Shown here one piece after another: positions 1-64,000 of a stretch of DNA of 64,000 nt. Both the position numbers and the translations under genes were made by a program. The notes beneath the pieces were generated by a model. The model was not told where the DNA came from, did not search any database, and saw only the letters and a program-made list of their open reading frames with translations. The stretch comes from Actinomycetota bacterium (GTDB taxonomy: Bacteria > Actinomycetota > Acidimicrobiia > Acidimicrobiales > Ilumatobacteraceae): contig VGAK01000001.1 of NCBI GenBank assembly GCA_016870775.1, positions 1-64,000 on the forward strand. Reading direction: 5' to 3'. Position 1 is the stretch's first letter, and each line of letters opens with the position of its first letter.

Positions 1-83
1 ACGAGCACCACAGAGCCGAGACCCTCGAGAGTTCCCGCGAGCGTCGCCTCGACGAGCGGGAACGGATCGCCGATCTCAGCCAC
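1..83 (-). CDS. 5' end of an unidentified gene (cut by window edge)
   Basis: An open frame starts at a GTG whose first base is 83 and runs off the left edge (27 codons visible). Its predicted peptide begins MAEIGDPFPLVEATLAGT. The GTG overlaps the last 8 bases of the DegT-family aminotransferase gene in a GTGGCTGA arrangement, the same start/stop overlap seen at gltB-gltD in this window, so I read it as the next gene of the ROK-aminotransferase operon. Too little is present to name a family; sugar or cyclitol metabolism would fit the neighbours but is only inference. Confidence 0.5.
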   Translation of the reverse strand, partial: MAEIGDPFPLVEATLAGTLEGLGSVVL

Positions 84-1311
84 GCGGTGCGAGTTCCCCC
101 CGGTGCGCGTGGATCTTGGCGACCGCGCGCACCACGTCTCGGGCATCGTCCTGTGACCCCATCAGCACCGAGGTGGTGAACCAGAGCGTCGTGTCGGCCA
201 GTCGCTCGCTCACGGGCAGGCAGAGCGATGCGAAGTCCTGCATTCGGGCGCGCGAACGGATGCGAGGTGCGAATCCCTGCGGATCGGCGAAGAGATCGAG
301 GCGCGACAGGGGCGGATAGGCCATGGTGAGCGGGATTCCCTCGGCGAGGAGTGCCTCGCGCAGGGTGTCGCGGTCGAGACCGAATTCGTCCGCGTCGACC
401 CTCACCACGTAGCAGTAGTTGCCCTGCGAGGTGCACGATGCGTGGCGTCCCTGCGGGTGGATTCCCGGAATCTCCGCGAGCTCGTGGTTCAACGTCGCGG
501 CGTTCCGGGCGCGCCGCTCCTGCTGGGCGGGGAATCGCTCCAACTGCGCGAGCAGGACGGCCCCCTGCCACTCGGTCATGCGGTAGTTCCCGCCGAGCAG
601 ATAGTGCGAGTAGAACCACTCGCCCGGCCTGCGCCCACAGTCGGAGAAACTGCGGGCCGCCGCGAGCACGTCGGGGTGTCGCGACACGATCGCTCCCCCC
701 TCACCGCCGGTCATCAACTTCGATGACTGGAACGAGTACGACCCGGCGTCACCGAGCATCCCCACGGGCGTGCCCTTCCACGTGGAGCCGTGCGCGTGGG
801 CGCAATCCTCGAGCACCACCAGCCCGTGCTCACGGGCGATCGCTGTGAGTGCATCCATGTCGGCGACGCTGCCCGCGATGTGCACCGGGATGATGGCCCT
901 GGTGCGGGGCCCGACGGCGGCCCGCACGGCGGCGGGGTCGATGCACCCCGTGTCGGGGTCGACATCGACCAGCACCGGGATCGCATTCACCATCAGCACC
1001 GCCGTAACGGTCGCCACGAACGTCCAGTTCGGCACGATCACCTCGTCACCCTCGCCGACGCCGAGTGCGAGGAGGGCGATCTCGAGGGTGTGCGATCCGT
1101 TGGTCACCGCGAGCGAGGTCTCCGCTCCGTGGAACCTTGCCCACGCGGACTCGAACTGGTGAACCTTGGTGCCCTGCGTCGCCCACCACCTGCGACTGTC
1201 GAGCACCTCGAGCAGAAGTTCGCGCTCGCGGTCATCGGCCGTCGGCCATTCCGGATACGGCGTTGATCGGAGCGGTGCTCCTCCGGTCAGTGCGAGTGTC
1301 GAACCCGTCAT
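76..1311 (-). CDS. DegT/DnrJ/EryC1/StrS family aminotransferase
   Basis: PLP-dependent sugar or cyclitol aminotransferase, 411 aa. The fold-type I pattern is clear: LAVTNGSHTLEIALLALG (cofactor phosphate region), EDCAHAHGS, and the SYSFQSSKLMTGGEGG segment in which Lys198 should hold PLP. Such enzymes aminate keto-sugars or inososes (AHBA/NDP-sugar/scyllo-inosose type); the substrate cannot be read from sequence. The ATG at 1311 follows GAGGGGAG inside the end of the ROK gene and begins one base after its TGA, so the two are translationally coupled; an upstream in-frame ATG at 1365 lies inside the ROK gene and is less likely. Product of this operon probably acts on a sugar sensed by the ROK protein. 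Confidence 0.88.
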   Translation of the reverse strand: MTGSTLALTGGAPLRSTPYPEWPTADDRERELLLEVLDSRRWWATQGTKVHQFESAWARFHGAETSLAVTNGSHTLEIALLALGVGEGDEVIVPNWTFVATVTAVLMVNAIPVLVDVDPDTGCIDPAAVRAAVGPRTRAIIPVHIAGSVADMDALTAIAREHGLVVLEDCAHAHGSTWKGTPVGMLGDAGSYSFQSSKLMTGGEGGAIVSRHPDVLAAARSFSDCGRRPGEWFYSHYLLGGNYRMTEWQGAVLLAQLERFPAQQERRARNAATLNHELAEIPGIHPQGRHASCTSQGNYCYVVRVDADEFGLDRDTLREALLAEGIPLTMAYPPLSRLDLFADPQGFAPRIRSRARMQDFASLCLPVSERLADTTLWFTTSVLMGSQDDARDVVRAVAKIHAHRGELAPRG

Positions 1312-1312
1312 C

Positions 1313-2530
1313 TCATGCTCCCCTCGTCTGCCGGCCGACCGGTCGCACGACACGCTCGTCACCAACGGCCAGCTCGTCGCGGAGGATGTCCCGCAGGTCG
1401 CGTCGCGCGAGCGCCATCGCCCCCTCGAGTCCGGATCTGTTGCCGAGCCGCGACGTGACGACCTCGATCGGAAACGGCGCGATCCGCGCGAGGGCGGCCC
1501 GCACCGGTTCGAGCAGCAACGGATTGGCGCCCAATCCGCCGCCGAGCACGACCCGGACGGGATCCAGAACCGACGCGACGCTCAGGATCACCCGCGCGAG
1601 ATCGGCAGCGAACTCCACGACCATCCGCACTGCGACCGCGTCACCGTCGGCGGCCCTCGCGAGGATCTCCTCGGCCTTGGCTGGCGCTGCGGCGGCTGCC
1701 CACCTGCGCTCCAGGGCCGACCCCGACGTCATCGTCTCGGCCGATCCATGCCCGCGCACAATCGGATCCTCGAGGTCCCCGAACAAGGGCAGGAACGCGA
1801 TCTCGCCGGCGCGTCCAGTCGCACCCCGTATCACACGCCCCTCGTGGAGCACCGCCATGCCGAGCCCGGTGCCGATGCTCACCAGAACGAATGTGCCGTC
1901 ACCGATCGCGGGATCGGCATCGAGTTCCCCCACGCCGGCGATGTTCACATCGTTCTCGACCGTGACCGGACACTTCAGGTGGCGCCGGAGCAGGGCCCGC
2001 ACGTCCCCGCGGTCGAGGCCGGCAATGTTGCCACCGTGAGCGATGCGACCGGTCTCGTCGATCACCCCGGGAAGGCCGACGACGGCGGTCACCACGGACC
2101 TGAGCGGAACACCCGCGCGGCCCGCGACCTCGCGGCGCATCGCGGCGAGTTGGGCCGCCAATCGCTCGGCATTGGGTGCGGTCGGCTCGACCGACTCGGC
2201 GAGGACACGGCCGGCGAGATCCACGAGTGCCACCACCGCCTTGGAGCCGCCGACATCGGCCGCGAGACCCACCGCACGCGACGTGTCGATCGAGATCAAC
2301 TCGGGGTTGCGTCCGGTTGCCCCGAGCGCCCGCGTCTCCACCGAGATGATGCCGCGGTGCGCCATGCGCGCCAGCGCATCGATCACCGTCGGGCGCGAGA
2401 GGCCCGTCGCGGCGCAGATCTGCGCGCGCGTCATGGGATCACCCCGCAACAGCACCTCGAGCACGGTCGCCTCACCCGGGGGTCGCGCCATCTGACGAAC
2501 CACGGTGTGGGTCATGCGCTCCTCGCCCAT
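1313..2530 (-). CDS. ROK family transcriptional regulator
   Basis: 405 aa. An N-terminal winged helix-turn-helix (about residues 20-70, including MTRAQICAATGLSRPTVIDA) is joined to a ROK sugar-kinase-like domain beginning AADVGGSKAVVALVDLAG near residue 88, the DxGG phosphate motif. The zinc-binding CxCGxxGCxE motif typical of ROK kinases and of NagC/Mlc is absent from the expected place (GRAGEIAFLPLFGDLEDP), so a sensor/repressor role is more likely than kinase activity. ATG at 2530 or ATG at 2515 are both possible; I keep the longer. It is the first gene of a minus-strand operon with the DegT-type aminotransferase and diverges from the ceramidase-like gene across a palindromic operator that it probably binds. 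Confidence 0.85.
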   Translation of the reverse strand: MGEERMTHTVVRQMARPPGEATVLEVLLRGDPMTRAQICAATGLSRPTVIDALARMAHRGIISVETRALGATGRNPELISIDTSRAVGLAADVGGSKAVVALVDLAGRVLAESVEPTAPNAERLAAQLAAMRREVAGRAGVPLRSVVTAVVGLPGVIDETGRIAHGGNIAGLDRGDVRALLRRHLKCPVTVENDVNIAGVGELDADPAIGDGTFVLVSIGTGLGMAVLHEGRVIRGATGRAGEIAFLPLFGDLEDPIVRGHGSAETMTSGSALERRWAAAAAPAKAEEILARAADGDAVAVRMVVEFAADLARVILSVASVLDPVRVVLGGGLGANPLLLEPVRAALARIAPFPIEVVTSRLGNRSGLEGAMALARRDLRDILRDELAVGDERVVRPVGRQTRGA

Positions 2531-2557
2531 TGCGACTCATGCTCGCAGAGCAAACCT

Positions 2558-2584
2558 GATTTTGTCAAGTGTGTTGACAGAATC
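2558..2584. promoter_or_regulatory. 27-bp palindromic operator between ROK regulator and ceramidase-like gene
   Basis: Inverted repeat GATTTTGTCAA - GTGTG - TTGACAGAATC: 10 of 11 arm positions match, with a 5-bp spacer. It lies 28 bp upstream of the ROK ATG and 76 bp upstream of the ceramidase-like ATG. Both arms contain a -35-like TTGACA, one facing each way, so a protein bound here would block both promoters. I infer it is the ROK protein's own operator. Confidence 0.72.
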
Positions 2585-2659
2585 GGCGAGTCCCCGCGCG
2601 GTGGCTGTGACAACATGACACCGCGCATCGACCAATGACCGCCACTCCGGGAGGACACC

Positions 2660-4054
2660 ATGATCCGCATCGCTGCCGGGGCCGCGCACCGCGACGTGAC
2701 GCCCGATTTCCCCGTGCCACTCGGTGGCTACGGCCAGCGCACCACCGCATCCGAGGGCGTGCACGACCCGGTCGCCGTGACGGCCCTGTGCCTCGGGGAC
2801 GACTCCCCCGTCATCATCATCACCGCCGACCTGATCGCAATTCCCAGGCCGGTCACCGCGGCGATCGCCGAGCGGCTCACGACCCACGAGTGGTTCGATC
2901 CGGCCAGGCTCGTCGTGACCGCGACACATTCCCATTCGGCGCCGGTCGCCCACGACCCCTCGGGCCGGAGCGAGGCGACGGCGCGCTTCATGCACATGCT
3001 CGTCACGGGTGCCGTCGAGGCCGCCGTCGAGGCACACGCCGACCGTCGCGATGCACTCGTCCTCAGCCGCACGGGAGATGCACGGATCGGCTTCAACCGG
3101 TGGCGCCCCGACGATGAGGCGATGGTCGACACACGGATTCCGGTGGTGACCGTCATCGATGACGCCACCCGCGATGTGGTCGCCGTGCTGTTCGGCGCCG
3201 GGTGCCACCCCACGACCTTCGGCTGGGACAACATGCTGGTCTCGGCCGATTATCCCGGTGTCGCGAAGAGGCGCGTGCAGGAGGCCCTCCCCGGCGCAGT
3301 CGCCATGTTCGTGAACACCACCGAGGGAGACGTCGTCCCGCTCACCTCGGCCCGACGCGATGCACTCGACCCCCGCGGCTACACCGGGGTCGATCCGGCT
3401 CACGCCGAGACGATCGGCCAGATCCTGGCCGACGAAGTGGTGCGCACCGTCTCTGGGGCCGTCTCCGACCCGGGTTCGCCAGACGGCAAGCTCGCGCTCG
3501 TGTCGATGGAGGTCCAAGTTGCGACCAACAACGCCGGCCTCGACGAGGATGCCGCACGCGCGCGGCTCGACGAGAGCGCAGCGGTGCTGCGCGCACGACT
3601 CGGGGAGGATTTCGCCGACAGGGTTCCGATGGCACATCTGTGGGCGGCGTCGTCGGCCGCGGTCGTCGAGGCCGACATGGGCGAGGACGACATGCGCGAC
3701 ACGATGATCGCCTGCTGCCACTTCCTCGGGCTCACCGCCCGTCTCGCCCGCGGGGCGAATCCTGCACCGGTGCGCGCACCGATGCAGGCGATGGTGCTCG
3801 ACCGTGCGCACATCTTGTTCCTGCCCGGCGAGGTGCTCGTCGGGGTGGGGCACCTGTGGAGCGAACTGATCGGCCGGGCCGACTCGTTCACCGTCGGACT
3901 GGCGAACACGCACCTGCGCTACCTGCCCCTCGCGAGCCATTTCGCCGAGGAGGGCGCCGACCGCCGCTACGAGACCGTCACTGCCGGTGTCGCCCCCGGC
4001 GAAGTGGATCGACTCGTGTCACTCGGCGCCGAGGCTCTCCTGGCCGACGCATAG
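2660..4054 (+). CDS. neutral/alkaline ceramidase-like (N-terminal domain family) protein, nucleophile Ser absent
   Basis: 464 aa, no signal peptide, so cytoplasmic. The N-terminus (GAAHRDVTPDFPVPLGGYG) and the block VVTATHSHSAP with the later GAGCHPTTFG match the N-terminal domain of the neutral ceramidase superfamily; the two His motifs would bind a metal. True ceramidases carry the nucleophile in GDVSPN; here the equivalent is NTTEGDVVPL, with Val in place of Ser, so ceramide hydrolysis is unlikely. Bacterial members of this kind often sit beside sugar regulators and have no proven substrate. ATG at 2660 has a GGGAGG 5 nt upstream. Divergent from, and probably controlled by, the ROK regulator. 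Confidence 0.75.
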   Translation: MIRIAAGAAHRDVTPDFPVPLGGYGQRTTASEGVHDPVAVTALCLGDDSPVIIITADLIAIPRPVTAAIAERLTTHEWFDPARLVVTATHSHSAPVAHDPSGRSEATARFMHMLVTGAVEAAVEAHADRRDALVLSRTGDARIGFNRWRPDDEAMVDTRIPVVTVIDDATRDVVAVLFGAGCHPTTFGWDNMLVSADYPGVAKRRVQEALPGAVAMFVNTTEGDVVPLTSARRDALDPRGYTGVDPAHAETIGQILADEVVRTVSGAVSDPGSPDGKLALVSMEVQVATNNAGLDEDAARARLDESAAVLRARLGEDFADRVPMAHLWAASSAAVVEADMGEDDMRDTMIACCHFLGLTARLARGANPAPVRAPMQAMVLDRAHILFLPGEVLVGVGHLWSELIGRADSFTVGLANTHLRYLPLASHFAEEGADRRYETVTAGVAPGEVDRLVSLGAEALLADA

Positions 4055-4109
4055 CCAGCCCGTCCGCGAGCGACTGGGACCACCTCGGCCGGTCGGTGCG
4101 GGGGCGCGA

Positions 4110-4301
4110 TCACCTCGTGGTCGTGGTCGTGCTCGGGATGGTGGTCGTGGTCGTCGATGTCGATGTCGAACTGGTCGACGTGGTGCTCGACGATGAGGTC
4201 GTCGACGATGTGGTGGTCGACGAAGTGGTGGTCGACGGAACTGTGGTGGTCGTGCTCGTCGTGGTGGTGGATGTCGTCGATGTGGTGGTGGTCGTGGCCT
4301 T
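4110..4301 (-). repeat. low-complexity Thr/Ser-codon tract
   Basis: About 190 bp of near-repeating ACC/AGC/TCG-type triplets encode the Thr/Ser tail of the secreted protein. The plus strand reads as monotonous gtggtcgt units, which generate spurious Val/Asp-rich open frames. Such tracts can expand or contract by slippage, so tail length may vary between strains. Confidence 0.85.
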
Positions 4302-5780
4302 CGGGATCACGAATCCATTCGCCCATCCCCATCGGATGTCCATCGGAGCCCCGACGGGGGTGCCGATCGTGGACGGAATCGCGTCCAGGTACCGGCGCAC
4401 CTGTGACCAGCCGTCCCATGCCGAGACACCAGTCGTTGGACAGCCACCCTTGACCTGCGAGCATGCGGCCGTCTGGACGGTGATGGCGGCGAGCCTCAAG
4501 GGTCGTGCCATCGCCACGCCACGCGCAGCGAGAACCGCCCACTGGCGGGCCTGGGATCCGCTCTGGGTGTGGATCTGGGGCATCGCGAGCACGTTCGGTC
4601 CCGCGTGGCTCGACACCCACAACACGTCATCGATGGTCCATCCGTTGTTGCAGGTGAGCTTGGTGGAGACCGACTGCGGGCATCCGTCGGCTGAGCCGAA
4701 GTTCCAGAGTCTGACTGCCGTGGTGGCGACATAGCCGTCGACCCACGCACGGGCCTGCCCCGGCGGTCCCCACCCCGGCTCGAGATCGACCGACCCGGTC
4801 ACCGCGACCCGCGGGTCCGACGCGGCGCGAGCCTGTTCCACGAGACGCGCCCACACCTGACCACCCGAGTATCCGTTGAAGGCAGTCACTGCCCCCGAGT
4901 TCGTCGTCCCGATCGAGACCTCCCACGGCCCGGTTCCGCACTCGGCCAGTCCGGCCGCCCACGCGGCCGTGGTCGCCACGATCTCTGCATGGGTGATGGT
5001 CGAGGAACTGAATCCGCTCGCCCCGCCCTTGACCTGACGGCCAAACGACAGGATCACGATCCCCCGGGGCACTTTCTTGGCCTGATCGCACGCGGCGTTG
5101 CGGATCACCGGCACCGCGGTGTCGATCGGCTTGACGTCGCGCGACCGCACGTAACTGCCGATGGCGACGGTCCACTCTCGGCTCCCGCGCACCGGCACGG
5201 CCGTCGGGTACCAGACCGCCTCGTTCGGCCCGGCCGCAACCACGGCTTGGGTGGGGGGAACAGACGACACCGGCACCGACGATGTGGTGACCACGGGGGC
5301 TGTGCTCGTGACCGGCGCAGGGTTGCGCTGGCAACCGGCGGCGCACCTGGCCGTCGTCGGCGAGATCGCATCGACGTTCACCTTGGTGCCCCTGCTGGAG
5401 CGGTTCCGGGTGGAGAGCACCACCACACGCACCTCGCTGACCGCGCCGGTGCCGCGGAGGGCGACCGCGCGACGCCTCGGCACCGGCGAGTACTGATCGA
5501 CCGTGCGCACCCGCACTCCATTGACGAGAACGGCCATCTTGCCGTTCGAGGGACCCGCGACGTACCAGAGCGCGAACGAGCGTCTGTTCACCTCGAACAC
5601 CGCCGAGGCCCCGGTTCCCGTCGCCGTGTAGAACTCGCCACCGTGAGCGGTGCGGCTCTTCGAGACCGACCACGCCGCGACGAGCGCACGTGCGCGACCG
5701 CTCCCCGCCTCGACCGCCGAAGCGGTCGCGCCCGCAAACAGCACGAGTGCGCCGGCAACGAGGGCAGTTCTCGTCCTCAC
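4110..5780 (-). CDS. secreted protein of unknown function with C-terminal Thr/Ser-rich tail
   Basis: 556 aa from GTG 5780, chosen because TACCGT lies exactly 8 nt upstream (leaderless pattern) and because it begins directly with a signal peptide (VRTRTALVAGALVLFAGATASA). After the signal, about 100 residues look like a beta-sandwich (VLVNGVRVRTVDQYSP). A short Pro/Thr/Val linker and a large domain of about 250 residues follow (SVDLEPGWGPPGQARAW; several Cys), for which I know no family. The last ~63 residues are almost only Thr and Ser, a flexible, possibly glycosylated tail without a sorting motif or a final membrane helix. The reading frame extends upstream past 5780, but that part has no secretion signal and is rejected. 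Confidence 0.75.
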   Translation of the reverse strand: MRTRTALVAGALVLFAGATASAVEAGSGRARALVAAWSVSKSRTAHGGEFYTATGTGASAVFEVNRRSFALWYVAGPSNGKMAVLVNGVRVRTVDQYSPVPRRRAVALRGTGAVSEVRVVVLSTRNRSSRGTKVNVDAISPTTARCAAGCQRNPAPVTSTAPVVTTSSVPVSSVPPTQAVVAAGPNEAVWYPTAVPVRGSREWTVAIGSYVRSRDVKPIDTAVPVIRNAACDQAKKVPRGIVILSFGRQVKGGASGFSSSTITHAEIVATTAAWAAGLAECGTGPWEVSIGTTNSGAVTAFNGYSGGQVWARLVEQARAASDPRVAVTGSVDLEPGWGPPGQARAWVDGYVATTAVRLWNFGSADGCPQSVSTKLTCNNGWTIDDVLWVSSHAGPNVLAMPQIHTQSGSQARQWAVLAARGVAMARPLRLAAITVQTAACSQVKGGCPTTGVSAWDGWSQVRRYLDAIPSTIGTPVGAPMDIRWGWANGFVIPKATTTTTSTTSTTTTSTTTTVPSTTTSSTTTSSTTSSSSTTSTSSTSTSTTTTTIPSTTTTTR

Positions 5781-5886
5781 GGTGCCACACGGTATTGGCG
5801 CGCGAGCCTCCGCCAACGTCGGCGGTTGCGTGCCCGCGGCAGGTCCGGGCTGAACACCGCGTCTATGTTGGGCTTGGGAGCCTTTG

Positions 5887-6555
5887 ATGGATCGTCGACA
5901 ATTCCTGTCCTTCGCTGCCGCGGGCTTCACCGTGGCGCTCGTGGATCCGCGCGACGCGCTCCACGCGTCGACGCTGCCCTCACCCGCCACGAGCGGTGAG
6001 GGCTTCGCGTACCTCACCTTCGACGACGGACCGGGTCCGGGCACCGCGCGCACGCGCGAGATCCTCGACAACGCGGGTGTCCCGGGGACCTTCTTCGTGG
6101 TCGGCCAACGAGCGAGCCGCCAGAAGGCGTTCCTCGCCTCGCTGGTGCGCGGGGGCCACTCGGTGCAGAACCACTCCTGGACACACCCCGACCTGCGCTA
6201 CCACCCGAACCCGAAGCGCGAACTGGAGCGCTGCAGCACCCTGATCGAGGACTCCACGGGCACGCGCCCGACGCTGTACCGCCCCCCCTTCGCCGCCACG
6301 AACTCGCGCATCAGGCGCATCGGCAAGTCGCTCGGCATGAAGGAGTTGTTCTGGAACCTGAGTGCGACTCCCCCACTCGCGCACCCGAATCCTCCCGCGC
6401 GGTTCCGGGAGCGCATCGAGGAGGTGCGCGGGAAGAACGACTACATCGTCGTGCTGTTCCACGACGGCTCGGGCGACGTGGACAAGATGCTCGCGCTCCT
6501 GCCCGAGGCCATCGCGGGCTTCAGGGAACGCGGATTTTCCTTCAAGAAGTTCTGA
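5887..6555 (+). CDS. Tat-exported polysaccharide deacetylase (NodB domain)
   Basis: 222 aa. The N-terminus MDRRQFLSFAAAGF carries a twin-arginine motif, so export is probably via Tat. The NodB catalytic motifs are in order: TFDDGP (catalytic Asp and metal Asp), HSWTHPDL (metal His pair), RPPFAATN, and LFHDG near the end. The family removes acetyl groups from peptidoglycan, chitin or other N-acetyl sugars; substrate unknown. ATG 5887 is preferred over TTG 5884 because GGGAG (5876-5880) lies 6 nt upstream; a TATGTT box at 5864-5869 may be its -10. The gene diverges from the secreted Thr/Ser-tail protein, suggesting both act at the cell envelope. Confidence 0.87.
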   Translation: MDRRQFLSFAAAGFTVALVDPRDALHASTLPSPATSGEGFAYLTFDDGPGPGTARTREILDNAGVPGTFFVVGQRASRQKAFLASLVRGGHSVQNHSWTHPDLRYHPNPKRELERCSTLIEDSTGTRPTLYRPPFAATNSRIRRIGKSLGMKELFWNLSATPPLAHPNPPARFRERIEEVRGKNDYIVVLFHDGSGDVDKMLALLPEAIAGFRERGFSFKKF

Positions 6556-6588
6556 TCATCCGCCGGACGCCCGGTTAGCCTTCGCAGC

Positions 6589-7944
6589 ATGACCACGGTG
6601 GATTCAGCCCGCTCCGACGCCTTCGTGAACGATCGCAGGCACGTGTTCCACTCCTGGTCGGCACAGGGTGCCATCTCGCCGGTGGTGATCGCACGCGCGC
6701 AGGGTTCGGAGTTCTGGGACGAGGACGGCAAGCGATACCTCGATTTCTCCAGCCAACTCATCAACGCCAACATCGGCCACCAGCACCCCAAGCTCGTCGC
6801 CGCCCTGAAGGAGCAGGCCGATCGGCTCTGCACCGTCGCGCCGTTCCACGCCAACGACGCGCGGAGCGAGGCGGCGCGCCTGATCGCCGAGATCGCACCG
6901 GGCGACCTGAACATGGTGTTCTTCACGAACGGCGGCGCGGAGGCCACCGAGAACGCGATGCGCATGGCTCGTCTGCACACCGGTCGCAACAAGGTGCTGA
7001 GCACCTACCGCAGCTACCACGGAGCCACGGGAGGCTCGATCCAGTTGACCGGTGACCCGCGCCGGTGGCCCGCCGAACCCGCGATGCCGGGCATCGTCAA
7101 GTTCTGGGGGCCCTACCCGTACCGCTCGGCGTTCCACGCCGAGAACGAACCCCAGGAGTGTGAGCGGGCCCTCGCCCACCTCGCGGACGTGATCATGGTC
7201 GAGGGCGCCCAGAACGTGGCCGCGATCATCCTGGAGTCGGTCGTGGGGACGAACGGCATCCTCGTGCCGCCCGACGGCTATCTCGCCGGTGTCCGCGAGA
7301 TCTGCGATCGCCACGGGATCGTGATGATCCTGGACGAAGTGATGTCGGGGTTCGGTCGGTGCGGCGAATGGTTCGCAGTCGACCATTGGGGTGTGGTGCC
7401 CGACCTGATCTGCTTCGCCAAGGGTGTGAACTCGGGCTACGTGCCGCTCGGCGGTGTCGTCATCTCGGACCGGATCTCTGCCACGTTCCGCGACCGCCAG
7501 TTCCCCGGTGGGCTCACCTACTCGGGCCATCCCCTGGCGTGCGCGACCGCGGCGGCCTCGATCGAGATCTTCCGCGAGGAGCGGATCCTCGAGCATGCGC
7601 GCCACCTCGGCACCGATGTCATCGGGCCGGAACTCGCACGCATCAGGGACCGCCACCCGAGCGTGGGCGACGTGCGCGGACTCGGGGTGTTCTGGGCGAT
7701 CGAGTTGGTGCGCGACCGCACGACACGCGAGATGCTGGTGCCCTTCAACGCCGCCGGCGAGGCCGCCAAGCCGATGGGCGACCTCGTGGCGGCGTGCAAG
7801 GCGCGCGGTCTCTGGCCATTCACGCACTTCAACCGGATCCACATCTGTCCCCCGGTCAACACCCCCGATGCACTGGTGCGCGAGGGGCTCGCGATCATCG
7901 ACGAGGTGCTGGACCTCGCCGATGTCTACGCGTCCGGGTCCTGA
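6589..7944 (+). CDS. class III (omega-) aminotransferase, probably pyruvate-linked
   Basis: 451 aa, complete class III aminotransferase. Visible: VFFTNGGAEATENAMRMAR (PLP phosphate loop), ILDEVMSGFGRCGEW (Asp contacting the PLP ring nitrogen), and the PLP lysine in CFAKGVNSGYVPLGG. The start MTTVDSARSDAF with HVFHSWSAQG resembles taurine:pyruvate and beta-alanine:pyruvate transaminases. It converges on mmsA with 12 bp between stop codons. A pair of this kind can turn beta-alanine into malonate semialdehyde and then acetyl-CoA, which is my preferred role; GABA or taurine remain possible. TAGCCT lies 7 nt before the ATG with no Shine-Dalgarno, so the mRNA is probably leaderless. Confidence 0.85.
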   Translation: MTTVDSARSDAFVNDRRHVFHSWSAQGAISPVVIARAQGSEFWDEDGKRYLDFSSQLINANIGHQHPKLVAALKEQADRLCTVAPFHANDARSEAARLIAEIAPGDLNMVFFTNGGAEATENAMRMARLHTGRNKVLSTYRSYHGATGGSIQLTGDPRRWPAEPAMPGIVKFWGPYPYRSAFHAENEPQECERALAHLADVIMVEGAQNVAAIILESVVGTNGILVPPDGYLAGVREICDRHGIVMILDEVMSGFGRCGEWFAVDHWGVVPDLICFAKGVNSGYVPLGGVVISDRISATFRDRQFPGGLTYSGHPLACATAAASIEIFREERILEHARHLGTDVIGPELARIRDRHPSVGDVRGLGVFWAIELVRDRTTREMLVPFNAAGEAAKPMGDLVAACKARGLWPFTHFNRIHICPPVNTPDALVREGLAIIDEVLDLADVYASGS

Positions 7945-7956
7945 TCCGGGATCCGC

Positions 7957-9441
7957 TCAGCGGTTCTGGGGGAATCCGAGGTCGACAGACGACGTGCGCG
8001 GGTCGGGCCATCGCGAGGTGACGACCTTGGTTCGGGTGAAGAAGTTGATTCCCTCCGGACCGTACATGTGGTGGTCCCCGAAGAGGCTGCTCTTCCAGCC
8101 GCCGAACGAGTAGTACGACACGGGCACCGGGATCGGCACGTTCACTCCGACCATGCCGACATTGACGCGGAACTGGAAGTCGCGTGCCACGCCGCCGTCG
8201 CGGGTGAAGATCGCGACGCCGTTGCCGTAGGGATTGTCGTTGATCATCCGCAGGCCCTCCTCGTAGCCGGGCACGCGCACGACACTGAGCACCGGGCCGA
8301 AGATCTCGTCGTCGTAGCACCGCATGCCGGGCGCCACCCCGTCGATCACGCTCGGGTTCACGAAGAAGCCGCGGGGGGGAACACCCTCGCGACCGTCGAC
8401 GACGAGGCGCGCGCCCTCGGCGGCGGCTCCGTCGAGATACGACACCACCTTGTCCCGGTGCTCGGCCGAGATGAGCGGGCCCATCTCGTTGCCCTGGTCG
8501 CTCGCGGGTCCGACCTTGATCGCGGGAATGCGCTCGCGGATCTTGTCGACCAGCGCGTCGGCGACCGAGTCCACCGCGAGCAGCACCGAGATCGCCATGC
8601 ACCTCTCGCCCGCCGACCCGTAGGCGGCCGAGACCGCGGCATCTGCTGCCATGTCGAGATCGGCGTCTGGGAGCACGAGCATGTGGTTCTTGGCCCCACC
8701 GAGGGCCTGGACGCGCTTTCCGTTGCGGGTGCCGGTCTCGTGGATGTGGCGCGCCACCGGGGTCGACCCGACGAAGGAGATCGCCGCGACGTCGGGATGC
8801 GCGAGCAAGCGGTCGACGGCCTCGCGGTCGCCGTTCACCACGTTGAAGACACCGTCGGGGACTCCGGCCTTCTTGAGCAGTTCTGCGAGGTACAGCGACA
8901 CCGACGGGTCCTTCTCGCTCGGCTTGAGGACGAAGGCATTCCCGCAGGCGATCGCGTTGGCGAACATCCACATCGGCACCATCGCCGGGAAGTTGAACGG
9001 GGTGATCCCGGCCACGACCCCGAGCGGCTGACGGATGCTGTGGACGTCGACTCCGGCCGAGGCCTGCTCGGAGTAGCCGCCCTTCAGGAGGTTCGGCACG
9101 CCACAGGCGAACTCGACGTTCTCGAGCCCGCGCGCCACCTCGCCGAGGGCATCGGCGATCACCTTGCCGTGCTCGGCGCTGAGCACCGAGGCGATCTCCT
9201 TGCGGTTCGCATCGATCAGGTCGCGGATGTTGAAGAGAACCTCGGCGCGGCGCGACATGTTCGCCGCGCGCCACTCGTGCTGGGCCGCCACTGCCGACGC
9301 GACGGCTCGATCGACCTCGTCCGCCGACGCGAAGTCGACCTCGGCGGTCTGCTCACCGGTGGCGGGATTGAAGACCCGACCCGTGCGCCCCGATGCACCC
9401 GCGACGACCGCTCCGTCGATCCAGTGCGAGATCCTGTTCAC
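7957..9441 (-). CDS. mmsA: CoA-acylating methylmalonate-semialdehyde dehydrogenase
   Basis: 494 aa aldehyde dehydrogenase of the MmsA/IolA type: NRISHWIDGAVV at the N-terminus, GITPFNFPAMVPMWMF, the catalytic cysteine in GSAGERCMAISV near residue 280, and PVPVSYYSFGGWKSSLFGD near the end. These are hallmarks of the CoA-dependent enzyme that turns methylmalonate semialdehyde into propionyl-CoA (valine, thymine) or malonate semialdehyde into acetyl-CoA (beta-alanine, inositol). I chose GTG 9441, which gives the family's usual N-terminus and has GAGAGG 8 nt upstream; the longer GTG 9450 overlaps that ribosome site. The next gene upstream on this strand is an inositol-monophosphatase-family gene. 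Confidence 0.92.
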   Translation of the reverse strand: MNRISHWIDGAVVAGASGRTGRVFNPATGEQTAEVDFASADEVDRAVASAVAAQHEWRAANMSRRAEVLFNIRDLIDANRKEIASVLSAEHGKVIADALGEVARGLENVEFACGVPNLLKGGYSEQASAGVDVHSIRQPLGVVAGITPFNFPAMVPMWMFANAIACGNAFVLKPSEKDPSVSLYLAELLKKAGVPDGVFNVVNGDREAVDRLLAHPDVAAISFVGSTPVARHIHETGTRNGKRVQALGGAKNHMLVLPDADLDMAADAAVSAAYGSAGERCMAISVLLAVDSVADALVDKIRERIPAIKVGPASDQGNEMGPLISAEHRDKVVSYLDGAAAEGARLVVDGREGVPPRGFFVNPSVIDGVAPGMRCYDDEIFGPVLSVVRVPGYEEGLRMINDNPYGNGVAIFTRDGGVARDFQFRVNVGMVGVNVPIPVPVSYYSFGGWKSSLFGDHHMYGPEGINFFTRTKVVTSRWPDPRTSSVDLGFPQNR

Positions 9442-9524
9442 GTCGATCACCTCTCAGATGGGGCACAACGCACCGAGAGCGGCGCGTCCGAGAACCCCAA
9501 CACTACGGGGTCGGCGCGGCGGTC

Positions 9525-10307
9525 TCAGCCGTCGACGCGCCGGAGCGTCGCGAGGAGCGACTCCATCATCTCGGGCCCCGACGCCACGACCGGCCGACGG
9601 CGCGCGGATGGATCGAGCACGAAGAGCTCGGAGTCGTCGGCCTCGGCGACCATCGCGCCGGCCTCCTCGCAGAACAGCAACGCGGCCAGGTAATCCCACA
9701 CTCCGTGACCGTGGAAGTCGACCCACCCATCGAGTGCGCCGCACCCCACGAGACACACGTCGAGAGCGGCCGACCCCATTGCGCGCACCTGCCACCACGG
9801 ATGGTCGCGGGGCGGCACACCGTTGACACCGACCACGGCCGCCGATGGCGCGGTCTCGGGTGCGACACGGGCGCGGTTGCCGTCCACGTTCGCGCCCGCC
9901 CCCCTGATCGCGCCGTAGCGCGTCTCGCTCCCCGACTGCTCGGCCACGAGTCCCACGCGGGGACCATCGGCATCCACCACGCACAGCGCCGTCGCGAACC
10001 AGGGCAACCCGCGGCTGGCATTGGTGGAGCCGTCGACGGGGTCCACGACCACGAGCAGGGTCCCGTCGTCGCCCGTCCAATGCAGCGGGGAGCCGGTGCT
10101 CTCCTCGCTCAGGACCACCAGCCCGGCTGCCTCGCACATGTCCACCACGACCTCGTCGACGGCGACATCGCCCGAATACTGCCCCTCACGCTCGCCCGTG
10201 AACTCCCACGCACCGGTCTCGTCGAGGGTGTCGGCGGCGGCGTCGACCACATGGTGGAGGAACGCGAGGATGTCGCGGTCGTCGCTGTCCACACCGAACC
10301 GCGCCAT
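9525..10307 (-). CDS. inositol monophosphatase family protein (possible histidinol-phosphatase)
   Basis: 260 aa. The Mg-dependent phosphatase motifs are present: VVLSEES, VVDPVDGSTNASRGLPW (DPxDGT-type metal site with Ser for Thr) and GHGVWDYLAALLFC (WDxAA-type). Substrates in this family include inositol-1-phosphate, PAP, fructose bisphosphate and, in actinobacteria, histidinol phosphate (HisN). The his cluster here encodes a HisB with only the dehydratase domain, so a separate HisN is needed; this gene is a candidate but lies 16 kb away and cannot be assigned. The ATG has TACCGT 6 nt upstream and shares an overlapping divergent promoter with the 190-aa gene. Confidence 0.82.
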   Translation of the reverse strand: MARFGVDSDDRDILAFLHHVVDAAADTLDETGAWEFTGEREGQYSGDVAVDEVVVDMCEAAGLVVLSEESTGSPLHWTGDDGTLLVVVDPVDGSTNASRGLPWFATALCVVDADGPRVGLVAEQSGSETRYGAIRGAGANVDGNRARVAPETAPSAAVVGVNGVPPRDHPWWQVRAMGSAALDVCLVGCGALDGWVDFHGHGVWDYLAALLFCEEAGAMVAEADDSELFVLDPSARRRPVVASGPEMMESLLATLRRVDG

Positions 10308-10330
10308 GCGCCAACGGTAGTGTCATTGTC
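10308..10330. promoter_or_regulatory. bidirectional leaderless promoter, shared TA
   Basis: The 23 bp between the two start codons hold a minus-strand TACCGT box (10319 to 10314) 6 nt from the phosphatase ATG and a plus-strand TAGTGT box (10318-10323) 7 nt from the GTG at 10331. The boxes overlap and share the TA at 10318-10319. No Shine-Dalgarno fits on either side, so both mRNAs should begin at their start codons. Confidence 0.72.
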
Positions 10331-10903
10331 GTGGCGGTCGTGGATATCGCGGGATACGTGGCCGACCTCAAGAACCATGCCGTCGACCACGGCTTCCACG
10401 TGCACGACGAGCGCCACTTCGTCGAGACCTACTCGCTGCGCCAGATGTGGGAGGTGGATCTCCACCCCGAGGAGGCCTGCAGCGGACCCATCGATCTCCA
10501 CGTCGCCCTCGAGGTCGACCCGAGGACCCTGCTCAGTTTCGAGGATGCGGTGCTCGCGATGGACGATCCCGAGGGCGACCCACCGGGCGGCTCGACGATC
10601 CCCCTCGTGTTCACCTGGGCGTTCCCGCCCCTCGTTGCCCCGCCCGACCTCCTGGTGCTGGCCACCGAGGTCGCAGCCCTCGGTGGGATCGACCTGCCGT
10701 TGCAGGTGTCGGCCATCGATTCGTTCCAGCAGGTGACCGACGCACCCGAGCGCAGCATGACCGTGGTCGGCCGCGTCGAGGTGGACCTCGTCGAGGTGTA
10801 CAAGGGGTCGAACGATCACCTCTGCGCGGTGTTCGAGCGCTGCCGCGAGGTGAGCCTCGACCTGCTCAGGCGCGTGCCGGCCTGGATCGACGACGCGGAC
10901 TGA
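10331..10903 (+). CDS. conserved-looking protein of unknown function
   Basis: 190 aa, acidic, soluble, with no signal peptide or transmembrane segment. I do not recognise the family. Its first half alternates strands and short helices around IDLHVALEVDPRTLLSFEDA; the middle is rich in Pro and hydrophobics (IPLVFTWAFPPLVAPPDL); the C-terminal third looks like one strand followed by a long helix (CAVFERCREVSLDLLRRV). The gene has its own leaderless-type promoter and the same codon bias as its neighbours, so it is very probably real. It converges on the small mutase-subunit gene, 64 bp away, a gap in which I see nothing definite. Confidence 0.68.
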   Translation: MAVVDIAGYVADLKNHAVDHGFHVHDERHFVETYSLRQMWEVDLHPEEACSGPIDLHVALEVDPRTLLSFEDAVLAMDDPEGDPPGGSTIPLVFTWAFPPLVAPPDLLVLATEVAALGGIDLPLQVSAIDSFQQVTDAPERSMTVVGRVEVDLVEVYKGSNDHLCAVFERCREVSLDLLRRVPAWIDDAD

Positions 10904-10967
10904 TCCCGAGCCGGACCACGAACCCGACGGGCCCTCTGGCGCGCCGCTCCGGTGGCGAATCAGCGAG

Positions 10968-11351
10968 TCAGCGAGCCGCAGCCGCCACGGTCTCCACGAC
11001 CGCACCCGCGGAGGCCCCCGGACCGAGCACGGCCCTCACCCCGGCCGCGAGCAGGTCGGGCACGTCCTGGTCGGGCACGATTCCACCGACCACCACCGGC
11101 ACGTCGGCACCGCGCGCGCGCAACGCCTCGACCACGAGCGGCGCCAGCGTCATGTGCGCACCCGAGAGCATCGACAGCCCGACCACGTCGACATCCTCGT
11201 CGAGCGCGGCGGCCGCCACGGTCTCGGGCGTCTGGAAGAGCCCGGTGTAGATGACCTCCATGCCGGCGTCGCGCAGGATGCGTGCCACCACCTTGATGCC
11301 GCGGTCGTGCCCGTCGAGACCGACCTTTGCGACCAGCACGCGGACCGCCAT
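10968..11351 (-). CDS. icmB: cobalamin-binding small subunit of acyl-CoA mutase (isobutyryl-CoA mutase type)
   Basis: 127 aa, the separate B12-binding domain of a split acyl-CoA mutase. The base-off cobalamin signature DxHxxG is in [10 protein letters not shown]: Asp13, His15 (lower axial ligand) and Gly18. The later [11 protein letters not shown] and [11 protein letters not shown] segments complete the Rossmann-like fold. Length and separation match IcmB or archaeal-type small subunits rather than the ~730-aa fused MutB. Its ATG shares one base with the TGA of the large subunit (TGATG), so the two are coupled and should assemble as one enzyme. Named icmB on the strength of the large subunit's active-site residues. 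Confidence 0.82.
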
Positions 11352-13027
11352 CAGATGACCGGGACTTCCACGTGCCGGCCGAACACTCCCCCGAGCGTGG
11401 CCATCATCTCCCCGAGCGTCACGCGCGAGCGCGAGGCCTCGATCAGGGCCGGCATGAGGTTCGCCTCGGGGTCGGCCGCGAGTTCGGCGAGCCGCGCGCG
11501 GGCCGCGTCGACCCCGTCGGCACTGCGGCTCGTGCGCACCGAGGCGAGTCGCTCGCGCTGGCGCCTCTCCTGTTCGTTCGTGATGCGCAGGATGTCGATA
11601 CCGGACTCGTCGTTGCCCTCGGTGAACCGGTTCGCCCCGACCACGATCCGCTCCCCGGCGTTGAACGCGCGCTCCAGTTCATAGGCCGAGTCGGCGATGC
11701 GACCCTGGAACCAGTTCTCGTCGATTCCGCGGATGCATCCCTCGAGCATCGACCCGCCACCCATCGAGGAGATCTCGGCGAACATCTCCTCGGCGCGACG
11801 CTCGATCTCGTCGGTGAGTTCCTCGACGAACCACGACCCACCGAGCGGGTCGGCCACCAGCGGCACGTTGGTCTCGTGGGCGATCACCTGCTGGGTGCGC
11901 AGCGCGATGCGTGCGGCCTTCTCTGTGGGGAGCGCGAGTGCCTCGTCCATCGAGTTCGTGTGCAACGACTGCGCCCCACCCATGACGGCCGCCAACGCCT
12001 CGATGGCGGTGCGCACGATGTTCACCTCGGGCTGCTGGGCGGTCAGCGACACACCCGCGGTCTGGGCGTGGAAGCGCATCTGCAGTGACCGCTCCTCCAC
12101 GGCGCCGTAGCGACCGCGCATCCAGCGCGCCCAGATGCGCCGTGCGGCACGGTACTTGGCGACCTCCTCGAAGAAGTCGATGTGCGCGTTGAAGAAGAAC
12201 GAGAGCCGGTGTGCGAACGAATCGACCGGAAGACCCGCCGACAGCGCGAGCTCGACGTAGGCGAAGCCGTTGGCGAGAGTGAATGCGAGTTCCTCGGCCG
12301 CGGTCGAGCCCGCCTCGCGGATGTGGTAGCCCGAGATCGAGATCGAGTGCCACCTCGGCATCTCTGCGGCGGTGAAGGTGACGACGTCGCGCACGAGCCG
12401 CATCGACTGGCGCGGCGGGAAGACGAATTCCTTCTGCGCCTGGTACTCCTTCAAGATGTCGTTCTGGAGGGTTCCCCCGAGGCTCGCCCGCGGCACGCCG
12501 GCGGACTCGGCCTGGGCGACGAACATCGCCAGAACCGGTGCGGCAGGTGAGTTGATCGTCATCGAGGTGGTGATCCGACCGAGGTCGATCCCCCGGAACA
12601 GATCCTCCATGTCGACCACCGAGTCGATCGCCACCCCGCACCGTCCCACCTCGCCGAGGGACATCGGATCGTCTGAGTCGAGACCGAGCAGGGTCGGCAT
12701 GTCGAAGGCCGTGGACAGACCGTCACCACCAGCCGCGATGATCTCGCGGAACCGGGCGTTGGTGTCCACGGCGGTGCCGAAACCGGCGAACATCCGCATC
12801 GTCCAGAGCTTGGAGCGGTACATCGACGCGTACGGTCCGCGCGTGTAGGGGTAGAGCCCCGGGAACTCGCCGTCGTCGGGTCCGTACACCGGCTCGAGGG
12901 GAATCCCCGACATCGTCGAGTGCGACGCGGGACCGAGGCGCGACGCCTCGTAGGCCGCGCGCCACTGCTCGCGCGCCCCCACGTCACCGGCTCCGGCTCC
13001 GGCGCCCCGATTCGTGTCCTGCGTCAC
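11351..13027 (-). CDS. icmA: acyl-CoA mutase large subunit with isobutyryl-CoA mutase active-site residues
   Basis: 558 aa, the substrate-binding TIM-barrel half of a B12-dependent acyl-CoA mutase ([49 protein letters not shown]). In methylmalonyl-CoA mutase, Tyr89 and Arg207 hold the substrate carboxylate; in isobutyryl-CoA mutase they are Phe80 and Gln198. Counting from GTG 13027, this protein has Phe80 ([10 protein letters not shown]) and Gln198 (EYQAQKEF). Hence isobutyryl-CoA/butyryl-CoA interconversion is the better call, although automatic annotation would say methylmalonyl-CoA mutase. GTG 13027 is supported by TACGAT 7 nt upstream (leaderless). Together with mmsA it fits valine or isobutyrate metabolism. 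Confidence 0.8.
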
Positions 13028-13139
13028 AGCCGAGATCGTATTGCCTCTGACAAAAAATCGAGGTGGCCGGGGACCTTCGTCGGGCACCGGCGCGTCCCCC
13101 GGTGGTACCGTCAGTTCAGGTCAAACACGGGGAGAACAG

Positions 13140-14321
13140 GTGACGACGATGGGCCAGGATCTCAAGCTCGGTGCGTTCTTCTTCGGTGGGGTCGAGATGA
13201 GCGACGCCGGCGCCGGCGCACCCGGGCCGATGGACCGACGCTTCTCCAACGACCAGTGCTGGGACGCCACCGTCAAGTACGTCGACGCCGCCATCGAGGC
13301 CGACCGCATGGGCTTCGACAGCTTCTGGACCACCGAGCACCACTTCCAGTACGAGGGCTACGAGGTGATCCCGAACGGTCTGTTGATCTCGATGTGGATC
13401 GCGGCCAAGACCGAGAACATCAAGTTCGGCGCGATGTTCAACGTTGTGCCGCAATGGAACCCGTTGCGCCTCGCCGAGGACTTCGCCACGTTGCACAACC
13501 TCTCGGGTGGCCGGGGGATGCTCGGAGTCGGACGGGGCACCGTGCCGCGCGAGATCCTCCACCTGAACAACGACCACATCTCGATCGGCTCCCACGACAA
13601 CCCCGAGGCCAAGATCGACGACGACCGCAACCGCGAGTGGTTCGAAGAGGCCATGGAAGTGATCCGCATGGCGCTCACCCAGGAGAAGTTCTGCCACACC
13701 GGCAAGTTCTTCCGCTTCCCCGAGGCCGGCATTCCCGACCGCGGCTCGACCGTCACGCACCTCACGCTCATCCCCCGACCGATCTACCCGTTCGAGATCT
13801 GGCAGCCGGTCACGAGTCCGGGAACCCTCGATTATGTGCCCACTGTCGGGCACTGTGCAGTCTTCTGGAACCAGCATCCCCAGTTCATCAAGCGGATGTG
13901 GGATCGGTATGGCGAGTTGCACGATCAATCACACGGCACCTCGCTCGGATCTGGCGACAAGCGGATGCTGGTGGTTGCCACGCGCATCGAGGACACCCAT
14001 GAAGAGGCGCTGCGCACGGCCAAGCCCGGCCACGACGAATTCTGGAAGTTCCTCGGGCCCTACGGATGGAGCCGCGGCTACATGGGCGAGGACGGAAAGC
14101 CCGTCGGGCCCGGAAAGATCCCGACAATGGAGGAGTCGATCCGCAACCGCACGATGCTCGTGGGCACTGCCGAGGAAGTCGCATCTCAGGTGCAAGAGTT
14201 GCGCGACCTGTTGGGATTCGACAACCTCACGATCTTTCCGCACCTGATCGGCGATCCCTACTCGAAGGCCGTCGAGCAGATGGCACGCTTCACGGAAGAA
14301 GTTCTGCCGCTCGTCTCCTGA
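13140..14321 (+). CDS. LLM-class flavin-dependent oxidoreductase (luciferase-like monooxygenase)
   Basis: 393 aa, (beta/alpha)8 luciferase-like fold. Typical segments are LKLGAFFFGGVEM, AIEADRMGFDSFWTTEHHF (EHH motif near the substrate pocket), FGAMFNVVPQWNPLRLAED, and GRGMLGVGRGT. Flavin (FMN or F420) and substrate cannot be decided. The GTG at 13140 has GGGGAG 5 nt upstream; the ATG at 13149 would be 14 nt away, so GTG is preferred. TACCGT at 13106-13111 is a likely -10 giving a short leader of about 22 nt. It diverges from the mutase genes, and flavin monooxygenases often accompany acyl-CoA catabolism, but a link is unproven. Confidence 0.85.
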   Translation: MTTMGQDLKLGAFFFGGVEMSDAGAGAPGPMDRRFSNDQCWDATVKYVDAAIEADRMGFDSFWTTEHHFQYEGYEVIPNGLLISMWIAAKTENIKFGAMFNVVPQWNPLRLAEDFATLHNLSGGRGMLGVGRGTVPREILHLNNDHISIGSHDNPEAKIDDDRNREWFEEAMEVIRMALTQEKFCHTGKFFRFPEAGIPDRGSTVTHLTLIPRPIYPFEIWQPVTSPGTLDYVPTVGHCAVFWNQHPQFIKRMWDRYGELHDQSHGTSLGSGDKRMLVVATRIEDTHEEALRTAKPGHDEFWKFLGPYGWSRGYMGEDGKPVGPGKIPTMEESIRNRTMLVGTAEEVASQVQELRDLLGFDNLTIFPHLIGDPYSKAVEQMARFTEEVLPLVS

Positions 14322-14492
14322 GCATGCGCCGGTGTGCGAGCGCGACAGTGGCCCCTGCCCGGACTGGGTGCCCGCCTCGATGACGAGTCGATGATCGGCA
14401 CCCGGAACCTCGCTCGGCACTTCGAATCACCCGGCGGTCCCGCCAGCCGCATCGGACTTCCGTCAAAATTCCGCACTCGTGTTCCGGTGGGG

Positions 14493-14569
<77 letters not shown>

Positions 14570-14605
14570 GGGAGGACCGGAGTGCGACGGGCACATCCGA
14601 TCCGA

Positions 14606-14681
14606 TGGCTCCGGGGGTGGGGCTCGAACCCACGGCCAACGGATTAACAGTCCGTCGCTCTGCCAACTGAGCTACCCCGGA
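14606..14681 (-). tRNA. tRNA-Asn (GTT anticodon)
   Basis: 76-nt cloverleaf with encoded CCA: acceptor TCCGGGG/CCCCGGA, anticodon loop CTGTTAA giving GTT, T-loop TTCGAGC. It begins 44 bp downstream of the rpoD stop on the same strand. Confidence 0.96.
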
Positions 14682-14725
14682 AACCCCGACACGCTACCAG
14701 CGGCGACCCCGACCGAGCCGGGACG

Positions 14726-15931
14726 TCAGTCGTCGAGGAAAGCACGCAGGCGACGGCTGTTGTTCGGGTGGCGCAGACGCGCGAGCGTCTTCTGCTCGAT
14801 CTGGCGGATTCGCTCGCGGGTCACGCCCTCCTGCTTGGCGACATCGTCGAGGGTCTGGGGCTCGCCGGTGTGGATGCCGAACCTGCGCTCGATGATGCGC
14901 CGGTCGCGTTCGGGGAGATGATCGAGCTCGGCCGAGATCGCCTCGATCAACTGCTTCCGAAGGGCGAGATCAGCCGGCGAGTTTCCCTCGTCGTCGAGGC
15001 TCACGTTCTCACCCCAGGTCGCGCTGTCCTCGTCGCTCCCGATCGGGGCGTCGAGGCTCACCGGCAGAACCGAGATCTGGCGCAGCTCCTCGATGCGCTC
15101 CGCATCGATCAGTGTGCGCGCCGCGATCTCGGCAACGGTCGGCTCGCGCTTCAGCTCGGCCATCAGGTCGCGCTCGGTCTTGTGGAGGCGGTTGATCAAC
15201 TCGACCACGTGACTCGGCACGCGGATCGTGCGCCCCTGGTCGGCCATCGCACGCATCATCGCCTGACGGATCCACCAGGTCGCATACGTGGAGAACTTGA
15301 AGCCCTTCTCCCAGTCGTACTTCTCGGCCGCGCGCATCAGGCCGATGTTGCCCTCCTGGATGAGGTCGGCGAGCAGCAGATCACGCCCGTCGTAGCGGCG
15401 TGCGATCGACACGACCAGACGCAGGTTCGCCGTGATGAGGTGGTCGAGCGCCTCGGTGCCCTTCGAGATGTCGGCCCGCAACTCGCGACGGCGCGACGGG
15501 CTCACCGTGGCGGCGCCCATCTCGGCCCTGGCGCGATGCATCGCCTGGATCGCCCGCCCGAGGATCCTCTCGTCCTCGGCCGTGAGCAACTCGATCTGAC
15601 CGATCTCGTGGAGGTACAGGCGCACCGCGTCCGCGGTGTCGCCGACCGGGGTGTGCGCCAGTCCCCTTCGCACGGCACGCGCCGTGGTGCCGGAGCGCCT
15701 CGGGCCCGTCTCGGTCGCGGCCGCCACGATCGGCTCGTGGGCCACCTGTTCGATGTTCAGTTCCCTCAGCACTGCCTCGATCTGACGGATCAAGTCCTCG
15801 TCCAGTTCCACGTTCCGCAACACGTGGGCCACGTCGTCGGCGTCCACGGTCCCCTCGGGGCTCCGGGTGGCCAGGAGCGAGGCCCACTCCACGGGATCGA
15901 TCCCGGGATGAGGCGGCACCGCCCGCTTCAT
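14726..15931 (-). CDS. rpoD: primary RNA polymerase sigma factor (RpoD/SigA)
   Basis: 401 aa. Sigma-70 region 1.2 (DAVRLYLHEIGQIELLT), regions 2.1-2.4 (NLRLVVSIARRY, GNIGLMRAAEKYDW, FSTYATWWIRQAM), region 3 (RVPSHVVELINRLHK) and the region 4 helix-turn-helix (EGVTRERIRQIEQKTLARLRHP) are intact. This is the housekeeping sigma that would read the TANNNT boxes described here. ATG 15931 overlaps the dnaG stop in ATGA, so the pair is translationally coupled. The dnaG-rpoD pairing recalls the macromolecular-synthesis operon of other bacteria, here with no rpsU. An in-frame start at 15961 lies inside dnaG and is less likely. Confidence 0.95.
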   Translation of the reverse strand: MKRAVPPHPGIDPVEWASLLATRSPEGTVDADDVAHVLRNVELDEDLIRQIEAVLRELNIEQVAHEPIVAAATETGPRRSGTTARAVRRGLAHTPVGDTADAVRLYLHEIGQIELLTAEDERILGRAIQAMHRARAEMGAATVSPSRRRELRADISKGTEALDHLITANLRLVVSIARRYDGRDLLLADLIQEGNIGLMRAAEKYDWEKGFKFSTYATWWIRQAMMRAMADQGRTIRVPSHVVELINRLHKTERDLMAELKREPTVAEIAARTLIDAERIEELRQISVLPVSLDAPIGSDEDSATWGENVSLDDEGNSPADLALRKQLIEAISAELDHLPERDRRIIERRFGIHTGEPQTLDDVAKQEGVTRERIRQIEQKTLARLRHPNNSRRLRAFLDD

Positions 15932-17667
15932 GCGACCTCTGCCGCCCTCGACGCGAGCCACTGGAGCAGCTCCACGGCCGCCCCAGACGCCCGATCAACC
16001 TTCGACAGGTCCTCGAGCGCGATCCTGATCCTGCGGTCCTGCTGTATCCGGTCGATGTCGTCGCCCGGTCTGCTGCGCCCGAGTTCCCTTCGCACCGCCG
16101 CCCCGATCAGCACCTTGGCCTCGACCTGGGGGTCGGCATCGGCGTCGCAGACCGCGGCCCGCTCGACGATGTCGGCGGCCTCGCCCTCGACCCGTGCCAA
16201 CGCCGCATGGACATCACCCTCGCACTCGGCGAGTGCGCGGAACGCGGAACGCGCCGCATCGTCGACGAAGAGTTCCTCGATCAGCCACGGTGCGATCTCG
16301 TCCCACCTGTGGATGAGCAGTGCGATCGCGATGAACCCCGCGCCCTCGGGCGCCTGGGGAACCGGGGCTGCGACCACCACGGGGCCCGACCCGCCGCGCT
16401 CGGCGACCCTGGACAGCTCCGCGGCCGAGACGCCCGTCGTCGTGGCGACCTCACCCGCATAGAGGAGCCGCACGTTCACATCGGGGTGCTCGTTCACGAG
16501 CACCATCGCCTTCTGGGCCGCCCGGGCACGCGCCTCGGGCGAGCGCAGTGGAGTGGCGGCGAACAGCCGCTTCAACCGGAAGCCGAGGAACGGCATCGCC
16601 TCGTCGACCGCGGTGGCGAGCGAGCCGGGGTCCGACACCGCGAGGTCACCGGGGTCGCGACCGTCGGGGAACTGGGCCACGGCCACCGAGACGTCGTGTT
16701 TCCTCTCCCACGCATAGAAGCGCTCGGCGGCACCCTGGCCGGCCGCATCGGCGTCGAAGGCGAGCACCACGTTCTTGGCGAACCGCTTCAGGAGACGCAC
16801 GTGGTCCTCGGTGAGCGCGGTGCCGCATGTGGCGACCGCGGTCGCGAGTCCGCTGCGGTGGAACCCGATCACGTCGGTGTAGCCCTCGCACACGATGACA
16901 CGGTCCTGCCTGACGATGTCCCCCTTCGCCCAGTTCAGACCATAGAGCGTCCGAGACTTCGTGTAGATCGGTGTCTCTGTCGAGTTCTTGTACTTGGCCG
17001 GGTCGCTCGACCCGGGCAGGATTCGACCGCCGAAGGCGACGGGCGCACCCTTGTCGTCGAAGATCGGGAACAACACGCGGGCACGGAAGAAGTCCTGGAG
17101 CCGGCCGGCCTTGTTCACGAACCCGAGTCCGGCCTCGGTGAGCAACCCCGATGGCGCATCGAGTGCCCGGCACAACTGGTCCCAATCGTCGGGGGCCCAT
17201 CCGAGACGAAAACTGCGCGCCACATCGCCCGCGAGGCCCCGGGCCCGCAGGTAGTCGCGGGCGGCCCGCGAGTCGGGGCCCTCGAGCAACCGCTCGTGGT
17301 ACCAATCGACGGCCTTCTCGACGAGGGCGTGCAACTCCTTGCGGCGCTTGCGCTCGCCCTGGTCCCCCCCGCTCGTGTAGCGCAGCTCGATCCCGGCGCG
17401 CGAGGCCAACCTCTCGACCGCTCCGACGAAGTCGAGGTGCTCGATCTGCTGGATGAAGTTGAACACGTCGCCCTTGGCCCCGCAGCCGAAGCACATGTAC
17501 CGACCGGTCTCGTCGTTCACGTTGAACGAGGGCGTCCGCTCACCGTGGAACGGGCACAAACCGACCTGACTGCGGCCGGTGCGGCGCAACTGCACGTGCG
17601 GCGCGACGATGTCGGAGAGAACGGTCGCGGAGCGGACTCGCGCGATGTCGTCGTCGGCGATCCCCAC
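15928..17667 (-). CDS. dnaG: DNA primase
   Basis: 579 aa. The N-terminal zinc domain has the CHC2 pattern (CPFHGERTPSFNV then MCFGCGAKGDVFNF, about residues 38-65). The catalytic core includes LFPIFDDKGAPVAFGGR. The Toprim domain carries VIVCEGYTDVIGF (catalytic Glu) and AFDADAAG (metal-binding DxD). The C-terminal third (about residue 420 on) would bind the replicative helicase. It starts with GTG, 10 bp after the terC stop codon, and overlaps rpoD by 4 bp, so terC-dnaG-rpoD may form one transcript. Synthesises RNA primers for replication. Confidence 0.95.
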   Translation of the reverse strand: MGIADDDIARVRSATVLSDIVAPHVQLRRTGRSQVGLCPFHGERTPSFNVNDETGRYMCFGCGAKGDVFNFIQQIEHLDFVGAVERLASRAGIELRYTSGGDQGERKRRKELHALVEKAVDWYHERLLEGPDSRAARDYLRARGLAGDVARSFRLGWAPDDWDQLCRALDAPSGLLTEAGLGFVNKAGRLQDFFRARVLFPIFDDKGAPVAFGGRILPGSSDPAKYKNSTETPIYTKSRTLYGLNWAKGDIVRQDRVIVCEGYTDVIGFHRSGLATAVATCGTALTEDHVRLLKRFAKNVVLAFDADAAGQGAAERFYAWERKHDVSVAVAQFPDGRDPGDLAVSDPGSLATAVDEAMPFLGFRLKRLFAATPLRSPEARARAAQKAMVLVNEHPDVNVRLLYAGEVATTTGVSAAELSRVAERGGSGPVVVAAPVPQAPEGAGFIAIALLIHRWDEIAPWLIEELFVDDAARSAFRALAECEGDVHAALARVEGEAADIVERAAVCDADADPQVEAKVLIGAAVRRELGRSRPGDDIDRIQQDRRIRIALEDLSKVDRASGAAVELLQWLASRAAEVA

Positions 17668-17677
17668 CCGCCCGACA

Positions 17678-18688
17678 CTAGTGCCGGGGCGTGTCTGCCT
17701 CCGACGGCGCCGTGCGCTTGGTCCCGGCGCGCAAGGACGCCACGATCGACACCGTGAGGATCAACCCGATCACCGCGAGCGAGATCGCAATCGGCATGTG
17801 CCACCAATACGACACGGCCATCTTGATGCCGACAAAGGCCAGGATGACCCCGAGGCCGGTCTGGAGGTACCGGAACCGTTCGCGCATGTCTGCCAACAGG
17901 AAATAGAGTGCCCGTAGGCCCAGGATCGCGAACGCGTTCGAGGCGAACGCGACGTATTGGTTGCCGGTCACGGCGAGCACCGCGGGCACCGAGTCCACCG
18001 CGAAGATCACGTCGGTGACCTCGACGAGCACCAGCACCGCGAACAGCGGCGTGGCGAGTCGCTTGCCGTTCTGGATCGTGAACATCCTCTGGCCATCCAT
18101 CTGGTCCGTCGACGGGACGAACCTGTGGAAGAGGCGCATGGCGCGACTGTCGGCGGGGTCGAACCCGGCGTGCTTGGCGTTGAGGAGCTTGACCCCGGTG
18201 TAGAGGAGGAACAGCCCGAACAGGATCAATGTCGGTTTGAAGGCATCGATCACCGCGACGCCGGCGAAGATGAACCCGAGGCGCATCGCTAGTGCTCCGA
18301 AGATTCCCCAGAACAGCACCCGATGCTGGTACCGACCGGGCACCTTGAAGTGGCTGAAGATCACCGCCCACACGAACACGTTGTCGATCGAGAGGCTCTT
18401 TTCGATGAGATAGCCCCCGAGGTACTCCCCCGTCGCCCTCGAGCCGAACTGCCACCACATGAACAGGGAGAACGAGAGCCCGATCCCGACCCAGACGACC
18501 GAGGTGATCACGGCCTCGGTGGACTGGATCTCGTGCGCCTCCCGGTTCACCACGAAGAGATCGACCAGCAACAGCCCCGCGAGCACCGCGAGAAGGAACG
18601 GCCAGTGCCAGTCGGCCAAGTCGAGTTGCAACGTCCCACCCGATGGCTCAGACGGCGCGAGCGCCCGCGCCAGACCACTCATCATCAC
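17678..18688 (-). CDS. TerC family integral membrane protein
   Basis: 336 aa with about eight transmembrane helices. The TerC signature is clear: YLIEKSLSIDNVFVWAVIF and EVTDVIFAVDSVPAVLAVTG, whose acidic residues sit in the membrane. TerC proteins are linked to tellurite resistance and, more recently, to metal (Mn) export that supplies exported enzymes; which applies here is unknown. Start: TAACCT (18701 to 18696) is exactly 7 nt from GTG 18688, the leaderless pattern; alternatively AAGGGG could serve ATG 18682. The open frame further upstream is rejected. Located between ppdK and dnaG on the same strand. Confidence 0.88.
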   Translation of the reverse strand: MMMSGLARALAPSEPSGGTLQLDLADWHWPFLLAVLAGLLLVDLFVVNREAHEIQSTEAVITSVVWVGIGLSFSLFMWWQFGSRATGEYLGGYLIEKSLSIDNVFVWAVIFSHFKVPGRYQHRVLFWGIFGALAMRLGFIFAGVAVIDAFKPTLILFGLFLLYTGVKLLNAKHAGFDPADSRAMRLFHRFVPSTDQMDGQRMFTIQNGKRLATPLFAVLVLVEVTDVIFAVDSVPAVLAVTGNQYVAFASNAFAILGLRALYFLLADMRERFRYLQTGLGVILAFVGIKMAVSYWWHMPIAISLAVIGLILTVSIVASLRAGTKRTAPSEADTPRH

Positions 18689-18711
18689 CCCTTCTAGGTT
18701 ACGCCGGTGCA

Positions 18712-21411
18712 CTACCTGGTGTCGGTCATCGTGCTGGCGGATTTTGTGCCGTTGATCACCGCCTGGGCAGCCGACAGTCTGGCGATCGGCACCCGGTATG
18801 GAGAGCAACTGACGTAGTCGAGTCCGGCCCGATGGAACAGTGCGATCGATTCGGGATCCCCGCCGTGCTCGCCGCAAACCCCGAGTTTGAGTCCGCGCTT
18901 GGTCTTGCGGCCCCGCTGGGCCGCGAGCACCACGAGTTCACCCACGCCCGACTGGTCGATCGTCTCGAAGGGATTGCGCTTCAGCAGACCAGCCTCGAGA
19001 TAGGCGGGCATCATCCGGCTCTCGACGTCGTCGCGACTGAAACCGAACGTCATCTGGGTCAGGTCGTTGGTCCCGAACGAGAAGAAGTCGGCCACCTCGG
19101 CGATCTCGTCGGCGCGCAGTGCGGCGCGTGGTGTCTCGATCATCGTCCCGATCGTCACGGTCGGCCGCTTGGCGAGCTTAGTGCCCTTCCTGGCTCGCGG
19201 TGCCGGCCGGGAGTTCACGTCGTCGAGGACGTCCTCGACCCAGCCCCGCGCGAGCCCGAGCTCCTCGCGCGTGACCGTGAGCGGGATCATCACCTCGACC
19301 ACGGGGAGGCCCCCGCGCGAGGCGACCTCGTCGGCGGCCTCCATGAGGGCCCTTACTTGCATCGCATACAAACCGGGCTTGATCACCCCCAGGCGCACAC
19401 CGCGCGTGCCGAGCATCGGGTTGAACTCGCTCCACTCGCGCGCCGCCCCGAGGAGATGCTCCTCGTCGGCGGTCAGACCCTCCAAAGCCTTCTTGATCTC
19501 CAGTTCATCGACACGGGGAAGGAACTCGTGCAGCGGCGGATCGAGCAGGCGCACGGTCACCGGCAGACCCGACATCTCGGTCAGCAAGCCGATGAAATCC
19601 TCCTTCTGGACCCGACGCAACTCCTCGAGCGCCTCGCGCTCCTCGGCCTCGGTGGAGGCAAGGATCATGCGGCGCACCACCGGCAGCCGGTCGGGCGCGA
19701 GGAACATGTGCTCGGTCCGGCACAGACCGATTCCCTCGGCCCCCAACTCTCGCGCCTTGCGCGCATCCTCGGCGGTGTCGGCGTTGGCCCGCACCGCGAG
19801 GCGTCCCTTGCGCTCGTGGTCGGCCCACTCCAGGATCACGCCGAACTCGCTCGGGGGTTCGGACCCCTTCAACTCGAGACGCCCCAGCATCACCTCTCCC
19901 GTCGCGCCGTCGAGGGAGATCCATTCACCCTCGGCGACCCGCGTGGACCCGACGGTGAATGCACCGTCGTCGATCTTGATTGCCTCTGCGCCCACGACGG
20001 CCGGCGTTCCCCACCCGCGCGCCACGACGGCCGCGTGACTCACCAGTCCCCCGCGCGAGGTCAAGATGCCCCTCGAGGCCATCATTCCGTGCACGTCCTC
20101 CGGGCTCGTCTCGCTCCGCACCAGTATCACGTCCTCGCCGCGTCTCATGGCGGCCTCGGCGTCGTCGGCCGTGAAGTACACGCGGCCAACGGCCGCACCC
20201 GGCGATGCGCCGAGTCCCGTTGTGAGGATCTCGGACTTGGCGGCGAACTGCGGATGGAGCACTTGGTCCAGATGCTCCGCGCTCACGCGCGTCAACGCCT
20301 CGCGCCTCGAGATCTTCCATGCGTTCTTGCCGGTGCCCGTCGGGGCGGTCATCTCGACGGCCATTCGGAGCGCGGCGGCACCGGTGCGCTTTCCGATGCG
20401 CGTCTGGAGCATCCACAACTTGCCCTGCTCGATCGTGAACTCGGTGTCGCACATGTCCCGGTAATGGCGCTCGAGTCGCTCGAAGATGGAGAGCAACTCG
20501 TCGTGGATCACGGGGAACTTCCTCCGCAACGCGTCCAGATCCTCGGTGTTGCGGATCCCGGCCACGACGTCCTCGCCCTGGGCGTTCACGAGGAAGTCAC
20601 CGTAGGGGACGGCCTCGCCCGTGGCGGCGTTGCGAGTGAAGCCCACGCCCGTTCCGGAGTTCTCATCCCGATTGCCAAAGACCATCGCCTGCACGTTGAC
20701 GGCGGTGCCGAGTCCGTGGCTGATCTTCTCGCGCACGCGATAGGCGATCGCCCGGGGACCGTTCCAAGAACGCAGCACCGCCTCGATCGCGCCGCGCAGT
20801 TGCTTGGCCGGATCCTGCGGGAACGGCTTGCCGGTCGCGGAGGCGACGGCGCGCTTGTGGTCCTCGCAGAGGGCACGCGACACCTCGGCGGAGAGCTCGG
20901 CATCGGTCTCGACGCCCGAGGCGACCCGTGCGGCCTCGAGCGCGTGCTCGAAGACCGCCCCCTCGACTCCGAGCACGATCCGCCCGTACATCGCGATGAA
21001 CCGACGGTAGGAGTCCCATGCGAACCTCTCGTTGCCGGTCGAGGCGGCAAGACCCTTGACACTCCGGTCGTTCAAGCCCAGATTCAGGACGGTGTCCATC
21101 ATCCCGGGCATCGAGAACTTGGCCCCCGAGCGCACCGACACGAGCATCGGATCCCTCGGATCACCCAGGCGACGGCCCATCTTCGCCTCGAGGGCCGCGA
21201 CATGGCGCTGGACCTCGTCGTCGAGACTCTTCGGCCACCCGCCGTGCATGTAGGCGCGGCACGCGTCGGTTGTGATCGTGAAGCCGTGCGGAACGGGCAA
21301 TTTCAGGACCGTCATCATCTCGGCGAGATTGGCACCCTTGCCGCCGAGGAGATCCTTCATCTCCATCGGCGCGCGACGATGCTTGTGATCGAAGGCATAC
21401 ACGTACTTCAC
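18712..21411 (-). CDS. ppdK: pyruvate, phosphate dikinase
   Basis: 899 aa, the usual length. ATP-grasp domain at the N-terminus (KDLLGGKGANLAEMM, GFTITTDACRAY), the phospho-carrier histidine in TSRGGLVSHAAVVARGWG in the middle, and the PEP/pyruvate barrel at the C-terminus (GLCRTEHMFLAPDRLPVVR, LGVCGEHGGDPESI). It reversibly converts pyruvate, ATP and phosphate to PEP, AMP and PPi, a gluconeogenic or PPi-linked glycolytic step. The GTG at 21411 gives the normal N-terminus (MKYVYAFDHKH) and has TAGACT 8 nt upstream; the ~35 codons upstream are not conserved-looking. Diverges from the M50 protease gene over 41 bp. Confidence 0.95.
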   Translation of the reverse strand: MKYVYAFDHKHRRAPMEMKDLLGGKGANLAEMMTVLKLPVPHGFTITTDACRAYMHGGWPKSLDDEVQRHVAALEAKMGRRLGDPRDPMLVSVRSGAKFSMPGMMDTVLNLGLNDRSVKGLAASTGNERFAWDSYRRFIAMYGRIVLGVEGAVFEHALEAARVASGVETDAELSAEVSRALCEDHKRAVASATGKPFPQDPAKQLRGAIEAVLRSWNGPRAIAYRVREKISHGLGTAVNVQAMVFGNRDENSGTGVGFTRNAATGEAVPYGDFLVNAQGEDVVAGIRNTEDLDALRRKFPVIHDELLSIFERLERHYRDMCDTEFTIEQGKLWMLQTRIGKRTGAAALRMAVEMTAPTGTGKNAWKISRREALTRVSAEHLDQVLHPQFAAKSEILTTGLGASPGAAVGRVYFTADDAEAAMRRGEDVILVRSETSPEDVHGMMASRGILTSRGGLVSHAAVVARGWGTPAVVGAEAIKIDDGAFTVGSTRVAEGEWISLDGATGEVMLGRLELKGSEPPSEFGVILEWADHERKGRLAVRANADTAEDARKARELGAEGIGLCRTEHMFLAPDRLPVVRRMILASTEAEEREALEELRRVQKEDFIGLLTEMSGLPVTVRLLDPPLHEFLPRVDELEIKKALEGLTADEEHLLGAAREWSEFNPMLGTRGVRLGVIKPGLYAMQVRALMEAADEVASRGGLPVVEVMIPLTVTREELGLARGWVEDVLDDVNSRPAPRARKGTKLAKRPTVTIGTMIETPRAALRADEIAEVADFFSFGTNDLTQMTFGFSRDDVESRMMPAYLEAGLLKRNPFETIDQSGVGELVVLAAQRGRKTKRGLKLGVCGEHGGDPESIALFHRAGLDYVSCSPYRVPIARLSAAQAVINGTKSASTMTDTR

Positions 21412-21452
21412 TTTCGGCGAGTCTAGGGCCGGGGTCTCCCTACACTTGGGGC
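21412..21452. promoter_or_regulatory. divergent leaderless promoters of ppdK and M50 protease
   Basis: Minus-strand TAGACT (21425 to 21420) lies 8 nt before the ppdK GTG; plus-strand TACACT (21441-21446) lies 6 nt before the protease GTG. Unlike the three tight loci, these boxes do not overlap (15 bp apart). Confidence 0.6.
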
Positions 21453-22373
21453 GTGGAACGTCTCCCGCGCGCGGCCCGCTCGAGCGGATCACTGCGGGTT
21501 CTCGGCTTCCCGACATCGGTGAGACCCGGGTTCTGGTTGTTCATGGTGCTGTTGGTGCTCCTGTACCCGTTCCCCCTCGGTGCGTGGATCGCCGGTGCGG
21601 TCGCGGTGTTCACGCTCGTGCACGAACTGGGGCACGCGTTGGCGGCCAGGGCATCGGGATGCGAGGCGCGGATCTCGCTCGACTTCATGGTCGCCTACGC
21701 CGCGTTCGAGTCGCGTCGACCGCTCGCATGGTGGCAACGCGCGGGGATCGCGCTGGCAGGTCCCGCCACGCAAATGGGACTCGCCCTCGGCACGCTCGCG
21801 ATCATGGGCATCTCGCCGTTCTCTCGCGACGACATCGTCTCGTCGCACGCATCGGCGGCGATCTGGTGGGCCGGACTCGCACTGGGGATGCTCAACCTGG
21901 TGCCACTGGTCCCCCTCGACGGCGGGGCGATCGTTGCCAGCCTCATCGACGCGGTCGCCCCGGGCCGCGGCAAGGCGGTCATGGTCCGCCTCAGCTTCGG
22001 CGCCACCTTGTTCCTGGTCGTGGTGCTCCTGTTCACGCCCCTGCGCTCGGCGGTGCCGTTCCTGGGCCTGCTCGCATTCGCCCAGTGGCAGCAACTCACA
22101 CTCGGCGGGATGACCCCGTTCGCAGTGATGGACCACCTCGTCACCGAATGGCACCGGGAGCCGAGCACATCGGCCGCGATGCAAGCGGCGAGGGTGGCCG
22201 CGTCGCTCGATCTCCCGGGTTGGACACTCGCCTGGCTCGAGGCCGCCGAGCGCGCCCAACTCTCACCGGGGGAACTCGCTGCCGCTGTCGGCGACGCGCG
22301 CGATCTCGCACCCGTGGCGCAGGACCCCGGCGTGCGCGACTTCCTCGCGCGCATCGGTCCCGGTCGCGCCTGA
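21453..22373 (+). CDS. M50 family (site-2-protease-like) membrane metalloprotease
   Basis: 306 aa with about six hydrophobic segments. VFTLVHELGHALAARASG in the second segment is the HExxH zinc motif, and NLVPLVPLDGGAI is the LDGG motif supplying the third zinc ligand. No PDZ domain is visible, so it resembles SpoIVFB-like minimal S2Ps. A hydrophilic C-terminal part of about 80 residues follows the last membrane helix. Site-2 proteases cleave membrane-bound anti-sigma factors or remnant signal peptides; the substrate is unknown. GTG at 21453 is preceded by TACACT with a 6-nt gap. Converges on ygfZ with 17 bp between stop codons. Confidence 0.86.
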   Translation: MERLPRAARSSGSLRVLGFPTSVRPGFWLFMVLLVLLYPFPLGAWIAGAVAVFTLVHELGHALAARASGCEARISLDFMVAYAAFESRRPLAWWQRAGIALAGPATQMGLALGTLAIMGISPFSRDDIVSSHASAAIWWAGLALGMLNLVPLVPLDGGAIVASLIDAVAPGRGKAVMVRLSFGATLFLVVVLLFTPLRSAVPFLGLLAFAQWQQLTLGGMTPFAVMDHLVTEWHREPSTSAAMQAARVAASLDLPGWTLAWLEAAERAQLSPGELAAAVGDARDLAPVAQDPGVRDFLARIGPGRA

Positions 22374-22390
22374 TCGGTGCTCGCCGCCGG

Positions 22391-23200
22391 TCAGGGGCGG
22401 TTCGTGTCGGGGGCGATCGGCTGGCCCACCCGCGTGCCGCGCGCCACGCGTGCGATCGCAAGTGTCGCACCGACCGACGTCACCGTTCCCACGTCGCGGC
22501 CATCGTCGACGATGCGCGTCCCGACAGCGAGCCCGTCGCGCGGGAACACCCGCAAGTGGACGGGTGCCTGCGAACCCCGGGAATCCATCCGCTCGACGAG
22601 TTCCTGGCCGGGGTAGCAGCCCTTGGTGAAGCTCACCGCGGCGCCCAAGATGCCCGAGGTCGCGGGGACATCACCGGCGAGGAGATCCACCCCGAAGGCG
22701 GGCCACCGCGCATCGACACGCAGGACGTCGAGGTGGGCCGGCTCGGTCGGTGTCGCATCGATCGCGATCCGCGCCAGATCCTCGGCCGCCGCGACCACAT
22801 CGATCTCATCGGGCGACCCCCACCCGGGATCCGCGCGCCCGGCAACCGCACCGACTGCGGCGCGTGCGCCGGATCCGCGCCATCCGCGCACCCGCCACTC
22901 GACGGGGGTCATCGTGACCTTGGCGCGCAGGATGAACCGTGCGAGCCTCTCGATGACAGCGGCACCGTGACCGGACTCGACATCCATCGTCCACACCGTC
23001 TCATCGCGGCGCACGACCCTCACCAGCGCGGCGACATGTCCGGTCGGCTCGAGCAGGAGCGAGTGCGCGCCCGCACCGACGGGGACGACCAGGATGTCGG
23101 CTGCGAGCTGGGAGTGGAGGAACGTGCCCGAGTCGGCGCCCTCGACCAGGATCACGTCCCGGTCGCGATCGGCCACGACGATCCCCGTCGACCCGGTCAT
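22391..23200 (-). CDS. ygfZ: YgfZ/GcvT-type folate-binding protein
   Basis: 269 aa. The family fingerprint KGCYPGQELVERMDSRG is present; its Cys is the conserved residue of YgfZ/IBA57 proteins, which use tetrahydrofolate to help repair or assemble certain iron-sulfur proteins. The N-terminal two thirds match the GcvT-like ring fold (VILVEGADSGTFLHSQLAADI). ATG at 23200 overlaps the trpE stop as ATGA, making it the last gene of the groES-hisI-trpE-ygfZ operon. An aconitase, GltD and Nth encoded in the window are Fe-S proteins that could need it, but no direct link is shown. Confidence 0.88.
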   Translation of the reverse strand: MTGSTGIVVADRDRDVILVEGADSGTFLHSQLAADILVVPVGAGAHSLLLEPTGHVAALVRVVRRDETVWTMDVESGHGAAVIERLARFILRAKVTMTPVEWRVRGWRGSGARAAVGAVAGRADPGWGSPDEIDVVAAAEDLARIAIDATPTEPAHLDVLRVDARWPAFGVDLLAGDVPATSGILGAAVSFTKGCYPGQELVERMDSRGSQAPVHLRVFPRDGLAVGTRIVDDGRDVGTVTSVGATLAIARVARGTRVGQPIAPDTNRP

Positions 23201-24729
23201 GCGCGGGTCCCGCTCCGGCGTCGCGCGCGTGTCATGCGCTCGGCGGCGGGGACAGTGGCCAACAGGGCGCGCGCCTTGTTGTGGCACTCGAGGTCCTCGT
23301 CGGCGGGGTCGCTGTCGGCCACGATCCCCGCACCGGCCTGCAGGCTCGCTCCGTCCCGCCACACGAACATCGTGCGAATCGCGATCGCCGTGTCGAGATT
23401 CCCGGAGAAGTCGACGTAACCCACCACCCCCGCATACGGACCGCGCTTCACGGGCTCGAGCGCATCGACGATCTCCATTGCGCGCACCTTGGGTGCCCCG
23501 CTCACGGTTCCAGCCGGGAGCGTCGCACGCAGCACGTCGATCGGGCCGAGCCCGTCGCGGAGGTCGCCCGACACCTGCGAGGTGAGGTGCATGACGTGGC
23601 TGTAGCGCTCCAGCGTCATCAACTCGTCCATCCTCACCGAACCCCAGACCGACACCCGGCCCACGTCGTTGCGCGCGAGGTCGACGAGCATCACGTGCTC
23701 GGCGACCTCCTTGGGATGCTCGCGCAACTCGGCGGCGAGGCGCCTGTCGTGCTCATCGTCGGTTCCGCGCCTGCGGGTTCCCGCGATCGGCCGCGAGATG
23801 ATGCGACCGTTCACCAGTTGGACCATCGGCTCGGGTGAGCCCCCCACGATCGTGAGGTCCGGTCGGCGCACGAAATACATGTAGGGGCTGGGGTTGACCT
23901 GTCTGAGCACGCGATAGATGTCGAACGGGTCGGCATCGGTGTCGAGGTCGAACCGCTGCGAGAGCACGACCTGGAAGATGTCACCGGCGCGGATGTGCTC
24001 CTTGGCGACCTCCACCGCTTCGCGGTACCGGCCTCCGGGCATCGACGAGCGCACCTCGGGCAGGTCCTCGCCGGGGATCGGGGGTTCGACCGCGGCGTAC
24101 GAGAGCGGCTGGGTGAGATCGGACACCGCCGCGTGGACGCGCGCGACCGCCGCGTCGTAGGCGGCCGAGACACCCGCGGCATCGAGACCGGCGACCGGCA
24201 CGCTCTCGAGCACGTAGACGCGCTGACGCCAGTGGTCGAAGGCCGCCAGGGACCCGATGATGCTGATCGCGGCGTCGGGTATGCCCCGGTCGTCGGCGGG
24301 GATGTCGGGGAGGTCCTCGATCTCGCGCACGACGTCGTAGCCGAGATGACCCATGAGCCCTCCCTGGAGCGGAGGCAGATCCGGGAACAGCGGAGCGCGG
24401 TAGATGCGCGTGAGTTCCTCCATCGCCGCGAGGATCCCGCGGTCGAGCGGCACTGCGGCTGGCACATCGCCGGTCACCGTGATCCGACCGTTGGACAGGG
24501 TGAGGGTGCCGCGCGGGTTGCGCCCCACGAACGACCACCTGCTCCAGCGCTCGCCATGCTCGACGGACTCGAGGAGGAAGCCCTCTCCGTCGCCGACCAG
24601 TTTCACGAACGCGGCGACCGGCGTCTCGAGGTCGGCGAGGATCTCGGTCCACACCGGCACCACCGTGTGCTCGGCTGCCAGTGCGGCGAACTCCTCCGGT
24701 GTCGGCCTGACCGTCGTGTCAGCGGTCAT
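23197..24729 (-). CDS. trpE: anthranilate synthase component I
   Basis: 510 aa. N-terminal regulatory part with the Trp-binding [18 protein letters not shown] segment, then the chorismate-binding core: [77 protein letters not shown]. The N-terminal motif and overall match favour TrpE over PabB. With a TrpG/PabA glutaminase partner encoded elsewhere it makes anthranilate from chorismate, the first step of tryptophan synthesis. Its start overlaps the hisI stop (ATGA) and its stop overlaps the ygfZ start. I see no attenuator. Confidence 0.93.
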
Positions 24730-25088
24730 GAATCACCGAAGGCGCGAAAGAAGCACGACACCGCTCCGGTGTGGCACGCGCCGCGACCCTCCTGGACCAC
24801 CTTGAACAACAGGGTGTCGCCGTCGCAGTCGTACCACGCCTCCCGGACGAACTGTCGATCACCGCTGGTGTCGCCCTTGCGCCACAACTCGGCGCGACTG
24901 CGGCTCCAGTAGACCATGCGACCCTCCGCGAGGGTCATCTGCAGTGATTCACGGTTCATCCACGCCATCATCAGCACCTGGCCGGACTCGGCGTCCTGGG
25001 CGATCGCGGGCACGAGGCCCTTCGCGTCGTAGACGATCGCCTCGAGTTGCTCTGCGGTGGCAGAAATCTGCACTGCTCGGGGGTCCAT
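24726..25088 (-). CDS. hisI: phosphoribosyl-AMP cyclohydrolase
   Basis: 120 aa, the monofunctional HisI. Hallmarks are [37 protein letters not shown], and the zinc ligands in [13 protein letters not shown] and GRGACHTG. It opens the purine ring of phosphoribosyl-AMP in histidine synthesis; the HisE pyrophosphohydrolase is not fused and not in the window. ATG 25088 has GGGAGG 7 nt upstream; the longer TTG start at 25118 is unsupported. It sits between groES and trpE, apart from the other his genes, which lie on the same strand 1 kb away beyond the alpha/beta hydrolase. Confidence 0.93.
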
Positions 25089-25114
25089 CGGCTCGCCTCC
25101 CTCGTTCTGGTCGG

Positions 25115-25441
25115 TCAAATGTAGAGCCCGGTGCTCGCCTCGTTGCGGGCGGCGGCCACGGCGTGGATGTCGCGCTCGCGCAACATGATGTAGTCGGTGC
25201 CGCCCACCTCGACCTCGTAGCGGTCGTCGGGGCTGAACAACACCTGGTCACCGGCCTCGGCGGCGCGCACATTGGCCCCGAGCGCGACGACCTCGGCCCA
25301 CACGAGGCGCTTCGAGATCTGCGCGGTCGCCGGAATGAGGATTCCGCCCGATGAACGGCGCTCGCCCTCGCTCTGGGGGATCCTCACGAGCAGGCGGTCG
25401 TTGAGCATCTTGATGGGGAGGCGCTTGGTCTGGTCCGACAC
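25115..25441 (-). CDS. groES: GroES-family co-chaperonin, orphan copy
   Basis: 108 aa from GTG 25441. GroES features: [13 protein letters not shown] strand, mobile loop [13 protein letters not shown] that would touch Gro[26 protein letters not shown] and a C-terminal [12 protein letters not shown] strand, then an extra ~15-residue tail. No groEL is adjacent; it heads an operon with hisI, trpE and ygfZ. TACCGT lies 7 nt before the GTG, within a palindromic divergent promoter. The open frame upstream of 25441 is antisense to the hydrolase and is not part of the gene. It may be a second, specialised GroES or the only one; the rest of the genome would tell. Confidence 0.83.
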
Positions 25442-25465
25442 GCACCGCACGGTACCGTCGGGACG
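25442..25465. promoter_or_regulatory. bidirectional leaderless promoter with palindromic -10
   Basis: The 24 bp between groES and the hydrolase contain the perfect palindrome ACGGTACCGT (25449-25458). It reads as TACCGT on both strands, the two boxes share the central TA (25453-25454), and each lies exactly 7 nt from its GTG start codon. No ribosome-binding site fits on either side. Confidence 0.78.
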
Positions 25466-26086
25466 GTGCTGGCCGAAACCGTTTCCCTCGAGACGATCGA
25501 CGGCGTGCTGATCGAGGCGGACCTCGTGCGCACCGACACCGACCGGGCCAGAGCGACCCTGGTGATCGGTCATCCCCACCCCCTCCACGGAGGCGACCGC
25601 CACAACCACGTGGTGGCGGCGATGCAGCGCGCGGCCCATTCGCTCCGGTGTCATTCCGTCGCGGTCGACTTCCGCGGGGTGGGCAACTCGGGTGGGATGC
25701 ACGACGACGGGGACTCCGAGCGCCTCGATCTCGCCGCGGCGTGCGAGTTCGCCGACATGATCGAACCCGACGGACCGATCGTGATGGCCGGCTACTCGTT
25801 CGGTGCCGCCGTGGCCCTCGACACCACGCATCCACTCGTGGCGGCCTGGCTCGCCGTCGCACCACCGGCGGCCATGATCGCGCGCGGTCCACTCGCGGCA
25901 CGCAACCCGCGACCAAAGATGATCCTGTCCCCCGAGCACGACCAGTTCGGCGACCCCGACACCGTGGCACACGTGGTCAAGGACTGGAGGGACACGACCG
26001 TGTCGACGATCCAGGGGGTCGACCACTTCCTCGCTGTCGGTGCGCAAGCCGCAATCACCGCCGCACTCGCCGATCTTCTGGACTGA
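25466..26086 (+). CDS. alpha/beta hydrolase
   Basis: 206 aa. The fold is shown by LVIGHPHPLHGGDRHNHVV near the oxyanion site, VAVDFRGVGNSGG, the nucleophile elbow VMAGYSFGAAVAL (GxSxG with Ser), an acid region SPEHDQFGDPD, and the catalytic His in IQGVDHFLAVG. This layout resembles small cytosolic hydrolases of the YtmA/dienelactone-hydrolase-like type; no substrate can be proposed. The GTG is in leaderless context (TACCGT, 7 nt) and divergent from groES. It converges on hisF; the 65-bp gap has a short palindrome TGGTGCACCA at 26101-26110 but no convincing terminator. Confidence 0.85.
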   Translation: MLAETVSLETIDGVLIEADLVRTDTDRARATLVIGHPHPLHGGDRHNHVVAAMQRAAHSLRCHSVAVDFRGVGNSGGMHDDGDSERLDLAAACEFADMIEPDGPIVMAGYSFGAAVALDTTHPLVAAWLAVAPPAAMIARGPLAARNPRPKMILSPEHDQFGDPDTVAHVVKDWRDTTVSTIQGVDHFLAVGAQAAITAALADLLD

Positions 26087-26151
26087 GGCACGACCCCGGC
26101 TGGTGCACCATCACGTTCCCGGCGTGCGACGTCGGGGCCACCGATCCAGTC

Positions 26152-26925
26152 TCAGCGCGCGGGGCGCACGGCGATGCCCGCAGTCGCCATCGCCGCCTTT
26201 GCGTCACCGACGGTGAATTCACCGAAGTGGAAGATGCTCGCGGCGAGCACACCGGTCGCGCCGCCGCGCAGGACCCCCTCGCACAGGTGCGCGAGCGTGC
26301 CGACTCCACCGCTCGCGATCACCGGCACACCCACCGCCGCCGAGACCGCCGAGGTGAGTGCGATGTCGAACCCGTCGCGCGTGCCGTCGCGGTCCATCGA
26401 GGTGAGCAGGATCTCCCCCGCGCCGGAGGCGACCGCGCGCTCGGCCCAGCCCACCGCGTCGATGTCGGTGGGAGTGCGCCCCCCGTGCAGGTGCACGAGC
26501 CAGGCACGGCGGGACTCGTCCCACTTGGCGTCGATCGCACAGACCACGCACTGGGCCCCGAATTCGGCGGAGATCTCCCCGATCAGGGACGGTCTCTCCA
26601 CGGCCGAGGTGTTGACGCTCACCTTGTCGGCACCGGCCCGCAACAGCGCGCGTGCGTGCGACACCTCGCGGATGCCGCCGCCGACCGTGAACGGGATGAA
26701 GACCTGCTCGGCGGTGCGCGCCACCACGTCGAGCATCGTGTCGCGACCGTCCGACGACGCCGTGATGTCGAGGAACACCAACTCATCGGCGCCCTCGGCG
26801 TCGTAGCGAGAGGAGAGTTCGACCGGATCACCCGCGTCGCGGAGACCGACGAAGTTCACTCCCTTGACGACCCTGCCCCCGGTCACGTCTAGGCACGGGA
26901 TCACGCGCGCCACCACCCCGGTCAC
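26152..26925 (-). CDS. hisF: imidazole glycerol phosphate synthase, cyclase subunit
   Basis: 257 aa TIM barrel. [18 protein letters not shown] carries the catalytic Asp of the N-terminal half and VVCAIDAKW the second catalytic Asp; FTVGGGIR and SGGVGTLAH form phosphate-binding loops. With HisH it makes imidazole glycerol phosphate and AICAR from PRFAR and glutamine-derived ammonia. GTG at 26925 overlaps the hisA stop by 4 bp (GTGA). Last visible gene of the hisC-hisB-hisH-hisA-hisF cluster. Confidence 0.95.
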
Positions 26926-27632
26926 CTGAGCACCTCCACGGCGCGCGCCACGTCGACGCGCCCCTCGTAGATCGCCCGACCCACGATCACACCCTCGAGC
27001 CCACCGACCGAGGCGAGCGCGATGAGATCGTCCTCGCCCCCCACTCCCCCGCTCGCCACAACCGGTGAGGGCGCCACACCCACCAATGCGCGCAGGCCCT
27101 CGACATCGGGACCCGTCAACATCCCGTCACGCGCGATGTCGGTGACGACGAACGCCGCGGCCCGGGGGAACTCACCCACGAGGTCCTCGATCCGCCGACC
27201 CGAAGACTCCGTCCAGCCGTCGACGGCCGCGACTCCCCCGCGGTGATCGAGACCCACCGCGACCGCGACGATGTCGGCGACCACCGAGACGAGCCCCGGG
27301 TCGCGCACGGCGGCCGACCCCATCACCACCCGCGCCACCCCGGCCCGGGCGAGCTCGTCGGCGTCGGCGGCGCTGCGCACGCCGCCCCCGCATTGCACCC
27401 GTGCCGCACCCGAGAGGTGCCGCGCGACGCGCGCGATGGTTGCCCGGTTGGTCGGGGCACCCGTTCGCGCCGCGTCGAGGTCGACGAGGTGGACCCACTC
27501 GGCCCCGGCCGCCGCGAACGACTCGGCAACGGACACAGGATCGTCCCCATAGGTCGTGACCGCGCCGTAGTCACCCTGGCGCAGACGCACGACCGCACCG
27601 TCGAGGAGATCGATCGCGGGATACAGCCTCAC
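26922..27632 (-). CDS. hisA: phosphoribosylformimino-AICAR isomerase (HisA; possible dual-function PriA)
   Basis: 236 aa (beta/alpha)8 barrel. [20 protein letters not shown] holds the catalytic Asp, [16 protein letters not shown] and [10 protein letters not shown] the phosphate loops, and [15 protein letters not shown] the second catalytic Asp. In many actinobacteria without trpF, the homologue PriA also isomerises phosphoribosylanthranilate; whether this one does cannot be told here. GTG at 27632 overlaps the hisH stop by 4 bp. The longer open frame upstream is antisense-like noise across hisH. Confidence 0.94.
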
Positions 27633-28255
27633 GCGCGCGCCGCCACGCTGACGAAGTTCGCCAGGAGCGCAAGACCCGACGCGCCCGACTTCTCGGGATG
27701 GAACTGCACCGCAAAGATCGGGCCCGAGCGGAACGCCGCGTTCACCGACGCGCCGTAGTCGACGGTGGCGGCCACGACCACCGGATCCGCAGGGACGCCG
27801 TGGAGCGAGTGCACGAAGTACATCCACGGCTCGGGCCCGAGCCCGGCGAACATCGGGTCGTCCCCGGTGGGTCGGAGGCGGTTCCATTGCATCTGCGGCC
27901 GCGGCAGCGACTCGGGAAGCCACCCGACATTGCCGGCGATGATGCCGAGCCCGGGCACTCCGGGACTCTCGTCGCTCGTGGAGAACAACATCTGCATCCC
28001 GACGCAGATGCCGAGGAAGGGGACCCCGCCGGTGGCCGCATCGCGCACGGGATCCTCGAGGTCGGCGGCACGCAGCGACTCCATGCAGGCGCCGAACGCG
28101 CCGACACCGGGCAGCACCACCGCGTCGGCCGCAGAGATCGTGGCTGAGTCGGAGGTCAGTGACGCCGCGGCCCCACACCTCTCCAGCGCCTTCTGGGCCG
28201 AGCGCAGGTTGCCGATGCCGTAGTCGACGACGGCGATGCGCGGCACCGGACTCAT
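27629..28255 (-). CDS. hisH: imidazole glycerol phosphate synthase, glutaminase subunit
   Basis: 208 aa class I glutamine amidotransferase. IAVVDYGIGNLRSAQKAL starts the protein; the nucleophile Cys lies in FLGICVGMQMLF, and the His-Glu pair in FAVQFHPEKSG. It supplies ammonia to HisF. ATG 28255 is preferred because the conserved fold begins right after it; GTG 28279 is an alternative that would nearly abut hisB. No clear ribosome site is visible for either, consistent with coupling to upstream translation. Confidence 0.93.
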   Translation of the reverse strand: MSPVPRIAVVDYGIGNLRSAQKALERCGAAASLTSDSATISAADAVVLPGVGAFGACMESLRAADLEDPVRDAATGGVPFLGICVGMQMLFSTSDESPGVPGLGIIAGNVGWLPESLPRPQMQWNRLRPTGDDPMFAGLGPEPWMYFVHSLHGVPADPVVVAATVDYGASVNAAFRSGPIFAVQFHPEKSGASGLALLANFVSVAARA

Positions 28256-28300
28256 CGTGGCGTCGGACTCAACGCGCACCCGGGGCGCACGCGCGGCACC

Positions 28301-28891
28301 TCACAGGGTCCCCTTCGTGGAGGGCACCCCGGTCGACTCGACCCGGATCGCGTCGCGGAGGCAGCGCGCGAGTCCCTTGAAGGTGGCCTCGATGATGTGG
28401 TGAACGTTCCGGCCCGCCTTGAGGTTCACGTGCAGCGTGATCTGTGCGCTCGTGGCGAGCGAGGACACCGCATGCTCGGCGAGGGAGGGATCGAAGGGCG
28501 GGTTGCCGAGGGGGAGGCACTCGGGCAGCGGCACATTCCACTCCACATGGGACCGACCGGAGAGATCGAGTGCCACCTCCACGAGAGCCTCATCGAGTGG
28601 ATACAGACCGCTCGCGAACCGCCGCACCCCGGCCTTGTCCCCGAGCGCGGTGCGCAGGGCCTCGCCCACCGCGAGCGCCACGTCCTCGACGGTGTGGTGG
28701 GTGTCGATGTGCAGATCACCGGTCGCGGCGATCCCCAGATCGAATCCACCGTGGCGCGCCAACTGCTCGAGCATGTGGTCGTAGAACGGGATGCCGGTGG
28801 AGATGTCGGACGAACCCGATCCATCGAGGTCGAGACGAACCTGGATCGAGGTCTCCTTGGTGTTGCGGGTCACGGTCGCGGTGCGGGGCAT
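28301..28891 (-). CDS. hisB: imidazoleglycerol-phosphate dehydratase
   Basis: 196 aa, the monofunctional dehydratase. Metal-binding motifs typical of IGPD appear twice: FYDHMLEQLARHGGFDL and IDTHHTVEDVALAVG, then SLATSAQITLHV and NVHHIIEATFKGLARCLRDA. There is no N-terminal histidinol-phosphatase domain, so the phosphatase must be a separate enzyme. ATG 28891 has GAGACT 6 nt upstream, a weaker form of the leaderless box, so an internal promoter is possible; the gap to hisC is 52 bp. The open frame before 28891 is not conserved-looking. Confidence 0.94.
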   Translation of the reverse strand: MPRTATVTRNTKETSIQVRLDLDGSGSSDISTGIPFYDHMLEQLARHGGFDLGIAATGDLHIDTHHTVEDVALAVGEALRTALGDKAGVRRFASGLYPLDEALVEVALDLSGRSHVEWNVPLPECLPLGNPPFDPSLAEHAVSSLATSAQITLHVNLKAGRNVHHIIEATFKGLARCLRDAIRVESTGVPSTKGTL

Positions 28892-28943
28892 GGGCACAGT
28901 CTCGCCGTTCGCGGGGTGCTTCGGCGCGCCAATTCGCGCGGCC

Positions 28944-30011
28944 TCAGCCGCGCACCCCGGCGAGAACCCTGCCGAGCGCCCCGAGAAAGATTCCGTTCTC
29001 CTCGCCACTGCCCACCGTGACCCGCAGGCACCCGGCGAGACGATCCCAACCCGAGCAGTCGCGCACGAGCACACCCTCGGCGAGCAGTCCGTTCCACACC
29101 GCCGGAGCATCATCGGTGCGGAACAGCACGAAATTCGCCCCCGACGGGAACACCTCGAGGCCGAGCGCCCCGAGACCCTCCTCGATGCGACGCCTCTCGG
29201 AGCAGATCACCGCGACGCGCTCGTTCATCTCGGCGACGTGGCCGAGGGCGGCCATTGTCGCGGCCTGCTTGAACGCATCGAGGTGGTACGGCAGGACCGC
29301 GACCGAGAGGGCCTCGACGACCGCGGCGGGCGCGATCGCGTACCCCACACGGAGCGCGGCGAGCGAGAGGGTCTTGGAGAACGTGCGGGTGACCACGAGG
29401 TTGGGGTGCTGGTTCACCATCGGCACCGCCGACCACTCGGAGAACTCGGCGTAGGCCTCGTCGACGACAACGAGGGCATCGGTCGCGCCGAGGAGCGCCT
29501 CGAGATTCGCGCGCGGCTCCACGGTGCCGGTCGGGTTGTTCGGGTTGCAGAGCATCGTGATGGACGGTGAATGCTCCGACACCACGCGGCGCACCTCGCG
29601 CGCGTCGAGAGTGTGGTCGTCGCGGCGCTCACCACTGACCACCGTCGCCCCGGTGACGCGGGCGATCTGTGCGTACATCTGATAGGTCGGCTCGAAGGTC
29701 GCCACGGTGCGGCCGGCACCGCCGTAGGCCAGCATGATCGTCTGGAGGACCTCGTTCGAGCCGTTCGCGACGAATATGTTCCCCGGCTCCACGCCGTGGC
29801 GGCTCGCGATGACGGCGCGCAGACCGGTCGCCTCGCGATCCGGATAACGGTTCCATGCGGTCCGGCCCGCGACCGCGGCGAGCTCCTCCACCCACGCGGT
29901 CGGCGGGGGGAACGGTGACTCGTTGGTGTTCAGGCGAACAGCGACCTCGACCTGGGGTGAGTGGTAGCCCGACATCGCGCGGATGTCGTCGCGGGGCGAT
30001 GGTCCGGTCAT
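28944..30011 (-). CDS. hisC: histidinol-phosphate aminotransferase
   Basis: 355 aa class I/II aminotransferase. VRLNTNESPFPPP (typical HisC N-terminus), ANGSNEVLQTIMLAYGG, CNPNNPTGT, VVDEAYAEFS and the PLP lysine in VTRTFSKTLSLAALRVGY are all present. It transaminates imidazole acetol phosphate to histidinol phosphate. ATG at 30011 lies 8 nt after TAGGTT, which I take as the promoter of the hisCBHAF cluster. hisG, hisD and hisE are not in the window. Confidence 0.93.
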   Translation of the reverse strand: MTGPSPRDDIRAMSGYHSPQVEVAVRLNTNESPFPPPTAWVEELAAVAGRTAWNRYPDREATGLRAVIASRHGVEPGNIFVANGSNEVLQTIMLAYGGAGRTVATFEPTYQMYAQIARVTGATVVSGERRDDHTLDAREVRRVVSEHSPSITMLCNPNNPTGTVEPRANLEALLGATDALVVVDEAYAEFSEWSAVPMVNQHPNLVVTRTFSKTLSLAALRVGYAIAPAAVVEALSVAVLPYHLDAFKQAATMAALGHVAEMNERVAVICSERRRIEEGLGALGLEVFPSGANFVLFRTDDAPAVWNGLLAEGVLVRDCSGWDRLAGCLRVTVGSGEENGIFLGALGRVLAGVRG

Positions 30012-30041
30012 CAACGATGAACCTAGCCAGTGCAACCGGGC

Positions 30042-30251
30042 TCAGCGTGCGAGTTTCTCGGCGCGTGCGAGCAGTCGCTGCGCGGCGCGCAGACCGCGCT
30101 CGGCTTCCCACATCGCCGACACGAGCTCCCCGTCGTCCCCGTCCGCACCGAACTTGACGACGAGCTCCGCGACACGAACCCTGTAGCGCTCCACACCCTC
30201 GGCGGCCGCCGACAACTCGGCACGCACCACCTCGGGACTCGCACCGGACAC
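30042..30251 (-). CDS. small helical protein of unknown function
   Basis: 69 aa, predicted nearly all alpha-helical (SPEVVRAELSAAAEGVERY, then SAMWEAERGLRAAQRLLARA), charged, without Cys or membrane segments. I know no family. Evidence that it is real: the GTG at 30251 sits 6 nt after TAGGGT, a perfect leaderless-type box, whose TAG is the stop codon of the upstream nth gene. It lies between nth and hisC on the same strand and ends 30 bp before the hisC start. Confidence 0.6.
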   Translation of the reverse strand: MSGASPEVVRAELSAAAEGVERYRVRVAELVVKFGADGDDGELVSAMWEAERGLRAAQRLLARAEKLAR

Positions 30252-30260
30252 GGCTCGACC

Positions 30261-30929
30261 CTACTTGCCCGACTTCTTCGTGGGAGGCGCCACCTGCGAT
30301 GACGGGCAGATGTCGGCGAGCTCGCACTCCGCGCACCGTGGCTTGCGGGCATCACAGACGCGACGGCCATGCAGGATCAGCCGGAGACCGAATCTCCCCC
30401 ACTCGGCCGGGGGCAGGAACGCGTTCAGTTCCCTCTCCACCTTCACCGGGTCCTCCTCCGCGGTCAGCCCGAGACGGCGGGAGAGACGCCCGACGTGGGT
30501 GTCGACCGCGAGACCCGGGAGATCATGGACGACGCTGCGCAGCACGTTGCCCGTCTTGCGCCCGACTCCGGGCAGGGTGACGAGGTCCTCGAGCTCGACG
30601 GGGATCTCACCGCCGTAGTGGTCCACCACGCGGCGCGCCATGCCGACCAGGTTGCGCGCCTTGCTCGCGTAGAACCCCGTCGAGCGCACGATCCTCTCGA
30701 CCTCGGCGACATCGGCCTCGGCGAGATCGTGCGGGGTGGGAAAGCGGGCGAAGAGCGACGGCGTCACCATGTTCACCCGTGCGTCGGTGCATTGCGCGGA
30801 CAGGATGGTCGCGGCCAGCAGTTCGTAGGCGTTCGAGTGCGTGAGTTCGCACACGGCCTCGGGATAGAGCACCGCGAGCCTCGCGGCGACCTCTCTGGCT
30901 CGCCCCGCTGGCGTCCTCGGCTTTCCCAT
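30261..30929 (-). CDS. nth: endonuclease III (DNA glycosylase/AP lyase)
   Basis: 222 aa. The helix-hairpin-helix VTLPGVGRKTGNVLRSV carries the catalytic Lys, AVDTHVGRLSRRLG the catalytic Asp, and the C-terminal C-X6-C-X2-C-X5-C cluster (CDARKPRCAECELADIC) binds a 4Fe-4S centre. It removes oxidised pyrimidines in base excision repair. ATG at 30929 is 7 nt from TACCTT in the shared divergent promoter with mshD. Reading upstream of 30929 adds only antisense sequence of mshD. Confidence 0.93.
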   Translation of the reverse strand: MGKPRTPAGRAREVAARLAVLYPEAVCELTHSNAYELLAATILSAQCTDARVNMVTPSLFARFPTPHDLAEADVAEVERIVRSTGFYASKARNLVGMARRVVDHYGGEIPVELEDLVTLPGVGRKTGNVLRSVVHDLPGLAVDTHVGRLSRRLGLTAEEDPVKVERELNAFLPPAEWGRFGLRLILHGRRVCDARKPRCAECELADICPSSQVAPPTKKSGK

Positions 30930-30953
30930 CGCACCGAAGGTACCCTGACGGAC
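30930..30953. promoter_or_regulatory. bidirectional leaderless promoter of nth and mshD
   Basis: Within 24 bp, AAGGTACCCT (30937-30946) reads as TACCTT on the minus strand and TACCCT on the plus strand. The two boxes share the TA at 30941-30942, and each is exactly 7 nt from its start codon (ATG 30929, GTG 30954). Same geometry as at 25.4 kb. Confidence 0.77.
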
Positions 30954-31880
30954 GTGAGAGCACTCGATGTGAAGCGTGAGATGGACTCCACCAGCATCGA
31001 GAAAGTCTCGGCTCTTCTCACCGCGGCATGGAACGCCGACGCCTCCCGTCCGCTCTCGGACCATCTCTGGCTCGACCTGCGCGAGGGCGGGCGACGCGGG
31101 TTCGCCGGCATCCTCATGCACGAGGACCACCACGACCACCTGATCGCCTACTGCCAGATCTCGCGCGGCAACTCATCGTGGTCGCTCGACCTCGTCGTGC
31201 ACCCGCATCACCGGTACGACTCCCACGAGATCGCGCCGGTCCTGATCGAGACCGCCCTCGAAGTCGTCGCCGAGGAGGGTGGCGGCCACGTGCACTGGTG
31301 GGTGTTCGAGCCCACCAATCTCCACGCGGCACTTGCCCGTGACGCCGGGTTCACGCCGGGCCGACGCCTTCTCCAGATGCGCGTGCCCCTCCCGCTCGGG
31401 GGTCCGGCGCCGTCGCTGACCGTCGAGCCGTTCCGGCCGGGCATCGACGACGACGAGTGGCTCGCCCTCAACAATGCGGCCTTCGCCCACCACCCCGAAC
31501 AGGGCGGCTGGGACCGGGGCGTCCTGAGTGCCCGGTTTAGCGAGGCGTGGTTCGATCCGGCGGGATTCCTCGTCAACCGCCGTGACGGGGCGATGTCGGG
31601 CTTTTGCTGGACCAAGATCCACTCCGACAACGGATCGGTCGACGACAAGGGTCGACCGATGGGCGAGATCTACGTGATAGCAGTGCACCCCTCGGCCACG
31701 GGCGGCGGCCTCGGCACCGATCTCGTGCGCGCGGGTCTGGCCCATCTCGCGTCGCGCGGTCTGGCCACCGCGATGCTCTACGTCGACGAGGACAACACCT
31801 TCGCCGTCTCGATGTACCGGCGACTCGGGTTCTTCGCACATCACACCGAGGTCGCCTTCGTCGGGGACGTCAATCCGTGA
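30954..31880 (+). CDS. mshD: mycothiol synthase (two-domain GNAT acetyltransferase)
   Basis: 308 aa with two GNAT domains. The first (about residues 1-140) is degenerate; the second has the acetyl-CoA loop in EIYVIAVHPSATGGGLGTDL and the MshD-like ATAMLYVDEDNTFAVSMYRRLGF near the end. MshD acetylates Cys-GlcN-Ins, the last step of mycothiol, the actinobacterial low-molecular-weight thiol, so this gene is a good lineage marker. GTG 30954 was chosen because TACCCT lies 7 nt upstream. It shares a divergent promoter with nth and overlaps rlmN by 4 bp. A generic GNAT enzyme is the alternative. Confidence 0.84.
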   Translation: MRALDVKREMDSTSIEKVSALLTAAWNADASRPLSDHLWLDLREGGRRGFAGILMHEDHHDHLIAYCQISRGNSSWSLDLVVHPHHRYDSHEIAPVLIETALEVVAEEGGGHVHWWVFEPTNLHAALARDAGFTPGRRLLQMRVPLPLGGPAPSLTVEPFRPGIDDDEWLALNNAAFAHHPEQGGWDRGVLSARFSEAWFDPAGFLVNRRDGAMSGFCWTKIHSDNGSVDDKGRPMGEIYVIAVHPSATGGGLGTDLVRAGLAHLASRGLATAMLYVDEDNTFAVSMYRRLGFFAHHTEVAFVGDVNP

Positions 31881-32938
31881 GCACCGGACTCTTCGACCCG
31901 GACCGCGCGGGACTGGCGACACTGCTCGACGGCGAGCCGCGCTACCGGCTCGACCAGGTGTGGTCCGGGCTCTATGAGCAGTTCGCCGAGCCGGCCGACA
32001 TCACCACCCTGCCGGCGCCGCTCCGCGACAGGATCGCCGAGGCCCTGCCGGTGTCGCTGCACGAGGAGCGGCGGAGCGTGTCCGATGGTGGCGACACGGT
32101 CAAGTTCCTCTGGCGCCTGCGGGAGGGCTGGCACCCGATCGAGACCGTTCTCATGTACTACGACGACCGTGCGACGGTGTGCGCGAGCACCCAGGCCGGA
32201 TGCGCCATGGGGTGCGGGTTCTGTGCGACGGGACAGGCGGGCTTCACGCGCCACTTGTCGGTCGGCGAGATCGTCGAGCAGGTGGTGCGCGCGGCACGCG
32301 AGGCCCGCCGCAGGAACCGCCGCATCGACAACGTGGTGTTCATGGGAATGGGTGAGCCGCTCGCCAACCTCGAGGCGACGTGGGGCGCCGTCGAGCGCCT
32401 CCACGGCGACATCGGGATCTCCGCGCGCCATCTCACGATCTCCACCGTCGGGATCGTCCCGGGCATCCGCTCACTCGCCGAACGACCGCTCCCGGTGAAC
32501 CTGGCAGTTTCCCTGCACGCGGCGCGCAACGACCTGCGCGACGACCTCGTGCCGATCAACGTGCGCTACCCCATCGAGGATCTCCTCGACGCCTGCGGCG
32601 ACTACCTCTCGGTGAAGAACCGTCGGATCACATTCGAATGGGCACTGATCGACTCGGTCAACGACACCGATCGTGACGCGCGCGAACTGGCCGACCTGTG
32701 CGTGCGACTGCGACCGGCCGCCCACGTGAACCTGATCCCGCTGAACCCCACCCCCGGATGGCCAACGAGGGGCTCGGCCCCCGGGCGCGTGGCCGCATTC
32801 CGATCGTGCCTCGAATCGCTCGGGGTCAACGCCACGATCCGGCGGAACCGCGGCACCGAGATCGACGCCGCGTGCGGCCAACTCGCGGCTGGTCAGCCAG
32901 TGAGCGCGCCCCTTCGCCGCCGCCCCGACACCGTGTGA
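31877..32938 (+). CDS. rlmN: 23S rRNA (adenine2503-C2)-methyltransferase / tRNA methyltransferase
   Basis: 353 aa radical-SAM enzyme. The CxxxCxxC cluster is at Cys109, Cys113 and Cys116 (GCAMGCGFCATGQAG), followed by VVFMGMGEPLANL, VNLAVSLHAARNDLRDDL, and the C-terminal NRGTEIDAACGQLA whose Cys carries the methylene intermediate. RlmN methylates A2503 of 23S rRNA and A37 of some tRNAs. GTG at 31877 overlaps the mshD stop (GTGA), giving a coupled mshD-rlmN pair. Confidence 0.95.
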   Translation: MSTGLFDPDRAGLATLLDGEPRYRLDQVWSGLYEQFAEPADITTLPAPLRDRIAEALPVSLHEERRSVSDGGDTVKFLWRLREGWHPIETVLMYYDDRATVCASTQAGCAMGCGFCATGQAGFTRHLSVGEIVEQVVRAAREARRRNRRIDNVVFMGMGEPLANLEATWGAVERLHGDIGISARHLTISTVGIVPGIRSLAERPLPVNLAVSLHAARNDLRDDLVPINVRYPIEDLLDACGDYLSVKNRRITFEWALIDSVNDTDRDARELADLCVRLRPAAHVNLIPLNPTPGWPTRGSAPGRVAAFRSCLESLGVNATIRRNRGTEIDAACGQLAAGQPVSAPLRRRPDTV

Positions 32939-32974
32939 TCCGGCGCACAGTCGGGACTCGGAGTGGTCCGGGCC

Positions 32975-33319
32975 TCAGTGGCGCAGGTGGCGCGGGTTCG
33001 CAACCCGCACCTTGTCCTCCACGGCACCGCGCAACTCGGCCAGCACCGCGCCGAGGTCGCCGTCGAACCGGCCGTCCCTGATCGCTCCCGCCAGTGAGGC
33101 ATCGTCTGCGTGGCCGAGCCGCGCCAGCCGCTGCGCGTGTCGCTCGGCCTGTTCGGGGCCGAGATCGATCTCGCGCAGGACGATGTCGAGCGAGTTCACT
33201 GCGACGCGCGCATGGAACTGGAGGCGTCCCTCGACCTGGGCCATGACGTCGTTCTCGATCCACTCGCGGACCGACTCGACGAGCTCGGCCACCGTCGGGC
33301 GATCGTGCGGCTCGGTCAT
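32975..33319 (-). CDS. DUF6285 domain-containing protein
   Basis: 114 aa, soluble and mostly helical (TVAELVESVREWIENDVM, FHARVAVNSLDIVLREIDLG). Proteins of this kind are regularly encoded immediately after APH-like phosphotransferases and near acyl-CoA dehydrogenases in actinobacteria and proteobacteria; the biochemical role is unknown. The ATG follows the phosphotransferase stop by only 4 bp, so the two are surely co-translated. Converges on rlmN with 36 bp between stops. Confidence 0.76.
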   Translation of the reverse strand: MTEPHDRPTVAELVESVREWIENDVMAQVEGRLQFHARVAVNSLDIVLREIDLGPEQAERHAQRLARLGHADDASLAGAIRDGRFDGDLGAVLAELRGAVEDKVRVANPRHLRH

Positions 33320-33323
33320 GTCA

Positions 33324-34292
33324 TCAACCCCCCATCAATTCCTCGAGCAGGACCACGAGGTCGTACTCGTTCTCGCACACCCGCCGGCCGATCGCGGCCA
33401 GCTCGTGGCTGCGCACGACACCCTTCAGGTGCGTCTGGGCCTGCATGATGCACATGATCCCCCACTTGAGCGTCCCGAGCGCCTCCCACCACCGCAGCGC
33501 CGCGGTCGTGGCGGTCGTCCCCGACTCTGCGGTCCAGGCCTCGAGGATCTCGTCGTAGCCGGAGAGTCCGGCGGCGGGTCGCGCACCCCCGAAACGCCAC
33601 GCGCGCACGCACATCCAGCCGAGGTCCTCGAGCGGATCTCCCAGGTGTGCCAGTTCCCAGTCGAGCACCGCCGCGAGTCCGTCGCGGTCCACGATCATGT
33701 TCCCGAGCCGGAAGTCGCCGTGCACCACCCTCGGTGCCGACATCGGTGGCCGGTGCGACTCGAGCCACCGGAACGCCACCTCGAAGACCGGGTGCGCCTC
33801 GCCGGTGGCATCGAGCACCGCGCGGTACTGCCCCAACTGATCGTCGGCGACGAGACCCGGCACGTCGGCGGGGTCGATCCGTGAGATCCGCGCGGCGGCA
33901 CGGGCCATCTGGGTGGCCAGCGTCCCGCGCGCGCCGGCGTACTCCTCGTCGCGCAGGATCTTTCGCGCGATGGTCTCGCCCGGCACCGCGCGCACCACCA
34001 TGAACGGTCGCTCGAGAGCGGCGGACTCCGATCCGTCCACGATCAGCTCGGGCACCGGCACCCCCGCGCGCGCCGCGGCGCACAGCACGGCAGTCTCGGT
34101 CGCCAGGCCCCGGAGCGCACCGGGTCTGGCCCGCTGCAGCACGAACCGACCCTGACCCGAGTCGAACATCCAGGTCTCGCGCGAGGCACCCCCCGAGAGT
34201 CTCCGCAGATCCGTCACCGTCGCATCGCCGGTCGCCCCGGCCATCACCGCTGCGAGCGGCGCCGCGAGTGCTTCCCGCTCGCCGCCCGCCAT
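33324..34292 (-). CDS. APH-like phosphotransferase family protein (ACAD10/11 type)
   Basis: 322 aa protein-kinase-like fold. The catalytic loop is VVHGDFRLGNMIVD and the metal motif VLDWELAHLGDPLEDLGW; the N-terminal lobe has LRRLSGGASRETWMF. In ACAD10/11 and bacterial relatives this domain phosphorylates 4-hydroxyacyl-CoAs so that an acyl-CoA dehydrogenase can remove the phosphate; the companion dehydrogenase is not in the window. ATG 34292 has CAAAGT 6 nt upstream, overlapping the TACTTT box of the divergent ABC gene. Antibiotic phosphorylation is unlikely given the DUF6285 partner. Confidence 0.83.
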   Translation of the reverse strand: MAGGEREALAAPLAAVMAGATGDATVTDLRRLSGGASRETWMFDSGQGRFVLQRARPGALRGLATETAVLCAAARAGVPVPELIVDGSESAALERPFMVVRAVPGETIARKILRDEEYAGARGTLATQMARAAARISRIDPADVPGLVADDQLGQYRAVLDATGEAHPVFEVAFRWLESHRPPMSAPRVVHGDFRLGNMIVDRDGLAAVLDWELAHLGDPLEDLGWMCVRAWRFGGARPAAGLSGYDEILEAWTAESGTTATTAALRWWEALGTLKWGIMCIMQAQTHLKGVVRSHELAAIGRRVCENEYDLVVLLEELMGG

Positions 34293-34309
34293 GGCATTAC
34301 TTTGGCACG

Positions 34310-35125
34310 ATCGACACCGCGAGCCAGACGCCGGGATCGGGCCCACCCACGGTCGAGGCAGTGGGTGTCGTCCTGCTGCGGGACGGACAGCGGATCGTCG
34401 ACCGAGTGGATCTCGCCATCGGACCGGGTGAGCGATGGGTCCTGCTCGGCCCGAACGGGTGCGGCAAGACGTCCCTCGTGCGGATGATCTCGCTCTGGCT
34501 GCACCCGACTTCGGGTGAGATCAGGTTCGCCGGCGCTCCAGTCGGGCGTTTCGATGTGCGCCAAGCCCGGCGGGCGATCGCCCATGTCTCGGCCTCGCTG
34601 GCGGCCGACCTCAGACCGACCATCGACGTGCACGGTGCGGTGATGTCCGGGATCGAGGGCGCACTGGAGACCTGGTGGCACACGTGGGGCGCCGACGATG
34701 TCTCGCGGGCCGAGCGGAGCCTCGCGCGACTCGGGATCGGTCACCTCGCGCGTCGCGAGTTTGGCTCCCTCTCCTCGGGCGAGCAGCAGCGCGTGCTCCT
34801 CGCCCGCGCACTGGTGAACGAGCCCTCACTCGTGGTTCTGGACGAGCCCACCGCGCGTCTCGACGCTGGTGGTCGCGAGATGCTGATCGCCACCGTCGAG
34901 TCACTGGCCGCCGAATCCCCCGACCTTCCGATGGTGCTCGTGACCCACCATGTCGAGGAGATCCCCCGAACAACGACCCACTGTGCGCTGATGAACTCCG
35001 GACGCATCACCGCGGCAGGTGCGATCGGCGCGGTCATGGACTCGAGGTCCCTGAGTGACTGCTTCGGTGTCGATCTCACGCTGGAGCGACGGCGAAACGG
35101 CAGGTTCACCGCCTTCGCGAGGTGA
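34310..35125 (+). CDS. orphan ABC transporter ATP-binding protein (start codon uncertain)
   Basis: About 271 aa. Walker A LLGPNGCGKTSLVRMI, Q-loop region, signature FGSLSSGEQQRVLLARAL, Walker B SLVVLDEPTARLDAGG and switch His VLVTHHVEEI are intact. No permease is adjacent, so it may be an iron-chelate/molybdate-type ATPase serving a remote permease, or a non-transport ABC protein. Start problem: no ATG/GTG/TTG fits well. TACTTT (34298-34303) with a 6-nt gap points to an in-frame ATC at 34310, which I use provisionally; GTG 34361 would trim the first strand, and GTG 34268 lies inside the divergent gene. Confidence 0.8.
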   Translation: MDTASQTPGSGPPTVEAVGVVLLRDGQRIVDRVDLAIGPGERWVLLGPNGCGKTSLVRMISLWLHPTSGEIRFAGAPVGRFDVRQARRAIAHVSASLAADLRPTIDVHGAVMSGIEGALETWWHTWGADDVSRAERSLARLGIGHLARREFGSLSSGEQQRVLLARALVNEPSLVVLDEPTARLDAGGREMLIATVESLAAESPDLPMVLVTHHVEEIPRTTTHCALMNSGRITAAGAIGAVMDSRSLSDCFGVDLTLERRRNGRFTAFAR

Positions 35126-35146
35126 CACGACCCCGGGGAGCATCGC

Positions 35147-35605
35147 TCACCCCGGGCCCACGAGCCTGGCGAGGCCCTCCTTGCCCGCATCGATCTGGGA
35201 CGCGAGGACCCGGTCGAGGATGCCACCTGTCCACAACGACCCGCCGTACTCGAGCACCATCGTGACCCTGGTGTGTCCCGGCACGGTGTGTCCCGAGACA
35301 GCACCTCGCGTGAGCGGTTCCACGCGCGCCTCGAGGCGCCACACCGCATGGTGTCGTCCGTCGTCCTCGTCGCGCTCGAAGACCCACCGGCCCGCGTCTG
35401 CGACCGTGCGTCGCATGCGGAGCCTCTTGGACCTCGCGAACAACCCCACACGCGCCCGCAACTCGACCCGCCAGAGACCCTCACCGTCCGGCGTCGCCTC
35501 GACCACGAGGGGCATCCACTCCGGGTAGCGGGCGAGATCCGACACGAGCGGCTCGATCGATGCGACCGGGGCCGCCAGGTCCACCGACGAGTCAGACCTC
35601 ATCAT
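35147..35605 (-). CDS. SRPBCC (polyketide cyclase/START-like) family protein
   Basis: 152 aa. One START-like fold: N-terminal strand SSVDLAAPVASIEPLVSDL with LARYPEWMPLV, the helix-grip motif that opens ligand-binding SRPBCC proteins; alternating strands; and a C-terminal helix (LDRVLASQIDAGKEGLARLV). Such proteins bind hydrophobic ligands or act in aromatase/cyclase roles; nothing identifies a ligand. Two adjacent ATG codons (35605, 35602) are possible starts. It follows the DUF3499-like gene on the same strand and converges on the ABC ATPase gene. Confidence 0.74.
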   Translation of the reverse strand: MMRSDSSVDLAAPVASIEPLVSDLARYPEWMPLVVEATPDGEGLWRVELRARVGLFARSKRLRMRRTVADAGRWVFERDEDDGRHHAVWRLEARVEPLTRGAVSGHTVPGHTRVTMVLEYGGSLWTGGILDRVLASQIDAGKEGLARLVGPG

Positions 35606-35679
35606 GGGACCACCGCGACGTATCGGCGGTCGTGATGCACCGTCCATCCGGGCTGATCAGATCATTCCGCCTCATCAGA

Positions 35680-36294
35680 TCACCCGGGCTCGTCGGGCTC
35701 GCGGTCGCGCACCCCGAAGGCGCGCCCGAGGAGTCGGCCGAACACGGGCCCGGAGGGATCATCGGGAGAGTCCGTGCGCACGAGCCTCGGAGACCACGGC
35801 AACGCACGGGTCTCGTCGGGGTCGATGACCGGCTCATCGGCGTCGGACTCGTAGGTGAGTTCGCGCGCAACGCCGACGAATTCGTCGGCGGGTGTCACCG
35901 GTCCCCGAGCCACTGGTGCCGACTCGCGCGTCGGCGCCGGAGTCTCCAGCTCGGCCGCGGGCTCCGGTGCGGGGGGCGCCACGGCTGGGGGGAACGCCAG
36001 CACCGGGGCGACTTCCCCACGGTCGGCTCTCGTGGCGGCGCGACGGGGCTTTGGTCTCGGTGCGGGCTCCTGCGCGGGGACCCGGAAGAGCCTGGGGATC
36101 GGCTCGCGGCGGTCGTCGAGCGTCCAGCCCCGCGGGGGCACGAGCGCATCGGCATGTCGTCGGCACAGACGCCCGGCGAGTTCGCGCTCGAGAATCGCCC
36201 GGTTGTCGACCCACACGAGCAGGCTGGATGCGTTGATCCCGTAGGCGACCTCGGCGGGTGCCCCGCACCCTGGTCGCTCGCACAGTCTTCGCAC
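35680..36294 (-). CDS. DUF3499-like putative zinc-binding protein
   Basis: 204 aa. The first ~65 residues hold RRLCERPGCGAPAEVAYG and GRLCRRHADALVPPRGW, the spaced Cys/Cys and Cys/His pairs of the actinobacterial DUF3499 family, probably one zinc site. The rest is a Pro/Ala/Glu-rich disordered tail. Function unknown. I placed the start at GTG 36294, where TAGCGT lies 8 nt upstream and the protein begins at the conserved motif; a GTG at 36342 would abut the tRNA-Val gene and adds 16 unremarkable residues. Confidence 0.7.
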   Translation of the reverse strand: MRRLCERPGCGAPAEVAYGINASSLLVWVDNRAILERELAGRLCRRHADALVPPRGWTLDDRREPIPRLFRVPAQEPAPRPKPRRAATRADRGEVAPVLAFPPAVAPPAPEPAAELETPAPTRESAPVARGPVTPADEFVGVARELTYESDADEPVIDPDETRALPWSPRLVRTDSPDDPSGPVFGRLLGRAFGVRDREPDEPG

Positions 36295-36342
36295 GACGCC
36301 GAACGCTACTGGTCCGCACTCGCCACCGACCGACATCGGCAC

Positions 36343-36418
36343 TGGTGGGCGATACGGGCCTCGATCCCATGACCTCCACGGTGTGAACGTGGCGCTCTTC
36401 CAACTGAGCTAATCGCCC
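36343..36418 (-). tRNA. tRNA-Val (CAC anticodon) with A54
   Basis: 76-nt cloverleaf with encoded CCA. Acceptor GGGCGAT/ATCGCCC, D-arm GCTC/GAGC, anticodon stem CCACG/CGTGG with loop TTCACAC, and T-stem ATGGG/CCCGT (one G-U pair). The T-loop reads ATCGAGG, so the nearly invariant T54 is replaced by A. All stems pair, so I regard it as functional. It lies between the J-domain gene and the DUF3499-like gene. Confidence 0.93.
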
Positions 36419-36434
36419 TCGCGGGACCCTCAGG

Positions 36435-37046
36435 CTATCCCGACTCGTCTCCCGCTCGCACCTCCACCAGGTCGACGCAGGCGATACCCATGCCCTGACG
36501 GTCCTGGTGGCTGGAGGTGTCCTGCGGACACGAGCGGTCGAAGGCGATCAGTTGACGCACCACGCCCTCGTGCGGCCCGTCGCATCGCACCTCGAAAGCG
36601 GCCGACATGTCGTCGATGTCGACACAACTGCCCGCCTGGATCAGTTGGTCCGGGGCCCCGGGAGGTGCCGGGCGGGTGTTCGCGTGCGCCGTGAGCACGG
36701 CGGCGGATCCGAGCACGACGATGCCGAGCATCAGGCGCCAGGGAATGCGCGGTCGTGCGAGCGGCTCGACGAGCACCGGTCCGGCTCCGGCACCATCACC
36801 GACCCGGGTGCCGTGGTCCGTCGACGGTCGTTGACGCGCCGCGTCGTGGGCGCGACGCCGCGCGGGATCGGACAGGGTCGACCATGCCGCATTGACCTCG
36901 GCCATCGTCGGACCCGCCGGACCCGCATCACCACCCACGTCTGGGTGCAGTCGCCTCGCCAGACGCCGGTAGGCGTCACGGATCTCGGACTCGCTCGCGT
37001 CGCGCGCGACCCCGAGGACGAGGTACGGGTCGCGATCAGTAGCCAT
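36435..37046 (-). CDS. membrane-anchored J-domain protein
   Basis: 203 aa. The first ~65 residues form a J-domain (DPYLVLGVARDASESEIRDAYRRLA, then the diagnostic HPD in RLHPDVGG) that would stimulate DnaK. One transmembrane helix follows (WRLMLGIVVLGSAAVLTAHA, near residues 103-122), and a ~80-residue C-terminal part with several Cys (GSCVDIDD, EVRCDGPHEG, SCPQDT, IACVDL) would lie outside the membrane and may form disulfides. That part resembles small exported modules of unknown role. The ATG overlaps the end of the upstream dehydrogenase gene by 11 bp. Confidence 0.8.
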   Translation of the reverse strand: MATDRDPYLVLGVARDASESEIRDAYRRLARRLHPDVGGDAGPAGPTMAEVNAAWSTLSDPARRRAHDAARQRPSTDHGTRVGDGAGAGPVLVEPLARPRIPWRLMLGIVVLGSAAVLTAHANTRPAPPGAPDQLIQAGSCVDIDDMSAAFEVRCDGPHEGVVRQLIAFDRSCPQDTSSHQDRQGMGIACVDLVEVRAGDESG

Positions 37047-37953
37047 TGTGTACGTCCACCAAACCGATCAACTCCCGACCGCCAAGGTACCGCCGGACGT
37101 TCGAGGTGATCCGCTCTGAGAGCAGGGGCACGGCCATCTCGGGTGTGTTCCCGACGTGCGGGGAGATGATGCAATTCGGGAGACTCCACAACCGATGCCC
37201 CGCCGGGAGGGGTTCGGGATCGGTCACATCCAGTGCCGCTCCACCGATGACACCGTTCTCGAGCGCCCACACGAGGTCCTCGGTCACGATGTGGCGGCCC
37301 CGCGCGACGTTCACGATCCAGGTGTGCGGCTCCATCGACCCGAGTTCCGCGCGACCGATGATCCCCTCGGTTTCGGGCGTCAGCGAGAGCGCAAGCACGA
37401 CGAGGTCCGCCCCCGCGAGTGCGTGCTCGAGACCCTCCATGCCGAGCACCTCGGCGGCACCACCCAGGTGCCCCACCGTGCGCCGCACCACCGTGACGCG
37501 GCATCGAAACGGCGCGAGCAACCGCAGGAGCGACTCTGTGATTCCCCCGCCACCCAGGATCGTCACCCGCGCACCCAGCAGGTTGCGGCCCGCGGGCCCG
37601 GACCACGAGTGCTCCCGCGCGTACCCGGCCACGTGGCGCATCCCCGCGAGCGCGAGCGCGAGCGCGTGCTCGGCAACCGGCTCGGCATAGACACCCTTGC
37701 CGCATGTCCAGACGCGCCGGTCATCGAGCACCGAGACGAAATTCTCGATGCCCGCGAACGGCACCTGCACCCAATCGAAATGCGGATGCTCCGCGAGAAG
37801 TGCCACGAGCCCCTCGGTGTCGCGCGCCGCGGTCCACACGAGCGCGGACGCCTCGGCCGGTTCGCAGACCGTCCCACCGCCGGCGACCACCGCGTCGGCC
37901 ACCCACGCGGGCGACGACTCGGGGCGCACCGTGATGCCCCGGGGCGCACTCAT
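37036..37953 (-). CDS. D-2-hydroxyacid dehydrogenase family protein
   Basis: 305 aa. The NAD-binding Rossmann domain shows LLGARVTILGGGGITESLL (GxGxxG-like with GGGG), with the conserved Arg in VNVARGRHIVTEDL, Glu in DVTDPEPLP and catalytic His in IISPHVGNTPEM. It interconverts a 2-keto acid and a D-2-hydroxy acid; substrate unknown. ATG 37953 overlaps the potC stop as ATGA, so it belongs to the polyamine-transporter operon by position, although no standard role in polyamine breakdown is known to me. Residues upstream of 37953 in the same frame are antisense-like and excluded. Confidence 0.85.
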   Translation of the reverse strand: MSAPRGITVRPESSPAWVADAVVAGGGTVCEPAEASALVWTAARDTEGLVALLAEHPHFDWVQVPFAGIENFVSVLDDRRVWTCGKGVYAEPVAEHALALALAGMRHVAGYAREHSWSGPAGRNLLGARVTILGGGGITESLLRLLAPFRCRVTVVRRTVGHLGGAAEVLGMEGLEHALAGADLVVLALSLTPETEGIIGRAELGSMEPHTWIVNVARGRHIVTEDLVWALENGVIGGAALDVTDPEPLPAGHRLWSLPNCIISPHVGNTPEMAVPLLSERITSNVRRYLGGRELIGLVDVHNGY

Positions 37954-38774
37954 CCCGCGACCACTCCGTGCCGCTTGCGCCTGCGCGCACCGAACGCGGC
38001 ACCGAGAGCCATCAGCGACACGCTGACCATCAGCAGCATCGTGGCGAGCACGTTGATCTGCGGCGGGATCTTCACCCGCGACGCCCCGAAGATCTGCAGG
38101 GGGAACGTCAGCAGGGAGCCCGCGTTGAAGAAGGTGATGATGAAGTCGTCGATCGAGAGCGCGAACGACAACAGCGCGGCGGCCGCGATCCCGGGCAGGA
38201 TCAGGGGGAATGTGATGCTCCAGAACGCGCGCATGGGGGTGGCACCGAGGTCCATTGCGGCGTGTTCGAGGGTCCAGTCGAAGCCCCTGATCCGCGCGCG
38301 CACCGTGACGGCAACGAAGGAGACCTGGAACCCGATGTGGGCGATGATCACCGTGGTGTAGCCAAAGTCGACTCCCCGGTCTATGAACAGGGTCGCGAGC
38401 GAGGAACCGAGCACGATCTCGGGGGCCGTGAGCGGAATCACGAGGAACAGGTTGACCCCGTTGCGACCGCGGAAGTCGTAGCGGCTCAGCGAGACCGCGA
38501 TCAACGATCCGAGCACTGTCGCGCACACCGTCGCCACCGCTGCGATGCGCAGGCTCACCCACAGGGCCCTCGTGAGCTCGGGCTCTGCGAAGGGATCGGC
38601 CCAGTGCTTCAGCGTGAACCCCTGCCACTCGATGTTGAATTTTCCCACCGGATCGTTGAACGAGAACACCACGATCACGATGATCGGCAGGAACACGTAC
38701 AGCAGGCCGAGGCCCGCGACGGTGTTGACCGCCCGGCGACCGAGACGCTGGCGCGTGCTCGTGGCCGCGCTCAT
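37950..38774 (-). CDS. potC: polyamine ABC transporter permease (PotC-like)
   Basis: 274 aa with six transmembrane helices. The EAA cytoplasmic loop AAMDLGATPMRAFWSITFPLILPGI contacts the ATPase. FVFSFNDPVGKFNIEWQGF-like periplasmic sequence after helix 1 (IVVFSFNDPVG) is typical of PotC/PotI. With PotB it forms the membrane channel for spermidine/putrescine. ATG 38774 lies 13 bp after the potB stop. Overlaps the dehydrogenase gene by 4 bp. Confidence 0.9.
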   Translation of the reverse strand: MSAATSTRQRLGRRAVNTVAGLGLLYVFLPIIVIVVFSFNDPVGKFNIEWQGFTLKHWADPFAEPELTRALWVSLRIAAVATVCATVLGSLIAVSLSRYDFRGRNGVNLFLVIPLTAPEIVLGSSLATLFIDRGVDFGYTTVIIAHIGFQVSFVAVTVRARIRGFDWTLEHAAMDLGATPMRAFWSITFPLILPGIAAAALLSFALSIDDFIITFFNAGSLLTFPLQIFGASRVKIPPQINVLATMLLMVSVSLMALGAAFGARRRKRHGVVAG

Positions 38775-38787
38775 GCGGGAATCCTGC

Positions 38788-39846
38788 TCACACCAGATCC
38801 TCGGTGTCGAGGTACCGCGAATAGAGGAGCACCGCGACGCTGATGATGATCATCAACACGAACGACATCGCGCTCGCGAGCGGGTAATTCAACTGCCGGA
38901 GGAACTGATCCTGGATCGAGTTGCCGATCATCGTGGTGCCGGGGTTCCCGAGGAACTGGGCGTTCACGAAGTCACCGGCGGCGGGGATGAACACGAGCAG
39001 GCTGCCCGCGAAGACCCCGGGCAGCGACAACGGCAGCACCACCTTGCGGAACGCCCCCGCGGCCGATGAGTAGAGATCCTGCGCCGCATCCACCAACCGT
39101 GGGTCGATCTTCTCGAGGCTCACGTAGAGAGGGAGCACCATGAACGGCAGGAAGTTGTACGTGAGACCCCCGATGACTGCCGTGGGTGTGTTGAGCAGTC
39201 GACCATTGTCCATAATCCCGAGCCAATTCAACGGTCCGTCCAAGCGGATCGCCTCGAGCGCAGCCACCACGGGACCGGCATCGGCGAGCAGGTTCCCCCA
39301 CGCCAAGGTCCTGATGAGGTAGGACGTGAAGAACGGCACCACTATGAGTCCCATCAGCACGTTGCGCAACCTGCCACCGCGGAACGCGACGGCATACGCG
39401 AGCGGATACCCGATGCAGATGGTCAGCACGGTGGCGATCCCCGCATAGAGGAAGCTGCGTCCGAATTGTGGCGCGAAGTCGGTGAGGGCACGCGAGTAGT
39501 TCGACCAGTCCCACGTGAACGAGGGGAAGAAGTCGAACCGGCTCTTCTTCGACGACAGTGACATCACCGCCATCGTCCAGAGCGGGGCGAGGAAGAACAG
39601 ACTGAGCCAGAGGATGCCCGGCTTCAGCAAGCCGTACGGGGCGATCGCGCGGCGCACCTCGAGCCCGCCGCCCACGCCTGCCCACACCAACAACACCAGC
39701 ACCGTGAGCATCGCCACCGCGACGAGGACCGCCCAGGGTCCCGAAACCCACCCCGCGCCCAGGGCGACCATGCCGACGCCGAGGCCGGTCATCACACCGA
39801 GCCCGACCGCGTCGGGCTTGCGGGTGACAGCGGGAGGTGCGCCCAA
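38788..39846 (-). CDS. potB: polyamine ABC transporter permease (PotB-like)
   Basis: 352 aa, longer than usual because two extra N-terminal hydrophobic segments (GLGVMTGLGVGMVALGAGWV; AVLVAVAMLTVLVLLVWAG) precede the six-helix permease core. The core shows LWLSLFFLAPLWTMAVMS, the FFTSYLIRTLAW segment and the EAA loop AAQDLYSSAAGAFRKVVLPLSLPG. It starts with TTG at 39846, supported by a strong GGGGAGGGG 5 nt upstream and by lack of any other suitable codon. Pairs with PotC. Confidence 0.9.
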   Translation of the reverse strand: MGAPPAVTRKPDAVGLGVMTGLGVGMVALGAGWVSGPWAVLVAVAMLTVLVLLVWAGVGGGLEVRRAIAPYGLLKPGILWLSLFFLAPLWTMAVMSLSSKKSRFDFFPSFTWDWSNYSRALTDFAPQFGRSFLYAGIATVLTICIGYPLAYAVAFRGGRLRNVLMGLIVVPFFTSYLIRTLAWGNLLADAGPVVAALEAIRLDGPLNWLGIMDNGRLLNTPTAVIGGLTYNFLPFMVLPLYVSLEKIDPRLVDAAQDLYSSAAGAFRKVVLPLSLPGVFAGSLLVFIPAAGDFVNAQFLGNPGTTMIGNSIQDQFLRQLNYPLASAMSFVLMIIISVAVLLYSRYLDTEDLV

Positions 39847-39873
39847 ACCAACCCCTCCCCGCGCGAATCGCGC

Positions 39874-41019
39874 CTAGGCGCCGGTGATCTTGGCGAAGGC
39901 CTCGTCGAACTTGGCCTCTTCATCCTCCGATAGCGGACCCCAGGTCTGCAGGCGCGACAGCGTCGCCTCGTCGGGGAACAACAACGGGCTCTCCGCGATC
40001 GCGGCGGCATCACCGCCCAACTTGACGAGTTCGTCCTTCACGCCGGCGACCGGGCTCATGTAGGCCACGAAGGCGGTGATGCGCGCGGCATTCACCGGGT
40101 CGTAGCACCAGTTGATCCACTGGGCGACCGCGTCGGAGTTCTCCGAACCCGTGAGCCAGATCATCGTGTCGTACCAGGACGTGCCACCCTCCTCTGGGAT
40201 CACGAACTTGATGTCGGGATTGTCTCGCGACAACTGCACGACGTCACCGGACCACGCCACGCACGCCGCAAAGTTCCCCGCGTTGAGGTCGTCCATGTAG
40301 TCGTTTCCGGTGAACGAACGGATCTGGCCGTCACTCTTGGCCTTCTCCAGCTTCTCGAACCCGACGGCCGCCTCGTCGAAGGTCGAGATCGTCTCGATGT
40401 TCTTGCCCTCCCCCATCAGGATCAAGCCCATCGTGTCGCGCATCTCGGTGAGCATGCCGATCTTGCCCTTGAACTCCGGGGCGAACAGGTCCGCCATGCC
40501 CTTGATCTCGCGACCGGTGATCTTGGTGTTGTAGGCGATGCCGGCGATCCCCGTCTGCCACGGGAGACTGAACTCACCGTTTGGGTCCCATGCCGGGTTC
40601 TTGAGATCTGGACGCAGGTTCGCCGCGTTCGGGATCTTGTCGAGCGGGAGTTTCTGCGCCCAGCCGAGCTTCACGTAACGCGAGGCCATCCAGAAGGTGG
40701 GCGCAATCAGGTCCGGGTCGGCCTTGTCTCCCTTGGCGAGCAGCGGCTGCACCTTGGCGAAATACTCGTTGTTGTCGTTGTAGGCCTCGGTGTACTTCAT
40801 CTCGATGCCGGTCGCGGCCATGAAGAGCTTCACCGTCTCCTCGTCGATGTAGGCGGGCCAGTTCTCGAAATACAAGGACCTCCCGGGGGATCCGCCGGTG
40901 GTGTCGGAAGCAGTGTCGGAGGCACCACACGCGGACAGGATCGCGGGTATCGACATCGCCCCCACGCCCATCAGGCCGGACCTGATCAGAAATTCCCTGC
41001 GATTCATGGGTGTGGGCAT
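39874..41019 (-). CDS. potD: polyamine-binding lipoprotein of ABC transporter (PotD-like)
   Basis: 381 aa. The N-terminus has a twin-arginine motif (NRREFLIRSGLMGVG) followed by a lipobox ending IPAILSAC, so it is probably a Tat-exported lipoprotein. The mature part matches spermidine/putrescine-binding proteins: LYFENWPAYIDEETVKLF, TGIEMKYTEAYNDNNEYF and MADLFAPEFKGKIGML. It captures polyamines outside the cell and delivers them to PotBC. ATG 41019 has AGGAGGG 8 nt upstream; ATG 41007 is a less well-spaced option. Confidence 0.92.
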   Translation of the reverse strand: MPTPMNRREFLIRSGLMGVGAMSIPAILSACGASDTASDTTGGSPGRSLYFENWPAYIDEETVKLFMAATGIEMKYTEAYNDNNEYFAKVQPLLAKGDKADPDLIAPTFWMASRYVKLGWAQKLPLDKIPNAANLRPDLKNPAWDPNGEFSLPWQTGIAGIAYNTKITGREIKGMADLFAPEFKGKIGMLTEMRDTMGLILMGEGKNIETISTFDEAAVGFEKLEKAKSDGQIRSFTGNDYMDDLNAGNFAACVAWSGDVVQLSRDNPDIKFVIPEEGGTSWYDTMIWLTGSENSDAVAQWINWCYDPVNAARITAFVAYMSPVAGVKDELVKLGGDAAAIAESPLLFPDEATLSRLQTWGPLSEDEEAKFDEAFAKITGA

Positions 41020-41109
41020 CGAAGCGTCCCTCCTGTCAGAAAGCCGATGATGAGCACCATAGTCCGATCGGCCGACACGCGAGCACGCCTCCGCGACGGG
41101 CGGTCCCCC

Positions 41110-42243
41110 TCAGAGTGCGGCCTCGACACGATCGACGTCGGTGGTCGTCGCGCCGGCGACAGCCGGCCACCCGCTGAGCACGTACGGCGCATCGGCTCGC
41201 CAGCCGAAGTGCACCCCGGCACCGGGCCGCAGGAACGACACATCGGCATCCCCCGCCACGACTGCTGCGACCTCGGCACCATCCCCGGTGCGCGCGACGA
41301 GCCGCACCGAGGCGCCCTGGAAGACCACGTCGGTCACGCTCGACTTGATCGAGTCACCGTGCGATGGGCTCGCCGACGCGACGAACTGCTCGGGGCGCAC
41401 CATCACCGTCACCTTCGCCCCCGCCGAGACATCCGCCCCCGCTGCCACCTGCGACCCCGGCACCGTCACCGTCGCCCCCGCGGCGAGCGACACCCGAACT
41501 TCCACCGCGTCAGACGATGCGACGGTTCCGGGCAAGAGGTTCGCTGAACCAATGAAACCCGCCACGAAGAGGGTGGCAGGACGCCTGTAGATCTCGGTGG
41601 GGCTCCCGATCTGCTCGACGCGACCCTGGCTCATCACCGCGATGCGGTCGCTCATGGTGAGGGCCTCCCCTTGGTCGTGCGTGACGAAGACGAAGGCGAT
41701 TCCGACGTCACGCTGGATCCGCTTCAACTCGATCTGCATCGCCTCGCGCAGTTTGAGATCGAGGGCCGCGAGCGGCTCGTCGAGGAGGAGTGCGCTCGGG
41801 TAGTTCACGAGCGCCCGGGCGAGCGCCACGCGCTGCTGCTGCCCTCCCGACAGTTGCGCCGGTCTCCGAACGGCGAAATCGGCGAGGCGAACCACCGAGA
41901 GCATCTCGGCGACTCGCGTCGCCACCTCGGACTCGGGGATCTTGTGGTTGCGGGGCCCGAAGGCGACGTTGTCGGCCACCGACATGTGGGGAAAGAGCGC
42001 GTACTGCTGGAACACCGTGTTCACGTTGCGCTTGTGCGGCGGCACCGCCGACACGTCGTCGCCACCGATCAGGACCCGGCCGGTGGTGGGTTGCTCGAAT
42101 CCCGCGATCATCTTGAGGATCGTGGTCTTGCCGCACCCCGACGGGCCGAGCAGCGAGAAGAACTCTCCGTGGGTGATCCCAAAGTTGGCCTCGTGCACGG
42201 CGGTGAAGTCGCCGTAGCGCTTCGTCGCGTGATCGAGACGCAC
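41110..42243 (-). CDS. potA: polyamine ABC transporter ATP-binding protein (PotA-like)
   Basis: 377 aa. Walker [18 protein letters not shown], signature [17 protein letters not shown], Walker [14 protein letters not shown], switch [12 protein letters not shown], and a C-terminal TOBE region (about residues 270-365) as in PotA. It powers PotBC. Start uncertain: GTG 42243 gives a normal first strand ([13 protein letters not shown]), but a GGGAGGG further upstream (around 42285) suggests translation may begin ~13 codons earlier at a non-standard codon. The gene lies 75 bp after the aldehyde dehydrogenase and 90 bp before potD. Confidence 0.92.
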
Positions 42244-42318
42244 GACCTCGCCGCTCGCGGCCCGATTCTCGTTGCCGTCCAGAAGCCCTCCCGGTCGATC
42301 CGCCCCGACGGGGCGAGA

Positions 42319-43746
42319 CTAACTGTCGATGTTCGCCATCACGTGCTTGATGCGCGTGTAGTCGTCGAGCGCGTACGCGGACAGATCCTTGCCGTAGCCC
42401 GACTTCTTGTAGCCGCCGTGGGGCATCTCGGCAACGATCGGAATGTGGGTGTTGATCCACACGCAACCGAAGTCGAGGTGCTTGGCCATCCGCATCGCCT
42501 TGCCGAAGTCGCGGGTCCACACCGACGAGGCGAGCCCGTACTCGACCCCGTTGGCCCACCGGAGGGCCTCGTCCTCGTCGGAGAATCGCTGCACGGTGAT
42601 GACCGGGCCGAAGATCTCGTTCTGGATCATCTCGTCGTCCTGCTTCAGGTCCGCCACGACGGTCGGCGAGTAGAAGAACCCCTCACCCCCGAGGGCCGAG
42701 CCCCCCGTCACCACGCGCGCGTGGGACGGCGTTCGGTCCAGGTAGCCCGCGACGCGCGCCAACTGGTTCGCATTGTTCAGCGGCCCGAACGTGTTCTCCC
42801 CCGCCGAGGGCGCACCGGTGGTCGCGCCGGATGCCTGTTCGGCGAGAGCGGCGACGAACTCGCCGTAGATGCGCGGTCCGCACAACACGCGCGTGGCGGC
42901 CGTGCAGTCCTGGCCCGCGTTGAACAACCCGGCCACCGAGATCCCCGCGGCGGCGGCCTCTATGTCGGCATCGTCGAACACGATGACCGGTGCCTTGCCC
43001 CCGAGCTCGAGGTGCACGCGCTTCACGCTTCTTGCCGCGGCCTCGGCGACCTCCATGCCCGCGCGCACCGAGCCGGTCACCGACACCATCGAGGGGATGT
43101 CATGGGCGACCATGCGGCGACCGGTGTCGCGGTCTCCGCACACCACGTTGAACACCCCCGCCGGGAGGAACTCGGCGGCGATCTCGGCGAGCAGGACCGT
43201 GGAGGCCGGGGTCGTGTCGGAGGGCTTGAGCACCACCGTGTTGCCGGCAGCGATCGCGGGCGCGAACTTCCACACAGCCATCATCATCGGGTAGTTCCAT
43301 GGTGCGACCTGGGCGCACACGCCCACGGGCTCGCGCCTGATCATGGATGTCATGTTGCGCATGTACTCGGCGGTCGCCTTGCCCTCGAGCATGCGCGCCG
43401 CACCGGCGAAGAACCTGATCTGGTCGACCATCGGGGGGATCTCCTCGGAGCGGGTCAACTCCGTCGGCTTGCCCGTGTTCTGCACCTCGCAAGCGAGCAC
43501 CTCGTCGGCACGCGCCTCAATAGCATCGGCGATCTTGTAGAGCGCGCGCGATCTCTCCGATGGCGTCGTCTGGCTCCACTCGCCGAATGCGGCCGCGGCG
43601 GCCCGCATCGCGTCGTCGACATCGGCGTCGGAACTGAGCGCCGCCGTGGCGTACGTGCGGCCCGTCGCCGGGTCGATCACCTCGGTGGTGCGCCCGTCGC
43701 GGGCATCGACGCTCCGGGAGTTGACGAAGTTCCTGATGTTCTTCAT
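42319..43746 (-). CDS. prr: gamma-aminobutyraldehyde dehydrogenase
   Basis: 475 aa aldehyde dehydrogenase. NAD motif and catalytic pair are visible: [16 protein letters not shown], the general-base Glu in [19 protein letters not shown], and the catalytic Cys in [33 protein letters not shown] and [27 protein letters not shown] resemble the putrescine-pathway enzyme that oxidises 4-aminobutanal to GABA. Its position just before potADBC supports this. ATG 43746 lies 7 nt after GAACCT (43759 to 43754), a weak leaderless box. Betaine-aldehyde or another amino-aldehyde is the alternative substrate. Confidence 0.86.
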
Positions 43747-43832
43747 GCCCCATAGGTTCCCACAACGGCCGCACCGATGCGATGGGCACCCCTGACGCAC
43801 CAGCCGGCTGGCGGCACGGTAGACACGGGAAC

Positions 43833-44960
43833 GTGGAACGAATACGCACAGTCGGGGTGCCCAGGGAGATCAAGGCCGCCGAGGGCCGGGTGTCGATGAC
43901 CCCCGACGGCGTGCGCGAATTCGAGCGTCTGGGGATCGAGGTGTTCATCGAGACCGGGGCCGGCGAGGCGGCCTCCATCACCGACGACGACTACCGCGCC
44001 GCCGGCGCCGACATCGTGTCGTCGGCCGCCGAGGCATGGGCGCGCGACATGGTGGTCAAGGTCAAGGAACCCAAGGAGAGCGAGTTCGCACATCTTCGCC
44101 CCGACCTCGTGCTGTTCACGTACTTGCACCTCGCCGCCTATCCCGCCGTCGCCGATGCGCTCCTCGCCGCCGGCACGACCGCGCTCGCCTACGAGACGGT
44201 GCAGGCACGTGACGGATCCCTGCCGCTGCTCGCTCCGATGAGCGAGGTCGCAGGGCGCCTCGCACCCCAGATGGGGGCACGATTCCTCGAGCGACCCCAG
44301 GGCGGACGCGGCGTGCTGATGGGTGGCGCGCCCGGCGTTCGACCGGCACGGGTCGTGGTCCTCGGGGCTGGGAACGTCGGGTGGAACGCCGCGTGGATCG
44401 CGGCCGGAATGGAGGCCGAGGTGGTGCTCCTCGACAAGAACCTCGACCGCCTCCGATACGTGGACCAGATCCACCGCGGACGGATCATGACGCTCGCCTC
44501 GAATCGTGGCGCCGTCGAACGCAGCGTCGCAGAGGCAGATCTCGTGATCGGGGCAGTCCTCGTTGCGGGTGATCGTGCGCCCGTGGTCGTGAGCCGGGAG
44601 ATGGTCGCGAGCATGAAGAAGGGAGCCGTGATCGTCGACGTGGCCGTCGACCAGGGCGGTTGTGTGGAGACGACACGCGAGACGACGCACGACGACCCCG
44701 TCTATGTCGAGAGCGGCGTGGTGCACTACGCAGTCGGCAACATGCCGGGCGCCGTGCCCAACACCAGCACCTACGCGCTCACGAATGCGACCCTGCCCCA
44801 CCTGATCGAGGTGGCCGCTCGCGGCGTGCGGGACGCCGTCGCGCACAACCCGACACTTGCGCACGGAGTCAACACGGTGTCGGGCGTGGTGACGCACTCC
44901 GCGGTGGCCGAGGCACTCGGCAAGCCCCTCGTCGAGGTCACCACGGCCCTCGCCGGATAG
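43833..44960 (+). CDS. ald: alanine dehydrogenase
   Basis: 375 aa. [21 protein letters not shown] opens the protein; the catalytic Lys is in [13 protein letters not shown]; the NAD fold has [24 protein letters not shown]; and [21 protein letters not shown] is typical of Ald. It interconverts alanine and pyruvate plus ammonia with NAD. GTG 43833 follows TAGACA by 7 nt (one mismatch to TANNNT). It diverges from the gamma-aminobutyraldehyde dehydrogenase gene, so ammonia release from alanine formed by transaminases may complete polyamine-nitrogen use. Its last four codons and stop lie in a 24-bp tandem repeat. Confidence 0.94.
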
Positions 44961-45025
44961 AGACAACCGGCCCTCGCCGGATAGAGACAACCGGCCCTCG
45001 CCGGATAGAGACAACCGGCCCTCGC
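44945..45025. repeat. 24-bp tandem repeat, 3.4 copies, over the ald stop codon
   Basis: Three perfect copies (44945, 44969, 44993) and a 9-bp partial copy (45017-45025) of a unit that begins GGCCCTCGCCGGATAGAGAC. The first copy includes the last codons and TAG of ald; since 24 is a multiple of three, each copy repeats the stop codon in frame. The junctions form small hairpins (CCGGC-CCTC-GCCGG). Confidence 0.95.
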
Positions 45026-45071
45026 ACTCCCGATCGGGCGTTCCACTTGGCCAGGCCGTAGGTTCTGGTCC

Positions 45072-46292
45072 ATGGCAACCCCCGTCGAGTCACTCGACCT
45101 GCCGCTGATCCCGTTCTTCGGGGAGCAATCCCGCGAGGTTCGCCAGGCCCACATGCGCACGGTCGCCAAGGAGTCCGGACTCGCGAGGACCGAGATCGGC
45201 TACACCGTGCTCACCTACGACTCGGTGGTCTCGATCCTGCGCGACAAGCGCTGGCACTCGGCGACGGGCATGGCGGCACAGATCGCCGGTGTTGAGGATG
45301 AGAAGCTGAGCGCGCGGCGCCGTGTGAACATCCTGAACGCAGAGGGAGACGTGCACGTGCGCCTCCGGAGACTCGTCGCCCCGGCCTTCTCGCCCCGCAG
45401 CGCCGACCGCCTGCGTCCGTTCATGCGGGAGGTGGTCGCGGGTCTCGTCGCTCCGGTGCTCGCCTCGGGGCACACCGAGGCCGTGGCCGACATCTGCGAG
45501 CCCTATCCGATCCCGATCATCTGCGAACTCCTCGGCGCGCCCAAGGAGGACTGGCAACTCTTCAGTCGCCTCGCCACCGACGTGCTGCGCATCTTCGGTG
45601 GAAATCTCGCCGAGGAGGTCGATCTCATCGTGGCGGCCAGTGAGGAGCTCGACGCCTACACCAAGAACCTCATCGCGGAGCGTCGGCGCAAGCCGGCCGA
45701 CGACCTCATCACCGACCTCATCGCGGCCGAGGAGGCCGGCGACCGGCTCACCACCGACGAACTGACGATGATGGTCGAGGCCGTCATCGTCGGTGGCACC
45801 GACACCACCCGCAATCAACTGGGACTCGCACTCGCCCTCTTCGCCGCGAACCCCGACCAGTGGAACATCCTGCGCGGGGATCCCTCGCTCGCACCGCGTG
45901 CTGTCGAAGAGATGATGCGCTTCCACGGGGCCGTGGCCGGAACGATCCGTTTCGCATCCGAGGACATCGAGCACGAGGGCGTGCTGTTCCCGAAGGGCAC
46001 CCTCATGTCCACCTCGATGGGGACGGCGAACCACGACGAGTCGGTGTTCCCCGACCCCTCCAGATTCGACATCACCCGCGAGGGCGTCGGTCAGCCCCAC
46101 TTGTCCTTCGGATCGGGGATCCACTACTGCCTCGGCGCATCGCTCGCGCGCGCCGAATTGCAGGAGGCGCTCATCGTGCTCTCCCAGTCGATGCCGAACC
46201 TGGCTCCCGACGGTGACGCCGTCTACAAGCCACTTGCGGTCGGGATCTTCGGCCCCTCGCGCCTTCCCCTCAGGTTCACCCCGGCGACGTGA
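45072..46292 (+). CDS. cytochrome P450
   Basis: 406 aa bacterial class I P450. The oxygen-activating helix is EAVIVGGTDTTRNQLGLAL, the ExxR-type and PxxF regions are present (DPSRFDITREG), and the haem-binding loop LSFGSGIHYCLGASLAR places the ligand at Cys353. Substrate unknown; no ferredoxin or reductase gene is adjacent. ATG 45072 lies 7 nt after TAGGTT (45059-45064), just downstream of the tandem repeats, and no Shine-Dalgarno is visible, so translation is probably leaderless. Confidence 0.92.
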   Translation: MATPVESLDLPLIPFFGEQSREVRQAHMRTVAKESGLARTEIGYTVLTYDSVVSILRDKRWHSATGMAAQIAGVEDEKLSARRRVNILNAEGDVHVRLRRLVAPAFSPRSADRLRPFMREVVAGLVAPVLASGHTEAVADICEPYPIPIICELLGAPKEDWQLFSRLATDVLRIFGGNLAEEVDLIVAASEELDAYTKNLIAERRRKPADDLITDLIAAEEAGDRLTTDELTMMVEAVIVGGTDTTRNQLGLALALFAANPDQWNILRGDPSLAPRAVEEMMRFHGAVAGTIRFASEDIEHEGVLFPKGTLMSTSMGTANHDESVFPDPSRFDITREGVGQPHLSFGSGIHYCLGASLARAELQEALIVLSQSMPNLAPDGDAVYKPLAVGIFGPSRLPLRFTPAT

Positions 46293-46295
46293 CCG

Positions 46296-46309
46296 TCACC
46301 GGCCGGTGA
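46296..46309. terminator. palindrome between convergent P450 and zinc-ribbon genes
   Basis: TCACCGGCCGGTGA is a perfect 14-bp palindrome lying 3 bp after the P450 stop and 3 bp before the zinc-ribbon stop codon. As RNA it can fold with a GGCC loop from either strand. No U-run follows, so termination is only a suggestion. Confidence 0.35.
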
Positions 46310-46312
46310 TCG

Positions 46313-46513
46313 TCAGTCGCAGCAACTGTCGCGCCAGCCGCACCCGAAGCACTTGAAGTGGGCATGCTCGGGCACGAGCGCGCTTCCGCACAGGGGGCAC
46401 TGGGCGAATGTGCCGTGGCGCGTGCGGCACGATCCGTCGGGGTCACGAGAGATGCCGTCGGGCAGCGGGCCCCGTGCGGGTGCCGATGCCGTCGTCGTGT
46501 CGCGCGAGTCCAT
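46313..46513 (-). CDS. small zinc-ribbon protein
   Basis: 66 aa. An ~38-residue flexible N-terminus precedes QCPLCGSALVPEHAHFKCFGCGWRDSCCD, two CxxC knuckles about 17 residues apart that should bind one zinc, plus a terminal Cys pair. Short zinc ribbons of this form are common hypothetical proteins in actinobacteria; the role is unknown. ATG 46513 lies 6 nt after GACAAT (a near-match to the leaderless box), which supports the start. Convergent with P450. Confidence 0.65.
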   Translation of the reverse strand: MDSRDTTTASAPARGPLPDGISRDPDGSCRTRHGTFAQCPLCGSALVPEHAHFKCFGCGWRDSCCD

Positions 46514-46601
46514 GGACCCATTGTCGCCCGCGCCAGCGAGCCGACCGCGGATCCGTCACCGCCGCCGCGGTGCGACTCGGTTAGCGTCGAGGCGCCCCCG
46601 T

Positions 46602-47858
46602 ATGACAGAGACCGACGGACCGCGCCGCAAGAACCCGCCCCGACCCGGGACCGTCAGGGCAGCATTGACGCACCGGGATTTCCGGGTGATGTGGACCTCG
46701 AGCTTCGCCTCGAGCGTGGGCGTGTGGATGCAGCAGGTCGTTCTGCCGGCCTATGTCTATTCGCGCACCGGGAGCGCGGCCCAGGTCGCAGTCTTCTCCT
46801 TCGCCCAGCTCGGCCCGCTGCTGCTGCTCTCGATCCCGGCCGGCGTGATGGCCGACAGGTTCGAGCGACGCAAGTGGCTCGTCACCGCCCAGTGCATCCA
46901 GATGCTCGGCTCGATCCTGCTCGGGGTGATCTCGTCGCTCGACGGACCGATCGTGGCGCTCTTTCTCGCCCAGCTGGTCGTGGGCGTGGGAAACTCGCTG
47001 AATGCCCCCGCGTTCTCGGCGGTGCTCCCGAGTCTGGTGCGCCCCGAGGATCTCGGCGGCTCGATCAGCCTGTCGTCGACGTCGGTGAACGGCTCGCGTG
47101 TGATGGGACCGATCCTGGCGGCGCTCCTGATGAACCTCGGCCTCGACACCCCGCACATCTTCTTCATCAACGCGGCCACCTACCTGATCGTGATGTCGGC
47201 GGTCGTGCGCGTGAACCTGCCGCCCTCGGGTCGCACCCCGGAGTCGGGCTGGAGGTCCCTGACCATGGGGTTGCGCGTCGCGCGCGACCGACCCGTGGTC
47301 GGCCGGATCCTCCTCACGATGTTCACGTTCTCGTTGCTCAGCCTCCCCTATGTCGGCCTCTTCCCCGCCGTCGCCGACCTCACCTTCGGAATCGAGCCCC
47401 GCACCGGCCTCTACAAGTGGCTGTATGCGACCTGGGGGCTGGGCGCGATGTTCGGTGCTTTGTCGATCGGCACCGTGCTCGCGGGCATCGACAAGGGGCG
47501 CACCACCCGCATGGGGTTCGCCGCGTTCGCGGTCGCAATGTGCGCCTTCGCTTCGTCACCGACCGTTCCGCTCGCCTTCGCCAGCGGTTTCCTGCTCGGC
47601 GTCGCGTACTTCTCGACCACGACATCGCTCATGACCGTGCTCCAGAGCCGCCTCGAGATCGAGATTCGCGCGCGCGTGCTGTCGCTGTGGTTCATGGCCT
47701 TCGGGGGCACGATCCCGCTCGGCAACGTGATCTTCGGACCCGTGATGGATGCGATCGGATCGCGCCCGGTCCTCTACCTCGCCGCGGCGTGGTCGTTGTT
47801 CCTCGCCTGGTGGTGCGACATAGCCGCCGTCGACTCGCAGACACCGACGCGGTCCTGA
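46602..47858 (+). CDS. MFS transporter (EntS-like exporter)
   Basis: 418 aa with about 11-12 transmembrane segments. The loop 2-3 motif reads GVMADRFERRKWLV (MFS motif A), and the sequence MWTSSFASSVGVWMQQVVLPAYVY and VVGVGNSLNAPAFSAVLPSLV resemble the enterobactin exporter/DHA3 group, proton-driven effluxers of small molecules. ATG 46602 begins the protein just before the first basic segment; TAGCGT at 46582-46587 is a likely -10, leaving a short leader with a weak GAGG. Converges on murF with 13 bp between stops. Confidence 0.85.
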   Translation: MTETDGPRRKNPPRPGTVRAALTHRDFRVMWTSSFASSVGVWMQQVVLPAYVYSRTGSAAQVAVFSFAQLGPLLLLSIPAGVMADRFERRKWLVTAQCIQMLGSILLGVISSLDGPIVALFLAQLVVGVGNSLNAPAFSAVLPSLVRPEDLGGSISLSSTSVNGSRVMGPILAALLMNLGLDTPHIFFINAATYLIVMSAVVRVNLPPSGRTPESGWRSLTMGLRVARDRPVVGRILLTMFTFSLLSLPYVGLFPAVADLTFGIEPRTGLYKWLYATWGLGAMFGALSIGTVLAGIDKGRTTRMGFAAFAVAMCAFASSPTVPLAFASGFLLGVAYFSTTTSLMTVLQSRLEIEIRARVLSLWFMAFGGTIPLGNVIFGPVMDAIGSRPVLYLAAAWSLFLAWWCDIAAVDSQTPTRS

Positions 47859-47871
47859 ACCCGGCCCGGGC

Positions 47872-49194
47872 TCACGACCCCATCAGCGCTGCGACGACCC
47901 TTTCGGTGCGGGCCGAACGCGACCCCTTCACGAGCACGCTGCAGGGCCCCGCGGCGCGGATCACCGCGACGATCTCCTCGAGCGACATGGCCGGCACCCC
48001 GTACAGGGTCGTGGCGTGGGCAAGCACCGTGACGCCGAGCCCGGTGGCACGCTCGGCCACCGCACGATGCGCGCGCTCCGACTCGTCGATCTCGGCCATC
48101 TCGCCGAACACCGCGAACAACTTCCCCGTCCCCGATCCCGCGAGCGCCGACAGCGCCGCCGACATCGAGCCCGAATTCGCGTTGTAGGAATCGTCGAGGA
48201 TCCGCACCTGACCCGTGGTGGACCACGACCCGCGACCCCCGACTCCCTCGGCCGTGGCGAGGGCCCCGACCGCGTCACCCAGCTTCAGCCCGCACACGAG
48301 CCCCACCGCCACTGCGGCTGCGGCGTTGGCGACCATGTGATCCCCGACGAGGGGCACGAGCCCGGTCGCCGACGAGCCCTCATGGGTGAACCGTGCCGTG
48401 GCACGACCGATCGTGTCGCGGGACTCGATCGCGAAGCGGACCCCCGCCGAGACTGCGCTCCCGTAGGTGACCACTGCTGCGCGAGTCGCGCCGCCCATGG
48501 CCGACACCCGCGGGTCGTCGGCGTTCAGGATCGCGGTTCCGTCGGCGGGGAGCGACTGGGCGAGCTCGGTCTTGGCGCGCGCGACCCCGTCCCGACCACC
48601 GACGCGCGCAGAGTGCGCATCGCCCACGTTCGTGACGACCCCGATCATCGGACGCGCGATCGCGCACAGTCGGGTGATCTCGCCCAGTCCACGCATGCCC
48701 AGCTCGACAACGATCGCTGGCGTCGTCTCGGGTGCGCACACGAGCGTGACCGGGACCCCGATGTCGTTGTTCAACGAGGCGGTCGCGGCCACCGCACCGG
48801 GAAAGCCCGCGGAGAGGACCGCGCCGATCAACTGCTTCGTGGAGGTCTTGCCCGCCGATCCGGTGATCCCCACGATCCGGTTGCCGCAGGACCGTGAGAG
48901 TCGGTCGCGACAGTGTCCGCCGAGCGCGGCGAGGGCTGCGAGCGTGTCGTCGACCTCCACGCACGGCAGGTGCGGATGCGCTCGACCGCGCTCGACGAGG
49001 GCGAACGGCGCACCGGCGGCGAGCGCGTCACCGAGGTGGTCGTGACCGTCGCGTTCGGCCCGGATGGCAACGAACGCCCGACCCGCGGTGAGGGACCTGG
49101 TGTCGAACCAGATGCCGTCGGCGACCACCCCGCCGTCACCACCGACGAGCGTTCCCGACACGATGCGCGCAGCGCTGGCGGCGTCGATGCGCAT
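47872..49194 (-). CDS. murF: UDP-N-acetylmuramoyl-tripeptide--D-alanyl-D-alanine ligase
   Basis: 440 aa Mur ligase. The ATP loop GITGSAGKTSTKQLIGAVL, the central SLNNDIGVPVTLV and VVELGMRGLGEI motifs, and the C-terminal DDSYNANSGSMSAAL are MurF hallmarks. It adds D-Ala-D-Ala to the UDP-MurNAc-tripeptide in peptidoglycan synthesis. ATG 49194 lies 6 nt after TAGGGT. The adjacent divergent ddl gene makes the dipeptide it uses, so the pair forms a functional unit outside a classical dcw cluster. Confidence 0.95.
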   Translation of the reverse strand: MRIDAASAARIVSGTLVGGDGGVVADGIWFDTRSLTAGRAFVAIRAERDGHDHLGDALAAGAPFALVERGRAHPHLPCVEVDDTLAALAALGGHCRDRLSRSCGNRIVGITGSAGKTSTKQLIGAVLSAGFPGAVAATASLNNDIGVPVTLVCAPETTPAIVVELGMRGLGEITRLCAIARPMIGVVTNVGDAHSARVGGRDGVARAKTELAQSLPADGTAILNADDPRVSAMGGATRAAVVTYGSAVSAGVRFAIESRDTIGRATARFTHEGSSATGLVPLVGDHMVANAAAAVAVGLVCGLKLGDAVGALATAEGVGGRGSWSTTGQVRILDDSYNANSGSMSAALSALAGSGTGKLFAVFGEMAEIDESERAHRAVAERATGLGVTVLAHATTLYGVPAMSLEEIVAVIRAAGPCSVLVKGSRSARTERVVAALMGS

Positions 49195-49227
49195 GGCGCG
49201 ACCCTAGCGGCGAGTACCGTTTCCCCA
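49195..49227. promoter_or_regulatory. divergent leaderless promoters of murF and ddl
   Basis: Minus-strand TAGGGT (49206 to 49201) is 6 nt before the murF ATG; plus-strand TACCGT (49215-49220) is 7 nt before the ddl ATG. The boxes are 8 bp apart, so the two polymerases would compete for the 33-bp gap. Confidence 0.68.
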
Positions 49228-50277
49228 ATGGCAGGGGCGTCGGCGGGGACCACGCTGGTCGTGGTGTTCGGTGGCCGCTCGGCGGAGCACGATGTGAGTT
49301 GCGTGACCGCGGCGCACGTGATCGCCGCCGTCGACCGCTCGCGCAATGACGTCGTGGCCTACGGCATCGACCGGGCCGGCTCATGGCACCGGGTCTCGGT
49401 GCCGGAACCGGGGATGCGCGTGGACCGGCTGGAGCCGACCGGGACCCCGGCATCACCGGCTGATCTCGCGGCACACACCGCTCCGGTGGTCGTGCCCCTC
49501 GTGCACGGTCCGCTCGGCGAGGACGGCACGCTCCAGGGCGTGTGCGAGATCCTCGATCTTGCGTACGTGGGAAGCGGGGTTCTGGCGAGCGCCCTGGCGA
49601 TGGACAAGGCGGTCGCAAAGCGCGTGCTCGCCACCGCCGGCATCCCCCAGGTGCGCCACGCGGTGCTGCGCGAGGACCGGCTCACTGCGGACTCGCTGGC
49701 CGCGATCGCCGACGACCTCGGGTATCCGCTCTTCGTCAAGCCCGCGAACATGGGGTCCTCGGTCGGGGTCGTCAAGGTCGCAGACGCCGGTGCGCTCGAG
49801 ATCGCCGCGCGCGAGGCGAGCTCCTACGACGAGTGGATCGTGTTCGAGGAGGCCGTCGTCGGCCGCGAGATCGAGGTCGCCGTGATCGGCAACCGTGAGC
49901 CCCGCGCCTCGCTACCCGGCGAGATCGTGCCCGGGCACGAGTTCTATGACTACGAGGACAAGTACCTCGACGACGGCGCGTCGTTGTCGACCCCGGCCGA
50001 TCTTGCCCCGCACGCCACTGCACGCGTCAGGGAACTGGCGATCGCCGCCTACGAGGCGCTGCACTGCGAGGGAATGGCCCGCGTCGACTTCTTCTGGGAG
50101 GAGGCCGGACGCGGGTTCCTCTGCAACGAGGTGAACACGATCCCGGGCTTCACTCCGATCTCGATGTACCCGCGGATGTGGCGTGCGACCGGGCTGGACT
50201 ACCCAGACCTCATCGACGAACTCGTGTCCCTCGCCCTCGAGCGGCACCGACGGCGCAAGCGCAACACCGTCCGCTGA
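49228..50277 (+). CDS. ddl: D-alanine--D-alanine ligase
   Basis: 349 aa ATP-grasp ligase. VVVFGGRSAEHDVSCVTA opens the protein; PLVHGPLGEDGTLQG and YVGSGVLASALAMDK are typical; PLFVKPANMGSSVGVVKV binds ATP; and FLCNEVNTIPGFTPISMYPRM holds metal ligands. It joins two D-Ala for the MurF step. ATG 49228 lies 7 nt after TACCGT. Its TGA abuts the LysM gene's stop on the other strand to give TGATCA, so the two genes touch end to end with no spacer. Confidence 0.95.
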   Translation: MAGASAGTTLVVVFGGRSAEHDVSCVTAAHVIAAVDRSRNDVVAYGIDRAGSWHRVSVPEPGMRVDRLEPTGTPASPADLAAHTAPVVVPLVHGPLGEDGTLQGVCEILDLAYVGSGVLASALAMDKAVAKRVLATAGIPQVRHAVLREDRLTADSLAAIADDLGYPLFVKPANMGSSVGVVKVADAGALEIAAREASSYDEWIVFEEAVVGREIEVAVIGNREPRASLPGEIVPGHEFYDYEDKYLDDGASLSTPADLAPHATARVRELAIAAYEALHCEGMARVDFFWEEAGRGFLCNEVNTIPGFTPISMYPRMWRATGLDYPDLIDELVSLALERHRRRKRNTVR

Positions 50278-50877
50278 TCAGGTGCCCGCGGGCGGGATGT
50301 TCATGACCGCACCCGGCAGGAGCAACTGGCTCGTGTCGGCCCAGTTGTTCGCCGACAACAGCGCCGCGATCGACACGCAGAACTTCTCCTTGATCGCATA
50401 GAACGAGTCGCCACGCTGGATGGTGTAGGTGCCGGCGGGCCTCGTGCCGCACCCGGGGCCCGCCGGAGCGGTGGGCGGCTGGGTGACCCCGGTCGCGGGA
50501 TCCACCGGATCGGGGTTCACCACCGCCTGGGCCGGGATCCTGATCTCGGAGCCCGGGTAGGGGAACTGTGCGGGGCTCACCCAGCCGTTGTAGGCGAGCA
50601 GTGTCGTCAGCGAGATGTTGAACTTGTTGGCCACCGCGAGCGGGGAGTCGCCGGCCTTGACCACGTACATGGTCTCCTGGCCCACCGCGTTCGGGGGAAG
50701 GGTGGTCGCGGGACCGGGCAGGGTGGTGGCCACCGGTGGGATCGTCGCGAAGTTGGTCGGCGTCACATTGACCACCGTCGTGGCCACCCCGAGGGTGTCG
50801 TTGCCGCAGGAGACCACGAGCAACCCCGACACCACGACGGTGGCGACGCGGGACGCTCGACGGGAGACGCGGTGCAC
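50278..50877 (-). CDS. LysM-domain lipoprotein
   Basis: 199 aa. A signal peptide (basic VSRRASRVA, hydrophobic TVVVSGLLVVSC) ends in a lipobox Cys, so the mature protein is probably lipid-anchored. A Thr/Pro-rich linker leads to two LysM modules: MYVVKAGDSPLAVANKFNI with LLAYNGW and TYTIQRGDSFYAIKEKFCV with LLSANNW, which bind peptidoglycan glycans. GTG 50877 is chosen because TACGCT lies 8 nt upstream and it begins at the signal peptide; GTG 50904 adds nine residues. Its location beside ddl/murF fits a cell-wall role. Confidence 0.84.
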   Translation of the reverse strand: MHRVSRRASRVATVVVSGLLVVSCGNDTLGVATTVVNVTPTNFATIPPVATTLPGPATTLPPNAVGQETMYVVKAGDSPLAVANKFNISLTTLLAYNGWVSPAQFPYPGSEIRIPAQAVVNPDPVDPATGVTQPPTAPAGPGCGTRPAGTYTIQRGDSFYAIKEKFCVSIAALLSANNWADTSQLLLPGAVMNIPPAGT

Positions 50878-50949
50878 GGAAGCCAAGCGTAGATCGCTCG
50901 GCACCCCCGATAGTGGCGCCCGGGTCGGATGCCCGGGGGACGAGGAGGC

Positions 50950-52401
50950 TCAGACCAGCGGTCGCGCGGTGGGTGGAATCGGTGCGGGCAACGCGGTCTC
51001 GCCCATCAGATGACGATCGACACCGGCCGCGCACGCGCGGCCCTCGGCGATCGCCCACACGATGAGGCTCTGTCCCCTGCCCATGTCACCGGCCACGAAC
51101 ACACCCGGGATGTTCGACATGTAGTCGGCGTCGCGGGCAACGTTGCCCCGTTCGTCGAAGGCGACCCCCATCTGCTCGAGCCACGAACCCTTCTCCGGTC
51201 CGACGAAACCGAGCGCGAGCAGGACCAAATCGGCCTCGATCTCCTGATCGGTTCCCTCGACCTTGACGAACCGACCGTCGCGCATCTCGACCTCGTGCAC
51301 GAGCAGCGCGCGCACGTTGCCCGCACCGTCGTCGACGAAGCGCTCGGTGTTCACGCTGTAGACGCGCTCACCACCCTCCTCGTGCGCCGACGAGACGCGG
51401 TAGACCATCGAATACTGCGGCCACGGGTTGGCGTTGGCGCGCTCCTCGGGCGGGCGGGGCATGATCTCGAGTTGCACGACCTTGCGGGCCCCCTGGCGCA
51501 GCGCTGTGCCGAGACAGTCCGCACCGGTGTCACCGCCACCGATGATCACGACGGCCTTTCCGTGGGCGTCGATCGGCGCCGATGCCGCGTCGCCCTCCTG
51601 GACCTTGTTCGACATCGGGAGGTACTCCATGGCCTGGTGGATTCCGGCCAGTTCGTGCCCCGGCACCGGCAGGTTCCGCCACGCGGTGGCGCCGCAGGCC
51701 AGCACGAGCGCGTCGTGGGACGCACGCAGCACCTCGATGTCGATCGCGCCGCCGACATCGGCACCGCTGCGGAACTCCGTGCCCTCCGCGCGCATCTGCT
51801 CGAGCCTCCGGTCGAGATGGTGCTTCTCCATCTTGAACTCGGGAATGCCGTAGCGGAGCAGACCGCCGATCCGGTCGGCGCGCTCGAGCACCACCACCTC
51901 GTGGCCGGCGCGGGTGAGCTGCTGGGCCACCGCCAGCCCCGCGGGACCGCTCCCGATCACCGCGACGCGCTTGCCCGTGGAGATGGACGGAGGCTGGGGC
52001 ACCACCCAGCCCTCGGCGAAGGCACGATCGATGATCTCGACCTCGACCTGCTTGATCGCCACCGGGTCCTGGTTGATGCCGAGCACGCACGCCGACTCGC
52101 AGGGCGCGGGACAGAGCCGACCGGTGAATTCAGGGAAGTTGTTCGTGGCGTGCAAACGCTCGATCGCATCGTGCCAATGCTCGCGATACACCAAGTCGTT
52201 CCAGTCCGGGATCAGGTTTCCGAGCGGGCAACCGTTGTTGCAGAACGGGATGCCACAGTCCATGCATCGCCCTGCCTGGTGGCGCAATTCCTCCCGGTCG
52301 AAGGGCTCGTACACCTCGCGCCAGTCACGCAGGCGCAACTCGACGGGACGGCGCTTGGGACCGCTGCGTCCCCATTTCATGAAGCCCGTCGTCTCACCCA
52401 C
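50950..52401 (-). CDS. gltD: glutamate synthase (NADPH) small subunit
   Basis: 483 aa. N-terminal Cys motifs for Fe-S clusters ([19 protein letters not shown] and [12 protein letters not shown]), FAD fold [22 protein letters not shown] fold [15 protein letters not shown] and the terminal [19 protein letters not shown]. It passes electrons from NADPH to GltB. GTG 52401 overlaps the gltB end by 8 bp and gives the family's MGETTGF start. Downstream, CCCGGG repeats (50919-50937) can pair as a small hairpin but no U-run follows, so termination there is weakly supported. Confidence 0.94.
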
Positions 52402-55400
52402 GGGCGGCCTCCATCACTCGCTCGACTGCCTCATCCTCGGTGAGGCCCGCCGCGCGCGCCTCGGCCATCACCTCGAGCACGCGCTTGTAGTCGCGCGGCA
52501 TCACCTTGCGGAACGAGGACACCTCGATGGACCACGCACCGAGGATCCGTGCCGCGACCGCCGAGCCGGTCAGTGCCCCGTGGCGCTCGACGGTGGCGCG
52601 CAGCCATTCCTCGTCGTCGCCCACTGGCTCGATGTCGACCATCTCGTAGTTCATGTTCGATGGCAGGCGACCATCCGGGTCCCACACGAAGGCGATGCCC
52701 CCCGACATACCAGCCGCGAAGTTGCGCCCGGTGTCACCGAGGACGACGACGCGCCCGCCGGTCATGTACTCGCACCCGTGGTCACCCACGCCCTCCACCA
52801 CCGCGGTCGCCCCGGAGTTGCGCACGCAGAAGCGCTCCCCGACCGTGCCGCGGATGAAGATCTCACCATCGGTGGCGCCGTAGCCGATCACGTTGCCCGC
52901 GATCACGTTGTCCTCCGCCACGAACGGGGCATCGGGGTGCGGGTGCACCACGAGGCGCCCGCCCGAGAGACCCTTGCCGAGGTAATCGTTCGAGTCGCCG
53001 ACGAGACGCAACTCGATGCCGCGGGGCACGAAGGCCCCGAAACTCTGGCCGGCCGAGCCGGTGAAGCGGATCGAGATCGTGCCGTCGGGCAGACCCTGCC
53101 CACCCCACGTGCGCGTCACGAGGTTGCCGAGCATCGTGCCGACCGTGCGGTTCACGTTGCGGATCGGCATGTCGAGCACCACCGGCTCGCGGTTCTCGAT
53201 CGCGGTGCGGCACCGGGCGATCAACTCGGCATCGAGGGCCTCATCGAGGCCGTGGTCCTGGGGCTTGGAGGCGTGGGGCGTCTGGGAATACGGGTTTTGT
53301 GCGGGCTCCAGGATCGGGGCGATGTCGAGTCCCTTCGCCTTCCAATGGTCCACCGCGGCGCGGGCATCGATCATCTCCACACGACCGACCGCCTCGGCGA
53401 GCGAGCGGAACCCGAGAGACGCGAGGATCTCGCGCACCTCCTCGGCGACGTACTCGAAGAAGTTCACCACGAACTCGGCCTTGCCCGAGAATCGCGCGCG
53501 CAGCGTCGGGTTCTGCGTGGCGATCCCCACCGGGCAGGTGTCGAGGTGACAGACGCGCATCATGATGCACCCGCTCACCACGAGCGGTGCGGTCGCGAAC
53601 CCGAACTCCTCGGCACCGAGGAGTGCGGCCACGACGACATCGCGTCCGGTCTTCATCTGCCCATCTGCCTGCACCACGATGCGGTCGCGCAGGCCGTTCA
53701 ACATGAGTGTCTGCTGGGTCTCGGCGAGGCCGAGTTCCCACGGGGCACCCGCGTGCTTGAGCGAGGTGAGCGGCGAGGCGCCGGTGCCGCCGTCATGGCC
53801 CGAGATGAGCACCACATCGGCCTTGGCCTTGCTGACTCCGGCCGCGACCGTGCCCACACCGACCTCCGCCACGAGCTTGACGTGCACGCGCGCGGCCGGA
53901 TTCGAGTTCTTGAGGTCGTGGATCAACTGCTTGAGATCCTCGATCGAGTAGATGTCGTGGTGCGGGGGCGGACTGATCAGCCCGACCCCCGGCGTGGACA
54001 GCCGCGTCTTGGCGATCCATGGGTACACCTTGTGACCCGGCAGTTGACCACCCTCGCCGGGCTTGGCCCCCTGGGCCATCTTGATCTGGAGATCGTCGGC
54101 GTTCACGAGGTACTCACTGGTCACGCCGAAGCGACCCGAGGCGACCTGCTTGATCGCCGAGCGCCTCGAGTCCCCGTTGGGCAGCGGCACGTACCGCTCC
54201 GGGTCCTCGCCGCCCTCGCCCGTGTTCGACTTCCCCCCGATGCGGTTCATCGCGATCGCGAGCGTCTCGTGCGCCTCGGCAGAGATCGATCCGTAGCTCA
54301 TCGCACCGGTCGAGAACCTCTTGACGATCTCCGAGACCGGCTCGACCTCCTCGATCGGGACCGGTGGGCGCGCCCCCGCCCGCAACTCGAACAGACCGCG
54401 CAACGTGGCGAGCGTGCGCGACTGGTCGTCGACGGCCGCCGTGTACTCCTTGAACAAGTCGTAGCGACCCGCGCGGGTGGCGTGCTGGAGCCGGTAGACG
54501 GTCTCGGGATTGAACAGGTGCAGTTCGCCCTCGCGACGCCACTGGTACTCACCGCCCAGCTCGAGTTTTCGGTGCGCCCTGAGATCGGGGCGCTTCGGGT
54601 GCGCGGTGGCATGGCGCATCGCCACCTCGCGGGCGATCTCGTCGAGGCCGATGCCCCCGAGCCGCGACACGGTGCCCGTGAAGAACTCATCGACGACCTC
54701 GTCGGCGAGGCCGATCGCCTCGAAGATCTGCGCGCCGGTGTAGGAGGCCACCGTCGAGACCCCCATCTTGGACATCACCTTCAGCACCCCTTTTCCGGAG
54801 GCCTTGATGTAGCTCTTCACCGCCTTGACCGGGTCGATGCCGCCCATCTGATGCAAGCCTCGGCCCTCGTCGGCGGTGATCATGTCCTCGATCGACTCGA
54901 ACGCCAGGTACGGGTTGATCGCGCCGGCTCCGAATCCGATGAGCAGCGCCATGTGGTGCACCTCGCGTGCGTCGCCGCACTCGACGACGAGGCCCACCTT
55001 GGTGCGCCGCTTCTCGCGGATGAGATGGTGGTGGACCGCCGCCGTCAGCAGGAGCGAGGGCACCGGGGCCCACACCTCGTCGGAGTTGCGGTCCGAGAGC
55101 ACGATGATGCGCGCACCCGCGTCGATCGCCTCGCTCACCTCGGCTCGCACGCGGTCGAGCGCCTCGCGAAGTCCCCCGCCGCCGCCGGCGACGCGGAAGA
55201 GCCCGCCCACGACGACCGATGCGAGGTGGGGGTGCGTGCCGTCGTCGTCGATGTGGATGATGCGGGCGAGATCGTCGTTGTCGATGATCGGGAACGGCAG
55301 CACGAGTTGGCGGCACGAGTCCGGTCCCGGGGCGAGCAGGTTCGCCTCGGGTCCGACCGAGGTGCCCACCGAGGTCACGACCTCCTCGCGGATCGCATCG

Positions 55401-56962
55401 AGCGGCGGGTTTGTGACCTGGGCGAAGAGCTGCTGGAAGTAGTCGAAGAGCAGGCGCGGACGCTCCGACAGGACCGCGATCGGGGTGTCGGTGCCCATCG
55501 AGCCGATCGGCTCGGCGCCGGCGCGCGCGGTGGGGGCGATGATGACCTTCAGTTCCTCCTCGGTCCAGCCGAACATCTGCTGGCGGCGCAGGACGCTGTC
55601 GTGGCTGTGCACGACGTGCTCGCGGGCGGGAAGGTCGGCCAGTCGCGTGAGACCCTTCTCGAGCCACTCCGCGTACGGGTGCTCGGCGGCGAGGGACAAC
55701 TTGATCTCCTCGTCGTCGATGATGCGGCCCTGCTCGGTGTCGATGAGGAACATCCGCCCGGGCTGCAGGCGCCCCTTGCGCACGACGCGCGCGGGGTCGA
55801 TCTCGAGCACGCCCGACTCGCTCGCCAGGACCACGAGTCCGTCCGAGGTGACCCACCAGCGACCGGGGCGCAGGCCGTTGCGGTCGAGCACCGCACCGAT
55901 CACGGTGCCGTCGGTGAACGCGACGTTGGCCGGGCCGTCCCAGGGCTCCATCAACGAGGCGTGGTACTCGTAGAACGCGCGCTTGCGGGGATCCATGCGC
56001 TCGTTGTTCTCCCAGGCCTCGGGGATCATCATCAACAGCGAGTGCGCCAGAGAGCGACCCGAGAGGTGCAGCAACTCGAGCACCTCGTCGAACGAGGCAG
56101 AGTCGCTCATCCCCGGCGCGCAGATCGGGAAGGCGCGCTCCAATCCCGGGATCGCCTTGCTCTCGAGCATCGACTCGCGGGTGCGCATCCAGTTGCGGTT
56201 GCCCTGGATGGTGTTGATCTCCCCGTTGTGGGCGATGTAGCGGTACGGGTGCGCGAGCGGCCACGACGGGAAGGTGTTGGTGGAGAAACGACTGTGCACG
56301 AGCGCGAGCGCCGATTCGATGCGCTCGTCCCACAGATCGGGGTAGAACTCACCGAGCTCGGGCGTGGTGAGCATGCCCTTCCACACGAGCGTGCGCGCCG
56401 ACAGTGACGGGAAGTATGTGCGCATCGGCCCGGAGAGCTCGCGCTCGATGCGCTTGCGGACGACGAGGATCCTGCGATCGAGGTCGATCCCCGCGGCGCC
56501 CTCGGGGTCGTCGAGGAAGAAGAGACGGAACGAGGGCATCACCGCGCGCGCCGACGCACCGAGACAATCCGGATTCACCCGCACCCCGCGCCACCCGAGC
56601 GAACGCAGACCCTCCTCGGCTGTGATCCGCTCGACCGTCGACATCGCCGATGCACACCCGGTCGGATCGGCCGGGAGGAACGCCATACCGACCGCATAGG
56701 ACCCGGCCGCGGGGAGGTCGAAGTCCACGGTCTCGCGCAGGAACCGGTCCGGCACCTGGATGAGGATCCCCGCACCGTCGCCCGTCTCGGCCTCGGCGCC
56801 GGTCGCACCACGGTGCTCCATGTTGCACAGGGCCGTGATTGCGAGAGTGACGATCTCGCGGCTCCGCGCCCCGTTGATGTTTGCCACGAACGACACACCA
56901 CAGGCGTCGTGCTCGAACCGGGGGTCGTAGAGACCGTGGCGCGCGGGCAGATCGGGATTCAT
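52394..56962 (-). CDS. gltB: glutamate synthase large subunit
   Basis: 1522 aa. The N-terminal glutaminase begins at Cys21 after a short propeptide ([16 protein letters not shown]), as expected for an Ntn hydrolase. Then come the central domain, the FMN-binding synthase domain ([36 protein letters not shown]), the 3Fe-4S site [15 protein letters not shown], and a C-terminal beta-helix ([21 protein letters not shown]). It makes two glutamates from glutamine and 2-oxoglutarate. ATG 56962 is the only start giving the correct propeptide. TACCAT near 57053 may be its -10, leaving a leader of about 80 nt in which I see no riboswitch. Confidence 0.96.
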
Positions 56963-57126
56963 GTGCGACGTTCGTCCTTTGCGGAAAGAGACGGCCGCGG
57001 GAGCGGTCGATTCTGGTGTCCGCCGGGACAACGCTGGCCCGAACAACTGTTGATGGTACCGGTGCCCACGGCCGCGCCGCAATCAAATTCGGCACCCGCG
57101 AGGGCGACAGCGGATCAGCCGGAAAA

Positions 57127-57160
57127 CCGTGTGCCTGTCGTCTCAGCCGACAGGCACCGG
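57127..57160 (-). terminator. probable Rho-independent terminator after the crotonase gene
   Basis: Perfect 10-bp stem GTGCCTGTCG / CGACAGGCAC (57131-57140, 57148-57157) with a 7-nt loop, lengthened by CCG/CGG past one bulged base. On the minus strand the stem is followed by ACACGGTTTTCC, a short T-run. It lies 18-50 bp beyond the crotonase stop and before the gltB promoter. Confidence 0.6.
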
Positions 57161-57177
57161 CGCGTGGGCGGCCGGTC

Positions 57178-57993
57178 TCAGACGGGCTCGGCCCACGCGG
57201 GCGCGCGCTTCTCGAAGTCCGAGAGAACGGCCTCGCGCTGGTTCGCCTTGCCGATCAGACCACCGATGACCTCGCGCTCGGCGGCGAACTGGTCGGCGGC
57301 GTAGTCGAGTGCGAGCCTGTTGAGGAGGCGCTTTGCTCCGCGCACCGCATCGGGGCTGCGCCCACAGATCTCCCGCGCCCAGGCGAATGCATCCTCGAGC
57401 GGTGTCTCGGAGAGCCGGGTGACGACACCGATGGCGTGCGCCTCGCGACCGTCGAAGATGCGTGCCGACAGGACGATGTCCTTCATCACGTCGGGGCGCA
57501 CGAGCCCCTGCAGCAGCACGGTCCCGGCCATGTCGGGAACGAGACCCCAGTAGGTCTCGCGCACCGAGAACTTCGTGTCGGGGTGCGCGATCCGGATGTC
57601 GGCGCCGAGCGCGAGTTGGCATCCACCACCGAGGGCATGCCCGTGCACCGCGGCCACGACCGGCATCGGCAGTTCCTGCCACACCCACGAGGCCTGCTGG
57701 CCGAGGTGCGTGATCCCCGAGGCCGCCATGTCGCCCGCCTGCGGTGTGCGCTCGCCGTTTCGCCGCTCCCCACTGGCCATCCCGCCGAGCGAGGCGAGAT
57801 CGATGCCGGCACAGAACGACTTGCCCTCGCCCGAGACGACGACGACATTGACCCTCTTGTTTGTCTTCAGGCTCTCGCCGGCCTCGACGATGGCGGCGAA
57901 CTGGTCGCCGTCGAGTGCGTTTCGCTTGTCGGGACGGTTGAAGCGCACATGGGCGATGCCGTCGGAGATGTCGATGAGGACGCGGTCTGACAT
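57178..57993 (-). CDS. crotonase/enoyl-CoA hydratase family protein
   Basis: 271 aa crotonase fold. The oxyanion hole lies in GEGKSFCAGIDLASLGG and HGHALGGGCQLALGADIRI. Classical hydratase uses two Glu; here the first is Gln (GGGCQL) while the second region keeps Glu and an Asp eight residues on (SVRETYWGLVPDMAGT), a pattern shared with dienoyl-CoA isomerases and many actinobacterial crotonases. Hydration is therefore uncertain; isomerisation is possible. ATG 57993 lies 6 nt after CAGACT, in an inverted-repeat copy of the promoter of the divergent nitroreductase. Confidence 0.82.
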   Translation of the reverse strand: MSDRVLIDISDGIAHVRFNRPDKRNALDGDQFAAIVEAGESLKTNKRVNVVVVSGEGKSFCAGIDLASLGGMASGERRNGERTPQAGDMAASGITHLGQQASWVWQELPMPVVAAVHGHALGGGCQLALGADIRIAHPDTKFSVRETYWGLVPDMAGTVLLQGLVRPDVMKDIVLSARIFDGREAHAIGVVTRLSETPLEDAFAWAREICGRSPDAVRGAKRLLNRLALDYAADQFAAEREVIGGLIGKANQREAVLSDFEKRAPAWAEPV

Positions 57994-58072
57994 GCCCACA
58001 GTCTGCCACCACGGGTGAGCCGCCGTTCCATCGGAGAACGGGCACCCGACCGGGGCGTGGCAGACTGTGTGC
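57994..58072. promoter_or_regulatory. divergent twin promoters in a perfect 13-bp inverted repeat
   Basis: CACAGTCTGCCAC (57997-58009) and its exact inverse GTGGCAGACTGTG (58057-58069) flank a 47-bp centre. Each arm places CAGACT exactly 6 nt before the start codon of the crotonase (ATG 57993) or nitroreductase (GTG 58073). The arms may be duplicated -10 regions or a shared operator. Confidence 0.65.
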
Positions 58073-58720
58073 GTGAAACTGAACCTGTCCTCCGACGAAG
58101 TCCTCTCCACCACGCGCAGCGTCCGCAAGCGCCTCGACTTCGATCGTCCGGTCGAGCGAGAGATCGTGGAGGAGGCACTCGAGTTGGCCCTCCAGGCCCC
58201 GACCGGCTCGAACAGCCAGGGCTGGCACTGGATCATCATCGAGGATGCCGCCAAGAGGAAGGCCCTCGCCGACATCTACGCCGAGAATTTCAAGATCTAC
58301 GCATCGATGCCCGGCCGCGAGTACTCCGAGGGCGACACTCGCGGCGAGCGCATGGATGCGGTCCGCGACTCGGCCTGGTACCTCGCGGAGAACTTCCACC
58401 GCTCGCCGCTCATGCTGGTGCCCGCGATCGAGGGGCGTCTCGACAACCTGCCCTCGTTCGCGACCGCCTCGGTGTGGGGTTCGCTGTTGCCAGCAGTGTG
58501 GAGCTTCATGCTGGCCCTGCGCGAGCGCGGCATGGGTTCGGCCTGGACCACGATCCATCTCATGAACGGCGGCGAGGAGAAGGTCGCCGAGATCCTCGGG
58601 ATCCCGCACGACAGGATCAGCCAGGCCGGCTTGTTCCCGATCGCCTACACGATCGGCACCGACTTCAAACCCGCCAAGCGCGAGCCCCTCTCGAGCGTCC
58701 TCCACTGGGACAAGTGGTGA
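58073..58720 (+). CDS. nitroreductase family protein
   Basis: 215 aa FMN-dependent nitroreductase fold. STTRSVRKRLDFDRPVEREIVEEAL is the standard N-terminal helix with the FMN-binding Arg pair, APTGSNSQGWHWIIIEDAA binds flavin phosphate, and ERGMGSAWTTIHL with GIPHDRISQAGLFPIAY closes the fold. It probably reduces quinone- or nitro-like or enone substrates with NAD(P)H. GTG 58073 follows CAGACT by 6 nt. The shared mirror-image promoter with the crotonase suggests co-expression, perhaps in breakdown of an acyl-CoA or aromatic compound. Confidence 0.87.
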   Translation: MKLNLSSDEVLSTTRSVRKRLDFDRPVEREIVEEALELALQAPTGSNSQGWHWIIIEDAAKRKALADIYAENFKIYASMPGREYSEGDTRGERMDAVRDSAWYLAENFHRSPLMLVPAIEGRLDNLPSFATASVWGSLLPAVWSFMLALRERGMGSAWTTIHLMNGGEEKVAEILGIPHDRISQAGLFPIAYTIGTDFKPAKREPLSSVLHWDKW

Positions 58721-58728
58721 GATTCGCT

Positions 58729-58751
58729 CCGTCGGGCGACTGACCCGACGG
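58729..58751. terminator. hairpin between convergent nitroreductase and GntR genes
   Basis: CCGTCGGG - CGACTGA - CCCGACGG gives a perfect 8-bp stem with a 7-nt loop, in the 33-bp gap between the two stop codons. It could end transcripts from both sides; neither strand has a long T-run (GCCTATT follows on plus). Confidence 0.45.
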
Positions 58752-58753
58752 GC

Positions 58754-59485
58754 CTATTCGACGAGGCGCAACCCGCTCGGGGCGATCGATTGATCGGCGA
58801 ACGGGAGATCCACGACGAACTTGGTGCGATGCGCGGGGAACACGTGGTGGCTCACGAGCACCACGCGCCCCGATGTGTCCGTGGTCGTCCTCGTGCAGCG
58901 CAGCACCGGCGACCCAACCGGGACCGCGAGCAGCGCCGCCTCCGCGGAGTCTGCCGCATCGGCGCCGATCGTCTGGGTCGCACCGCTCAACGGGATGTCG
59001 AGGAGTTCGTAGAACGGCGACCGCTCCACGTCGGCCCGCGAGAGGTGCTGTGCGAGATCACCCGCGCACCACACGGTCACGATCGCAAACGGCTCGCCGT
59101 CGGCGAGATTGAGGCGCTTCACGCGCAACGCGTGGGGATTTCCGAACGCGCGGGCCACATCGCGGGGTGCCTTCTCGAAGGCGAACTCGAGGATCCGCCG
59201 CTCGGGCCTCACACCCGAGGCACGCATCTGCTCCTCGATCGTGGCGAGCCGCGCGAGCGGCTGGCGAACCGTCTCACCGGCGACGAACCACCCGAATCCC
59301 TGGCGCGCGTCGACGAGCCCCTCGTCGCGAAGCATCTCGAGTGCCTTGCGGATCGTGACGCGGCTCGCGGAGAACTCCACCGACAACTCGGACTCGCTCG
59401 GCAACAGACGACCGGCGGCGTACTCGCCCGAGTCGAGCCGCGCCCTGAGCTCCTCGGCGATTTGGTGGTATCGAATGGTGCGCAC
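58754..59485 (-). CDS. GntR family transcriptional regulator (HutC/UTRA subfamily)
   Basis: 243 aa. The N-terminal winged helix-turn-helix is classical GntR (YHQIAEELRARLDSGEYAAG, LPSESELSVEFSASRVTIRKAL, DARQGFGWFV). The remaining ~165 residues match a UTRA ligand domain (RILEFAFEKAPRDVARAFG, RLNLADGEPFAIVTVW), so it should sense a small acidic or sugar-like metabolite. It diverges from the aconitase gene over 69 bp that contains GntR-type sites, making aconitase a likely target and the gene probably self-regulated. Start GTG 59485; no ribosome site is evident. Confidence 0.87.
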   Translation of the reverse strand: MRTIRYHQIAEELRARLDSGEYAAGRLLPSESELSVEFSASRVTIRKALEMLRDEGLVDARQGFGWFVAGETVRQPLARLATIEEQMRASGVRPERRILEFAFEKAPRDVARAFGNPHALRVKRLNLADGEPFAIVTVWCAGDLAQHLSRADVERSPFYELLDIPLSGATQTIGADAADSAEAALLAVPVGSPVLRCTRTTTDTSGRVVLVSHHVFPAHRTKFVVDLPFADQSIAPSGLRLVE

Positions 59486-59507
59486 TTGTATTAGAGTTGT
59501 CTACACA
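59486..59507. promoter_or_regulatory. putative GntR operator between regulator and aconitase
   Basis: GTCTACAC (59499-59506) fits the GT-N-TA-N-AC core known for HutC-type GntR operators on both strands. An upstream half-copy TTGTATTA (59486-59493) repeats TTGTCTAC (59497-59504) 11 bp away, one helical turn. The site lies just upstream of the regulator's start and 48 bp before the aconitase ATG. Confidence 0.5.
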
Positions 59508-59554
59508 GGTCCCGAATGCAAGCCCCCCGCTTGCCGAGCGAAAGGCAATCCTCG

Positions 59555-61822
59555 ATGGTCGTGTCCGCAGGTACCCCGATCGATCTTGTAAATGCCGTGT
59601 ACCGACGCCTGCCGGGCAATGTCGAGACCGGGCGAGGGCGCCTCGGGCGCCCGCTCACCTTGGCCGAGAAGATCCTCGTGAACCACCTCGTCGATCCGGC
59701 CACCCAGGAGATGGAGCGTGGACGCAGCTACGCCGACTTCCGACCCGACCGCGTGGCGATGCAGGACGCCACCGCCCAGATGGCGCTGCTGCAGTTCATG
59801 ACCGCCGGGCTCCCCGCCACGGCGGTCCCCTCGACCGTGCACTGCGACCACCTCATCCTGGCAAAGACGGGAGCCGCACTGGACCTGCGCGATGCCAATG
59901 ACACCAACCGCGAGGTCTACGACTTCCTCCGCTCGGTCAGCGCCAAGTACGGGATCGGCTTCTGGGGACCGGGTAGCGGCATCATCCACCAGGTCGTGCT
60001 CGAGAACTACGCCTTCCCGGGCGGAATGATGATCGGCACCGACAGCCACACGCCGAATGCGGGCGGGCTCGGCATGGTCGCAATCGGCGTCGGTGGCGCC
60101 GATGCCGTCGACGTGATGACGGGATTCCCCTTCAACGTGCGCTTGCCGAGGGTGATCGGGGTCAATCTGACCGGGTCCCTGTCGGGGTGGTCGAGCCCCA
60201 AGGACGTCATCTTGGAGGTCGCACGCCTGCTCACCGTCGAGGGCGGCACGGGCGCGATCGTGGAGTACTTCGGCCCGGGTGCCGACTCGATCTCGGCCAC
60301 CGGCAAGGCGACCATCTGCAACATGGGTGCCGAGATCGGCGCGACCTGCTCGGTGTTCGGCTACGACGACAACATGGCCGAGTATCTGCGCGCAACCGGG
60401 CGGGCAGCGATCGCCGCTGCGGCCGACGGGGTGCGCGAGCACCTGCGGCCCGACGACGGTGCGCACTACGACCAGGTGCTCCAGATCGACCTGTCCACAC
60501 TCAAGCCGCTCATCAACGGTCCGCACTCCCCCGACCGCGCCCATCGGGTCGGCGACGAGGTCGGTGCTGCCGCTCGGTCGAACGACTGGCCACTCGAGGT
60601 CTCGGCGGCGCTGATCGGATCGTGCACGAACTCCTCGTACGAGGACATCACGCGCGCCGCATCGATCGCGCGTCAGGCCGCGGCCAAGGGACTGCGCGCC
60701 CGCACCGAACTGCTCGTCACCCCCGGCAGCGAGCAGATCCGTGCAACGATCGAACGGGACGGTCTCCTGGCCGATCTCGAGTCGATCGGTGCCACGGTGC
60801 TCGCCAATGCGTGCGGACCGTGCATCGGCCAGTGGGCGCGCCCGGCATCGGTCACCGGCACACCGAACTCGATCGTGAACTCCTTCAACAGGAACTTCCC
60901 GAAGCGCAACGACGGGTCGGCGAACACCCTCTCATTCGTGACGAGCCCCGACACGGTGATGGCGATCGCGCTCTCGGGACGCCTCGACTTCGACCCGACC
61001 ACCGACACGATCACCGCGGCCGACGGAACCGAGGTGCACCTCGACGAACCCGTCGGCGAGGTGCTCCCGGCACGCGGATACGACCCGGGCGTCGACACCT
61101 TCACTGCGCCCCCGGCGGACGGGTCCTCGGTCGTGGTGGAGGTCAGCCCGACGAGCAATCGGCTCCAGTTGCTCGACCCCTTCCCCGCATGGGACGGCAA
61201 CGACTACGTCGACCTGCCGGTCCTGATGAAGACCAGGGGGAAATGCACCACCGACCACATCTCGGCGGCCGGCAAGTGGCTCGCCTACCGGGGCCACCTC
61301 GAGAACATCTCGGGCAACCTCTTCCTCGGTGCTGTGAACGCCTTCGGTGGTGCCGTCGGCGAGGGACTCGACCACACCGACGGTGCGCGCCGGTCGTACC
61401 CCGACATTGCCAAGCGTTGGTCGCAGGCCGGGATCCGCTGGTGCGCGGTCGGCGACCAGAACTACGGCGAGGGTTCCTCGCGCGAGCACGCGGCGATGGA
61501 ACCGCGCTTCCGCGGTGGTGTGGTGATTTTTGCGCGGTCGTTCGCGCGCATCCACGAGACGAACCTGAAGAAGCAGGGTCTCATTCCCCTCACCTTCGCT
61601 GATCCGGGCACCTACGACCAGATCGAGGAGTCGGACCGCATCAGCGTGCTGGATCTGCCGCCGGTGCCGGATCGTGCGGTGACCTGCCGGATCACCAAGC
61701 CCGACGGTCGCACGATCGAGTTCCGGGCGGTGCACACCTTCTCCGATGAGCAGGTGGAGTGGTTCGAGGCCGGCTCCGCCCTCAACATCGTCCGGGCCAA
61801 GGTCGCCGAGGGGAAGAAATAG
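59555..61822 (+). CDS. acn: aconitate hydratase, mitochondrial type
   Basis: 755 aa. The 4Fe-4S ligands are Cys357 ([10 protein letters not shown]), Cys420 and Cys423 ([10 protein letters not shown]). Other landmarks are [33 protein letters not shown] and [15 protein letters not shown]. Length and the sequence style match mitochondrial aconitase rather than the ~900-aa AcnA/IRP form found in most actinobacteria. It isomerises citrate to isocitrate in the TCA cycle. ATG 59555 is preferred (AAAGG about 9 nt upstream); ATG 59516 is an alternative adding 13 residues. A divergent GntR regulator probably controls it. Confidence 0.93.
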
Positions 61823-61848
61823 GTGCGGTTGCCGACGTCGAACGGGCG

Positions 61849-63273
61849 CTAGTCGGTTCCCGGTCGCCGCTCGAATTCAGCGTCCGGATCACCCCTGTAG
61901 TTGGAGGGCAGCGCACGCCTTATCTCGTCCTCGGTGGGCTCGCGGTGTTCCCGTGCCTCGACGGGGAGAAGCGCGGTGATCGCCGCCATGATCGCCTCGG
62001 TGTCCGTGTCCGGGTCGCTCCCGCCCACCGAGAAGGGCTCCCCCACCGTGATCGTGATGGTGGGTGGAGACGTGATGTTCGTGATGTTGGGCAGCTTGGC
62101 GTTGCGCGGCCACACGAGCTCGGTCCCCCAGATGCCCACGGGCACCACGCGCGCGCCGGTCTGGGCAGCGAGGCGCGCCGCCCCCCATCTGCCCTTCAGC
62201 ACCGGGTCGTAGAACGCGCGACCGCGCGGGATCGTGCCCTGGGGCATGATCGCCACGATGTCACCCGCCAGGAGTGCCTCCGATGCGGCACGCAGCGGCT
62301 CGTCGCTGCCCGTTCCGCGATCGACTCGGATGCCACCGAGGGCCGTCGCGAGCGGACCGATCACCGGCGCGTCGAACACCTCCTTCTTCCCGAGGAAACG
62401 AGCCGCGCGACCCGTGCGCGCCACCGCGAGCGCCACGGCGACGACATCGAAGTAACTGCGGTGGTTCCCGCAGATGATCGCCGGTCCGTCCGCGGGGATG
62501 TTCTCGGTGCCGGTGATCACGAAGCGGGCGTACGGGAACACCTCGGGACGCGCGACCTTCATCAGTGCCTGCTGGGCCTCGAGCCCCACGACCGGGATCT
62601 TCACCACACCCGGCGGGACATCCAGGTTCATCACCGGCCACCGTCGCGCGGCCGCCATGAGGCGAAGGCGCCAGTCCGGGTTCACGCAATGCGGGTGCGC
62701 GACGCCCGACAGCAACGGCTCGTCGTAGACACTGTCGGAGTAGGCCCACGAGGCCGCGAAATCGACGTCGTTCGCCTCGCACCATGCGCGCACCGCATCG
62801 CGCTTGCCGCGGCTCCACACATAGGACCCGACGATCTCGCCGGTGTAGACGCCATCGGCATCGACGTCGTAGACCGTCGCCACGACCGCATCGAACTCCA
62901 TCGCCCGCGCGAACGGCTCGATCAAGTCGAGCGGTGTCGTCGTGGCGAGCACGACCTTGCGACCCGCGACGCGATGCGACTCGATGACCTGTCGCGCGTA
63001 CGGCTGCACCATGGCGACGAGATCGGGGGCGGCACGCTCCGCGGCGGCACACACGTCGGCGCGCGCGTGGCCACGCATCGCATGCACAGCTTGCCGACCC
63101 AGGATCATCGACGGCAGGTTTTCCCCGAAGGTCTCGAACACTTGGTAGAGCAGCGACTCACCGGGGATCGACCGGTTGACAACACCGGTCTCGCGCAGCA
63201 CCCGGCTCACGACATGGGCAGATGCGCCCGACAGGAGCGTGCGATCCAGATCGAAGAAGGCTGCCGGCGCCAC
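61849..63273 (-). CDS. fused HAD-IB phosphatase / 1-acylglycerol-phosphate acyltransferase
   Basis: 474 aa bifunctional-looking protein. Residues 1-~215 are a HAD subfamily IB hydrolase: FFDLDRTLLSGAS (nucleophile Asp), KVVLATTTPLDLI and SWAYSDSVYDEPLL. Residues ~240-474 are PlsC-like: ICGNHRSYFDVVAVAL (the H-x4-D catalytic pair), IRVDRGTGSDEPL, IMPQGTIPRG and PVGIWGTELVWP. Such fusions probably act in phospholipid or lysophospholipid turnover, removing a phosphate and acylating. GTG 63273 has TAACCT 6 nt upstream, so it is leaderless. Converges on aconitase, 26 bp apart. Confidence 0.87.
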   Translation of the reverse strand: MAPAAFFDLDRTLLSGASAHVVSRVLRETGVVNRSIPGESLLYQVFETFGENLPSMILGRQAVHAMRGHARADVCAAAERAAPDLVAMVQPYARQVIESHRVAGRKVVLATTTPLDLIEPFARAMEFDAVVATVYDVDADGVYTGEIVGSYVWSRGKRDAVRAWCEANDVDFAASWAYSDSVYDEPLLSGVAHPHCVNPDWRLRLMAAARRWPVMNLDVPPGVVKIPVVGLEAQQALMKVARPEVFPYARFVITGTENIPADGPAIICGNHRSYFDVVAVALAVARTGRAARFLGKKEVFDAPVIGPLATALGGIRVDRGTGSDEPLRAASEALLAGDIVAIMPQGTIPRGRAFYDPVLKGRWGAARLAAQTGARVVPVGIWGTELVWPRNAKLPNITNITSPPTITITVGEPFSVGGSDPDTDTEAIMAAITALLPVEAREHREPTEDEIRRALPSNYRGDPDAEFERRPGTD

Positions 63274-63349
63274 GCGCGCAGGTTATGCCCCAACCCCAAT
63301 CGGCAAACAGTGACACTCGGGTGCGAACCGACCCGACGGATCGAAGCAA

Positions 63350-63464
63350 GAAACGGGAAAGGCCCCGCAGGGGGTGCGGGGCCTCTCAACCGAAACCCGA
63401 TGGTGGGGGACCATCGTTGGGTTCTTGTGACCGGGATGGGGGGACATCTCCGGTCTTTTGTATG
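63350..63464 (-). ncRNA. 6C-type small RNA
   Basis: On the minus strand, three hairpins follow each other, each with a run of five or six C in its loop. They are GACCGG-(A)GATG with loop TCCCCC (63455 to 63429), CGATGGT-CCCCC-ACCATCG (63416 to 63398), and AGGCCCCGCA-CCCCC-TGCGGGGCCT (63384 to 63360), the last being the terminator. C-rich hairpin loops in a ~100-nt RNA are the defining feature of the actinobacterial 6C RNA (Rfam 6C family). In the families studied it base-pairs with G-rich mRNA sites. A good sigma-70 promoter lies upstream. Ends are estimated from promoter and terminator. No open frame fits this 308-bp gap (63274-63581). Confidence 0.8.
63360..63384 (-). terminator. Rho-independent terminator of the 6C RNA
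   Basis: A 10-bp perfect GC-rich stem (AGGCCCCGCA / TGCGGGGCCT) with a five-base loop; the minus strand continues TTTCCCGTTTCTT. It is also the third C-loop hairpin. Confidence 0.75.
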
Positions 63465-63470
63465 AAAACA

Positions 63471-63499
63471 AGTATCCACGGTGCCGTGTTATTTCTCAA
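63471..63499 (-). promoter_or_regulatory. sigma-70 promoter of the 6C RNA
   Basis: Minus strand: TTGAGA (63499 to 63494), 17-bp spacer, GATACT (63476 to 63471), each five of six to consensus. Predicted start near 63464, a few bases before the first hairpin. This is the clearest -35/-10 pair in the window, as expected for an abundant sRNA. Confidence 0.75.
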
Positions 63500-63510
63500 T
63501 GTGAACGGAG

Positions 63511-63538
63511 CGATACTCGCTATCGTTTTTTGTGATAG
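63511..63538. promoter_or_regulatory. overlapping inverted repeats, probable LysR binding site
   Basis: CGATA-CTCGC-TATCG (63511-63525) overlaps CTATC-N9-GATAG (63520-63538); the latter includes a T-N11-A LysR box (TCGTTTTTTGTGA). It lies 43-71 bp upstream of the lysR-type ATG and is placed between it and the 6C promoter, so it may affect both. Confidence 0.55.
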
Positions 63539-63581
63539 ACCTCGTCGGGCATCCGGGGGACACGAAAGGCGCACAAAAAGA

Positions 63582-64000
63582 ATGGACCTCAAGCAACTCA
63601 GGAGCCTGGTCGCAATCGCCGACCACGGCACGTTCTCGGCGGCGGCAAAACACCTCGGCACGGTTCAGTCGAACATCTCGGCCCACCTCGCCAGACTCGA
63701 AAAGCACCTCGGCTTGTCCCTCGTCGACCGGACCACAGGGCACCTCACCGAGGAGGGAGACCTCGTCGTTGCCCGCGCGCGCCGGATCATCCACGAGATC
63801 GAGGACATCGACGCCGACATCCACTCCCTCGGGGGCGAGGCCGCCGGGGACTGCCGGATCGGAACCATCGGCACCACCGCGAGATGGTTGATGCCCCCGC
63901 TCCTCAACAGCGTCACCCGACGCCACCCGGACGTGCGCATCACCCTCGTGGAGGGCGTGACCAGCTCGCTTCTCACCGGACTCGCCGCGGGCGAACTCGA
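63582..64000 (+). CDS. LysR family transcriptional regulator (5' part, cut by window edge)
   Basis: The first 139 codons are present. The winged helix-turn-helix is complete (LKQLRSLVAIADHGTFSAAA, TVQSNISAHLARLEKHLGLS, LVDRTTGHLTEEGDLVV), followed by the linker helix (IIHEIEDIDADIHSLGGEA) and the first strand of the effector domain (CRIGTIGTTARWLMPPLL). Effector and targets cannot be inferred because the rest is missing. ATG 63582 is preceded by AAAAAGA and a distant GAAAGG, a weak ribosome site. An overlapping palindromic site upstream suggests autoregulation. It is transcribed away from the 6C RNA gene. Confidence 0.88.
   Translation, partial: MDLKQLRSLVAIADHGTFSAAAKHLGTVQSNISAHLARLEKHLGLSLVDRTTGHLTEEGDLVVARARRIIHEIEDIDADIHSLGGEAAGDCRIGTIGTTARWLMPPLLNSVTRRHPDVRITLVEGVTSSLLTGLAAGEL

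Follow-up and report, generated by a model that had tools for sequence, protein, structure and literature searches.

A mirrored 13 bp repeat between a crotonase-family and a nitroreductase-family gene read as two divergent extended -10 promoters in freshwater Acidimicrobiia

The gap between a crotonase-family gene and a facing nitroreductase-family gene was analysed in an Ilumatobacteraceae genome, within a window that comprises positions 1–64 000 of contig VGAK01000001.1. The gap very probably holds two independent, divergently oriented promoters, each an extended -10 element (TGn-CAnnnT) that lies 6 nt from its start codon and gives a leaderless mRNA; the 13 bp identity between them reflects convergence or one-off copying. 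What the sequence itself shows is a pattern of five invariant bases, set at a regular distance from the start codon and recurring genome-wide, together with arms that do not co-vary. In the mechanism that we infer from this, RNA polymerase carrying the housekeeping sigma factor would recognise the TG and the -10 hexamer at each arm, transcription would begin with the first nucleotide of the start codon, or beside it, and the mRNA, having neither a leader nor a Shine–Dalgarno sequence, would be translated directly. The mirror image would then result from two facing genes that use the same promoter dialect.

The gene pair and the inverted repeat

The crotonase-family gene (enoyl-CoA hydratase/isomerase, PRK07509-like; 57178–57993, minus strand) scored above cut-off with PF00378 and NF005699, and its ATG start codon (57991–57993, minus strand) was placed by the agreement of ortholog starts. 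The nitroreductase-family gene (58073–58720, plus strand; 215 amino acids) was identified with PF00881 (E = 1.5e-20); ortholog alignment favours the GTG at 58073–58075 as its start over an upstream GTG at 58067. Past the nitroreductase gene lie a GntR/UTRA regulator and aconitase, and the other flank carries a glutamate synthase that was called gltB-like on its sequence, without a profile scan. The gene order is kept in relatives and the head-to-head crotonase/nitroreductase pair is conserved in the genus. An Rfam search of the window gave three tRNAs only.

The first-pass annotation had described a perfect 13 bp inverted repeat with a 47 bp centre and with CAGACT 6 nt from each start codon, and the sequence confirmed all of these. 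The left arm (57997–58009, minus strand) and the right arm (58057–58069, plus strand) both read GTGGCAGACTGTG and are identical at 13/13 positions; CAGACT is separated from the start codon by 6 nt on both sides, and with the spacer and the start codons included the match is 17 of 19 bases. Any -35 or UP contacts that the two promoters make would fall in the non-repeated centre (58010–58056, no strand), in which a comparison of the gaps across the genus showed no conserved element. A search of the 1.74 Mb genome returned two exact copies of GTGGCAGACTGTG, both at this gap, namely the two arms.

When the gap alone was shuffled, a 13 bp inverted repeat appeared in 4 of 20 000 shuffles. In 364 kb of the same genome the count of such repeats (within 80 bp) was five, compared with 0–6 in shuffled sequence, and for this reason the repeat taken alone carries little evidential weight. 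The striking feature is the register of the repeat with both start codons. An RNA hairpin formed from the repeat was rejected as an explanation, as the arms would lie outside a leaderless mRNA; a hairpin could form in the DNA only. Further exact inverted repeats of 14–16 bp with loops of 12–14 nt were noted elsewhere in this genome (L036:6094-6139, 11431-11472 and L042:14822-14862).

Conservation of the two promoters and regulator readings

Each arm is best read from its sequence as a putative -10 element of the extended type (TGnCAnnnT) that serves a leaderless mRNA. The crotonase promoter (G-TG-G-CAGACT-GTGGGC; 57994–58009, minus strand) consists of a TG extension at 58008–58007, a -10 hexamer at 58005–58000 and a 6 nt spacer at 57999–57994, and no Shine–Dalgarno sequence was found upstream of the crotonase start. 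The nitroreductase promoter (G-TG-G-CAGACT-GTGTGC; 58057–58072, plus strand) has its TG extension at 58058–58059, its -10 hexamer at 58061–58066 and its 6 nt spacer at 58067–58072.

The relatives used for comparison were freshwater Acidimicrobiia of the Ilumatobacteraceae/acIV type from the same genus. A close crotonase ortholog (at least 76% identity over the matched part) was present in 26 of 31 same-genus genomes, and 26 loci, window included, gave the full crotonase–nitroreductase gap. Crotonase starts outside the genus were often misplaced in the family-wide table, and conclusions were drawn from the genus only. T-3, G-2, C1, A2 and T6 were invariant at both promoters in 26/26 loci; the arm finder scored A2 and T6 itself, and the unaligned gaps give the same result. 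The hexamer ends 6 nt before the start codon on both sides here and 6 or 7 nt before it in all genus relatives. On the crotonase side any base may stand between TG and CA (G9 A7 C6 T4 over the 26 loci), as expected for TGn, and the columns outside TGnCAnnnT drift. The crotonase arm of relatives is mostly GTGnCAAACT or GTGnCAAGAT, with n free, and the nitroreductase arm usually takes the form GTGGCAGACTGCC; other genera have GGCACACTTGA or similar at the nitroreductase promoter. The assignment of the arms to a promoter -10 region was borne out. CAGACT had been said to depart from TANNNT at position 1; its first base is indeed C and not T, but this is no real departure, since C is tolerated there where TG occupies the extended position. 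The similar context noted before hisB (28892–28903) shares the spacer of 6 (GAGACT-GTGCCC-ATG) but lacks the TG extension.

Comparison of the arms with each other gave 6–9 of 13 agreeing positions in 25 relatives (4–7 differ) and 13/13 in the present genome, the single outlier. Mean arm identity was 8.19/13 within a genome versus 8.09/13 between genomes (permutation p = 0.30). The gap measures 60–96 bp over the 26 genus loci and 79 bp here, so that there is no fixed arm spacing. The relatives thus conserve neither the two arms as the same sequence nor the distance between them: their arms diverge in all 25 cases with both promoters intact at the sequence level. Old paralogy as the source of a duplicated promoter was rejected, the arms of relatives having only TGnCAnnnT in common. 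The annotation had proposed a duplicated promoter or a regulator site overlapping -10 with coordinated control; as a conserved arrangement this found no support, for relatives keep both promoters and not the mirror. The perfect 13 bp identity is special to the present genome and is not a maintained regulatory symmetry; as judged from these alignments, the pattern in the genus fits two independent extended -10 promoters and not a shared, maintained regulatory site.

Joint control by one regulator bound to the same 13 bp site at both promoters, overlapping -10, is accordingly very improbable, even though the repeat is perfect here, the head-to-head pair is conserved in the genus and the nitroreductase arm of relatives forms a palindrome, GGCAGACTGCC, over the -10 element with positions 3, 7 and 8 nearly fixed. 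This reading fails because the relatives retain both promoters without the mirror; in addition, the arms do not co-vary, their spacing varies, the crotonase arm of the 25 relatives is without the GGCAGACTGCC palindrome and the palindrome has been lost in the present genome. Matches to TGGCAGACTGCC in relatives fall almost solely at the crotonase/nitroreductase locus (14 of 16), which argues against a regulon, and the putative operator of the neighbouring GntR regulator is absent from the gap.

GGCAGACTGCC occurs on the nitroreductase promoter only (for example in the L016 and L005 gaps). The nitroreductase arm is, in the sequences compared, conserved past the promoter pattern and apparently more than a bare promoter requires, which counts against the two-promoter explanation. 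A local repressor acting through GGCAGACTGCC on the nitroreductase promoter alone, in much of the genus though not in the present genome, would account for an arm that is more conserved than the crotonase arm. We consider such a repressor unlikely, the palindrome being incomplete in at least 10 of 26 loci and in the window and missing in other genera (GGCACACTTGA or similar); the extra conservation may also be slow drift.

A GntR/HutC-like neighbour acting through its own site was rejected as a candidate: TTGTMTACA, the core of that site, occurs once in the 1.74 Mb genome, at 59497–59505, outside the gap. The site itself, TTGTATTA-n-AGTTGT[AC]TACA, lies where the GntR/UTRA regulator begins (window 59484–59506, in the GntR/aconitase gap) and is near-invariant across the genus and in a neighbouring genus. 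To judge by its sequence and position it looks like a single-target operator, possibly for self-control of GntR and perhaps for control of aconitase.

Origin of the perfect identity

Under independent evolution 13 identical positions are improbable, about 2e-5 for the locus, which also counts against the two-promoter explanation; in simulations with independent draws from the genus profiles 13/13 was reached in 1.7e-5 of cases, before allowing for selection of the locus. The effective chance is higher than this, because a striking case was picked from a large number of gaps, windows and genomes.

The rarity of 13/13 in these draws and its isolation among the genus loci favour the idea that, in this lineage, one arm was copied from the other. 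Template switching between imperfect inverted repeats (quasi-palindrome correction) would leave the identity as a mutation footprint, and it would refine the two-promoter explanation and not replace it; we regard it as plausible, at somewhat less than even weight. The match continues through unconstrained bases as far as the start codons (17/19). The two nearest relatives have CAAGAT on the crotonase side, in which three neighbouring bases (AGA to GAC) would have to change for it to equal the other arm, as in a block change towards an unchanged donor arm. The gap is able to form a hairpin (z -4.3), and homogenisation of inverted-repeat arms by template switching has been reported (PMC8604942). 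Against copying, the shared GTG tail is ancestral in neither arm, so that it is without an ancestral donor and no clean donor is visible; the nearest relatives are about 83% identical in protein, and the free sites had time for independent change. The locus was also chosen for being striking, and none of the other divergent promoter pairs in the samples shows 13/13. That a replication template switch copied a working promoter onto the facing one and perfected the repeat in a single event is a rather doubtful but possible version. If it were true, promoter sequence would have passed from one end of a divergent intergenic region to the other by being copied, and one-off copying in this lineage may count as a kind of promoter duplication.

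The extended -10 class in the genus and in known systems

Promoter statistics were compiled from 1.16 Mb in four genomes (364 kb of the present one, 800 kb from three relatives) with a simple custom gene finder. The gene finder made the crotonase gene too long (58275 instead of 57993) and did not call the nitroreductase gene, and the locus was thus excluded from the statistics. In the 364 kb, TANNNT before predicted starts peaks at spacers of 6–8, from which it follows that leaderless genes are common in this genome. Over 32 genus genomes TGGCANACT-N6-7-ATG gave 115 matches, about 23 of which (read from the listed coordinates) are the crotonase/nitroreductase locus itself; with the ATG moved to N12-13 there were 32 matches, and the pattern in reverse gave 17. 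In the present genome 6 of 9 GTGGCANACT sites (both arms included) lie 6–7 nt before a long ORF. Divergent pairs with gaps of just 22–23 bp were observed as well (L174:10360-10382, L141:12977-13000 and window 10307-10330); in these both -10 boxes overlap, and palindromes such as AGGGTACCCT serve both directions.

The occurrence of TG ahead of xAnnnT at spacer 6–7 before first genes depended on the first base of the hexamer: 1/129 for T, 13/29 for C, 9/15 for G and 5/22 for A, or 1/129 for T versus 27/66 for non-T (Fisher p about 6e-14; 1.16 Mb, four genomes). The rate expected from control spacings is about 6% (28/440). If weak hexamers need TG to work as promoters, part of the contrast between T and non-T is to be expected; that TG is so rare ahead of T-first hexamers (1/129 versus about 6% at control spacings) does not follow from this. 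The near-exclusive split suggests compensation, or avoidance of too-strong TGnTAnnnT promoters.

The mirrored repeat very probably represents two ordinary promoters, of little importance beyond showing the promoter dialect of these freshwater actinobacteria, in which a -10 hexamer beginning with C is normal provided that TG is there. The split between TAnnnT without TG and TGn with a non-T first base provides a simple annotation rule for starts and promoters in freshwater Acidimicrobiia. The literature search that was made found no paper on leaderless promoters in this group.

Quasi-palindrome template-switch products (PMC8604942, PMC7202029) are like the present repeat in having inverted-repeat arms closer than ancestry predicts, and differ from it in that here there is no demonstrable donor arm, the closest relatives being too distant. 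TANNNT marks leaderless genes in Actinobacteria (PMC3160421), and the Actinobacteria and Deinococcus–Thermus signal (PMC3160421, PMC12340547) shares with the arms a hexamer about 12 nt from the start, the lack of a Shine–Dalgarno sequence and invariant A2 and T6, whereas the arms have C and not T as first base and carry a TG extension. Mycobacteria are already known to have YANNNT and TGN elements: YANNNT is the common -10 in M. marinum, so that C-first is accepted there (PMC8022548), and TGNNANNNT is the recognised extended -10 of M. tuberculosis (PMC5511352). TGnCAnnnT fits both this element and YANNNT after TGN, and so resembles the mycobacterial extended -10 of TGN plus (Y)ANNNT (PMC8022548, PMC5511352, PMC3898074). 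The distribution is what differs: in M. tuberculosis TGN stands ahead of 7% of TANNNT (PMC3898074), whereas in the genus studied here it is rare on T-first hexamers and concentrated on non-T ones.
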